Assembly: GCA_015222065.1 (NCBI GenBank)
Contig: JADFUQ010000133.1
Span: 1 to 45,748 of the forward strand
DNA: 45,748 bases
Reading direction: 5' to 3'
Origin: Bacteroidota bacterium
GTDB lineage: Bacteria > Bacteroidota > Bacteroidia > Bacteroidales > VadinHA17
Below, piece by piece: positions 1 to 45,748 of the stretch. Below the pieces are notes generated by a model. The model made no database searches and was not told where the DNA came from. It worked only from the letters and a program-made list of their open reading frames with translations. Both the position numbers and the translations under genes were made by a program. The stretch's first letter is position 1, and each line of letters starts with the position of its first letter.

Positions 1-1488
1 AATTCGCAAGATAAAAACAGCGAAGATCAATCAGGTCAGAAATTAATTAACCGGAGGCCCGCAGTTGCAGGTCAGTTTTACCCTGGTAACAAAAAAGATC
101 TGGAAAAAATGCTGGAAGAATTTTTCAGCAAAGCAACTCACAGAGTGAGTAAAGAGCATGTTGCTGCAATCCTCTCCCCTCATGCAGGTTACGTGTTTTC
201 CGGTGAAGTGGCAGCAAACTCTTTTAAGCAGCTTGATCAGGATAAAAAGTATAAAAATATATTTATTATCGGTTCAAGCCACAGAACCATGTTTAGTGGT
301 GCATCAATTTATAATATTGGTAATTATATTACACCTTTAGGTGAAGTAAAGGTTGATATACCATTGGCAACCAAATTAATAAATGGCTACGATGTTTTCT
401 CTTTTAATGGGAATGCCCACATGGGTGAACATAGTCTGGAGGTACAGTTACCCTTTCTGCAGTATTGGCTAAACAACGAATTTTCAATAGTTCCTATTGT
501 ACTGGGAACTCAAGCTCCCAAAACAGCAGAAAAGATTGCTAATGCTCTAAAACCCTACTTCACAGACGAAAACCTATTTGTTATCAGTACTGACTTCTCA
601 CATTACCCGTCACAGGAAAATGCTGTAAAAATTGATAATAGCACTGCTGATGCTGTAATATCAAACTCACCACGGGAACTTCTCAAAACAATTGGTAAAC
701 TTGAAACAGAAGGTATAGAAAACCTGGCAACCTGTATGTGTGGTTGGACATCTGTACTTACATTAATGTATATGACTGAGGCAGATAAGAATATAACATA
801 CCATAAGGTTAAATACATGAATTCAGGGGATACTCCTTATGGCGATTCTTCGCGTGTGGTAGGATATTGGTCAATTTGTGTTACAAGCAGTGCAACAAAA
901 AAGGGAGAAACAGGTTTTTCTCTTGACAAGAAAGACAAAGTTGAATTGTTAAATATTGCCCGTAAAACAATTGAAACTTTTATCAAAGAAGGAAAAATAA
1001 AAAATATCGAAGATGAAGAATTTTCCAATCGGCTCCATACCCTTACCGGAGCATTTGTTACCCTTCACTCAAGCGATGGTAAGCTAAGAGGATGTATGGG
1101 ACAGTTTGATGCTAAAAAACCATTATATAAAGTGATTTCTGAAATGGCAATTGCCGCTTCATCCAAGGATTACAGGTTTAAACCGGTTACACCTGATGAA
1201 CTGGCAGGTGTTGAACTGGAGATATCTGTTCTTACTCCAATAAAAAGGATTCAATCCATAGATGAGATAACTCTTGGAAAACATGGTATCTATATTATAA
1301 AAGATGGTAGATCAGGTACTTTCCTTCCACAAGTCGCTGATGAATCCGGTTGGACAAAAGAGGAGTTCCTGGGCTATTGTGCCAGGAATAAAGCCCGGAT
1401 TGGCTGGGATGGCTGGAAAGATGCTGAAATTTACATCTATGAAGCTATTGTATTCTCGGAAAGAGAGATGAGGAGATTGAAGAAGTAG
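1..1488 (+). CDS. AmmeMemoRadiSam system protein B (Memo) fused to protein A (AMMECR1); 5' end truncated by window
   Basis: Frame is open to base 1 (NSQDKNSEDQSGQKLINRRPAVAGQFYPGNKKDLEKM...). RxPAVAGQFYP is the Memo N-terminal motif; the C-terminal half (LHTLTGAFVTLHSSDGKLRGCMGQF ... ELEISVLTPIKRI) is AMMECR1-like. Confidence 0.9.
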   Translation, partial: NSQDKNSEDQSGQKLINRRPAVAGQFYPGNKKDLEKMLEEFFSKATHRVSKEHVAAILSPHAGYVFSGEVAANSFKQLDQDKKYKNIFIIGSSHRTMFSGASIYNIGNYITPLGEVKVDIPLATKLINGYDVFSFNGNAHMGEHSLEVQLPFLQYWLNNEFSIVPIVLGTQAPKTAEKIANALKPYFTDENLFVISTDFSHYPSQENAVKIDNSTADAVISNSPRELLKTIGKLETEGIENLATCMCGWTSVLTLMYMTEADKNITYHKVKYMNSGDTPYGDSSRVVGYWSICVTSSATKKGETGFSLDKKDKVELLNIARKTIETFIKEGKIKNIEDEEFSNRLHTLTGAFVTLHSSDGKLRGCMGQFDAKKPLYKVISEMAIAASSKDYRFKPVTPDELAGVELEISVLTPIKRIQSIDEITLGKHGIYIIKDGRSGTFLPQVADESGWTKEEFLGYCARNKARIGWDGWKDAEIYIYEAIVFSEREMRRLKK

Positions 1489-1531
1489 GATGCAAGATAC
1501 AGGATACAGGATGCAAGATACAGGATGCAAG
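1488..1531 (+). repeat. short tandem word repeat (AGGATGCAAGATACAGGATAC)n abutting the stop codon
   Basis: Direct reading: aggatgcaagatacaggatacaggatgcaagatacaggatgcaag, period ~21-22 nt. Confidence 0.8.
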
Positions 1532-1676
1532 AAATAAGAAAAGAAGAAGTAAAAAGAAAATTGTGAATGTAAAATTATGAATAAAGAATGTAGAATTAAA
1601 TTTATTTTACATTTATAATTGAACCACAGTGAATTATGCTCCTACCCTGATGAAATGTTTTCGTACCTCAAATTTT

Positions 1677-1730
1677 ACCCTGTGAAACCCCAGCATAGCT
1701 GGGAGCAACAACGTTGCTGTTTCACAGGGT
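1677..1730. repeat. Y-shaped (three-way) perfect inverted repeat
   Basis: ACCCTGTGAAAC [CCCAGC ATA GCTGGG][AGCAAC AAC GTTGCT] GTTTCACAGGGT: 12-bp stem enclosing two 6-bp/3-nt hairpins, 48 of 54 nt paired. Confidence 0.9.
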
Positions 1731-2099
1731 GAACAGGGCAAGCGTCGCATTTCACGTGGCAGGCATTCTAAATTCAAAATTTATCCTATTTTGAATATCG
1801 AATACCGATTAACGATTTTTGATTTAAGAACTACTTCTAAATTAATTAACGTTTCGCAGATAAATTAATTACTTATATTATAATTAGTTACAAAAATAAG
1901 AATTTGCATAAAGTACATAATATCAATTAAGTACACAATTCCATTTTTAAAATATCGAACAAGGAACACCGATTTTAGATTTAAGAAATAATCATGGTTT
2001 AATAAGAACTTCAAAATTCGTTATTCGTTAATCGATATTCATTATTCATCTTAACAACTGTATATTAGTGTGTTGTCAAGTGCAAAACTTTAGTTAATA

Positions 2100-4610
2100 A
2101 TGTCCACTCCCTACCCTCTTATATTAATTGGAATTATCGCCCTGATATTGTACCTGTTAAGTTTTACTATATCAAGAATAGGTTTAATTAGAACTGTTAC
2201 TCACCGGAAGATATGGAATGTCCTTCTGGGTTTGTCGTTTTTTAGTACTGCTTTGCTTGGTATTATCATGGCTGTCCGGATCAATTACAAGCTGGATATT
2301 CCATGGGTTGATCAAATAACAATACTCCATGTCTATTTTGGCATAAGCATGGTGATAATAGCAATATTTCATTTCACATGGCATATTAAATACTATACGG
2401 ACATTTTCAGGAGAAAAAAAAATAAGGTAGAAAAGCAGGATGACCTGAAATACCTTGATAACTCAGGGTTTACCGCGACAGGAGCTAAGGGTTTCTCTAT
2501 ATCATTGATAGTGTTAGGGATTACCTCGCTTGTAACCCAGATAATTATTCTCAGGGAATTTTTATCTGTTTTCATGGGCAATGAGCTGGTAATTGGTATT
2601 ATACTGGCAAACTGGATGCTGATTACGGGATTTGGATCATATTTGGGAAGGTTTATGAATCGTATCAAAGATCCTGTTCGTATATCATTTATTGCACAGA
2701 TAGGTATGGGGATACTTCCATTCCTTACAGTCTTCTTGCTTAATTATTTGAGAAATTCTGTTTTCTTGCCCGGCAGTCTTGTGGGGGTTTTTGAAATATT
2801 TACCGCATCATTAATCTTGTTACTTCCTTTTTGCTTATTATCAGGGTTTTTGTTTACTTTTCTAGCTTCCGGCCTTTCCTTTGTTCACAAAAGTAAACGC
2901 ATTGATATTGCCTATGCACTGGAGTCTTCAGGAAGTCTTATTGGTGGAATATTGTTCAGCTTTATTCTGGTGTTCCTGATATCACCCTTCCAGATACTAA
3001 CCATTTTGCTTATTTTGAATCTTTTCGTTGCTGTATGGGTCAATTTTTTTTACAGGAAAACCATTGTATTAATACTATTCCTTATCATTGTATTATTGGT
3101 TTCCGGAATTACCTTTTTCACCCCTTTCGACCGGTTTGTTAAAGGTTTTCTCTATCCAAACCAGGAGATTGTATTCCTAAAAGAAACACCTTATGGGAAT
3201 CTGGCAGTTACAAAAACCGGTGAACAGCATAATTTCTATGAAAACCAGGTCTTATTGTTTAATACCTTGAATTTTATTGCCAATGAAGAAGCTGTTCATT
3301 ATGCAATGGTGCAGCATGAGAATCCGCAAAATATACTGGTGATATCAGGAGGAGTATCCGGAATGATGCAGGAGATTATGAAATATCCTGCTGTAAAAAA
3401 GGTTGATTATGTTGAAATTAATCCCTGGCTTGTAAAGACAGGTGAGAAATATTATGACAAACTAAGAGACAATAGAATACATGTCTATAACAAAGATGTC
3501 AGGTTGTTTCTTAAAAACCATCGTGGTCCCTATGACATTATTCTGGCAAACCTGCCTCCACCTTCAACCGCCCATTTGAACAGGTATTATACAATAGAAT
3601 TTTTTCGTCAGCTTGAATCCTGTTTGTCAGATACTGGTGTTTTATCAATTGATCTTCCCTCCACAGGTAATTATGCAGGTGAGGAAGCAAATATTGTAAA
3701 TTCTTTGATATTCAATACTCTAAAACAAGTTTTTAGAAATGTGATATTGATCCCGGGTGAAAAAAACTTTTACGTGGCATCAAATAATGTTGTTGGTTTT
3801 GATATTACCGGTAAAATTGAAGAAAAGGGTATTGAAAACCAATACGTTAACCTATATTATCTTGATGACACCCTGCTTAAGCACCGGAGTAATTTCTTTA
3901 TGAATCAATTAGATAAGGATGCCGGTATTAACAGGGACTTTGAACCTTCTGCCTATTTTCACCAGATATCTTCCTGGCTAAGCTATTATCAGCTTAATAT
4001 GTGGTTATTTGGCGGAATTACATTGATAGTGATGCTATTATTAATGAGTCGTTTAAATATTCTACAGGCAGGTATGTTTACCGGGGGGTTTGCTGCTTCA
4101 TCATCGGAAGTGATCCTGCTTATTGCTTTTCAGATAATTTATGGGTATGTGTACCTTATGTCCGGTGTTATTATTGCCGTTTTTATGGGTGGTCTTACCC
4201 TTGGGGCATTAACCGGTCGCAGAATAATTAAAGCTCCCGGACCGGTAAGTTACAGTTGTAATCAATTGGCAATCGGGTTATTTGCACTATTATTACCCCT
4301 GGTCATTAATGTTGCAAAACCCATTACCGGTCACCCGTTTATTGTTCATTTAATCTTTTTTATTCTGATGATTGTCATCTCCTTCCTGGTCGGAACTTTG
4401 TTTTCTATGGGCAGCCGTATACAGAAAGGGAATGTTCCTGCTGTTACTTCCGGTATCTATAGCGCTGATCTGGCAGGTTCAGCATTCGGAGCCTTGATAG
4501 TGTCTGCTTTTCTTATACCACTTATCGGACTGGCTAAAGTTTCAATTGTAGTAGGACTGTTAAATATTTTATTCGCCGGTATAACATGGGTGAACAGGAA
4601 GAAGTTGTAA
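2100..4610 (+). CDS. polytopic membrane spermidine synthase-like protein with N-terminal DUF4405/cytochrome-b-like helices
   Basis: N-terminal TM segments with conserved His (TILHVYFG...IFHFTWHIKYY), MFS-like TM blocks, and a SpeE-like SAM fold (VISGGVSGMMQEI...VEINPWLVKTGEKYY...YDIILANLPPPSTAHLNRYYTIEFF). Confidence 0.8.
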   Translation: MSTPYPLILIGIIALILYLLSFTISRIGLIRTVTHRKIWNVLLGLSFFSTALLGIIMAVRINYKLDIPWVDQITILHVYFGISMVIIAIFHFTWHIKYYTDIFRRKKNKVEKQDDLKYLDNSGFTATGAKGFSISLIVLGITSLVTQIIILREFLSVFMGNELVIGIILANWMLITGFGSYLGRFMNRIKDPVRISFIAQIGMGILPFLTVFLLNYLRNSVFLPGSLVGVFEIFTASLILLLPFCLLSGFLFTFLASGLSFVHKSKRIDIAYALESSGSLIGGILFSFILVFLISPFQILTILLILNLFVAVWVNFFYRKTIVLILFLIIVLLVSGITFFTPFDRFVKGFLYPNQEIVFLKETPYGNLAVTKTGEQHNFYENQVLLFNTLNFIANEEAVHYAMVQHENPQNILVISGGVSGMMQEIMKYPAVKKVDYVEINPWLVKTGEKYYDKLRDNRIHVYNKDVRLFLKNHRGPYDIILANLPPPSTAHLNRYYTIEFFRQLESCLSDTGVLSIDLPSTGNYAGEEANIVNSLIFNTLKQVFRNVILIPGEKNFYVASNNVVGFDITGKIEEKGIENQYVNLYYLDDTLLKHRSNFFMNQLDKDAGINRDFEPSAYFHQISSWLSYYQLNMWLFGGITLIVMLLLMSRLNILQAGMFTGGFAASSSEVILLIAFQIIYGYVYLMSGVIIAVFMGGLTLGALTGRRIIKAPGPVSYSCNQLAIGLFALLLPLVINVAKPITGHPFIVHLIFFILMIVISFLVGTLFSMGSRIQKGNVPAVTSGIYSADLAGSAFGALIVSAFLIPLIGLAKVSIVVGLLNILFAGITWVNRKKL

Positions 4611-4681
4611 GTTTTTTGTAATTTTATATGCTGATTGGATACATGTGTATCGGAGAATTTAAAATATTAAGGAAATAAAGA

Positions 4682-5839
4682 ATGAAAAAGTCGAAAAAGA
4701 AGATCAGTAAAAGACAATTTGTTAAATATACGCTGGCAGGTATGGGTGGTATCGCCTGTGCTCCAATAACCTGTTTGTTTGGGAAGAATCCGGTTTCAGC
4801 AATAGCTAATCCTCCTGAAAAACTGTGGAAATGGAGTCGTGAGGCAATGTATTACACTACCACTCCACGTGGATTAAAATGTTTACGATGTCCTAATGAA
4901 TGCACAATAAAAGAGGGTGAACTGGGCGATTGTCACAATCATCTAAACTATAATGGCAAATTATACACTATAGCATATGGAAATCCATGTGCTGTGCATA
5001 TTGACCCTATAGAGAAAAAACCACTAATGCATTTTTTACCCGAAAGCAGTGCTTTCTCAATTGCAACTGCCGGCTGTAATCTTGCATGCCTTAACTGCCA
5101 GAACTGGTCCATTTCACAGAAAAGTCCACGTGAAACCCGGAATTTTGACCTGATGCCCGATAAAGTTGTTGAAGCAGCTATTGAAAGTGACTGTGAATCA
5201 ATAGCATATACATATTCTGAACCCATTACATTTTATGAATACGCTTACGATACTGCAATATTGGCACGTAATGCAGGAATTAAAAATGTAATGATTTCAG
5301 CAGGGTATATAAATGAAGAACCCATGAGAAAACTAGCCCGTGTTATGGATGCTGCCAATATTGATCTTAAGTCGTTTAAAGACAGTATATACCTGAAGTT
5401 AAATGCAGGAAAACTTGAACCTATACTCCGTACTCTTAAAATTTTGAATGAGGAGGGTGTATGGTTAGAAATTACAAATCTAGTTATCCCGGGTTGGACT
5501 GATGATTTCGATATGATCAGGGAAATGTGCGATTGGCTTTATGAAAATGGATTTGCTGATAATCCATTACATTTCAGCCGTTTTCAGCCGTTATATAAAC
5601 TAACACAACTACCTCCTACTCCGCTATCATCTTTAACTAAGGCAAGGAAAATTGCACTGGATGCAGGAATTAAATATGTTTATATTGGTAACGTTCCGGG
5701 AACAGAAGCCGAAAATACTTTCTGCCCTAATTGTCATAAAACTCTTATTAAACGACGTGGTTATATAATTTTGTCGAATCATATTAAAAACGGGAAGTGC
5801 GAGTATTGCAATGAACCCATTGCTGGAGTATGGGAATAA
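4682..5839 (+). CDS. amrS: AmmeMemoRadiSam system radical SAM enzyme
   Basis: CNLACLNC radical SAM CxxxCxxC motif; family-typical CLRCPNECTIKEGELGDC...NPCAVHIDPIEKKPLMHFLP; N-terminal SKRQFVK Tat-like motif. Confidence 0.92.
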   Translation: MKKSKKKISKRQFVKYTLAGMGGIACAPITCLFGKNPVSAIANPPEKLWKWSREAMYYTTTPRGLKCLRCPNECTIKEGELGDCHNHLNYNGKLYTIAYGNPCAVHIDPIEKKPLMHFLPESSAFSIATAGCNLACLNCQNWSISQKSPRETRNFDLMPDKVVEAAIESDCESIAYTYSEPITFYEYAYDTAILARNAGIKNVMISAGYINEEPMRKLARVMDAANIDLKSFKDSIYLKLNAGKLEPILRTLKILNEEGVWLEITNLVIPGWTDDFDMIREMCDWLYENGFADNPLHFSRFQPLYKLTQLPPTPLSSLTKARKIALDAGIKYVYIGNVPGTEAENTFCPNCHKTLIKRRGYIILSNHIKNGKCEYCNEPIAGVWE

Positions 5840-5907
5840 AATAGCCCACTTCATAAGATTCAGTTATACAATTGATTATATAGAATGTAGAGACAAATCA
5901 ATTATCG

Positions 5908-6792
5908 CTAAAGTAGTATTCCCTCCTTCCAGCCTATTGTTACCAGCTTAATCTTCTCAGTATCGGCATTACCAAGTTTATGACGTGTATCAGAAAGCAA
6001 AATATGCTTTGCCGGAGGATTTAATGGCCGTTCTTCACCGAAATATTCCTTTCTTTTATTCTCCAGTATCCTTACTCCCACTGAATCAACAGCTACAGGG
6101 TCGAATCCAACGAGTAGACCGTTATATTTCCATATAAATTCTTTATTGAAATGATGTGGTCCGGTGCCGTGAAAAAGAGGCGTTAACATTACAAGAATAT
6201 TAAGCCGTGTTTTACCTGCAACCTCCGGTAATTTCCAGAGTTTAGCAAGATCGGCACATGTATCGGGGTGGTAGGTCCAGGGTTTTTTAGTAAACATAAT
6301 ATAATTCTTTATAAGAGTTCCTACACCTGACCAATTATGGGTACGCAGCGGGCGTACATTTATCAGTGCAGTGCTTTTTTGAAAAACCGGGTCTTTAAGT
6401 ATCCCACGGTCTCTGACACTGATGTTTTGCTCCCGGACACCGGCATCTAAAACCCGTTCTTTCAGTATCTCTTCCAGAGCTTCCGGCGTAGGCAGATGCT
6501 TCCACTCATTGCTTTTTATACCAACAATGTCATCGGATTTAATAATGCTCTTCCAGGCATCTGATGAGTTATTGATTCCGGTTAAGGTTGTAATTGCCTT
6601 GTCCATCATATCTGACAAAATCCTTTTGTCCGGATTACCGTCATTTTTAAGGACTTCCTTATCACGTATTAGGATCACTTCTGACTTATCTGTTCCTTTT
6701 GCAAACAGTTTTCCAGGAAATCGAAGGAAAAAACAGCCAGCTAAAGATGTAATGAATGATAATTTCAGCCAATCTCTTCTTGAATATTTCAT
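5908..6792 (-). CDS. DUF362 domain-containing protein with Tat-like signal
   Basis: N-terminus MKYSRRDWLKLSFITSLAGCFF (SRRxxLK); DUF362-like IVGIKSNEW..., RPLRTHNWSGVGTLIKNYIMF. Confidence 0.75.
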   Translation of the reverse strand: MKYSRRDWLKLSFITSLAGCFFLRFPGKLFAKGTDKSEVILIRDKEVLKNDGNPDKRILSDMMDKAITTLTGINNSSDAWKSIIKSDDIVGIKSNEWKHLPTPEALEEILKERVLDAGVREQNISVRDRGILKDPVFQKSTALINVRPLRTHNWSGVGTLIKNYIMFTKKPWTYHPDTCADLAKLWKLPEVAGKTRLNILVMLTPLFHGTGPHHFNKEFIWKYNGLLVGFDPVAVDSVGVRILENKRKEYFGEERPLNPPAKHILLSDTRHKLGNADTEKIKLVTIGWKEGILL

Positions 6793-6803
6793 TTCGGATA
6801 GTA

Positions 6804-7634
6804 TTAATTTGATTTATCGTAAACCTGATCCAATAGCTTGATAGTTATATCTATAACAGGAGCATTAAACACCGCTGCAAATAAATCTTCTTTAACCCTG
6901 CAGCCAATCCACCGGTTATTTTTATCCCTTTTTAACATTTCATTTCCTGCATTTGGAAAAAAATATTTCGTAAAACAATTATAACCCAGACGGGCTGTAT
7001 GTTCATCAGGGTATTGCACCAATAGCAGCATGGCACGTTTCCGGGTAGTTTCGTATTTTGCCCAAACAGATCTTGTTTCTTTGGTGATATTCAGATAGTT
7101 ATCTTCAAAGAGCCAGGCAAAATAGTTAAGCCATACCGGGTGGTGAAAATAAGTCACACTTTCAGCAACAAGATTATCTTCCGGCAGCAATTTGATTACA
7201 CCTGGTATCTTTCCTTTTCCTTGAATAGATGAATCAATAATTCTGGCAAAGCCATGAATAGCTTTTGTAACTTCATCCGTTTCAGTTTGTGAAATAACCG
7301 ATACATAATACCTGTCTTTCCAGAACAGAACCGCCCCTATCAGTGTTTGGGACCCTTGTCCGAAGTTATACTCAATTTTTTCACGCGAATGTGTATATAC
7401 ACCATAAGCATTCCGGGGTTTGATCATATCAAAAACATCCACCCGGATTTCCGGTTGTCCTGGTTTAATGTAATTTCTACTAATAATTTTATTAAAGCCG
7501 TAAGATAAATAGAGTTCGGCTCCACCATCTATATAATTGTAAAGTGTTTCATTATCATAGAAATTATCTTCGTTTGCTGTTTTCCAGCCTGAATGTTCTG
7601 CAGGAAGCAATTCGGTTAACGATTTTGAGTTCAT
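6804..7634 (-). CDS. DUF6599 family protein
   Basis: LYNYIDGGAELYLSYGFNKI...VDVFDMIKPRNAYGVYTHSREK pattern; directly upstream of the DUF362 gene on the same strand. Confidence 0.65.
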   Translation of the reverse strand: MNSKSLTELLPAEHSGWKTANEDNFYDNETLYNYIDGGAELYLSYGFNKIISRNYIKPGQPEIRVDVFDMIKPRNAYGVYTHSREKIEYNFGQGSQTLIGAVLFWKDRYYVSVISQTETDEVTKAIHGFARIIDSSIQGKGKIPGVIKLLPEDNLVAESVTYFHHPVWLNYFAWLFEDNYLNITKETRSVWAKYETTRKRAMLLLVQYPDEHTARLGYNCFTKYFFPNAGNEMLKRDKNNRWIGCRVKEDLFAAVFNAPVIDITIKLLDQVYDKSN

Positions 7635-7892
7635 ATTTATCAGTATTCTGAAATTAAGAAAGGTTCTTCATGATAATACGTACTATCCTGGAGTACTGGA
7701 GTGCCTATTAATCCAAAACGCCATTCTGCCACTTATTCATTTTTCGAATGAACTTTAAAAAACTATACAATTAATTGCTGAATAAATATAAAACATTTCC
7801 TGTTCAATATCAAAAATTAAAATAGCAACCTGGTTTAAAAAAAGTTTGCAATTATTCAGTTTTCTGAAGTATTTGCTAACTTTGGCTTCCTT

Positions 7893-8471
7893 ATGCTGAA
7901 GATAAACGATAAATGGACTTTCTTAATAAAGAACCTGCTTAAAGGGATTTTCTGGCTTGCCTTTATCCTGGTGGTTTTTGTTCTGGTTAAGAATGAAATT
8001 GATATGAAATCTTCTTCAATAATAGATTCAATTCAGGATAAGCCAATATTAGTTCTTTTTGTCTATATTTTTTCAGAAGTTGCTTTCGGGATCATCCCCC
8101 CGGAGTTTTTCATGATCTGGTCCCTTCAATACACTGAACCTTTACAATATGGTTTTATTGTATTATTGCTTGCTGTTATTTCCTACATGGCTGGTGTATT
8201 AGGTTACTGGATCGGAGTATTCTTTAACAGGACAAGGTGGTATAAATATCTTCACGAAAAGCTTTTATATAAATACCAGGGAGCAGTAAACCGGTTTGGT
8301 CTTTATTTAATTGCTATTGCCAGCATGACACCAATACCCTTCTCTGCCATTTGTATGATAGTTGGGAGCGCAAGGTATCCATTCCGAAAACTTTTATTAT
8401 ATGGCTGCATCAGATTCCTGAGGTTTGGATTATATTCATTTCTTATTTGGCATGCAAATATAATTGGGTAA
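7893..8471 (+). CDS. VTT/DedA-like small membrane protein
   Basis: 192 aa with several TM segments; FGIIPPEFFMIWSL...GVLGYWIGVFFNR...ASMTPIPFSAICMIVGSARYPFRK. Confidence 0.65.
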   Translation: MLKINDKWTFLIKNLLKGIFWLAFILVVFVLVKNEIDMKSSSIIDSIQDKPILVLFVYIFSEVAFGIIPPEFFMIWSLQYTEPLQYGFIVLLLAVISYMAGVLGYWIGVFFNRTRWYKYLHEKLLYKYQGAVNRFGLYLIAIASMTPIPFSAICMIVGSARYPFRKLLLYGCIRFLRFGLYSFLIWHANIIG

Positions 8472-8492
8472 TGTAAGAATGTAAAGCAGTGT

Positions 8493-8606
8493 TGCAGTAA
8501 TGTAGTGATGCAGTGAAGCAGTGTAAAAGAGTTACGTGTTACGTGTTACGGGTTAAGAAGAAGAATGTATAACTGTACTTGTAACTCGAAACCCGAAACT
8601 CGTAAC
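8493..8606 (+). repeat. modular intergenic repeat family A, copy 1
   Basis: (GCAGTG)-rich words, then GTTACGTGTTACGTGTTACGGGTTAAGAAGAAGAATGTATAACT...GTAACTCGAAACCCGAAACTCGTAAC; 8538-8574 matches 14189-14225 at 35/37 nt. Confidence 0.8.
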
Positions 8607-8640
8607 ATTTTAGTCATTTTAGTCATTTTACCCTTTGTCG

Positions 8641-9501
8641 TTACTCCTCGTAGAAAAACCTGGAAACAAGTGAAACGGGTATTTCTTCAAAATAGCGGTT
8701 TGAGGGATGAATATTTTCAGGAGCATTTGACAGGATTTCGTTAGGTGGTTTTTCCTTTTCGTTTCTTAACCTTTCAAAAAATGTTCCGGAAGTCATATCC
8801 CGGTCTGTTTTTTTTCTTGAATCAGCAAAAACATAAAGATCTTTATTAAAGTGTTTGCATGCAAGTGCAATGAGCATACTGCCTGTTTTATTGATAAAAC
8901 TATTTTCAAAAATGGCATCTGCTCCCAGTATAGCACAATCAATTGTAGGTATATGCAAACTAACTGATGCATCGGTTATCAATGTAATATTCAGTTTTTT
9001 CCTTGCAAGAAACCTTGCCTGAAGAATACCTTCTTTTACAGGATATGATACAGTTTGGATAATGTCAGGACAAATATCCTGTTTACATAAAATGCCGAAA
9101 ACATATCTGATAGTCAAACTATTACTATGCAACAGAACTTTTTTATTATTCAAATCAAGATTACCAATAACGGATGCTGCTATTCTGTCATTAACATCTT
9201 TCCATTTATTTTTATATGATAACAGGAACTGTGACATTTCTTTCATTATATCATTGGTTGGGAATCGGTATCCTTCAAGTACTTTCAGCCTGTTATTGAA
9301 TGCCCTGTAAAAATGAAAATATATTGAAAACCCCGAGAAACTGTCAATTAGCCGGTTCAGAATATTCTTCATATCCTGTATAGAATACTTGCCCGCATCA
9401 ACATGATATTCTTCAAGCAGATCAAGTAGTTTAACAAGAAGTGCTGATGAACCTGAGCGATTGTCACTCAGTAATTTATCTATTTCTTTGTGAAGATTCA
9501 T
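8641..9501 (-). CDS. initiation factor 2B-like protein (eIF-2B alpha/beta/delta / R15P isomerase superfamily)
   Basis: VLLHSNSLTIRYVFG...ITLITDASVSLHIPTIDCAILGADAIFENSFINKTGSMLIALACKHFNKDLYVFADSRK. ORF is open to 9573; MNLHKEIDKLL is the likelier start. Confidence 0.8.
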   Translation of the reverse strand: MNLHKEIDKLLSDNRSGSSALLVKLLDLLEEYHVDAGKYSIQDMKNILNRLIDSFSGFSIYFHFYRAFNNRLKVLEGYRFPTNDIMKEMSQFLLSYKNKWKDVNDRIAASVIGNLDLNNKKVLLHSNSLTIRYVFGILCKQDICPDIIQTVSYPVKEGILQARFLARKKLNITLITDASVSLHIPTIDCAILGADAIFENSFINKTGSMLIALACKHFNKDLYVFADSRKKTDRDMTSGTFFERLRNEKEKPPNEILSNAPENIHPSNRYFEEIPVSLVSRFFYEE

Positions 9502-9576
9502 GTAATGTTTTTTGACATAAAAGTAAGAATTTAGATTATTTTTTGTATATTCCTGAAAATAAACAATTATCAAAAT

Positions 9577-11184
9577 TTGTACAAACTTAGTTCTAATATT
9601 TCTACAAATTCGGCCGGATTCAAGGAGAAAAGAGAAGCGAATTTAAAATTACTTGAAGAATATAAAAAGAAAATTCGCAAGATACAGGAGGGCGGAGGAA
9701 AAAAAGCCATTGATAAACACAGGTCGAGAGGCAAGTTACTTGCACGTGAAAGGATTGATCTGTTAATTGATCCGGATACCCCTTTTCTGGAACTTTCGGC
9801 AATGGCAGCTTACAACCAGTATGATAACAAGTTCCCGTCGGCAGGAATTGTTACTGGAATAGGTATTATCCATGGCAGGGAGACTGTAATTGTGACTAAT
9901 GATGCTACAGTGAAAGGTGGAACATATATTTCTGAAACTATCAAGAAACACATCCGTGCACAGGAAATTGCCATGGATAACCGATTACCATGTGTCTACA
10001 TGGTAGATTCAGGCGGAGTCTTTTTACCTGATCAGGCAAAAGTTTTCCCCGACAAATTTGATTTCGGCAGGATTTTCTTTAACCAGGCAAGATTGTCGGC
10101 AGAAGGAATACCCCAATTATCTATTGTTATGGGTTCCTGCACTGCCGGTGGTGCTTATGTTCCTGCTATGAGTGATGAGACAATTATTGTGAAAAAGCAG
10201 GGAACAATATTTATAGGTGGTCCTCCATTGGTAAAAGCTGCTACCGGTGAAGAAGTTACTGCAGAAGAACTTGGTGGTGCTGATGTTCACACCTCGGCTT
10301 CAGGTGTGTCAGATCATTTTGCTGAAAATGATAAACATGCCATTCATATCTGCAGAAATATTTTTGAAACACTTCCACTCCCCGAAAGACAAACTCTTGA
10401 TCTTGCTCCAATTGAAGAACCTGCATACGATCCTGAAGAATTATATGGAATAGCCCCTATTGATATAAAACAATCTGTTGATTCAAAAGAAATTATTATG
10501 CGGATGGTTGATGGCAGCAAATTTCATGAGTTTAAACAGCGTTATGCCCCAACATTAACAACCGGATTTGCAAGAATTATGGGATATCCTGTTGGAATTC
10601 TTGCAAATAATGGAGTATTATTCTCCGAAACTTCTCTGAAAGGAACTCATTTTATTGAATTATGTACACATAGGAAAATACCTATCATTTTCCTGCAGAA
10701 TATTACTGGTTTTATTGTTGGCAGACAATATGAAAAGCAAGGTATTGCAAGGGATGGAGCGAAATTGGTGCATGCGGTAGCAAATGCTACGGTGCCAAAG
10801 TTTTCAATAATTTTCGGCGGATCATTTGGTGCAGGTAATTATGCAATGGCCGGTCGTGCATACGAACCAAGATTGTTATTTATGTGGCCGAATGCAAGAA
10901 TATCTGTCATGGGTGGCGATCAGGCAGCTGATGTACTGGTTACTATAAAAAGAGATCAGTTTAAAGTAAAAAATAAAAAAGCTCCGGAAGAGGAATTGAA
11001 AAAACTAAGAAACGAAATATTGAAAAAGTATAATTACGAAGGTTCTGCTTATTATAGTACATCACGATTATGGGATGACGGAATAATTGACCAGGTGGAT
11101 ACAAGGAAAATATTGGCTATGGGGATATCAATGTCTCTTAACAGGAGGTTCCCTGATCCAAAATTCGGAGTGTTCAGAATGTAA
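9577..11184 (+). CDS. methylcrotonyl-CoA carboxylase-type carboxyltransferase subunit (beta)
   Basis: Carboxyltransferase motifs (KHRSRGKLLARERIDLLIDPDTPFLELS...GVVTGIG-like...GSCTAGGAYVPAMSDE...GARDGAKLVHAVANA). Starts with TTG. Confidence 0.88.
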   Translation: MYKLSSNISTNSAGFKEKREANLKLLEEYKKKIRKIQEGGGKKAIDKHRSRGKLLARERIDLLIDPDTPFLELSAMAAYNQYDNKFPSAGIVTGIGIIHGRETVIVTNDATVKGGTYISETIKKHIRAQEIAMDNRLPCVYMVDSGGVFLPDQAKVFPDKFDFGRIFFNQARLSAEGIPQLSIVMGSCTAGGAYVPAMSDETIIVKKQGTIFIGGPPLVKAATGEEVTAEELGGADVHTSASGVSDHFAENDKHAIHICRNIFETLPLPERQTLDLAPIEEPAYDPEELYGIAPIDIKQSVDSKEIIMRMVDGSKFHEFKQRYAPTLTTGFARIMGYPVGILANNGVLFSETSLKGTHFIELCTHRKIPIIFLQNITGFIVGRQYEKQGIARDGAKLVHAVANATVPKFSIIFGGSFGAGNYAMAGRAYEPRLLFMWPNARISVMGGDQAADVLVTIKRDQFKVKNKKAPEEELKKLRNEILKKYNYEGSAYYSTSRLWDDGIIDQVDTRKILAMGISMSLNRRFPDPKFGVFRM

Positions 11185-11196
11185 TTCAAACTTCAT

Positions 11197-12003
11197 ATGC
11201 GGAAATTCAATACTCTTTTAGTAGATTTTGAGGATGATACAGCTATTATATGGCTTAACAGACCGGAGATACATAATGCTTTTAATGAAGTAATGATCTC
11301 GGAACTGATTGATTGCTTTGAAGAAATTAATAAACTGGATAAAATAAGGGTAGTTATTTTAAAAGGAAAAGGCAAATCTTTTTGTTCAGGAGCTGACCTT
11401 AATTGGATGAAGAATGTTGCGAATTATACATATGAACAAAACTACAAGGAAAGTTACCAACTTTCAAAATGTTTCCATACCATTTACACATGTAATAAAC
11501 CAACAATAGCAAGGGTTCACGGAGCAGCTATTGGAGGAGCTAATGGTTTACTTTCCGCATGTGATATGGCATACTGCGATCATGACACAGTTTTTTCTCT
11601 TAGTGAAGTGAAAATTGGGATCATTCCTGCATGTATTGCTCCATATGTAATAAAAAGAGTTGGCGAATTTACAGCAAGGGAACTTATGTTGACTGGCAGG
11701 CGAATTAAAGGAAAAGAGGCAGAATCGTTCCGCCTGGTTAACAAATCCCTTAACGTTAATGAGCAGGAATCATATATTAAATCAGTTATCGACAAATTGC
11801 AGACCAGTGGACCTAAGGCAATCGAACATTGTAAAAGCCTGATTTACAATATATCAAACAGGCTGCCATTAGATCAGTCACTCGAGGAAACTGCAAAAAT
11901 AATTGCAGAGATAAGAAACTCAGAAGAGGGGCAGGAAGGAATGTGCGCATTTCTTGAAAAAAGAGTTCCGAAATGGGCGGGACGAAAAAGAAGTAGGAAG
12001 TAA
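11197..12003 (+). CDS. enoyl-CoA hydratase/isomerase family, probable methylglutaconyl-CoA hydratase
   Basis: Crotonase motifs SFCSGADLNWMKN and HGAAIGGANGLLSACDMAYC; lies between the MCC subunits. Confidence 0.82.
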   Translation: MRKFNTLLVDFEDDTAIIWLNRPEIHNAFNEVMISELIDCFEEINKLDKIRVVILKGKGKSFCSGADLNWMKNVANYTYEQNYKESYQLSKCFHTIYTCNKPTIARVHGAAIGGANGLLSACDMAYCDHDTVFSLSEVKIGIIPACIAPYVIKRVGEFTARELMLTGRRIKGKEAESFRLVNKSLNVNEQESYIKSVIDKLQTSGPKAIEHCKSLIYNISNRLPLDQSLEETAKIIAEIRNSEEGQEGMCAFLEKRVPKWAGRKRSRK

Positions 12004-12108
12004 GTAGTAAATAGTAAGTAGAAGGAAGAGAGAAGAGGTGAGAGATGAGTGAAGAAGTAGGGAGTAAGATGCTGAGAGGATGAGGTTAAGATAGAGAAAA
12101 TCAGAAGC

Positions 12109-14118
12109 ATGAAATTATTTAAGAAAATACTTGTAGCCAACAGAGGCGAAATTGCAATTCGTGTGATGCGTACAGCTAAAGAAATGGGTATAAGAGTGGT
12201 AGCTGTTTATTCTGAAGCAGATGCTGATTCGCTTCATGTTAAAGTTGCTGATGAATCTTTCTGTATTGGGAAGGTATGTCTGACTGAAACATATTTAAAT
12301 ATTAATAAGATTATCAATGTCGCCCTGAAAGCAGGTTGTGAAGCTATTCATCCGGGTTACGGTTTTCTTGCTGAGAATCCCGAATTTGTTACAGCGTGTG
12401 AGAGTTCAGGTATAACATTTATAGGTCCTTCAAGTAAAGTGATTGCTTTAATGGGAAATAAGATTGAAGCTAGAAGTTTTATTAAAAGTATTAATATCCC
12501 ATTAGTTGATGGTGCTGTTGGCAAGGATACGGAGTCATTGGTTAAAGCAGGAAAAAAAATCTCATTTCCCCTGTTGCTGAAAGCTGCGGCGGGTGGAGGA
12601 GGCAAAGGGATGAGGATTGTCAGGGATGAAAAACAGCTTCGTGAAGGTTTGGAATCAACCGCCAGGGAAGCCAAAACATATTTTGGTGATGGGACTGTTT
12701 ATATTGAAAAGTACCTTGATGAACCCCGGCATATAGAATTTCAGGTTCTAGGTGATCATTTCGGAAATGTGATACATGTATTTGAGAGAGAATGTTCAAT
12801 ACAAAGACGTTATCAGAAAATTATTGAAGAATCTCCTTCAGTTACATTGACACCCGAAATCCGTGAGAAGATGGGTGAAACAGCAGTTAAAATATGTAAA
12901 AAAATCGGCTATAATAATGCCGGTACAATAGAATTCCTTGTTGATAAGAATTTAAATTTTTTCTTCCTTGAAATGAATACCCGGATACAGGTTGAACATC
13001 CGGTAACAGAGTTTACAACAGGACTTGATCTGGTTAAGGAACAGATATTCATTAGTGCAGGAAATCCCTTACGTTATAAACAAAAAGATATTGCACAAAA
13101 AGGTCATGCTATTGAAGCCAGAATTTATGCTGAAGATCCCTCAAACAGTTTCCTGCCGTCACCGGGAAAAATGACATTTTATAAAGAACCGGCAGGTAAG
13201 GATACCAGGGTGGATACTGCTGTTAAAGAAGCTGCGGAGATTAAAAGTTTATACGATCCGATGATAAGCAAATTAATTGTTTATGGTAAAAACAGGAATG
13301 AAGCAATAGGTAAGCTTGAATCAGCATTATCCGAGTATGTCATTCACGGCATTCAAACAAATATTGCATTCTTAATTGGGGTTTTGCAACATAAAAACTA
13401 TAGGAATAATCAGATATCTACACTATTCTGTTCTGAAAAAAGTTCGACAATTCTCGATAGTATAAAAAGAAAAAAGCATAAATTGGCTTTATTTGTTCCT
13501 GTACTGATTTTTGTAGCTTATATCTTAAGTAAAAAAAAATCCAATCATTCCTCTTTTGATAAGGAAAAGCAATTTATTTGGAATTATATCGGTTATTGGA
13601 GAAGTATAATTAAAATACCTATACAGGTTGACGGAGAGGAAAAAGAAGTAAATGTTTATTACAATAAAAAAGGAGAAGTCATAACTGAATTAGAAAAACG
13701 GGAATATTTAGTAAAATCTGATAGAATATCAAATGGGGAAATTGATTTATACATAAATAATAACCCTGTTCACGCATTTATTTCTGAAAAAAGTGTATTA
13801 CATTATTATATTACATATCAAGGGAATATATTTGAGATAATCAGAAGAGATTATCTGCAGGATGATATGGATACCGGGTCGTTTGAAGAAGATTCTGGTG
13901 ACGGTTCAGGTGTTTTAACATCTCCAATGCCAGGCAAAGTAATAAAGATAAACATTAAGAAAGGTGCAAAGATATCAAAAGGGGAAATTGTTATGATAAT
14001 TGAAGCAATGAAGATGGAGAATAATATAATTGCCGGTAAAGATGGAGTTATAAGTAATATAAATGTCACTTCTGGTCAGATGGTCGAAGGAGGAGCATCA
14101 TTGGCTTTGATTGAATGA
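12109..14118 (+). CDS. methylcrotonyl-CoA carboxylase-type biotin carboxylase/biotin carrier subunit (alpha)
   Basis: N-terminal KKILVANRGEIAIRVMRTAKEMGI, ATP-grasp KAAAGGGGKGMRIV, C-terminal biotinyl motif IIEAMKMEN. Confidence 0.9.
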   Translation: MKLFKKILVANRGEIAIRVMRTAKEMGIRVVAVYSEADADSLHVKVADESFCIGKVCLTETYLNINKIINVALKAGCEAIHPGYGFLAENPEFVTACESSGITFIGPSSKVIALMGNKIEARSFIKSINIPLVDGAVGKDTESLVKAGKKISFPLLLKAAAGGGGKGMRIVRDEKQLREGLESTAREAKTYFGDGTVYIEKYLDEPRHIEFQVLGDHFGNVIHVFERECSIQRRYQKIIEESPSVTLTPEIREKMGETAVKICKKIGYNNAGTIEFLVDKNLNFFFLEMNTRIQVEHPVTEFTTGLDLVKEQIFISAGNPLRYKQKDIAQKGHAIEARIYAEDPSNSFLPSPGKMTFYKEPAGKDTRVDTAVKEAAEIKSLYDPMISKLIVYGKNRNEAIGKLESALSEYVIHGIQTNIAFLIGVLQHKNYRNNQISTLFCSEKSSTILDSIKRKKHKLALFVPVLIFVAYILSKKKSNHSSFDKEKQFIWNYIGYWRSIIKIPIQVDGEEKEVNVYYNKKGEVITELEKREYLVKSDRISNGEIDLYINNNPVHAFISEKSVLHYYITYQGNIFEIIRRDYLQDDMDTGSFEEDSGDGSGVLTSPMPGKVIKINIKKGAKISKGEIVMIIEAMKMENNIIAGKDGVISNINVTSGQMVEGGASLALIE

Positions 14119-14126
14119 AGAGCTAA

Positions 14127-14277
14127 GAGCTGAGAGCGGAGAGCAAAGGGTGTTGCAGTGTTGCAGTGTGAAGAGTTTCGGGGTTCGAGTTACGTGTTAC
14201 GGGTTAAGAAAAAAAATGTATAACTTTTAACTCTTGACTTATAACATTTAACTTATAACGTATAACATAATAATATT
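14127..14277 (+). repeat. modular intergenic repeat family A, copy 2, preceded by GAGCTGAG/GAGCAAAG words
   Basis: 14189-14225 GTTACGTGTTACGGGTTAAGAAAAAAAATGTATAACT vs copy 1; 14127-14148 matches 28396-28417 at 20/22. Confidence 0.75.
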
Positions 14278-14357
14278 GGAATAGTAAAAATTTGTATCAA
14301 AATACAATGATAAATAGTAATAGTCTTTCAATTTATTAACAATAAAAGATTACTTAT

Positions 14358-15404
14358 ATGGTCGGAATTATCGGATATGGTACACAAATACCCCGTTATC
14401 GCATTAAGGTTGAGGAGATTGCAAAGGTTTGGGGAGCAGATGCAGAAGCTTTGTCAAAGGGGTTGAACCTTTATGAAAAATCGGTACCTGCACCTGATGA
14501 GGATAGTGCTACACTTTCAGTTGGTGCTGCAAAAAATGCTCTTGCCAGGGCAGGAATTGATCCGAAATTGATCGGAGCGGTTTATGTAGGTAGCGAATCG
14601 CATCCTTATGCTGTTAAGCCTACGGGAACAATTGTTTCTGAAGCATTGGGTATTTGTCCTTATGTTCACACGGCAGATCTTGAATTTGCCTGTAAAGCAG
14701 GTACTGAAGGTATGTTTATTGCCTTGCATCTGGTTAAAACCGGTGTAATGGAATGTGCACTGGCAATAGGTGCTGATACTTCTCAGGGAGCTCCGGGAGA
14801 TGCACTTGAATATTCGGCAAGTGCAGGGGCTGCAGCATTCATAATGGGTACAAAAAATATTGTTGCCGAATTACTGGACACTCAATGCTATATGACTGAT
14901 ACTCCTGATTTTTGGAGACGGGAAAATGCTCACTATCCTGAACATGGTGGCAGATTTACAGGCAAACCGGCATATCAAAAACATATTTTTGGTGCTGTAG
15001 AGGCAATCCTTGAAAAAACAGGAATGAAGCCAAAGGATTTTGACTATCTTATTTTTCATCAGCCAAATGGCAAATTCCCAGTTCAGGCTGCCAAACAGCT
15101 TGGCTTCAATGAAGCACAGTACCGTTATGGTTTGTTATCTCCCACATTAGGGAATACTTATTCGGGCTCCTCTCCTATGGGACTGGCTGCCACTTTGGAT
15201 GAAGCTGGTTCTGATCAGCTCATACTGCTTGTATCATACGGATCAGGTGCAGGAAGTGATGCCTTTGTGTTTCGTACAACAAAACATTTGCTAAAAATCC
15301 GGAATCTGGCTCCCAGGGTCAGAAAGCAATTAAACAAGCATTTAAAATATCTTGAGTATGGTGAGTATGCAAAATTCAGAGGTAAAATTCTTAAACCAGA
15401 ATAA
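14358..15404 (+). CDS. archaeal-type hydroxymethylglutaryl-CoA synthase
   Basis: Active-site contexts GSESHPYAVKPTGT (Glu), DLEFACKAGTEGM (Cys) and IFHQPNGKFPVQAAKQLGF (His); HGGRFTGKPAYQKH typical of archaeal HMGCS. Confidence 0.9.
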   Translation: MVGIIGYGTQIPRYRIKVEEIAKVWGADAEALSKGLNLYEKSVPAPDEDSATLSVGAAKNALARAGIDPKLIGAVYVGSESHPYAVKPTGTIVSEALGICPYVHTADLEFACKAGTEGMFIALHLVKTGVMECALAIGADTSQGAPGDALEYSASAGAAAFIMGTKNIVAELLDTQCYMTDTPDFWRRENAHYPEHGGRFTGKPAYQKHIFGAVEAILEKTGMKPKDFDYLIFHQPNGKFPVQAAKQLGFNEAQYRYGLLSPTLGNTYSGSSPMGLAATLDEAGSDQLILLVSYGSGAGSDAFVFRTTKHLLKIRNLAPRVRKQLNKHLKYLEYGEYAKFRGKILKPE

Positions 15405-15413
15405 GAGAATAAT

Positions 15414-16571
15414 ATGAAAGAAATAGCTGTTATAGGAATTGGAATAACAAAATTTGGTGAACTATGGGAAAAATCTCTTAGAGATATTGCCGTAGAAAGT
15501 GCAATAAATTGTCTTGAAGATGCAGGTATCGACCGGATTGATTCAATTAATATTGGCTGTATGTCAAGCGGATTATTTAATGGACAGGAACATCTGGCAA
15601 GTATGATCGCTGATTATTTAGGAAGATTGGATATTCCATCAACCCGTGTTGAGTCTGCTTGTGTTTCCGGAGGTCTTGCTGTTCGTAATGCCTGCCTGGA
15701 AATTGCCGCGGGAGTTTCTGATTATGCATTAGCCATAGGAGTAGAAAAAATGACTGATGTGAGTATGGGAAAAGCAACTTATGCATTAGCAACTGCAGCC
15801 GATCAGGATTATGAAGCATTTCATGGAATTACATTTCCAGGACTATATGCTATGCTTGCCAGGGCCCACATGGAACGTTATGGAACCACAAGAGAACAGA
15901 TGGCACAAGTTTCTGTAAAAAACCATTATAATGGTTCAATGAATTCAAATGCACAGTTTCCTTTCACAATAACACGGGATACAGTTCTAAATTCAACCAT
16001 GATCGCTGATCCGTTACGTTTAATGGATTGCTCACCAGTTACTGATGGTGCTGCCGCAGTGTTACTAACAACAGTTGAAAAAGCAAAAAAGCTGAAAAAG
16101 CATCCACTGGTTGTAATAAGTGGTTTTGGCAGTGCCACTGATTCAATTGCTCTTAGCCATCGTAAGAAACTAACCGAACTACAAGCTGTTAAGAAATCTG
16201 CTGCCAAAGCATTAAAAATGGCAGAAAGAACAATTGATGATATTGATTTTGCCGAGGTGCACGATTGTTTCACAATCGCTGAAATCCTGGTATTGGAATC
16301 AATGGGTATAATTGGTCCTGGTAAAGGTGGTCCTGCAACAGTTGATGGTTATACTGCACTGGATGGTAAATTCCCTGTTAATCCATCAGGCGGATTAAAA
16401 TCGAAAGGACATCCTGTTGGAGCTACAGGGGTTGCCCAGATTTTTGAAGCAGTAAATCAATTAAGAGGCAATAGCGAAAAACGTCAGATTCCCGGAGTAA
16501 AAATCGGTCTTGCCCAGAATATGGGAGGATCAGGTGGCAGTAGTGTATGTCATATATTAGAAGCAAAATAA
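15414..16571 (+). CDS. thiolase family protein (archaeal-type acetyl-CoA acetyltransferase)
   Basis: [15 protein letters not shown] nucleophile Cys; [27 protein letters not shown]. Confidence 0.9.
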
Positions 16572-16605
16572 GTATAAAACGTTATTAATTAAAAACTAAC
16601 ATACT

Positions 16606-17004
16606 ATGAATGTTCCAAGACATTGGAGAGAAACGCCTGAACGTTACAGAATGGAAGCTGCAAAATGCAGGAAATGCGGAAAAATTTCATTTCCTGCCAG
16701 ACTGATCTGTCCTGCATGTGGCAACAAGGTCTTCGATAAAATTAACCTCTCGGGTAAAGGTAAACTCTTAACCTATACAATTATTCGAACTGCTCCTGAA
16801 GGATTTGAAGATATTGCCCCATATGCTGTTGGTATTGTTGAAATGGAAGAGAGAGTCAGGGTTATGGGGCAGATTACCGATTGTGATCTGTTAAATTTGA
16901 AAACCGGTGATAAATTGATTTCGAAGTTCAGAAGAATTAACGAGGAAGGAAAAACAGGACTTATAATGTATGCATACAAGTTCGTTCCTGATGTTGGTAT
17001 CTGA
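16606..17004 (+). CDS. Zn-ribbon OB-fold (DUF35) acyl-CoA-binding scaffold protein
   Basis: CRKCGKISFPARLICPACG zinc ribbon followed by an OB-fold (GKGKLLTYTIIRTAPEGFEDIAPYAVGIVEM). Confidence 0.9.
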   Translation: MNVPRHWRETPERYRMEAAKCRKCGKISFPARLICPACGNKVFDKINLSGKGKLLTYTIIRTAPEGFEDIAPYAVGIVEMEERVRVMGQITDCDLLNLKTGDKLISKFRRINEEGKTGLIMYAYKFVPDVGI

Positions 17005-17030
17005 AAAAAAAGTATTAACCTGAATTAATT

Positions 17031-18176
17031 ATGCATTTATCTGAAGAACATGAATTAATACGTGAAACTGTAAGAGATTTTGCTGAAAGAGAAATAAAAC
17101 CTGTTGCAGCTGAATTGGATGAAAAAGGTGAGTTTTCTAAAGAGAATACTGCACGGATGGGTGAATTGGGATTATTCGGAATGTGCCTGCCTGAAAAGTA
17201 TGGTGGTCAAAATATGGATACTTTATCCTATATAATTGCAGTAGAGGAATTATCAAGGGTTGATAGCTCACATGCAGCTACTCTGGCGGCACATAATTCA
17301 TTGGGAATTAAACCTATAATGGATTTTGGGACTGAAGAACAAAAGATGAAATATTTGCCTCGTTTATGCTCTGGTAAGGAGCTCTGGGCTTTTGGCCTTA
17401 CAGAACCGGAGGCAGGATCGGATTGCCTTGGAACCAAAACAACAGCTAAACTTGAAGACGGATACTGGATTATAAACGGATCAAAATGTTTTATTACCAA
17501 CGGTGCTGTTGATATCTCAAGCGGGGTTACGGTCCTTTCTGTTACCGGTATGAAAAAAGATGGTAAAAAAGAGTTTTCAACGATTATTGTTGAGAAAGAT
17601 ACTGCCGGGTTTACAAGGAGATCAATGCATAATAAAATGATGTGGAGAGCATCGGATACCTCCGAGTTGTTTTTTGATGATTGTAAAGTACCTGAATCCA
17701 ATCTGCTTGGTGAAGTGGGTAAAGGTTCCGGAATAATGCTGAAAACACTCGATAGCGGAAGACTTTCAATAGCAGCAATGGGATTGGGACTCGCACAGGG
17801 AGCTTTTGAAATGGCATTACAATACGCAAAGGAAAGAAAACAGTTTGGCAGACCAATTGTAAAATTCCAGATTAATTCTTTTAAACTGGCTGATATGGCT
17901 ACGAAAATTGATCTGGCCAGAACATATCTGTATCATGCCTGCAGACTTGAGTCCAACGGTAAAGAATTTGGAAAAGAATCTGCAATAGCAAAGCTCTATT
18001 GTTCTGAAATAGCTAAGGAGGTTGCAGATGAAGCTGTACAAATACACGGTGGTTATGGATTAATGAAAGATTATGATATTGAAAGATTTTATCGTGACCA
18101 GCGATTGCTGCAAATTGGTGAAGGAACTTCAGAAATTCAACGCCTGGTAATTGCCCGTAAAATTGGGGCAGTATAA
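17031..18176 (+). CDS. acyl-CoA dehydrogenase
   Basis: ACAD motifs WAFGLTEPEAGSD, ITNG, EVADEAVQIHGGYGLMKDYDIERFYRDQRLLQIGEGTSEIQRLVIARK. Confidence 0.92.
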   Translation: MHLSEEHELIRETVRDFAEREIKPVAAELDEKGEFSKENTARMGELGLFGMCLPEKYGGQNMDTLSYIIAVEELSRVDSSHAATLAAHNSLGIKPIMDFGTEEQKMKYLPRLCSGKELWAFGLTEPEAGSDCLGTKTTAKLEDGYWIINGSKCFITNGAVDISSGVTVLSVTGMKKDGKKEFSTIIVEKDTAGFTRRSMHNKMMWRASDTSELFFDDCKVPESNLLGEVGKGSGIMLKTLDSGRLSIAAMGLGLAQGAFEMALQYAKERKQFGRPIVKFQINSFKLADMATKIDLARTYLYHACRLESNGKEFGKESAIAKLYCSEIAKEVADEAVQIHGGYGLMKDYDIERFYRDQRLLQIGEGTSEIQRLVIARKIGAV

Positions 18177-18188
18177 AAACAAAGTAAC

Positions 18189-18395
18189 TAATCAGTCGGC
18201 AGTCCACAGTCAACAGTCGGCAAGAAAGAAAAAACAATCAAATAATTATTACACACGATCACATAATTACATGATTCAAAATCCTAAAAAGTATAAATAG
18301 CCCAGTCTTCAGATTGCAGACTGCAGACTTAATAATGCAAAGTATAGTAAAATTAACCATTTTGGGCATTTCAAACTTAAGACACTGAATAGTTA
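18189..18395 (+). repeat. dispersed ~207-bp repeat family B, copy 1
   Basis: Shares TAATCAGTCGGC, CAAGAAAG, AATCACAT-like, AAAAGTATAAATAGCCC[AG]GTCTT, AAATGCAAAGTATA, GACACTGAATAGTTA in the same order as 40029-40235. Confidence 0.8.
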
Positions 18396-18456
18396 CAAAA
18401 CAAAAAGCAACCGAAAATATTCCGGCTGCTTTCTGTCTTTGAAAAAACTTACATGT

Positions 18457-18681
18457 TTATAGCAATGTCATTAATTTCCTGATCTTAATGACTGACAATT
18501 CACTATAAGCCTCATTGATCTTCTTATCTATCCTTTCCATTAAGTGAGAGTTGGTGTCTTTTTTTTCCGGTATATTGGTTGTTTTCCCGGATCGGTCAGG
18601 ATATAAAAGCCTGTCCCTCTCCTTTTCCAGGAACTTTAGCCTGGCTTTTTGGTAATTTAACTGCTCTTCAAGATGTCCCAT
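18457..18681 (-). CDS. small predicted coiled-coil hypothetical protein
   Basis: 74-aa ORF, MGHLEEQLNYQKARLKFLEKERDRLLYPDRSGK...; terminator-like hairpin just downstream at ~18404-18434. Confidence 0.5.
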   Translation of the reverse strand: MGHLEEQLNYQKARLKFLEKERDRLLYPDRSGKTTNIPEKKDTNSHLMERIDKKINEAYSELSVIKIRKLMTLL

Positions 18682-18982
18682 TTTAAGAGTTGTTCTTTGT
18701 ATTGATTAGATTCTGTTAAAAACATTCATTTAAATAAAAGACGATTAACTTACCATTTAGTTGCAATTTTGGACTGATTAATTTGAAAATAATATGGGGA
18801 AGCCCCCTCTCTTCGTCACTTGCGCCGGAGGTAAGGGTATCAGAATTCATGTTTCATATTTTGGTTACAATTTATACATACCTTTTAAAGCATAATAAGT
18901 ATACGGATTTTGCGATCCGCCTCATCTCATCATTTACTCATTTTATCATTTTCTCCTTTAATTCACTTTAAGTACTGATTAG

Positions 18983-19705
18983 TCAATAAATATTTGATCT
19001 TGACAAGGAATAACCTGCTAATTGAATAGATTTTACTGCCAGGATTTTAAGAGGGTTGATCAGAGGTATATTTATGTGAGGTTGTTTCAATACAAGAGAG
19101 ATTTCGGTACATCCGGAAATTATGGCACCTGCACCTTTTTCTTCCAGATTTGCAACAGATTGGAGAAGGATTTTCCTGGGAACAGTTTTAGAGCCCGCTT
19201 TAATACCAGTTTTACCATATATTACAGTCATATTTTGTTGCTGATACAAAGTATCAGGATTAATTATTTCAAGACCAATATCTTCAAATGCTTTTTTATA
19301 AATAGCTGTTCTACAGACTCCTGCGGTAGAAAGTAATCCATGCTTTTTTATTTCAGGATATTTGTACAAAACATACCGGGCTGTTTCTTTTATCATGTCA
19401 ATAATCGGAACATGTATCTTTTCTTCTATCTGCTTAATAAAAAAATGGGCTGTATTGCAAGGTATAAGTATAATGTCAGCCCCCATTTGTTCCAGCTTCA
19501 AAGCTCCTTCGACCAGCATTTTAATTGGTGAAGGACCTTTACCCAGAATAAATAATGAGCGGTCAGGAATTTTTGGATTATTAACAATTAACACAGGGAT
19601 ATGATCCTGGTCATTTTGTGCTTTCGTATTTTTTATGATCAAGCTGAATAATTTAGATGTCGCCTCAGGGCCCATACCTCCTAGAATACCGATTTGTTTC
19701 TTCAT
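18983..19705 (-). CDS. aspartate/glutamate racemase family protein
   Basis: MKKQIGILGGMGPEATSKLF...LIPCNTAHFFI...GAGAIISGCTEISLVL with both catalytic Cys motifs. Confidence 0.9.
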   Translation of the reverse strand: MKKQIGILGGMGPEATSKLFSLIIKNTKAQNDQDHIPVLIVNNPKIPDRSLFILGKGPSPIKMLVEGALKLEQMGADIILIPCNTAHFFIKQIEEKIHVPIIDMIKETARYVLYKYPEIKKHGLLSTAGVCRTAIYKKAFEDIGLEIINPDTLYQQQNMTVIYGKTGIKAGSKTVPRKILLQSVANLEEKGAGAIISGCTEISLVLKQPHINIPLINPLKILAVKSIQLAGYSLSRSNIY

Positions 19706-19711
19706 TAGTTA

Positions 19712-20836
19712 CTATTTTGATGGGATACGGTTATATTTCTTCATGACATTTAAAACCTTTTCTATCTGTAATTTTTCGATTTTGTGATCTTTATAACCGA
19801 TAGTTGTTTCAGCAGTGAACAGGGAATTGAGAATTGCTTCTTCAGTTGCTTCAATAACTGCCAGAAATAGAGATGACATTTGATCATTTCTGAGAGTTGC
19901 TGTTGTATCTATGGGCGAATCTGATCTGTGAGAAATTTTATTTGCTGTAGAAAATGTGATAACATAATCACCACTTCCATTTGAAGATATTCCCCCTGTA
20001 TGTGCCAGACCAAGCATAGCTCTTTTTGCCAGTCGCAACAGATTCCTTGAATTAAGTGGAGCATCGGTTGCAACAATTATCATACAGGAACCATCTGCCT
20101 GCTTCAGTTTATCTGCAAAATAATACTGTTTAAGTTCTTCTCCTACAGGCACCCCATCTATTTGAAGAATCCCTCCAAAATTAGTCTGGACAAGAACCCC
20201 AACCGTATAACTATTCATATTTGCAGGCAGTTTTCTTGAAGAGGTACCAATTCCACCCTTATATCCAAAACAAACAGTTCCTGTTCCGGCACCAATTGAT
20301 CCCTGCATAACCTTATTTGAAGATGCATTTTCAATTGCTGCAATAACATGTCTCTTTTTTATATGTAATCCCCTGATATCATTTAGATAACTATCGTTAG
20401 TCTCTCCCACTACAGGATTTACAGATATGATATTTTCGTTCTTTTTCAGACTGTATTCTATCAATGCTTCCGCTGCTACAGGAACACTTAATGTATTGGT
20501 CAAGATAATCGGTGTTTCAATATTACCAAGTTCCTGAATCTGTGTGCTACCTGTTAGTTTCCCAAAACCATTTGCCACATAAACAGCAGCAGGAACTTTC
20601 TCCATAAAAATATTACCGGTGTGTGGAAGAATTGCTGTCACACCTGTCCTTATATTTTTATTTTTATTTAGTGTAAAATGCCCAACCAAAACACCATAAA
20701 CATCGGTAATTGAATTATCCTGCCCTGGAGGAAGGACGCCAATGGAAAATCCATAATCTCTGAAAGTCAAACATTGAGGAGTTGCATTAAAGACGGAACA
20801 TGTCAGGAACAGAAGAAGTGAAAAAATATATTTCAT
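19712..20836 (-). CDS. P1 family peptidase (DmpA/L-aminopeptidase D-esterase-like)
   Basis: GSIGAGTGTVCFGYKGGIGTSSR; VGVLVQTNFGG; signal-peptide-like N-terminus. Confidence 0.88.
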   Translation of the reverse strand: MKYIFSLLLFLTCSVFNATPQCLTFRDYGFSIGVLPPGQDNSITDVYGVLVGHFTLNKNKNIRTGVTAILPHTGNIFMEKVPAAVYVANGFGKLTGSTQIQELGNIETPIILTNTLSVPVAAEALIEYSLKKNENIISVNPVVGETNDSYLNDIRGLHIKKRHVIAAIENASSNKVMQGSIGAGTGTVCFGYKGGIGTSSRKLPANMNSYTVGVLVQTNFGGILQIDGVPVGEELKQYYFADKLKQADGSCMIIVATDAPLNSRNLLRLAKRAMLGLAHTGGISSNGSGDYVITFSTANKISHRSDSPIDTTATLRNDQMSSLFLAVIEATEEAILNSLFTAETTIGYKDHKIEKLQIEKVLNVMKKYNRIPSK

Positions 20837-20904
20837 ATGTTTAAAATAAATAATTAATCAGGTATTTCTCAGTTAAAGGAAATTTCAATTCCCGGGAATC
20901 TGCA

Positions 20905-21264
20905 CTAATAGAGATGCTCTTTCCTCACAATCAGAGCATATTGATTATCATCCAGAATTTTATATCCTTGCTCATAGCAGAAATAACACATATCTCCGTT
21001 TTTTATGGTATAGGTATTTGTATGAAATTGAAAATTGTATCCCAGAACTATCAATTGATCTTTATGAACTTTTGCATTACCGTTAGGATTCAGATCAGCA
21101 AGTATTCTTCGGTTTTTACGGAGGATATTATGAACATTACGAATAAAATTAATATCATCCCTGTTTATCTCGTTATGGTAGCTGTTACGGCACTGATCTG
21201 AACAGAATTTCTTATCTGACCGGCCTTTCAGGGGTTCATTACATTCAAGACATCTCCGTTCCAT
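20905..21264 (-). CDS. zinc-ribbon hypothetical protein
   Basis: MERRCLECNEPLKGRSDKKFCSDQCRNSYHNE: CxxC...CxxxC treble-clef-like motif. Confidence 0.7.
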   Translation of the reverse strand: MERRCLECNEPLKGRSDKKFCSDQCRNSYHNEINRDDINFIRNVHNILRKNRRILADLNPNGNAKVHKDQLIVLGYNFQFHTNTYTIKNGDMCYFCYEQGYKILDDNQYALIVRKEHLY

Positions 21265-21314
21265 AGGAATTAGTTTTCTTAAAAATACAAAATAAACCTA
21301 TTATATACGACATT

Positions 21315-21342
21315 AAACGTTTACAAACGACTATAAACGTTT
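21315..21342. promoter_or_regulatory. two AAACGTTT palindromes 20 bp apart upstream of ssb
   Basis: TAAACGTTTACAAACGACTATAAACGTTTA in the divergent intergenic region. Confidence 0.5.
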
Positions 21343-21426
21343 AATAACCGAATAAGGTCGTGTTGATGTTGTTAATTTGATCATGAAAAAAACAATTTAT
21401 TTATTAACCTCAAAATTTTTAAAATC

Positions 21427-21771
21427 ATGCAAAACTTAAAAAACAAAGTTCATCTTATCGGAAACCTTGGAATGGATCCTGAAATTAAGAAACTGGAAAA
21501 TGGCAGCTCACGTGCCAAATTTTCACTTGCCACATCAGACAGTTATAAAAACAAAGATGGGGAAAAAGTTAAAGAAACCCAATGGCATAATCTTGTTGCG
21601 TGGGGACCGAGGGCAGAATTTACGGAAAAGTACCTTAAGAAAGGCCAGGAAATTGCTGTTGAGGGAAAATTGACACACAGGACATATGAAGACAAAGAAG
21701 GGAAAAAGCAGTATATCACTGAAGTGATTGTAAATGAGGTACAAATGCTGCGTTCACCGAACAATGCTTAG
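21427..21771 (+). CDS. ssb: single-stranded DNA-binding protein
   Basis: NKVHLIGNLGMDPEIKKLENGSSRAKFSLATSDSYKNKDGEKVKETQWHNLVAWGPRAEFTEKYLKKGQEIAVEGKLTHRTYED. Confidence 0.95.
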   Translation: MQNLKNKVHLIGNLGMDPEIKKLENGSSRAKFSLATSDSYKNKDGEKVKETQWHNLVAWGPRAEFTEKYLKKGQEIAVEGKLTHRTYEDKEGKKQYITEVIVNEVQMLRSPNNA

Positions 21772-21803
21772 CATTGTTAATAGAAGACAGTATGTAATAT
21801 CGA

Positions 21804-21836
21804 ATGCCGGATCCTAATAGGTTCCGGCATTTTTTA
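21804..21836 (+). terminator. rho-independent terminator after ssb
   Basis: ATGCCGGA-tcctaataggt-TCCGGCAT followed by TTTTTATT. Confidence 0.8.
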
Positions 21837-21861
21837 TTATCAAAAAATAGGAATAAATACT

Positions 21862-24192
21862 TTATTCAAGTCTTTTACTAAGTTCATCAAACAAATGGGA
21901 AAAATTATCCTTGGTTTCTTCATCCAGGTTACCCCATTTCAATTTTGAATCCTTAACCTCGCGCATAAAGTTAGATGCAAGAATTGAGCGTGACAAATTA
22001 TTATTACTGATATACTCAGAATTTGATTCGGTAATCCCTATTCGTTTATGAAGAATATATTTCTTAAAGTCGATAGTAGAAAACATATCTTCAATACTTT
22101 TGAAATGGTTGAGTTGAACAAGCTTTTTATTTGCCTGGTCTTCATTATTGGCAAAAAGATGTTTAGTAAGATCATGCTTCAAATCATCACCTTCATTATT
22201 TGCTCCTGTAAGTACCAGGAAATCAATCCCCCAACCAAGTAACATATTCACAAGACTCCTGATATTTGATACTCCTGTAGCAGGCAGGTAAAAAACCTGT
22301 TTTTCAAAACTTTTTATGTCGGTAAGAGCTTTCATATAATAAAAAGTAGCAATATCTTCAAGAATAATATTGTTTTTTTTCTGGATAAACTTTTGTTCAG
22401 ACAGTCTTATTCCCATTAATGAATAAATAGGCGACAATGTATCTGTTGAAGCTGTAGTAAGTGATTTAGCATTAAAAATTTTAGTTTCGCTTAACTCATC
22501 CTCTTCAACAGCTCGCTGAACGGCAAGCAGCCGGTATAATTTATTTAAATCGATAAGATGAGGGGAATGGGTTGTATAAATAATCTGGACTCTTTCTTTA
22601 ATATTATCGAATACTTTCAAAACATCTTCCTGAGCCCTGGCATGGAGACTTACTCCAGGTTCATCAATCAGGATTACAGTATTACTCTTGTTATTAGATA
22701 ATGCTGCTGCCTGTAATTCAAGGTAAAATGAGAGAAACCAACGTACACCCCTGCTTCTTTGTTTTGGATAAAGACGTTCTTCCCTGTCTTTTATCCAGAA
22801 TTCAATATATGGCAGTCCGCTTTTATCCGGATTGGAATTATCATAATGTTCAAGCTCAAAATTGATTTTTATTTTATTATGCTTACCAATATTTTGACGC
22901 CAGTAATCCTGAAAATTTATAGTTATCTCCTTATTTAGCTTTTCAATTTTATGTTTCAGGATACGGTTGTTGGTCTGCTGAAAAAAGTCTTCATCAAGAC
23001 CAGATATCAAGAGAAAACTTCTAGCTGCTTTATGGCCTTCAACATTGGCGTTTTCTGTATGAATATCATGCAAATCGATACGATCAGGAAGAAGACTTAA
23101 GAAATCTTCGAAAAATATGAATTCGGGAACATGGTTAAAAAGTTTTCTTCCTGCTTCTTCCAGAGAATAGTATTTATCGATATGAGGCTTCTCTTTCTTG
23201 ATCTCATTCAAAACCTCAACAATACTATTCCCGGACAGAACTTTGAATGCAACCATTTTTTTCCGGATTGCATCTTCTTTACTCTGTTCATACTCACGTA
23301 GTATTCTAACATAAGTTTCGTTATTTAAATCAAGCTGAGTTCGTGAAGCCCTACGCTCCTTTTCATTATATGACATATCAAAAATACGCTGGTATTTTCG
23401 AAGTTCTTTATAAGATTCCTCAAGTTCATTTTTGTTAATCAGGAATTTCTTTTCTGCCCGGATACTCTCACGGGCTAAATTTGCATTTTCTGAAAGCTTG
23501 CGAGCTTCAAAAGCTTTTATTTCAGCATTTTTTCCTGCTGACAGTTGATTATCCCTGCATTCTTCCAGATTTTTTTTTGAACTGGTTAAATTATCTTTTA
23601 TTGCTTCATTGTTTTCACCTTCTTTTCTTGATTTGATTTTTTTCTGTATCTGGGTTACCTTTTCTTTAGCAGCTTCAAATTCCTGATGTTTTTCTTCTTT
23701 TTCAGAAAAAGCTTTTTCTACTATTCTGACAGCATTATCATGTTCATTAATAGCTTCTTCTATTCTTTCTCTGATAATTTTTTCCTTTTCCTCTCTTTTA
23801 TCATAAAACCTTTTATATATCTCCAGAACTTTTTCTCCTGCCAGTTCAATATGACTTGTTATATCCTCTCCCCATGATCTCTTAAGATAAATAGTTTTTA
23901 TTTCCTTAATTTTATCAATCACTCCATCCGGTAGTATTTTCTCATTCAGTTCTTTTTCAACATCAACCTTTACAATCTCGAAAATACAATGCACACAAGG
24001 CAAACTAAGATCACTACGCAAAATATCTTCAGATATTGTACCGGTATAAAAGCTGTTAAGGGCTTCCAGCATTGAAGTTTTGCCTGATTCATTCTGTCCA
24101 ATCAATCCGGTAATATTATCTGGTGACAGATAAGTCCAGCCTGTATCAATTATTGACCGGAAATTCTGTATTCTAAACCCAATTAATTTCAT
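21862..24192 (-). CDS. OLD/RecF-like AAA ATPase with coiled coil and degenerate TOPRIM-like C-terminus
   Basis: FRIQNFRSI; Walker A GLIGQNESGKTSMLEALNSFY; TVILIDEPGVSLHARAQ Walker B; long central coiled coil; C-terminal ILEDIATFYYMKAL...FLVLTGANNEGDD. Confidence 0.8.
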   Translation of the reverse strand: MKLIGFRIQNFRSIIDTGWTYLSPDNITGLIGQNESGKTSMLEALNSFYTGTISEDILRSDLSLPCVHCIFEIVKVDVEKELNEKILPDGVIDKIKEIKTIYLKRSWGEDITSHIELAGEKVLEIYKRFYDKREEKEKIIRERIEEAINEHDNAVRIVEKAFSEKEEKHQEFEAAKEKVTQIQKKIKSRKEGENNEAIKDNLTSSKKNLEECRDNQLSAGKNAEIKAFEARKLSENANLARESIRAEKKFLINKNELEESYKELRKYQRIFDMSYNEKERRASRTQLDLNNETYVRILREYEQSKEDAIRKKMVAFKVLSGNSIVEVLNEIKKEKPHIDKYYSLEEAGRKLFNHVPEFIFFEDFLSLLPDRIDLHDIHTENANVEGHKAARSFLLISGLDEDFFQQTNNRILKHKIEKLNKEITINFQDYWRQNIGKHNKIKINFELEHYDNSNPDKSGLPYIEFWIKDREERLYPKQRSRGVRWFLSFYLELQAAALSNNKSNTVILIDEPGVSLHARAQEDVLKVFDNIKERVQIIYTTHSPHLIDLNKLYRLLAVQRAVEEDELSETKIFNAKSLTTASTDTLSPIYSLMGIRLSEQKFIQKKNNIILEDIATFYYMKALTDIKSFEKQVFYLPATGVSNIRSLVNMLLGWGIDFLVLTGANNEGDDLKHDLTKHLFANNEDQANKKLVQLNHFKSIEDMFSTIDFKKYILHKRIGITESNSEYISNNNLSRSILASNFMREVKDSKLKWGNLDEETKDNFSHLFDELSKRLE

Positions 24193-24209
24193 CTGTTAAT
24201 ATTTATTAA

Positions 24210-25034
24210 TTAATCTATTCTAACGCCTATAACAAGAACATCATCTACCTGCTCAATATCCATTTTCCATTCACTAAAAGATGATACAAGTATTTCTCTT
24301 TGTTCCTTCATGTTTTTGTTATGGATTTCAAGTAATAGATTCTTAAATGGTTTGTATTTGAATTTTTTTCCCTTCGGGCCTCCGAACTGATCGGGAAAAC
24401 CATCGGTAAAGATATACAAAACATCTCCTTTTTTCATTTTTACAACATTATTCCTGAATGACTTCTCCTCAATACCACTAACCCCAATAGGCATTTTGTC
24501 CGGTTTTATTTCGTATAAAATATTCTGACGGATATAATATAACGGGTTATTTGCACCAGAGTATTGTAACTCTTTTGTTTTTTTATTGTATATGCAGAAA
24601 GCAATATCCATTCCATCTTTCGATTCATTTGCCTGACCTGTTTGGTGCAATGATTTCATGATCTTTTCCCTCAATTTGTTAAGTATTCTGTTTGCTTTAA
24701 GATTATCTACTTCACTCACAATTTCATTAAGTGAAGTAATACCCAAAATACTCATCAAGGCACCAGGTACACCGTGCCCGGTGCAATCACCTGCTGTAAA
24801 CAAAATATTTTCTTCCTGTTCGGAAATCCAGTAAAAATCACCACTAATTATATCTTTAGGAAGATAAAGTACAAAATTATCGTGTAAAGTTTTTCGGATT
24901 AATGATGGTTGAGGTAGTAAAGCAGTCTGAATAAGACAGGCATATTCCATACTTTCAATTATTTCTTTTCTTTGTCTTGTAATTTCATCCTTTTGCTTCA
25001 GCAACTCCTGGTATAACTTATTGTCATGTGACAT
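24210..25034 (-). CDS. SpoIIE-type PP2C serine phosphatase
   Basis: DIISGDFYWISEQEENILFTAGDCTGHGVPGALMSILG...LYIFTDGFPDQFGG. ORF is open to 25112; MSHDNKLYQELL is the likelier start. Confidence 0.85.
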   Translation of the reverse strand: MSHDNKLYQELLKQKDEITRQRKEIIESMEYACLIQTALLPQPSLIRKTLHDNFVLYLPKDIISGDFYWISEQEENILFTAGDCTGHGVPGALMSILGITSLNEIVSEVDNLKANRILNKLREKIMKSLHQTGQANESKDGMDIAFCIYNKKTKELQYSGANNPLYYIRQNILYEIKPDKMPIGVSGIEEKSFRNNVVKMKKGDVLYIFTDGFPDQFGGPKGKKFKYKPFKNLLLEIHNKNMKEQREILVSSFSEWKMDIEQVDDVLVIGVRID

Positions 25035-25108
25035 ATAGATGGCGTATTTCTTGAGTTTTAACAGGTCAATATACAAAAAAAGGGTTAAAATGAGATTAGG
25101 GGAAGACT

Positions 25109-26071
25109 TCAACTAATAATTGGATTCACTACAAATTCAGAAGATCTGCCTTCAAAGAAATCTATGATATTTTGTGATGCTACAATACCAATGTTAATCC
25201 TTGTTTCCGTTGTGCCAGTACCAATATGGGGTACTAAAACAACATTATCTATTTGAAGGAGTTCCGGACTGATTTCGGGTTCATTTTCAAAAACATCCAA
25301 TCCGGCGCCACCAAGTTTCCCGATCTCCAAAGCCTTTACCATGGCAATTTCATCAATAACAGGGCCACGTGCAGTATTAATTACAAATACACCATTTTTC
25401 ATTTGGTTGAATTCGTTCTCTCCGATAAGATGCCTGGTTTTATCGGTCAATGGAGTATGAACAGATATTACATCACTATCTTCAAGGAGTTTAGGCAGAG
25501 GAACCCAGGTAGCTTTATACTTTTCCTCAACTACAATATCCAATTTATTGCGGTTAAAATAACATATTCGCATACCAAATGCTAATGCTCTCCTGGCCAC
25601 TGACATGCCAATTTTACCCATACCGATAATACCAAGCATTTTTCCTGAAAGTGTGTTACCAAGATTCTTCATGATACCCCATTCAAGAGGAGGCTGCATA
25701 CGCAATTTACGATCATTTTCAGATATTCTGCGCATAACAGAAAGCATCAAACCAAAAGTCAGTTCAGCTGTGGGTTCAGTCACAGCATCAGGCGTATTTG
25801 TAACTAAAATTCCCATTTCACTGGCAAGGCGTAAATTTATATTATCAACACCAGCACCATAATTTGAGATTATTTTCAAGTTTTTTCCACTTTTCATAAC
25901 TGAATCGGGAAAGGGCTTTCCAAAAACAGTTATTATAGCATCAAATTCATGAACTATTTGTAGTAGATCTTTCTCTGTCAGAATTTCCTTCTCAGGGTAA
26001 AATACATCATACTTTTCAAACAGAATTTGTAAACCTTCTTTTGGCAGTTGATATGTGATCAGTACTTTCAT
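25109..26071 (-). CDS. D-2-hydroxyacid dehydrogenase (glyoxylate reductase-like)
   Basis: GKMLGIIGMGKIGMSVARRALAFGM Rossmann motif; NTARGPVIDEIAMVKAL; GGAGLDVFENEPE; PHIGTGT. Confidence 0.92.
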   Translation of the reverse strand: MKVLITYQLPKEGLQILFEKYDVFYPEKEILTEKDLLQIVHEFDAIITVFGKPFPDSVMKSGKNLKIISNYGAGVDNINLRLASEMGILVTNTPDAVTEPTAELTFGLMLSVMRRISENDRKLRMQPPLEWGIMKNLGNTLSGKMLGIIGMGKIGMSVARRALAFGMRICYFNRNKLDIVVEEKYKATWVPLPKLLEDSDVISVHTPLTDKTRHLIGENEFNQMKNGVFVINTARGPVIDEIAMVKALEIGKLGGAGLDVFENEPEISPELLQIDNVVLVPHIGTGTTETRINIGIVASQNIIDFFEGRSSEFVVNPIIS

Positions 26072-26072
26072 A

Positions 26073-27512
26073 TTAATTACTCAAAGTTTTTTTTGCCCAT
26101 TTAGCAGTATATTCAGTAATCATCTTAAGTGCCTTTTTCTTGTCAATTTCCCAGGTTTTTAAAACCTCTTTTTCAAAACCAACCTGATTTATAAACAGAT
26201 AATTTTCAATTGCATCAATCTCTGCTTTCTTTGTTTCAAAGAATTTTTCATAGTTATCAGTATTGACCTCAGATTCTTGATAGTAATGCCAGTAGGCAAG
26301 TTCCGGTACAGGTGTATGAATATCGGGTGAGGGATTAAAATGTTCGATAATGGCCTGATCATATGTATTTCGTCCAAAACCATCAGGAACTTTTGTAATT
26401 CCTGAATACCAGGGTATAAATGATTGAATGCATGGTCGTCTTGGGGCAATCCATAATACAGCACCAATTTCAATAGGCATATTACTCCGAAGCTGAGCAA
26501 TAAAACCATACTGGTTGGTATTGGAACATATACTTCTGATGTTACTCATATGAGGGTTCTGGTTGTCAATATGAAGGTTTGTTCCTTCATAGTGATCACG
26601 TAATATTTTCATAAAGTCCTTAATCCCTATTTTTTGGTCAGGTTCAAATGAAAATGGAAAATCATCTTCTACATCGTAATCAACTTCAAATAACATATTT
26701 ATTCCTCTCCACATTCTGTAAATATTTGTTTTTGATTTTAGCGACCCGGAACTGGAATATGCTTCACGGAAGATAAAGGGTCCGTTATCCGGATCATACC
26801 ATTCCCTTTCAATTGCGTATTCAACAATATCAGCTGATCCAAGAAAATTCAGTGTATCAGCAAGATCAATTTTCCCGATAGTATAGTAATTTGGGATAAC
26901 GGCCACATGGTTATCCGGAATTCTTTGGGCTATCCAATGTTTACCATTAACCACTGATAGCATCCATGCTTCATTGGGGTCGGCAATGCAATATGTGCGT
27001 CCGGATGAAGTATAACCATAATTAGAAACAAGCTCTCCTCCAATTTTAACTGCTTCTCTTGCTGTTTTTGACCTTTCAGTCATTATTCTTCTAAGAGAAT
27101 AACCAATACCTCCATCAGTGAATACTCCTTTGTTTTCTCGGGATGAACAAGCATCTGAAGCGATACAAACACCGTACTGATTAAGATACGAATCTGAAAA
27201 GCTCATCCCTGGTATTTCCAGCCACAGGTAACTGTTGGTTTCTTCAGGTTGTGCAAAAACACCCCCATTTTTAAAATTTATCATTTCATTAGGTGAATGC
27301 TTAAGTGATGGTACTTTATACCAATTAACAACCTGTTTGCCGCTATCATCTTCATCATGTGCGAACATAACAGATCCATCAATTGTAGCTTCTCTTCCAG
27401 CTAATATTGAAAAACAATCAAATCCTTCATTGACATCTTTAGTTGAACATCCGGAATTGACCAATAAAAAGGCAAATATCAGAAAGAGGGAACTAAAAAA
27501 TCTTTTTTTCAT
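26073..27512 (-). CDS. C69 family dipeptidase, predicted lipoprotein
   Basis: MKKRFFSSLFLIFAFLLVNSGC lipobox; DCFSILAGREATIDGSVMFAHDEDD; EAWMLSVVNGKHWIAQRIPDNHVAVIPNYY. ORF is open to 27575. Confidence 0.85.
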   Translation of the reverse strand: MKKRFFSSLFLIFAFLLVNSGCSTKDVNEGFDCFSILAGREATIDGSVMFAHDEDDSGKQVVNWYKVPSLKHSPNEMINFKNGGVFAQPEETNSYLWLEIPGMSFSDSYLNQYGVCIASDACSSRENKGVFTDGGIGYSLRRIMTERSKTAREAVKIGGELVSNYGYTSSGRTYCIADPNEAWMLSVVNGKHWIAQRIPDNHVAVIPNYYTIGKIDLADTLNFLGSADIVEYAIEREWYDPDNGPFIFREAYSSSGSLKSKTNIYRMWRGINMLFEVDYDVEDDFPFSFEPDQKIGIKDFMKILRDHYEGTNLHIDNQNPHMSNIRSICSNTNQYGFIAQLRSNMPIEIGAVLWIAPRRPCIQSFIPWYSGITKVPDGFGRNTYDQAIIEHFNPSPDIHTPVPELAYWHYYQESEVNTDNYEKFFETKKAEIDAIENYLFINQVGFEKEVLKTWEIDKKKALKMITEYTAKWAKKTLSN

Positions 27513-27629
27513 TTTTACATTGTTTAACACGATCGATAAAGTATAAAGAAAAACAGTAATATAAATATATGGCAAAATTTAGGATATATCTGATAACTCC
27601 ACGAAAATATTTATAATTTCGCACCCGGT

Positions 27630-28379
27630 ATGAATAATTTCTTTAATAGACATATTTACGGAATTTTAGGAACAATAATAGTTCATCTTGTTCTTGGTAT
27701 CATATTTATGATGATAAAATTGTCAGTATCATACAGGGATACAGGAGAATATGTATGGATTGAATTCGAGTCACCGTATGAGGAAAAAACATTACAGATA
27801 CAGGAGCAAAAGGAAGAAGTGCAAGGTTATGATGAAGATGAATACTGGACAACCATAGCAGCAAATTTGGCAAATGAGCCGGAAGAAGAGTTTGATATTG
27901 AAGAATATATGGATCAAATAAAGGAGGAACTTATTGAAAGTGGAGATATTATAAAAGAAAGCAATTATATTGATGACAGGAAACAGATAAAGAAAACTCT
28001 CCAGGAAGGGATTACAAGTTTTATTGAAGACAAAAGAATAGAAAAAATAAAGAATGAAGCTGAAAAAACCTCTGCAGAAATTGCAGCTCAATACCGTGGT
28101 CCAACACGGATATATTATGAATTGGCAGGCAGGGTACACAAACGTCTTCCACTTCCAATATATTTGTGCGAAGGTGCCGGAAAAATTGTAGTGGATATTG
28201 AAGTAGACAGGAGAGGTTTAGTTGTTACTTCAGCTATTAATGAAAGCGAAACTGCTATAGTTAACGAATGTTTGTACCAGGCAGCAAAAAAAGCTGCTTC
28301 ACTTTCTATTTTCAATACTGACTATTTAGCACCGAACAGGCAATCCGGAAAAATTACTTACCATTTTGCAGCACAATAA
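27630..28379 (+). CDS. single-TM protein with TonB-like C-terminal domain
   Basis: N-terminal TM (YGILGTIIVHLVLGIIFMMI), acidic middle, C-term GAGKIVVDIEVDRRGLVVTSAINESET...AAKKAASLSIFNTD. Confidence 0.6.
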   Translation: MNNFFNRHIYGILGTIIVHLVLGIIFMMIKLSVSYRDTGEYVWIEFESPYEEKTLQIQEQKEEVQGYDEDEYWTTIAANLANEPEEEFDIEEYMDQIKEELIESGDIIKESNYIDDRKQIKKTLQEGITSFIEDKRIEKIKNEAEKTSAEIAAQYRGPTRIYYELAGRVHKRLPLPIYLCEGAGKIVVDIEVDRRGLVVTSAINESETAIVNECLYQAAKKAASLSIFNTDYLAPNRQSGKITYHFAAQ

Positions 28380-28395
28380 GGACAAATGGAGCAAA

Positions 28396-28417
28396 GAGCT
28401 GAGTGCGAAGAGCAAAG
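28396..28417 (+). repeat. GAGCTGAG/GAGCAAAG word repeat
   Basis: GAGCTGAGTGCGAAGAGCAAAG, 20/22 identical to 14127-14148. Confidence 0.6.
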
Positions 28418-28510
28418 AGCAAAGAACAGAAAACGACAGGCAAGCAGCAAAAAGTATAACATTAAGATTTTGCTATGATATCATAAAACTTTCCTGATTC
28501 TTAACCTGGA

Positions 28511-29233
28511 TCAAAAAAGCTTACTTGAATTATAGTCATAGGGTTCTATCAGTTCAGGAACATTTTTCTCGACATTTCGTTTTGAGATAAGCTTTGAGAT
28601 GGTATGAGCTTGCAGGTTATTATATTTATAAGGTTTAAGAAGTTTAAGAACATTGGTTACAGGTTGTTCCCGATCCAGCCATTTTGATTCATTAACTTTT
28701 GTCAGGATAACCGGCATACGTTTTTTTGTGTTATGGATTTTAGCAAGTAGCGGATTTGCTTTTGTTGTAATGATACTGAAAGTATTAAGAGTTTCTCCGG
28801 ATTCAGTATCATTCCATGAATCGTATAATCCCGCGAGAGCAAATACCGGTTCACCTTTAAGATAAATATAATAAGGGATACTCTCACTATTTCTTTTTTG
28901 CCATTCGAAAAATCCTCTTGTAATTACCAGGCATCGTTTTGATTGAACAGATCCTCTGAATGAAGGTTTCTGAGTAAGAGTTTCAGCTTTCGCGTTCCCT
29001 GTTTTAGTCCGTATGGAGTAGACAAATTCTTTATCTTTTGACCAGGAAGGAATAAGCCCCCAATGATATTGATGAATTTCACCTGCACTCCCTGCAGGAA
29101 TAACAGGAATCTTAGGAAATGAAAAAGCAGAATAATAATAACTGGGACGATACTCTTCCGGATCAAGGAGCTTTGCATTAAAACGCTTTTCCATTTCTTC
29201 TTTTACAATATTCACATTGATGGTAAAACACAT
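28511..29233 (-). CDS. SOS response-associated peptidase (YedK/HMCES family)
   Basis: N-terminal catalytic Cys (MCFTINVN); HQYHWGLIPSWSKD; NAKAETLTQKPSFRGSVQSKRCLVITRGFFEWQ; HNTKKRMPVIL. Confidence 0.93.
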   Translation of the reverse strand: MCFTINVNIVKEEMEKRFNAKLLDPEEYRPSYYYSAFSFPKIPVIPAGSAGEIHQYHWGLIPSWSKDKEFVYSIRTKTGNAKAETLTQKPSFRGSVQSKRCLVITRGFFEWQKRNSESIPYYIYLKGEPVFALAGLYDSWNDTESGETLNTFSIITTKANPLLAKIHNTKKRMPVILTKVNESKWLDREQPVTNVLKLLKPYKYNNLQAHTISKLISKRNVEKNVPELIEPYDYNSSKLF

Positions 29234-29376
29234 AATAATTGGAAATATTGATTAATCTAAACTCTGCGACTGATAGTAAAAAAGCTAAAAAAAGATTATC
29301 TTCGGACTCAAGATTAATTCGATACCTCTTTTGTTCATGAAAAAAAAGTAAAATATACTTAAAATTGGGATATATG

Positions 29377-30150
29377 TCAGTCAATCCAGATTTTATCTTT
29401 CCATGAATTGACAACAGGCTTAAGATGAGAAGGTATAATACTATACAGCTTATTGAAATTAGGCACAACATTTTTATTGGCAGAAAGATCTGCCATGTCT
29501 TCAGGTGGAGGAGGAATATGACACTGACCAATAAATGGTAATAATGCCCATTGATCTGTACTTTCCTTAAATTGTGAAACTAATTCCAGGGCTATTATAT
29601 TATAAATTATAGGATTCCTATAATCTTTGGAATTACGAATTTTTCGGACCTCTTCTTTGATCCAGGTATTTGAGACCTGATTTTGAACAAGATCAACTTT
29701 TTCAACAATTTCTCTTAATTTATCATTTTTAAGATTCCTGAAATATTCATAATATCCTTCATACTTTTTATCCGGAGCATTGAATTCCCATTGCTCACCA
29801 AGCAGATCAAGAAAATAGAAGGAAGCTGTATGGCATAATATTTCTGATAACCAGCTTATAGCTCTTGGGTCACAGTATATATGACAAAGTTCATGCGCAA
29901 ACTGATAAGTTGCTTTTCCAAAAGTATCAAATTCAGTTTGCAAACCAATTTTGTATTTATCTGTTTCAAGAGGCATATAAAGTCTGTGATCATAATACAT
30001 GTCATGTACCAGATAAATGGGCTTGTACCCAAGTGGCGGCCCCGTTGGTATTAACCTTTCAAACTCATTAATAATTTGATCAATAACCAGTGAAATGGTC
30101 TTGTTGTGTTCATTATTGTCCCAAAGATTATAATGTATTTCCCAATTCAT
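29377..30150 (-). CDS. hypothetical protein with HExxH metallopeptidase motif
   Basis: QFAHELCHIYCDPRAISWLSEILCHTASFYFLDLLG. ORF is open to 30198; MNWEIHYN is the likelier start. Confidence 0.6.
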   Translation of the reverse strand: MNWEIHYNLWDNNEHNKTISLVIDQIINEFERLIPTGPPLGYKPIYLVHDMYYDHRLYMPLETDKYKIGLQTEFDTFGKATYQFAHELCHIYCDPRAISWLSEILCHTASFYFLDLLGEQWEFNAPDKKYEGYYEYFRNLKNDKLREIVEKVDLVQNQVSNTWIKEEVRKIRNSKDYRNPIIYNIIALELVSQFKESTDQWALLPFIGQCHIPPPPEDMADLSANKNVVPNFNKLYSIIPSHLKPVVNSWKDKIWID

Positions 30151-30264
30151 ATTGTTTTTTTTATTACTAAATATAAAAAGAAAAAAGGGAAATTCCAAGT
30201 TTATTATAAATCTTTTAGGTTAATTTAAATAAGGACAGGAAATATATAATGTTATTTAAAACAC

Positions 30265-30301
30265 AAATGGGAACATCTTCGTTTGAAGAATGTTCCCATT
30301 T
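30265..30301 (-). terminator. terminator hairpin at 3' end of candidate ncRNA
   Basis: AAATGGGAACAT/ATGTTCCCATTT 12-bp stem extended by CTTC/GAAG; minus-strand downstream is GTGTTTT. Confidence 0.7.
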
Positions 30302-30758
30302 CACTTTTTGATTCCCGTAGGTTTCTCAAGTGCCAAGCTACGGTTATTATGGTTTTGTCTGTCCAACTTGATCCTTTCAGATCAAATTTTTTTTACATCT
30401 GAACTGGTCATTGGTCCCCTCCGAAGAGTTTCACATCCACCAGTTCTGGCTTTTTAAAGGTCCCTTTAATACCTGGTTCTTTCGAACCCGACGCTGAAGA
30501 GTTTAACCTGTACCTGACCGTCTCCTAAGAGATGATCTTTCCAGGTCCACCTTTTTAGGTCACTTTCGGGAGAACTTCACAAACCGTTTACCAGATCAAG
30601 TATTTCGCGGTGTTACCCGTTTCATACTTTTGCTTTCTTCAAGCTGATCCGGTTGGCCTGGTCAACTTTCCCTGAGTGGGCTCTGCTCCCGATTAGCCTA
30701 AGCTTCTCTTTCACAGAACCAAACCTTTCAAGCCTACCTTTTATCTCTAACTTGGTAG
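30265..30758 (-). ncRNA. candidate large structured ncRNA, family unassigned
   Basis: ORF-free region with many complementary stems: 30315-20/30338-43, 30368-73/30380-85, 30401-08/30439-46, 30475-79/30484-88 (GAAA loop), 30591-98/30645-52, 30599-603/30624-28, 30734-38/30754-58. A Bacteroidetes -7-like TATATTTG lies just upstream on the minus strand (30761-30768). Confidence 0.7.
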
Positions 30759-31014
30759 ATCAAATATAGAAATTTGCACCTTTCCTTCCTATTCTTTTAT
30801 TGAAATACAATAAACAAAAAATTAACAATAGTTATTAACAATTGTTAATAATGCTTTTTACTTATTTTATTTAGATATGTTTACATCTTAAAGGTGATAT
30901 AATAAGATAAATACAGAGCATTTCAGGACGGGTAACATAAGTTAATCTCATCAAATAATTTGCGATTAATAAATTTTAATATATATCTTTACCTGCTAAG
31001 AAAAACAATTTTCA

Positions 31015-32529
<1,515 letters not shown>

Positions 32530-32566
32530 CTACACTTTTTAATACACAATAATTTAAAGGAGTTCT

Positions 32567-33070
32567 ATGGAAATTATTGTAAATAAGCAGATTAAAGAAG
32601 TTAAAATACTTGAACGACAAGCAAATAAATTGTTGGTGATTGTTGATAATAAAAAGTATCATGTTGATGCTAAAAAGATAGATAAGGATACTTATTCTTT
32701 ATTGTACAAAGGAAAATCATATGATCTTAAGGTAGTATCTGAAGATGATAAGAGAAAGTACTCTTTTAAACACCAGTTCAATCATTACGAGGTTGAAATT
32801 ATTGATTCTGTAGCCCGTTACAGAAAAAACAGGGGTAATAATGATATTGAAGAAGATCAAAGTTCTATCTCCTCCCCTTTGCCGGGCAAAGTTGTGAAGA
32901 TTCCTATTGAGGTTGGTGATAACGTTGAGTCCGGGCAAACACTTATAATAATCTCGGCAATGAAAATGGAAAGTGAATATAAGGCAAAGAAAGACGGGAT
33001 AGTAAAAGAAATACTTACAACAGAAGGTGCTACGATTGAAGGTAACCAGTCTTTAATCCTTCTTGAATAA
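32567..33070 (+). CDS. biotin carboxyl carrier subunit
   Basis: ISSPLPGKVVKIPIEVGDNVESGQTLIIISAMKMESEYKAKKDG biotinyl domain. Confidence 0.9.
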   Translation: MEIIVNKQIKEVKILERQANKLLVIVDNKKYHVDAKKIDKDTYSLLYKGKSYDLKVVSEDDKRKYSFKHQFNHYEVEIIDSVARYRKNRGNNDIEEDQSSISSPLPGKVVKIPIEVGDNVESGQTLIIISAMKMESEYKAKKDGIVKEILTTEGATIEGNQSLILLE

Positions 33071-33192
33071 CCTGTTAGTCTGATTTGATATAATTTTCTT
33101 GATTTCTTGTTAATTTATTTGCCGGACAACTGCCCTTGTAGAATTTTTAGTTTTAATCTTTAAACATATAAATACAGTAAAATTTTCCCACT

Positions 33193-34731
33193 ATGTTAAC
33201 ACACGAGGAGAAATACCAGGAATTTGAAAAAAGAAAAAATGCTGCGGAATTAGGAGGAGGCATTGAAAGGATAGAAAAGCAACATAAAATAGGAAAGAAA
33301 ACTGCAAGAGAAAGAATCGATATTTTGCTCGATCCGGGCACTTTCATCGAAACAGACCGGATGGTGATACATCGTGCCAGAGATTTCGATATGGATAAAA
33401 AAAAGATTCCTGGCGATGGTATAGTAACAGGGTATGGAAAAATTGATGGCAGGCTGGTTTATGTTTTCGCGCAGGATTTTACTGTATTTGGAGGAACTCT
33501 TTCAAGGACAAATGCTGATAAAGTTGTAAAACTTATGGATCTTGCCTTAAGAATGGGAGCTCCGGTGATAGGTCTTAATGATTCAGGCGGTGCCCGGATT
33601 CAGGAAGGTGTTCAGAGTTTAGGAGGATATGCTGATATTTTCTATCGTAATGTAATAAGCTCGGGTGTTATACCACAGATATCTGCTATTATGGGGCCCT
33701 GTGCCGGTGGGGCTGTTTACTCTCCTGCCCTTACAGACTTCATATTTATGGTAAACAAAACAAGTTACATGTTCGTTACCGGACCTGATGTCATTAAAAC
33801 TGTTACTCATGAGGAAGTTACGAAGGATGAACTGGGTGGAGCAATGACTCATAATTCAAAAAGCGGAGTTGCACATTTTGTTGCTGAGAATGATGAACAG
33901 GTTTTGATGATGATAAGAGAATTGATTGGATTTGTGCCGTCAAACAACATGGAGGATCCGCCCGAGAAAAAATGTACTGACGATATTAGACGGGAAGATG
34001 AGTTTCTTCAAAAACTTGTTCCTGTAGATCCCAATAAACCTTATGACATGAAAGAGATTATTTCTACTATAGCAGATGATAAGGATTTTATGGAAGTCAT
34101 GCCTATTTATGCACAAAATATTATTACCGGGTTTGTAAGACTTAATGGAAAACCGGTAGGCATAGTTGCTAATCAACCGTCAATACAAGCAGGTGTTCTG
34201 GATATCAATGCTTCGACAAAGGGAGCACGCTTTGTAAGGTTTTGTGATGCATTCAATATCCCTCTGGTAACTTTTGAGGATGTTCCTGGTTTTTTACCAG
34301 GTACGACACAGGAATTTGGAGGGATTATACGTCATGGTGCAAAATTGCTATATGCTTTTTCAGAAGCAACTGTACCTAAAATTACTGTAATTACAAGAAA
34401 AGCATATGGAGGTGCGTATTGTGTAATGTCAAGCAAACACATTGGAGCAGATGTAAACTATGCTTATCCAATGGCAGAAATTGCTGTAATGGGTCCTGAT
34501 GGAGCTGTAAATGTTTTGTTTCGTAACAAGTTAAAGGATACCGAAAAATCTGATCTTGTTAATGAATACAAGACAAGCTTTGCTAATCCATATAAAGCAG
34601 CTGAATTAGGATATCTGGACGAAATTATCTATCCTAAACAAACCAGATTTAAGTTAATTCAGGCTCTCGAAATGACTGCAAATAAAGTAAAATCAAATCC
34701 TCCGAAAAAACATGGTAATATCCCTCTTTAA
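33193..34731 (+). CDS. acyl-CoA carboxylase carboxyltransferase subunit (propionyl-CoA carboxylase beta/MmdA-like)
   Basis: [72 protein letters not shown]. Confidence 0.93.
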
Positions 34732-34821
34732 TCAGTACTGCCGTGTTGCTATGATCCAGATAACAGTGCTAACCTGATATTATTCGACCCCAGGCTGGAT
34801 ATTACGTTTACAGATAAAAAA

Positions 34822-36996
34822 ATGATTTCAAGGATATTTTGTCTGATTATTTCATTGATTTCCTGTTTTTCATTAACCTTCGGTCAACTACCGGAAAACA
34901 GGGAATACCCGAAAATAGGACTTGTCCTCAGCGGAGGGGGAGCCAAAGGATTTGCCCATCTTGGTGTGATAAAAGTATTGGAAGAAGAGGGCATCCCGAT
35001 TGACTATATCGGAGGTACCAGCATGGGGGCTATCGTAGGAGGGCTTATTGCTTCAGGGATCTCTGCCGATAGCCTGATCCACATGATTCAAGAGCAAGAC
35101 TGGATTTACCTGTTGTCGGATGATATTCCTCGCAAAGATCTTTCTGTCACGGGAAAAAGCGAACGGGACCGTTTTATTTTATCACTTCCGATTAGCAATA
35201 AAGGATTCGCTCTTCCACAAGGGATCATCAAAGGACAACATATCGAGAACATGTTACATGAGCTGACCGCTCCGGCATATGATATTCGCGATTTCAGTAA
35301 ATTACCCATTCCGTTTCTTTGTGTTGCCCAAGATATTGACAATAATAAAGAGGTTGTTTTCCGTAACGGAGATCTTGCTGATGCGATGCGAGCCAGTATG
35401 TCTATTCCGACGTTTTTTGAACCGATGGTCATCAACGGGAACAGGTTTGTTGACGGAGGCCTGGTTGATAATTTCCCGGTCAAGTATGTAAAAGAAATGG
35501 GGGCAGACATCATCATTGGTGTGGATGTGGGATACCGGACACAGGATGTGGATAAATGGGCAAGCCTGTTATCCGTAATGGAGGATGCGGTATTTTATTA
35601 CTCCAACATGGTAAAGGAAGAAAACAGGAAATATATCGATATATACATTAAGCCGGATTTAAGAGGACTGGGGGTGTCCAGTTTCACGAATGCTGATTCG
35701 CTGATTGCATATGGTGAAGAAGCAGCCCGGAAGATGTTACCTGAGATACGTAAACTTGCCGACTCTCTGCGTCTTGCAGGCCGTATTCAACATCCAAAGC
35801 CATATATGAGGCATGATTCAATCTATATAAAGGCCATCGTGATGGACGGGCTGAAAAACATCCCCACCAGGCTCCACAAAGCTTCACTGGATTTTAATGT
35901 TCTGCATTGGGTAAAACCGGAGGAGATTATGCAGACTGCTGAAAACTTCTATGCATCAAACTATTTTGAAAAGGTTACTTTTATGCTGGAACCGGTGGAA
36001 GGGGGTGCCAGGGTACATTTTATATTCAGGGAAAAACAAGGAGGCAGCCTGAACCTGGGCATTTACTACGATTCGGACTATAAAACCGTCCTAACTCTTA
36101 ATACAACGTTTCTGAATCTCCTTACCAATGGGACAAAGTTATCCGCCAGCCTGCAACTGGGCAAAAATCCAGGTGCTAAGGTTCTTTTTTCCCTGGACAA
36201 AGGTCCGTTGTTATCCCCGGGAATTGAACTGACTTCCAATCTTGTGGAAACCTATTCATATGCACTTAACCGCACTTGTACAGGGAGTTATGCTTATTAT
36301 ATTTCAAATGCCAGATTATTTCTCCAGTCAAAACCCGGCAACAAGGTTTTGTTTCAACTGGGAGGTGAGTTTAACCATACTACCCTGGAACCGCGGATTA
36401 CCATGATTGATTTCGAATCGAAAACAGACAATTTTCTGGGTATTTACAACCATTTATATGTGGATACAAGGAATCGTTCCTGTTTTCCGACCACTGGTTT
36501 CAGGATGGAGTTGTTGGGTAAGTACTTCAGTAATCCCGGTTTTCATCCCATCGGATATTTTCTTCTTGATCTACAAAAAGCAGTACCGGTTTCACGCCGT
36601 TTTTCACTGGTTAATGAACTCTTCGGTGGATTGGCAACGGGAGATTCTATTCCCTATCAATACAACTTCAGGATCGGGGGGCAATCAGAGATCACAAGTA
36701 TCGGTAATATTTCATATCCCGGATATAAATTTCTGGAGGTCAGCAGTACTAATTTGTTTTTTTACCGTGTTGACCTGCAATATGAACTGTTCCGTAATCT
36801 TTTTGTTAGTTTATACGGTAATATCGGGACCATGGCTCCATGCTTTTCAGACATAACGGAGACTGATCATTTATTATCCGGCTTCGGGGTTACCATGGGG
36901 TTTGTCTCACCTTTCGGACCGATGAAATTTTCCATGTCGAAATCAGGTGAGTTAAAAGGATGGGTCGGATATATCCAGGTGGGATATTCGTTTTAA
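34822..36996 (+). CDS. patatin-like phospholipase with C-terminal BamA/surface-antigen-like barrel
   Basis: GLVLSGGGAKGFAHLGVIKVLEEEGIPIDYIGGTSMGAIVGG (GxSxG); FVDGGLVDNFPV (DGG); C-terminal beta-rich domain ending in aromatic Phe. Confidence 0.9.
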   Translation: MISRIFCLIISLISCFSLTFGQLPENREYPKIGLVLSGGGAKGFAHLGVIKVLEEEGIPIDYIGGTSMGAIVGGLIASGISADSLIHMIQEQDWIYLLSDDIPRKDLSVTGKSERDRFILSLPISNKGFALPQGIIKGQHIENMLHELTAPAYDIRDFSKLPIPFLCVAQDIDNNKEVVFRNGDLADAMRASMSIPTFFEPMVINGNRFVDGGLVDNFPVKYVKEMGADIIIGVDVGYRTQDVDKWASLLSVMEDAVFYYSNMVKEENRKYIDIYIKPDLRGLGVSSFTNADSLIAYGEEAARKMLPEIRKLADSLRLAGRIQHPKPYMRHDSIYIKAIVMDGLKNIPTRLHKASLDFNVLHWVKPEEIMQTAENFYASNYFEKVTFMLEPVEGGARVHFIFREKQGGSLNLGIYYDSDYKTVLTLNTTFLNLLTNGTKLSASLQLGKNPGAKVLFSLDKGPLLSPGIELTSNLVETYSYALNRTCTGSYAYYISNARLFLQSKPGNKVLFQLGGEFNHTTLEPRITMIDFESKTDNFLGIYNHLYVDTRNRSCFPTTGFRMELLGKYFSNPGFHPIGYFLLDLQKAVPVSRRFSLVNELFGGLATGDSIPYQYNFRIGGQSEITSIGNISYPGYKFLEVSSTNLFFYRVDLQYELFRNLFVSLYGNIGTMAPCFSDITETDHLLSGFGVTMGFVSPFGPMKFSMSKSGELKGWVGYIQVGYSF

Positions 36997-37097
36997 CACA
37001 ACAGGTACTCTCAGACCTGTGTTTATAAAGATGTTTTTCGTCTTAAAAAATTGCAAGAAGTGATTAATGTGAATGACGATTTTCTTTCCATCATTCT

Positions 37098-38180
37098 TTA
37101 TTTGTTTTCCTGAACTGATTTTTTACTAAAACAGGTTTCTTTGAATTTACTATTAGCTTTTGCAGGTTTTTTAATCAAAGAATAGAAATCATCATACATA
37201 TGCAAAGTTCTCTCCTTTTGTACATCATCCAGATAAGGGAAATCACGGTATAAACTATAGATTTTATTTTTTACGCCAAAATAAAAATCAAAGAATGGAA
37301 TAAGTTCTTTTTTCTTGAGACAGATTCCCATGTAAGATACGTCTGCCACATTTTCTTCATTGTCAGTTATGTATCTTACTCTGTATGGAGCAGAGACTAT
37401 ACCTGCCCAATCAAAATCATATGGAACAGGAATGGGCGAGCTAATAATCGTGGTCTTAACGAATTTTACATTATGCAATAAAGCAACGGACCAATCATTA
37501 TTCCATATCATGTATTGAAAGAGGGATAATTTTACTAAACTATTTTTATCCAGATCTTTGTAAAATATAACATCAGTAGTCTTCACTAATTCTCCATTGT
37601 TTCTCTGTGCCATTTGTTTGGGTCGTTCAATAAAAAAACCATAGGACTGAATTGTTGGAACTGATCCTGAAGAATCTATATACTTAATATCAAGTAATCT
37701 GACATTAAAACTAAAAGGAGAAATTATATTGTATGTTTTGTAAAGTAAATATTCCTGCAGAACAAACTGTTCAAATTTCGAACTATCTGTTTGACAATGC
37801 GTTACAAGCTTGAGCCATTCCAATCCGCGGAAAAGTCTATCTTCGGAATTATCAGTTAAAAAATCCAGTCTTAATGGTGGGAAACTACAATTGTCCGGAT
37901 TCTTTCTGAAATTGCCCCGTATTCTGACAATTACCCGGATATCTGTTGGTCTCCCATCTGTTTCAAAATAAGTAAGAATTCCTAAATGATCTTTAGTGTC
38001 GACATTTCTGTTATTCAATAACGAGTCAATGTGGAATGTTAAATGTATTTTTAAAATCTGTTGTGATTTAAATAAATCATAATCAGGATTCTCTTCCTGG
38101 CTATATGCAATTAGTGCAAAAGAGAAATAAATACCCAGGAAAATAAATGTTTTACATACTACAATCCTTATATTTATCAT
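37098..38180 (-). CDS. exported CotH-like hypothetical protein
   Basis: Signal peptide INIRIVVCKTFIFLGIYFSFALIAYSQ; VRIRGNFRKNPDNCSFPPLRLDF and FVLQEYLLYKTYNIISPFSFNVRLLDI. ORF is open to 38303. Confidence 0.5.
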   Translation of the reverse strand: MINIRIVVCKTFIFLGIYFSFALIAYSQEENPDYDLFKSQQILKIHLTFHIDSLLNNRNVDTKDHLGILTYFETDGRPTDIRVIVRIRGNFRKNPDNCSFPPLRLDFLTDNSEDRLFRGLEWLKLVTHCQTDSSKFEQFVLQEYLLYKTYNIISPFSFNVRLLDIKYIDSSGSVPTIQSYGFFIERPKQMAQRNNGELVKTTDVIFYKDLDKNSLVKLSLFQYMIWNNDWSVALLHNVKFVKTTIISSPIPVPYDFDWAGIVSAPYRVRYITDNEENVADVSYMGICLKKKELIPFFDFYFGVKNKIYSLYRDFPYLDDVQKERTLHMYDDFYSLIKKPAKANSKFKETCFSKKSVQENK

Positions 38181-38585
38181 AATAAAAATTCCAGGTGCAG
38201 AGATAATAATTTGTAACCTGTTTACAAATTTATCAATATATTCAATATGAAGGGAAATATTATTATGAAATATATACTGTACCTTAATGACAGAATATAT
38301 CAATTAATTAAATTTATACTGATTTTGTTGGTTAAAAGAAAGAAAAAATGAGGTTCACAATCCTGGAAACTAAGCACCCTTATTTTTGATGCAATGAAAG
38401 TGAATTAAATGAAGATAATAAACCAACAACTAAACCTAAAATTAAGAGAAGAGTAACGGATTAGAACCTCATTTTCATTTTCAAAGATATAAAAATATTT
38501 ATTAAAAAAAAAATCTTTCAAGTTTTTTTAAAAAATTGACGAATTTTTTTTTTCTTTATTTTTATTTTTTGAAAAAATAAAATAT

Positions 38586-40013
38586 ATGGTTGGTTTTTTA
38601 TTTCGAAGATTTTTCCCCTTTCTGGTAATCCTTATAATCTATGCACCTGTTATTGCTCAGGTTCAGGACAGCATAATAAGTTCACAGAAGGATATAAATG
38701 TTGATGAGTTAAATAAAAAGCTTTTGGATGCTGCTTACATTGGAAATGATGTTAGTGTACTAAAACTATTGGAAGCAGGAGCTGATCCGAATACTTCAAT
38801 GTGGAATGGAATTACTCCACTTATGTTTGCTGCTGATAATGGATTCCTGAAAACAGTTAAAATCCTTGTTTTAAATGGTGCAGATGTGAATAAAAAGCCC
38901 GAAAATCAGGTTTCAGCTTTGGTTAGTGCTGTATTTAATAATAACATGGACATTGCAGAACTATTAATAAGACATGAAGCAGATATTAATGATACGGATA
39001 GTTATGGAGTCTCTTCTTTGATTTATGCAGCTGCTTATAATTATTACAGCTTATGCGATATGTTATTGTATTATGAAGAAAATATCGAAGTACAGGATAA
39101 AAAAGGAACAAATGCTGTAATGGCAGCTACTGTTATTGGTAATTATGATATAGTAAAACTACTTATTGATAACGGTGCTCAAATAAATAAAACTGATAAT
39201 GAAGGGAACACAGCACTAATGATGGCCGCTCAGAATGGTGATACCAGCCTGATTAATCTTCTTCTTAATCATCATGCTGGACCGGATCATGTAAATAAGT
39301 ATGGTTTATCTGCATTACATGTTGCTATAAAAAATGGACATTTGGATGCAGTCAGGTTATTGGTGAACTATGGTGCAGAGATTTCCCCAAAGGATAACAC
39401 TGGATATACACCATATGCACTTGCCAAAAAGTCCGGTAACAGGGAAATGAAAAAATATTTATCATCTCTGAAAATTAAGAAAACATTCAGTCCAACCATC
39501 GACAGGTTATTTCTTTCTCCTTGTTTTAAACTAAATACCGGTGACTTGTATTTCGGAAGTGATGTAGGTATTATGGATGAAAATTTGGAAACCGGTTTGC
39601 AATTTGGCTTTTATTCCCGCACTATCCCAAAACGAGTTTTAATTAAATCGGACGAAAACATTTTTTACCAGTATTGGGAGAAACGATCGAACCTTGAATT
39701 TGGAATTAATAAATATCTACATCTTTCAGACCTTCCTTCCGGAGCATCTGTTGATCTTTATTTATATGGCAAAATTGTTTATTCATTTGGTGGAAAATAT
39801 CCCGGATCAGATAAAAAAGCAAAGTCTATAACAAAGATTGTCCCCGGTTTTGGTATTTGCTGGGGTCATGAGTTGTTTAGATTTAATGTTGGGTATGAGT
39901 TCTTTAATACTGGTATTAAGCCAATAAATTCGCATTGGATAAACCTAGGGATTTCTGTAAACCTTAATCTGCATAAAAAAGAACTCCAGGATAAAGTACT
40001 TGAATGGTATTGA
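38586..40013 (+). CDS. exported ankyrin-repeat protein with C-terminal beta-barrel-like region
   Basis: Signal-like N-terminus; repeated 33-aa units such as GWNGITPLMFAADNGFLKTVKILVLNGADVN; beta-rich C-terminus. Confidence 0.85.
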   Translation: MVGFLFRRFFPFLVILIIYAPVIAQVQDSIISSQKDINVDELNKKLLDAAYIGNDVSVLKLLEAGADPNTSMWNGITPLMFAADNGFLKTVKILVLNGADVNKKPENQVSALVSAVFNNNMDIAELLIRHEADINDTDSYGVSSLIYAAAYNYYSLCDMLLYYEENIEVQDKKGTNAVMAATVIGNYDIVKLLIDNGAQINKTDNEGNTALMMAAQNGDTSLINLLLNHHAGPDHVNKYGLSALHVAIKNGHLDAVRLLVNYGAEISPKDNTGYTPYALAKKSGNREMKKYLSSLKIKKTFSPTIDRLFLSPCFKLNTGDLYFGSDVGIMDENLETGLQFGFYSRTIPKRVLIKSDENIFYQYWEKRSNLEFGINKYLHLSDLPSGASVDLYLYGKIVYSFGGKYPGSDKKAKSITKIVPGFGICWGHELFRFNVGYEFFNTGIKPINSHWINLGISVNLNLHKKELQDKVLEWY

Positions 40014-40028
40014 TTAATAAATAAATAG

Positions 40029-40235
40029 TAATCAGTCGGCAAGAAAGTAAATAGCAGTCAAACAATTATAACTTATACTTAATCACATGATTTAAAATTC
40101 TGAAAAGTATAAATAGCCCGGTCTTTTGATTGCCGACTGCCGACTGAAGATTGTCGACTTAAAAATGCAAAGTATAATGAGATTAACCTCAAAAATTAGT
40201 CATAGACATTTAAAACTAAAGGCACTGAATAGTTA
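40029..40235 (+). repeat. dispersed ~207-bp repeat family B, copy 2
   Basis: Same ordered blocks as 18189-18395; contains inverted CAGTCGGCA / TGCCGACTG. Confidence 0.8.
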
Positions 40236-40239
40236 AAAA

Positions 40240-40686
40240 TTGAGTATGAAAAAGAAAATTCCACTGTTTTTTATGGTTTTACTTCCGATAATGGTAAATT
40301 TTATATTTTCTTGTGATGAAAATTTTAGCTTTCTTGAAGTAAATTGTTCTGATTGCTATCGTATTAAGCCTGATAGTGGTGAACTAATAATTCATTTAAC
40401 TATAAATGATGAAAACCCTGAGGTTCCAATAGCAATTTACAGGGACAGAATAGAAGCCGGCCGGGTAAGAATAAGAGATACTGTCTCTGAGAAAACAGTC
40501 TATATAGAAGTTCCATTGAACCATTATTATTCTGTTAAAGCTGAATATAAGGCTGGTAATGATTCGGTTTTTGCTGTTGATGGGGATAGAATTAAAACTC
40601 ATCGTGTTACTGACCAGTGTGATACTATTTGCTGGATTATCAAAGGTGGCAGATATAACCTGAGACTAAAAGAGAAAGTACCCTAG
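40240..40686 (+). CDS. hypothetical exported protein
   Basis: MSMKKKIPLFFMVLLPIMVNFIFSCDEN lipoprotein-like signal; 148 aa. Confidence 0.6.
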   Translation: MSMKKKIPLFFMVLLPIMVNFIFSCDENFSFLEVNCSDCYRIKPDSGELIIHLTINDENPEVPIAIYRDRIEAGRVRIRDTVSEKTVYIEVPLNHYYSVKAEYKAGNDSVFAVDGDRIKTHRVTDQCDTICWIIKGGRYNLRLKEKVP

Positions 40687-40726
40687 TTGTTTTACAAATT
40701 GATAAAATCAACTTGGGAAAGTGTTC

Positions 40727-42964
40727 TCAGTTTCCGGAAAAATGGTATTCACCATTCTTGTCGAGCTTAATATTATTTTCTTTGTGTAAGCCTGAATATT
40801 TATTAAAAACCTTTTTAGATTGCTTTTTTCCATTTATGAAAAGTTTTTTAGCAGTAAGTCTGTATTTAAAAGATGCAGTACCATTCACCAATTTATCTTT
40901 AACCAGCTCTGATTTAATAACCTTTTGAAATTTTTCTTCCTTAACCTTTTCGGGTCTAAGCTTCTCCTCTTTCAACATTCTTTCTTTCTTCATCACATGT
41001 TCCTTCTGCTTTTTTAATTCGATTTGTTCCCGTTTTTCTGTTAACTCTCTTTCTTCTTCTATTTCGCTTAAAGCTTCCTTTTCATCCTGTTCCTGAATTT
41101 CTTCAAAATCTTCATGAATATTCTCAAATTCCTCTTCCATAATTTCATGTAGAATTTCATTCTGTTCGTGCATAACTTCACTCATAGTCTCCATGTATTC
41201 CTGAAATACTTCACTCCTCTTCTCATTAAATTCATGCATGGCATGCTTTACTTCATTCATTGCCTCCTGCCATTCTTCAGAATTTCGAATAGAGTCAAAA
41301 TGAACCAGGCTTTGTTGAAATTGTTCTTTTGCATTTTCGATATTCTTTTGAAATTCCTCTGATTTCATATAATCCATTGCACGCTTCATCTCCTGTTGTG
41401 CATGTGCCATTTCTTGTTTAAATTGGTCTTTGTGCATAACGTTGAATTCAGTCATTGCTTTTTGCATTTCTATCTCCGATTTTTCAATCTCTTTATGAAT
41501 TTTTTCCATATCTACCTCTTTCATTTCTTCCGATGCTTTCTTCATCTCCTCACGGATTTTTTCCATATCAATCTCCCTTATTTCCTTCGCTGCTCTCATT
41601 ATCTCTTCCCTGATTTGTTCAATATCAATCTCCTCTATCTCCTTCATTGCACTTTTCATCTCTTCCATAATTGCTTTTAATTCTGCTTTTATCTCTGCAT
41701 ACTCCTCTTTTGTAATTTTAAGAGTGTCATCCTGGTAACTATACAGTTGGGTTTGTTTAAGGTTCTTAATAATTGAAGCTGAACTTTCAATTTCCATTAC
41801 AGGTTGTGAAATAATCATCCCTGACTGATATATTTTATTATTGTCCGTTAAAACTTGTTTATGGCTAATTATGGGATTAGCTATGTTTCCGTCCACTGTA
41901 TTGACAAGCATTGATGCTCTTACATTCAATATTATAATCAGAGCCACTGCAAAAACAAGTATCACTGAGGTGATACGTCCGGAAATATTACTATTCCTGG
42001 GGTGTGAAACTAACCGTTTCATTCTCTCGTACAGATGGAACTTTTTTCCTGTAAAAGCAGCTGCATACAAAACTTTTTTTGTTTTCATTTCTTCCAGATT
42101 TTTAAGTGCATTAATATAAATCGATGATCCTCCGCATATTGATACCGCAACATCGTCACAACAATTTTCACGTTCTTTCCTGATAACATACGATATCCAC
42201 CAAACACAGGGATGGTAAAAGAATAATATCTCAAAAAGTGTTTGGATAAGGTTAATCAGGTAGTCATTCCTTTTAATATGAGCAAGTTCGTGTGCAATAA
42301 TTGCATCAACCTGTTCAACAGGAAGATGGGTTATAATACTAATTGGAACAAGAATTACGGGTTTTATAAAACCAATAACCATAGGGGTTTTCACCCTTGT
42401 TGATATTAATACTTTGATTTTTCGATGGATATTAATTTTGCAGGATAAATCCACGAATCTACTCACCCATTTGTTCGATGGCACTGTTGTACCCCTTCTT
42501 TTTAGCCTTGAAATAATAACTAATCCTCCTGTAGTTCTAAGACTGAAAAGAAAAATACCGGTAAACCAAATGAATACAATTAAATTCGTGTTTCTTTCAT
42601 ATAATTGAAATAAACTTTGGATGTGATTCCCTACCGTTGCCCGGGTCTCAAGAATATTTTTATCCGGGTTTCTGTCCGAAGATATGTCAAGGGTTATTTC
42701 TTCAGCAGATATCCTGTCTAGCCCAACATCATCAATACCTCTTCCATCTCTTGAAACCAGCAAAAATGTATATGCAAGTCCTAGCAAACTAATAAACAGT
42801 ATGCTAAGTGCAAAATTATATTTTAACCTGGCTGAGTGATTTCTTAATAAGGCAAGAACAATCAATAAAATAAACGCAGCAAGACCTATCTCCCAAATTG
42901 AGTGAAGTAAAACTTTCCCAAAAATTTGAATTATTCTTTCAGGTATTAAGTCCGGTACGATCAT
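40727..42964 (-). CDS. M56 family metallopeptidase (BlaR1/MecR1-like) with long coiled-coil C-terminal domain
   Basis: VDAIIAHELAHIKRNDYLINLIQ, multiple TMs, final TM SVILVFAVALIIILNV, then >350 aa of Met/Glu/His-rich coiled coil with 19-aa tandem repeats. Confidence 0.88.
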   Translation of the reverse strand: MIVPDLIPERIIQIFGKVLLHSIWEIGLAAFILLIVLALLRNHSARLKYNFALSILFISLLGLAYTFLLVSRDGRGIDDVGLDRISAEEITLDISSDRNPDKNILETRATVGNHIQSLFQLYERNTNLIVFIWFTGIFLFSLRTTGGLVIISRLKRRGTTVPSNKWVSRFVDLSCKINIHRKIKVLISTRVKTPMVIGFIKPVILVPISIITHLPVEQVDAIIAHELAHIKRNDYLINLIQTLFEILFFYHPCVWWISYVIRKERENCCDDVAVSICGGSSIYINALKNLEEMKTKKVLYAAAFTGKKFHLYERMKRLVSHPRNSNISGRITSVILVFAVALIIILNVRASMLVNTVDGNIANPIISHKQVLTDNNKIYQSGMIISQPVMEIESSASIIKNLKQTQLYSYQDDTLKITKEEYAEIKAELKAIMEEMKSAMKEIEEIDIEQIREEIMRAAKEIREIDMEKIREEMKKASEEMKEVDMEKIHKEIEKSEIEMQKAMTEFNVMHKDQFKQEMAHAQQEMKRAMDYMKSEEFQKNIENAKEQFQQSLVHFDSIRNSEEWQEAMNEVKHAMHEFNEKRSEVFQEYMETMSEVMHEQNEILHEIMEEEFENIHEDFEEIQEQDEKEALSEIEEERELTEKREQIELKKQKEHVMKKERMLKEEKLRPEKVKEEKFQKVIKSELVKDKLVNGTASFKYRLTAKKLFINGKKQSKKVFNKYSGLHKENNIKLDKNGEYHFSGN
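41504..41674. repeat. 57-bp in-frame tandem repeats encoding 19-aa units
   Basis: Units start with ttccatatc/ttcaatatc at 41504, 41561 and 41618; encode (REEMKKASEEMKEVDMEKI)n. Confidence 0.85.
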
Positions 42965-43350
42965 TATTCGTTTTCTTCAATTTTTTTAATAAGATCTTTG
43001 ATTTTCTTTAATTCCTCTTTGTGTGTTTTATGATTACCAAGTGCTTGCATTACGAGTTTTGCAGCCGATCCTCCAAAAGTTGTGTCAAGAAATTTATTCA
43101 TTAATAGATTCTTCGTTTCTTTTTCACTAATAACAACTTTATATATATGTGTTCTCTTCTCTTTATTTCTTTCAACAAAACCTTTCTTTGTCATAATTTG
43201 CATTATCTTAAGAGTTGTGGTATAACCAACATCCTTTTTTTCATTTAGAATATCATTCACATACCGTACAGTGGATGGTCCTGATATCCATAGTATTTGC
43301 AGTATCTTAAGTTCTGCTTCAGTTGGCCTGATAATGTTATTTTGTTTCAT
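42964..43350 (-). CDS. BlaI/MecI/CopY family transcriptional repressor
   Basis: PTEAELKILQILWISGPSTVRYVNDILNEKKDVGYTTTLKIMQIMTKKGFVERNKEKRTHIYK; overlaps the M56 gene start. Confidence 0.95.
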   Translation of the reverse strand: MKQNNIIRPTEAELKILQILWISGPSTVRYVNDILNEKKDVGYTTTLKIMQIMTKKGFVERNKEKRTHIYKVVISEKETKNLLMNKFLDTTFGGSAAKLVMQALGNHKTHKEELKKIKDLIKKIEENE

Positions 43351-43361
43351 ATTGTTTGAAT

Positions 43362-43402
43362 TACGAAAGATTTCGTAACAAATATATACGAATATATTCG
43401 TA
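43362..43402. promoter_or_regulatory. two palindromic BlaI-type operators TACGAA-N4-TTCGTA
   Basis: TACGAAAGATTTCGTA (43362-43377) and TACGAATATATTCGTA (43387-43402) directly upstream of the BlaI-family gene. Confidence 0.8.
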
Positions 43403-43488
43403 GATGCAAAATATTAATAACAAAAAATGATAAAAAAGTGTTAAAAAAAGTTAATTAGGTTAAGGAATCCGTCTCATAACAAACTTAT

Positions 43489-44964
43489 TTAATAAAGTGG
43501 TCCAAGAATTCGGGCAAGTGATGCAGAAATCTTTTGCTTTAAGGGTCGCTTTTTCCACTCCCCGGGGATTATCAGATGGCTGTTTTCAAGATCTCTGCGA
43601 AAATCATTCTCCAGGCTTATTGTATGTGTTTCATTGTATATTAAGGCATTAACTTCAAAGTTGAGGTCAAAACTTCGATAATCAACATTTGCAGATCCAA
43701 TAGAAGAGAAAACCCTGTCGACCATAATTATTTTAGCGTGAATAAAACCTTTCTCATAAAGGTAAACCCGGATTCCTGCATCAAGCATTTCCCCTATGTA
43801 TGAGATTGAGTTCCAGTAAGCAATTGTTGAATCGGAACGTGCAGGTAAAATAATTCTAACATCAACACCACTTAGGGAAGCTGTTTTAAGAGCAGTGAGA
43901 ATACTTGGATTGGGGGAAAAATATGGTGTAGAAATAAAAATATTCTCTTTGGCTGTACTGATAGCTGCAAAATAGGCCTGCATTATACTTGACCAATCAG
44001 AGTCTGGACCACTGGAGGTGATCTGTATCAGACATTCCTCATTAACCTTATGATTTGGAAAATATCTGGGTTGATGACCAATAATTAACCTCGAAATAAA
44101 ATACCAGTCAACAAGAAAGATCATCTGAAGTGAATGTACGCTTTCCCCTTCCAGTCTTAAATGAGAATCGCGCCAGAAACCCACTTTCGGATCTCCATGA
44201 ATGTACTTGTCTGCAATATTAAATCCACCGACAAAACCTATTTTTCCATCCACAACAATTATTTTGCGATGATTTCTGAAATTTGCCTTGCTGGTAAGGT
44301 AAGGAAATCTTACCGGCATAAAGGCATAAGTTTTAATGCCTTCTTTTTTAAGTTCCTTTAGATACATTTTACTTATTTTCCAACTTCCAACATCATCATA
44401 AATAATACGTATTTTCACTCCTTCTCTGGCTTTCTTAACAAGAACATCCTTAATCCTGTTCCCAATATTATCAGATTCCCATCGATAAAATTCCATATGA
44501 ATATGGTCTTTAGCTATATTGAGAGCATTGATAATAGAATCAAATGTTTCTTCTCCATTAATAAGAATATTTACTTTATTATATTGAGTAAGGAGTGCTT
44601 TGCTGTTATTTAATAACAACGTCATAATATTCCTTTTTTCATTGATCTTTTTGTTTTTCAGGAACTTTTGACGAGGCAATTCATTTACCTGATCCCTGCT
44701 TAAACTGCTTATCCTTTCCAGGTCTACCAACTCTTTCCGGGAAAAGATTTTTACTTTTCTGTAATTTTGTCCAAAAATAAGATATCCGATAATTCCAATC
44801 ACCGGAATAAGAATAATGAATAAACCCCAGGAAATGGTCTTTACAGGATCACGGTTCTCAAGGATAACCATAAAGACAGTAAACAAGATAGACCCACCGT
44901 AAAGGATAGTGATTACCAGAGCAACATTACTCAATAGGACATCCCAATGAATGGCAGTGATCAT
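43489..44964 (-). CDS. cls: cardiolipin synthase
   Basis: Two HKD motifs: HRKIIVVDGKIGFVGGFNIADKY and HAKIIMVDRVFSSIGSANVDYRS; N-terminal TMs. Confidence 0.93.
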   Translation of the reverse strand: MITAIHWDVLLSNVALVITILYGGSILFTVFMVILENRDPVKTISWGLFIILIPVIGIIGYLIFGQNYRKVKIFSRKELVDLERISSLSRDQVNELPRQKFLKNKKINEKRNIMTLLLNNSKALLTQYNKVNILINGEETFDSIINALNIAKDHIHMEFYRWESDNIGNRIKDVLVKKAREGVKIRIIYDDVGSWKISKMYLKELKKEGIKTYAFMPVRFPYLTSKANFRNHRKIIVVDGKIGFVGGFNIADKYIHGDPKVGFWRDSHLRLEGESVHSLQMIFLVDWYFISRLIIGHQPRYFPNHKVNEECLIQITSSGPDSDWSSIMQAYFAAISTAKENIFISTPYFSPNPSILTALKTASLSGVDVRIILPARSDSTIAYWNSISYIGEMLDAGIRVYLYEKGFIHAKIIMVDRVFSSIGSANVDYRSFDLNFEVNALIYNETHTISLENDFRRDLENSHLIIPGEWKKRPLKQKISASLARILGPLY

Positions 44965-45111
44965 CTTTTTTTGAATTAATAGAATACTAAAGTTAGAAAA
45001 AACCAGGATAGCTTCCTATTTTTTTTTACGACCACACTATTGATTATTACCAGCAATAACCAAAGGGCGACTAAAACTCAATTAATGATTCTGTTATAAG
45101 CATTAATAGCA

Positions 45112-45135
45112 TAAAAAAAAGGGACCAGAGTCCCT
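45112..45135 (-). terminator. rho-independent terminator of porin-family gene
   Basis: Minus strand AGGGAC-TCTG-GTCCCT followed by T-tract (TTTTTTTT). Confidence 0.8.
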
Positions 45136-45162
45136 CTTTTATCAATATATATTGTTAAAAGT

Positions 45163-45748
45163 TTAGAAAAAGATTCCCAGACTGAAAATGAACTGCGGGT
45201 TCCTTGAATCAAACTCAAAATCCTCTCCTCCAATATTTACACCATCTCCAAGTTTACTGAGGTTGCCTTCGTACCGTACATCAAGCGAAATGGTATTTAA
45301 AATATCAAGGCCCACACCAGCCTGGTATCCAAAAGATGCTCCCTTTAGTTTTTCTTCATAACCTGCTGTTTCAATAAGATCAGCCTTACTGTCAATTATT
45401 ATACTGGCTACAGGACCGGCATTTATCCGTGCAGGTCCAAATTTAAAGCCAACCAAAACAGGTATATCCAGTTTCTTGAATTCCATTGTCTTAATACTGG
45501 TAACATTCGGAAGTATATTCGTAACTTCCACTTCACCCCCGGTAGATGAAAAGTATAATTCCGGCTGAATAAAAACTCCAAAAAAAGTTACCCGTGTCAT
45601 AAGGCCTGCATGGAATCCCACACTGGCAGTCTTTAGTCCTTCCAGAGAATATTCTTCAATCCCCTGTGTCACAGTAATAATATCATCCATTTTAATGGTT
45701 GATGAATTGACACCGCCTTTTACGCCGAATTTAATCTGAGCATTTGCA
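45163..45748 (-). CDS. outer membrane beta-barrel (porin family) protein, 5' end outside window
   Basis: Frame is open to window end (ANAQIKFGVKGGVNSSTIKMDDII...); barrel-like strands ending in FSLGIFF. Confidence 0.8.
   Translation of the reverse strand, partial: ANAQIKFGVKGGVNSSTIKMDDIITVTQGIEEYSLEGLKTASVGFHAGLMTRVTFFGVFIQPELYFSSTGGEVEVTNILPNVTSIKTMEFKKLDIPVLVGFKFGPARINAGPVASIIIDSKADLIETAGYEEKLKGASFGYQAGVGLDILNTISLDVRYEGNLSKLGDGVNIGGEDFEFDSRNPQFIFSLGIFF

Follow-up and report, generated by a model that had tools for sequence, protein, structure and literature searches.

A large structured noncoding RNA of Bacteroidota with a conserved closed core and variable arms

What is encoded by half a kilobase of DNA that is dense in complementary segments and holds no usable open reading frame? 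The question is raised by a locus in the window (the whole stretch of 45,748 nucleotides analysed here), where such a segment has an uncharacterised gene (30198-29377, minus strand) on one side and, on the other, a biotin carboxylase gene (Pfam) at 31015 on the plus strand. An earlier note, made from the sequence alone, had proposed that the minus strand encodes a structured noncoding RNA of about 0.5 kb. Its overall interpretation is supported, while its detailed structure was only partly right. The stretch does contain a structured RNA, with homologues in many genera and strong covariation among them, and the sequence, the strand and most of the complementary segments are as first described. 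We are all but certain that 30756-30262 on the minus strand is a genuine structured noncoding RNA gene of a new family absent from Rfam 15. The gene (30262..30756, minus strand) is defined by both conserved ends together with a promoter and a terminator, and the predicted transcript, of about 0.5 kb (~490 nt), would start at ~30756 and end just beyond the terminator.

Several observations bear on the strand and on the absence of coding potential. No open reading frame is long enough to cover 30262-30756, in agreement with what had been reported. The minus-strand fold has an energy of -169.8 kcal/mol (z = -7.3 relative to dinucleotide shuffles, with 0 of 100 equally good), and the plus strand has a fold z of -5.5. 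Minus-strand transcription had also been argued from the fit of the GAAA and UUCG loops, and this is borne out across the family, where RNA-sense tetraloops greatly exceed their complements (CTTCGG 75 versus CCGAAG 9; CGAAAG 79 versus CTTTCG 7; CGCAAG 40 versus CTTGCG 5).

How widely is this RNA kept? Searching the DNA of 60 related genomes returned full-length copies within the genus, at 86-97% identity, and partial matches in farther relatives; once lined up, the homologues are conserved at both ends and not in the middle. Counted with R1, a covariance model of the RNA 3′ end, the RNA is present in 106 of 117 genomes of its own bacterial family (62/65 good genomes, 15/15 genera), nearly always as a single copy. 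When 85,462 species were searched with the exact 5′ core pattern, 46 stretches came up, 41 of which have the 3′ core 130-540 nt downstream. Of the remaining five, three are cut by the end of a contig or stored stretch, one has the promoter and no recognised 3′ core, and a match in Hallella, with neither promoter nor 3′ core, looks like chance. Carriers of the pattern include Algoriphagus resistens, A. aquaeductus, Algoriphagus sp. AK58, Cyclobacteriaceae, Lentimicrobiaceae and Flavobacteriales, these names being deposited record titles under which some metagenome bins are possibly misnamed.

Outside its own family, the RNA is patchy in Bacteroidota (Bacteroidales, Cyclobacteriaceae including Algoriphagus, and Flavobacteriales), and it was found here only in that phylum. 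At class level, R1 matches 18/296 genomes and R2 21/396, both of them undercounts owing to strict filters. Some lineages therefore carry the RNA family-wide, while in most others it is either missing or unrecognised. Because its occurrence beyond the family is so patchy, it is not universally required. A phage or mobile origin was rejected, since no viral contig matched the exact 5′ core pattern and the gene is nearly always single copy.

The most conserved parts of the RNA lie at its two ends. All members share a 5′ core, CCAAG-UGAGNGAUAAAA-GGC, and a 3′ core, GCC-ANAAUAACNGUAR-CUUGG, and these pair end to end, as helices P1 and P2, around a near-invariant asymmetric internal loop. In P1, CCAAG (30751..30755, minus strand) pairs with CUUGG (30333..30337, minus strand), and the two strands covary: 98.8% of cells are paired, three pairs show two-sided changes, and compensation is repeated (CCAGG/CCUGG, CCAGA/UCUGG, UCAAA/UUUGA, UCAGG/CCUGA). 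The 5′ strand of the internal loop (30739..30750, minus strand) reads UUAGAGAUAAAA in the window and UGAGNGAUAAAA in the family, with (nearly) invariant columns over 55 distinct sequences. P2 pairs GGU (30736..30738, minus strand) with ACC (30351-30353) and varies across the family as GGC/GCC, GAC/GUC, GAU/AUC and GGU/ACC. Its 3′ strand together with that of the loop (AUAAUAACCGUAG; 30338..30353, minus strand) contains the segment that is ANAAUAACNGUAR in the family, of which AAUAAC is invariant in the 55 distinct sequences.

Taken together over these 55 sequences, P1 and P2 have 94.2% of their cells paired and two-sided changes in 7 of 10 pairs. Two-sided cells number 48 against 9.8 in shuffles, a control that leaves the relatedness of the sequences in place, and 0 of 500 shuffles were as high; the signal is lost when the partner strand is shifted by a single base. 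The alignment consists of spliced ends picked by conserved motifs, and the conservation of the loop is therefore partly by construction. The covariation of the pairs is less affected, because the motif search tolerated mismatches. This closing core had been missed in the earlier note, which placed a 5′ hairpin CUACC/GGUAG here; that hairpin lacks conservation and is in competition with P1, CCAAG pairing instead with CUUGG near the 3′ end.

Covariation also supports a third element, the P3 hairpin (30302..30332, minus strand), with 95 two-sided cells against 36.1 in shuffles and 0 of 500 as high. The covariation across homologues on which the RNA reading was to stand or fall is thus strong in P1, P2 and P3. 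The apical loop of P3 is cUACGg in the window, and cUACGg, cUUCGg or cCACGg across the family. A pairing CCGUAG/CUACGG had been suggested for the same segment. It lacks support: two of the six pairs are each broken in 19/43 sequences, and only 2 cells are two-sided. CUACGG is the UNCG-type loop of P3. A pseudoknot of the form CNGUAG/CUACGG was rejected likewise: many members break its pairs, and CUACGG behaves like the loop of P3.

The RNA appears to be a transcription unit of its own, as had been proposed from a -7-like box and a terminator hairpin, both of which are conserved in place. The intrinsic terminator hairpin occupies 30265..30301 (minus strand), and in other loci a hairpin and T-rich sequence directly follow P3. 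The -7 promoter box, TATATTTG (30761..30768, minus strand), corresponds to the Bacteroidetes consensus TAnnTTTG (PMC9723704) and is kept at the same place across loci. It stands just before the core in 61/69 loci, 59 of them with a -33 element, against 21/2097 background windows.

The two cores are separated by 130 to 540 nt, made up of arms that are lineage-specific and abound in UUCG and GNRA tetraloops. In 48 divergent members these interiors are rich in purines and contain CTTCGG (cUUCGg loops) 48 times where 4.8 are expected, with GNRA loops also in excess. Among the window's relatives, 16 of 26 predicted arm pairs show compensatory two-sided changes. The secondary structure first proposed fared unevenly: several of its helices covary, while the two discussed above fail. 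Compensatory changes support GGUUC-GAAA-GAACC, GAACUGGU/ACCAGUUC and CUC-UUCG-GAG. The first of these is enclosed by CUCUU/AAGGG, a covarying helix not previously listed, and the resulting arm (30459..30502, minus strand) shows two-sided changes at 4 of the 5 pairs at its base, in up to 11/17 sequences. The arm GAACUGGU/ACCAGUUC (30401..30446, minus strand) carries the hairpin CUC-UUCG-GAG, with two-sided changes in both helices. More variable is the three-way junction arm, CCGGAUCA/UGAUCUGG with two hairpins (30591..30652, minus strand), which is absent from two genomes of the window's genus that lack ~115 nt of the middle at this point. The sequence AAACTCTTC does occur twice, as had been noticed; each copy (30504-30496 and 30431-30423) belongs to a hairpin of its own, and reading the pair as a functional repeat is therefore unnecessary.

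Does the RNA belong to a class already known? The RNA matches no Rfam 15 family at gathering thresholds, and relaxing the limit to E = 10 added nothing sensible; twelve homologous loci gave no Rfam match either, and the papers searched contain no description of it. The family thus remains unassigned, as first stated. We place it as a new family under the loose heading 'large structured bacterial noncoding RNA', and claim membership in no known family. RNase P RNA and tmRNA, both already set aside in the earlier note, were rejected. Bacterial RNase P RNA is likewise long, structured and single copy, but the RNA has no RF00010 match and a canonical gene lies elsewhere in 23 of 24 genomes searched; for tmRNA, ARAGORN finds no tRNA or tmRNA in the window. 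The window's own assembly (G000) has an RNase P RNA match of only 55 nt and 19 bits (C5:4795-4849); relatives have the full gene, and the short match is probably an assembly gap. The 6S RNA models RF00013 and RF01685 do not match this RNA. Bacteroidales-1 (RF01693) and 6S-Flavo (RF01685) are likewise noncoding RNAs described from Bacteroidetes (PMC2864571), but this RNA matches neither family. One genome (G010) has a weak 6S-Flavo score on a different contig from this RNA. The ends of Y RNAs and YrlA pair around a conserved internal loop, and their interior is variable; the present RNA appears similar in both respects. A Y RNA was rejected, as the partner TROVE/Ro60 protein is absent from 43/43 genomes tested.

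Could the element instead act on the gene beside it? A 5′ leader or riboswitch, its terminator controlling the downstream gene 30198-29377 (minus strand), would suit the window, where the terminator ends the RNA and a same-strand gene follows. Across loci, however, the downstream gene lies on the same strand in 29 cases and on the opposite strand, convergently, in 23, and its identity is inconstant. Orientation has already largely refuted this explanation, which we hold to be highly improbable, and membership among riboswitches or cis-leaders was rejected for want of a constant same-strand downstream gene. Given neighbours that differ from locus to locus and a downstream gene that is convergent almost as often as parallel, a cis-leader is unlikely and a role in trans likelier.

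In the window, 31015-34731 holds biotin carboxylase, biotin carrier and carboxyltransferase genes, a set also met next to the RNA, differently arranged, in other lineages. Of 56 sampled loci, 18 have biotin carboxylase genes close to the RNA, some arranged head-to-head and some convergently, and this proximity is probably old synteny. A constant neighbour gene was rejected: an acyl-CoA carboxylase operon recurs, but not generally. Acyl-CoA carboxylase genes lie close by in more than one arrangement, a point against action in trans: the RNA may have a more local role.

Upstream of the promoter stands a further conserved feature. About 50-95 bp before the RNA, the window carries a DnaA-box-like array, TTATTAACA-AT-TGTTAATAA followed by TTGTTAAT and TTGTTTAT (30808..30851, no strand assigned). 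Sites of the form TTATNMACA/TGTKNATAA number 85 in 51/59 upstream regions, against 1.9 expected; their spacing peaks near 11, 23 and 34 bp, and the distance from array to promoter is fixed. A palindrome, TTAACAATTGTTAA, lies at -93 to -95 in many loci. It occurs once in the window's assembly, at the RNA locus, where by our own estimate ~0.2 would be expected by chance. The sites resemble DnaA boxes in sequence; when the identity of the array was checked, almost no DnaA boxes were seen upstream of dnaA. Regulators of the OmpR/PhoB type would also suit direct repeats spaced at an 11-bp period.

Such an array raises the question of whether the conserved DNA is a replication origin and the RNA merely an origin-linked transcript. 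The tandem DnaA-box-like 9-mers, with TGTGGATAA (TTATCCACA) in some Cytophagales, would fit, as would the single occurrence of the palindrome in several genomes and the presence of dnaA within ~20-75 kb on the same contig in four genomes. Against this, neither GC skew nor third-position gene skew changes sign across the locus in G154 and G007, the array keeps its fixed distance from the promoter, and the RNA and dnaA are ~1.1 Mb apart in G009. Skew is noisy in G009, G013, G025, G035 and G461. An origin was rejected for G154 and G007, the two with clear skew and no switch at the locus, and we regard it as very unlikely overall.

We tentatively favour a different explanation, giving it somewhat less than an even chance: that the RNA works in trans, as the RNA component of a ribonucleoprotein. 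Binding or activity would then reside in the closed core (P1, conserved loop, P2 and P3), and the variable, expandable arms hung on it, rich in tetraloops, would be scaffold. Transcription might be switched by a regulator binding the tandem upstream array, either DnaA or an OmpR/PhoB-type response regulator. Speaking against a ribonucleoprotein, the single candidate protein partner tested, the Y-RNA-binding TROVE/Ro60, is found in 0/43 genomes. The explanation as a whole, joining the RNA family to the trans-acting ribonucleoprotein, is on balance probable. A bolder form, in which the RNA represents a new large ribonucleoprotein or ribozyme-like class, with an invariant closed core that performs a conserved cellular function in part of the Bacteroidota and with transcription coupled to the replication cycle via DnaA, seems to us a long shot.

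Large size and extreme UUCG and GNRA enrichment also recall the 'ornate' RNAs GOLLD, ROOL and OLE, which form homo-oligomers (PMC12286853) and are likewise large, tetraloop-rich, multi-domain bacterial noncoding RNAs. A protein-free RNA assembling with its own copies would accommodate the repeated modules of ~105 nt in Algoriphagus-type members. The long member L020 has a 38-nt element four times at ~105-nt spacing, and by our own arithmetic three extra modules would explain the difference between spans of 205 nt and 523 nt. On the other hand, the distance from core to core ranges about four-fold, down to ~130 nt in the smallest members, unlike a fixed cage geometry. The RNA differs further in matching none of the Rfam families of GOLLD, ROOL and OLE, in its end-to-end closed core with variable arms, and in being chromosomal, family-wide and found here only in Bacteroidota. 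GOLLD and ROOL are carried by phages or prophages, whereas 0 viral contigs contain the exact 5′ core. We consider self-assembly of this kind unlikely. Repeated modules (UGAGACGGGUAACCGCAGAAGUGC) stand in the interiors of the long members L020, L060, L081 and L023, and the window's AGUAUGAAACGGGUAACACCGCGAAAUACU resembles part of one such module.

Still less probable in our estimation is a base-pairing regulatory small RNA, or a sponge whose arms titrate an RNA-binding protein. A promoter with a dedicated upstream array would be in keeping with regulation of this sort, as would purine-rich arms with recurring motifs; yet the most conserved residues lie in a closed structural core rather than an exposed seed, and the arms are poorly conserved.

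Near-universal retention in the family, a dedicated and conserved upstream array and a near-invariant core all point to a function under strong selection. Bacteria have few large structured RNAs, and those that are understood (RNase P, tmRNA, 6S) have mostly proved central. Cultured Algoriphagus strains are among the carriers, which opens the function of the RNA to direct testing. Two genomes, G104 (L025/L037) and G516 (L121/L138), have two matches each to the 3′ end models, and in these the RNA may be duplicated.
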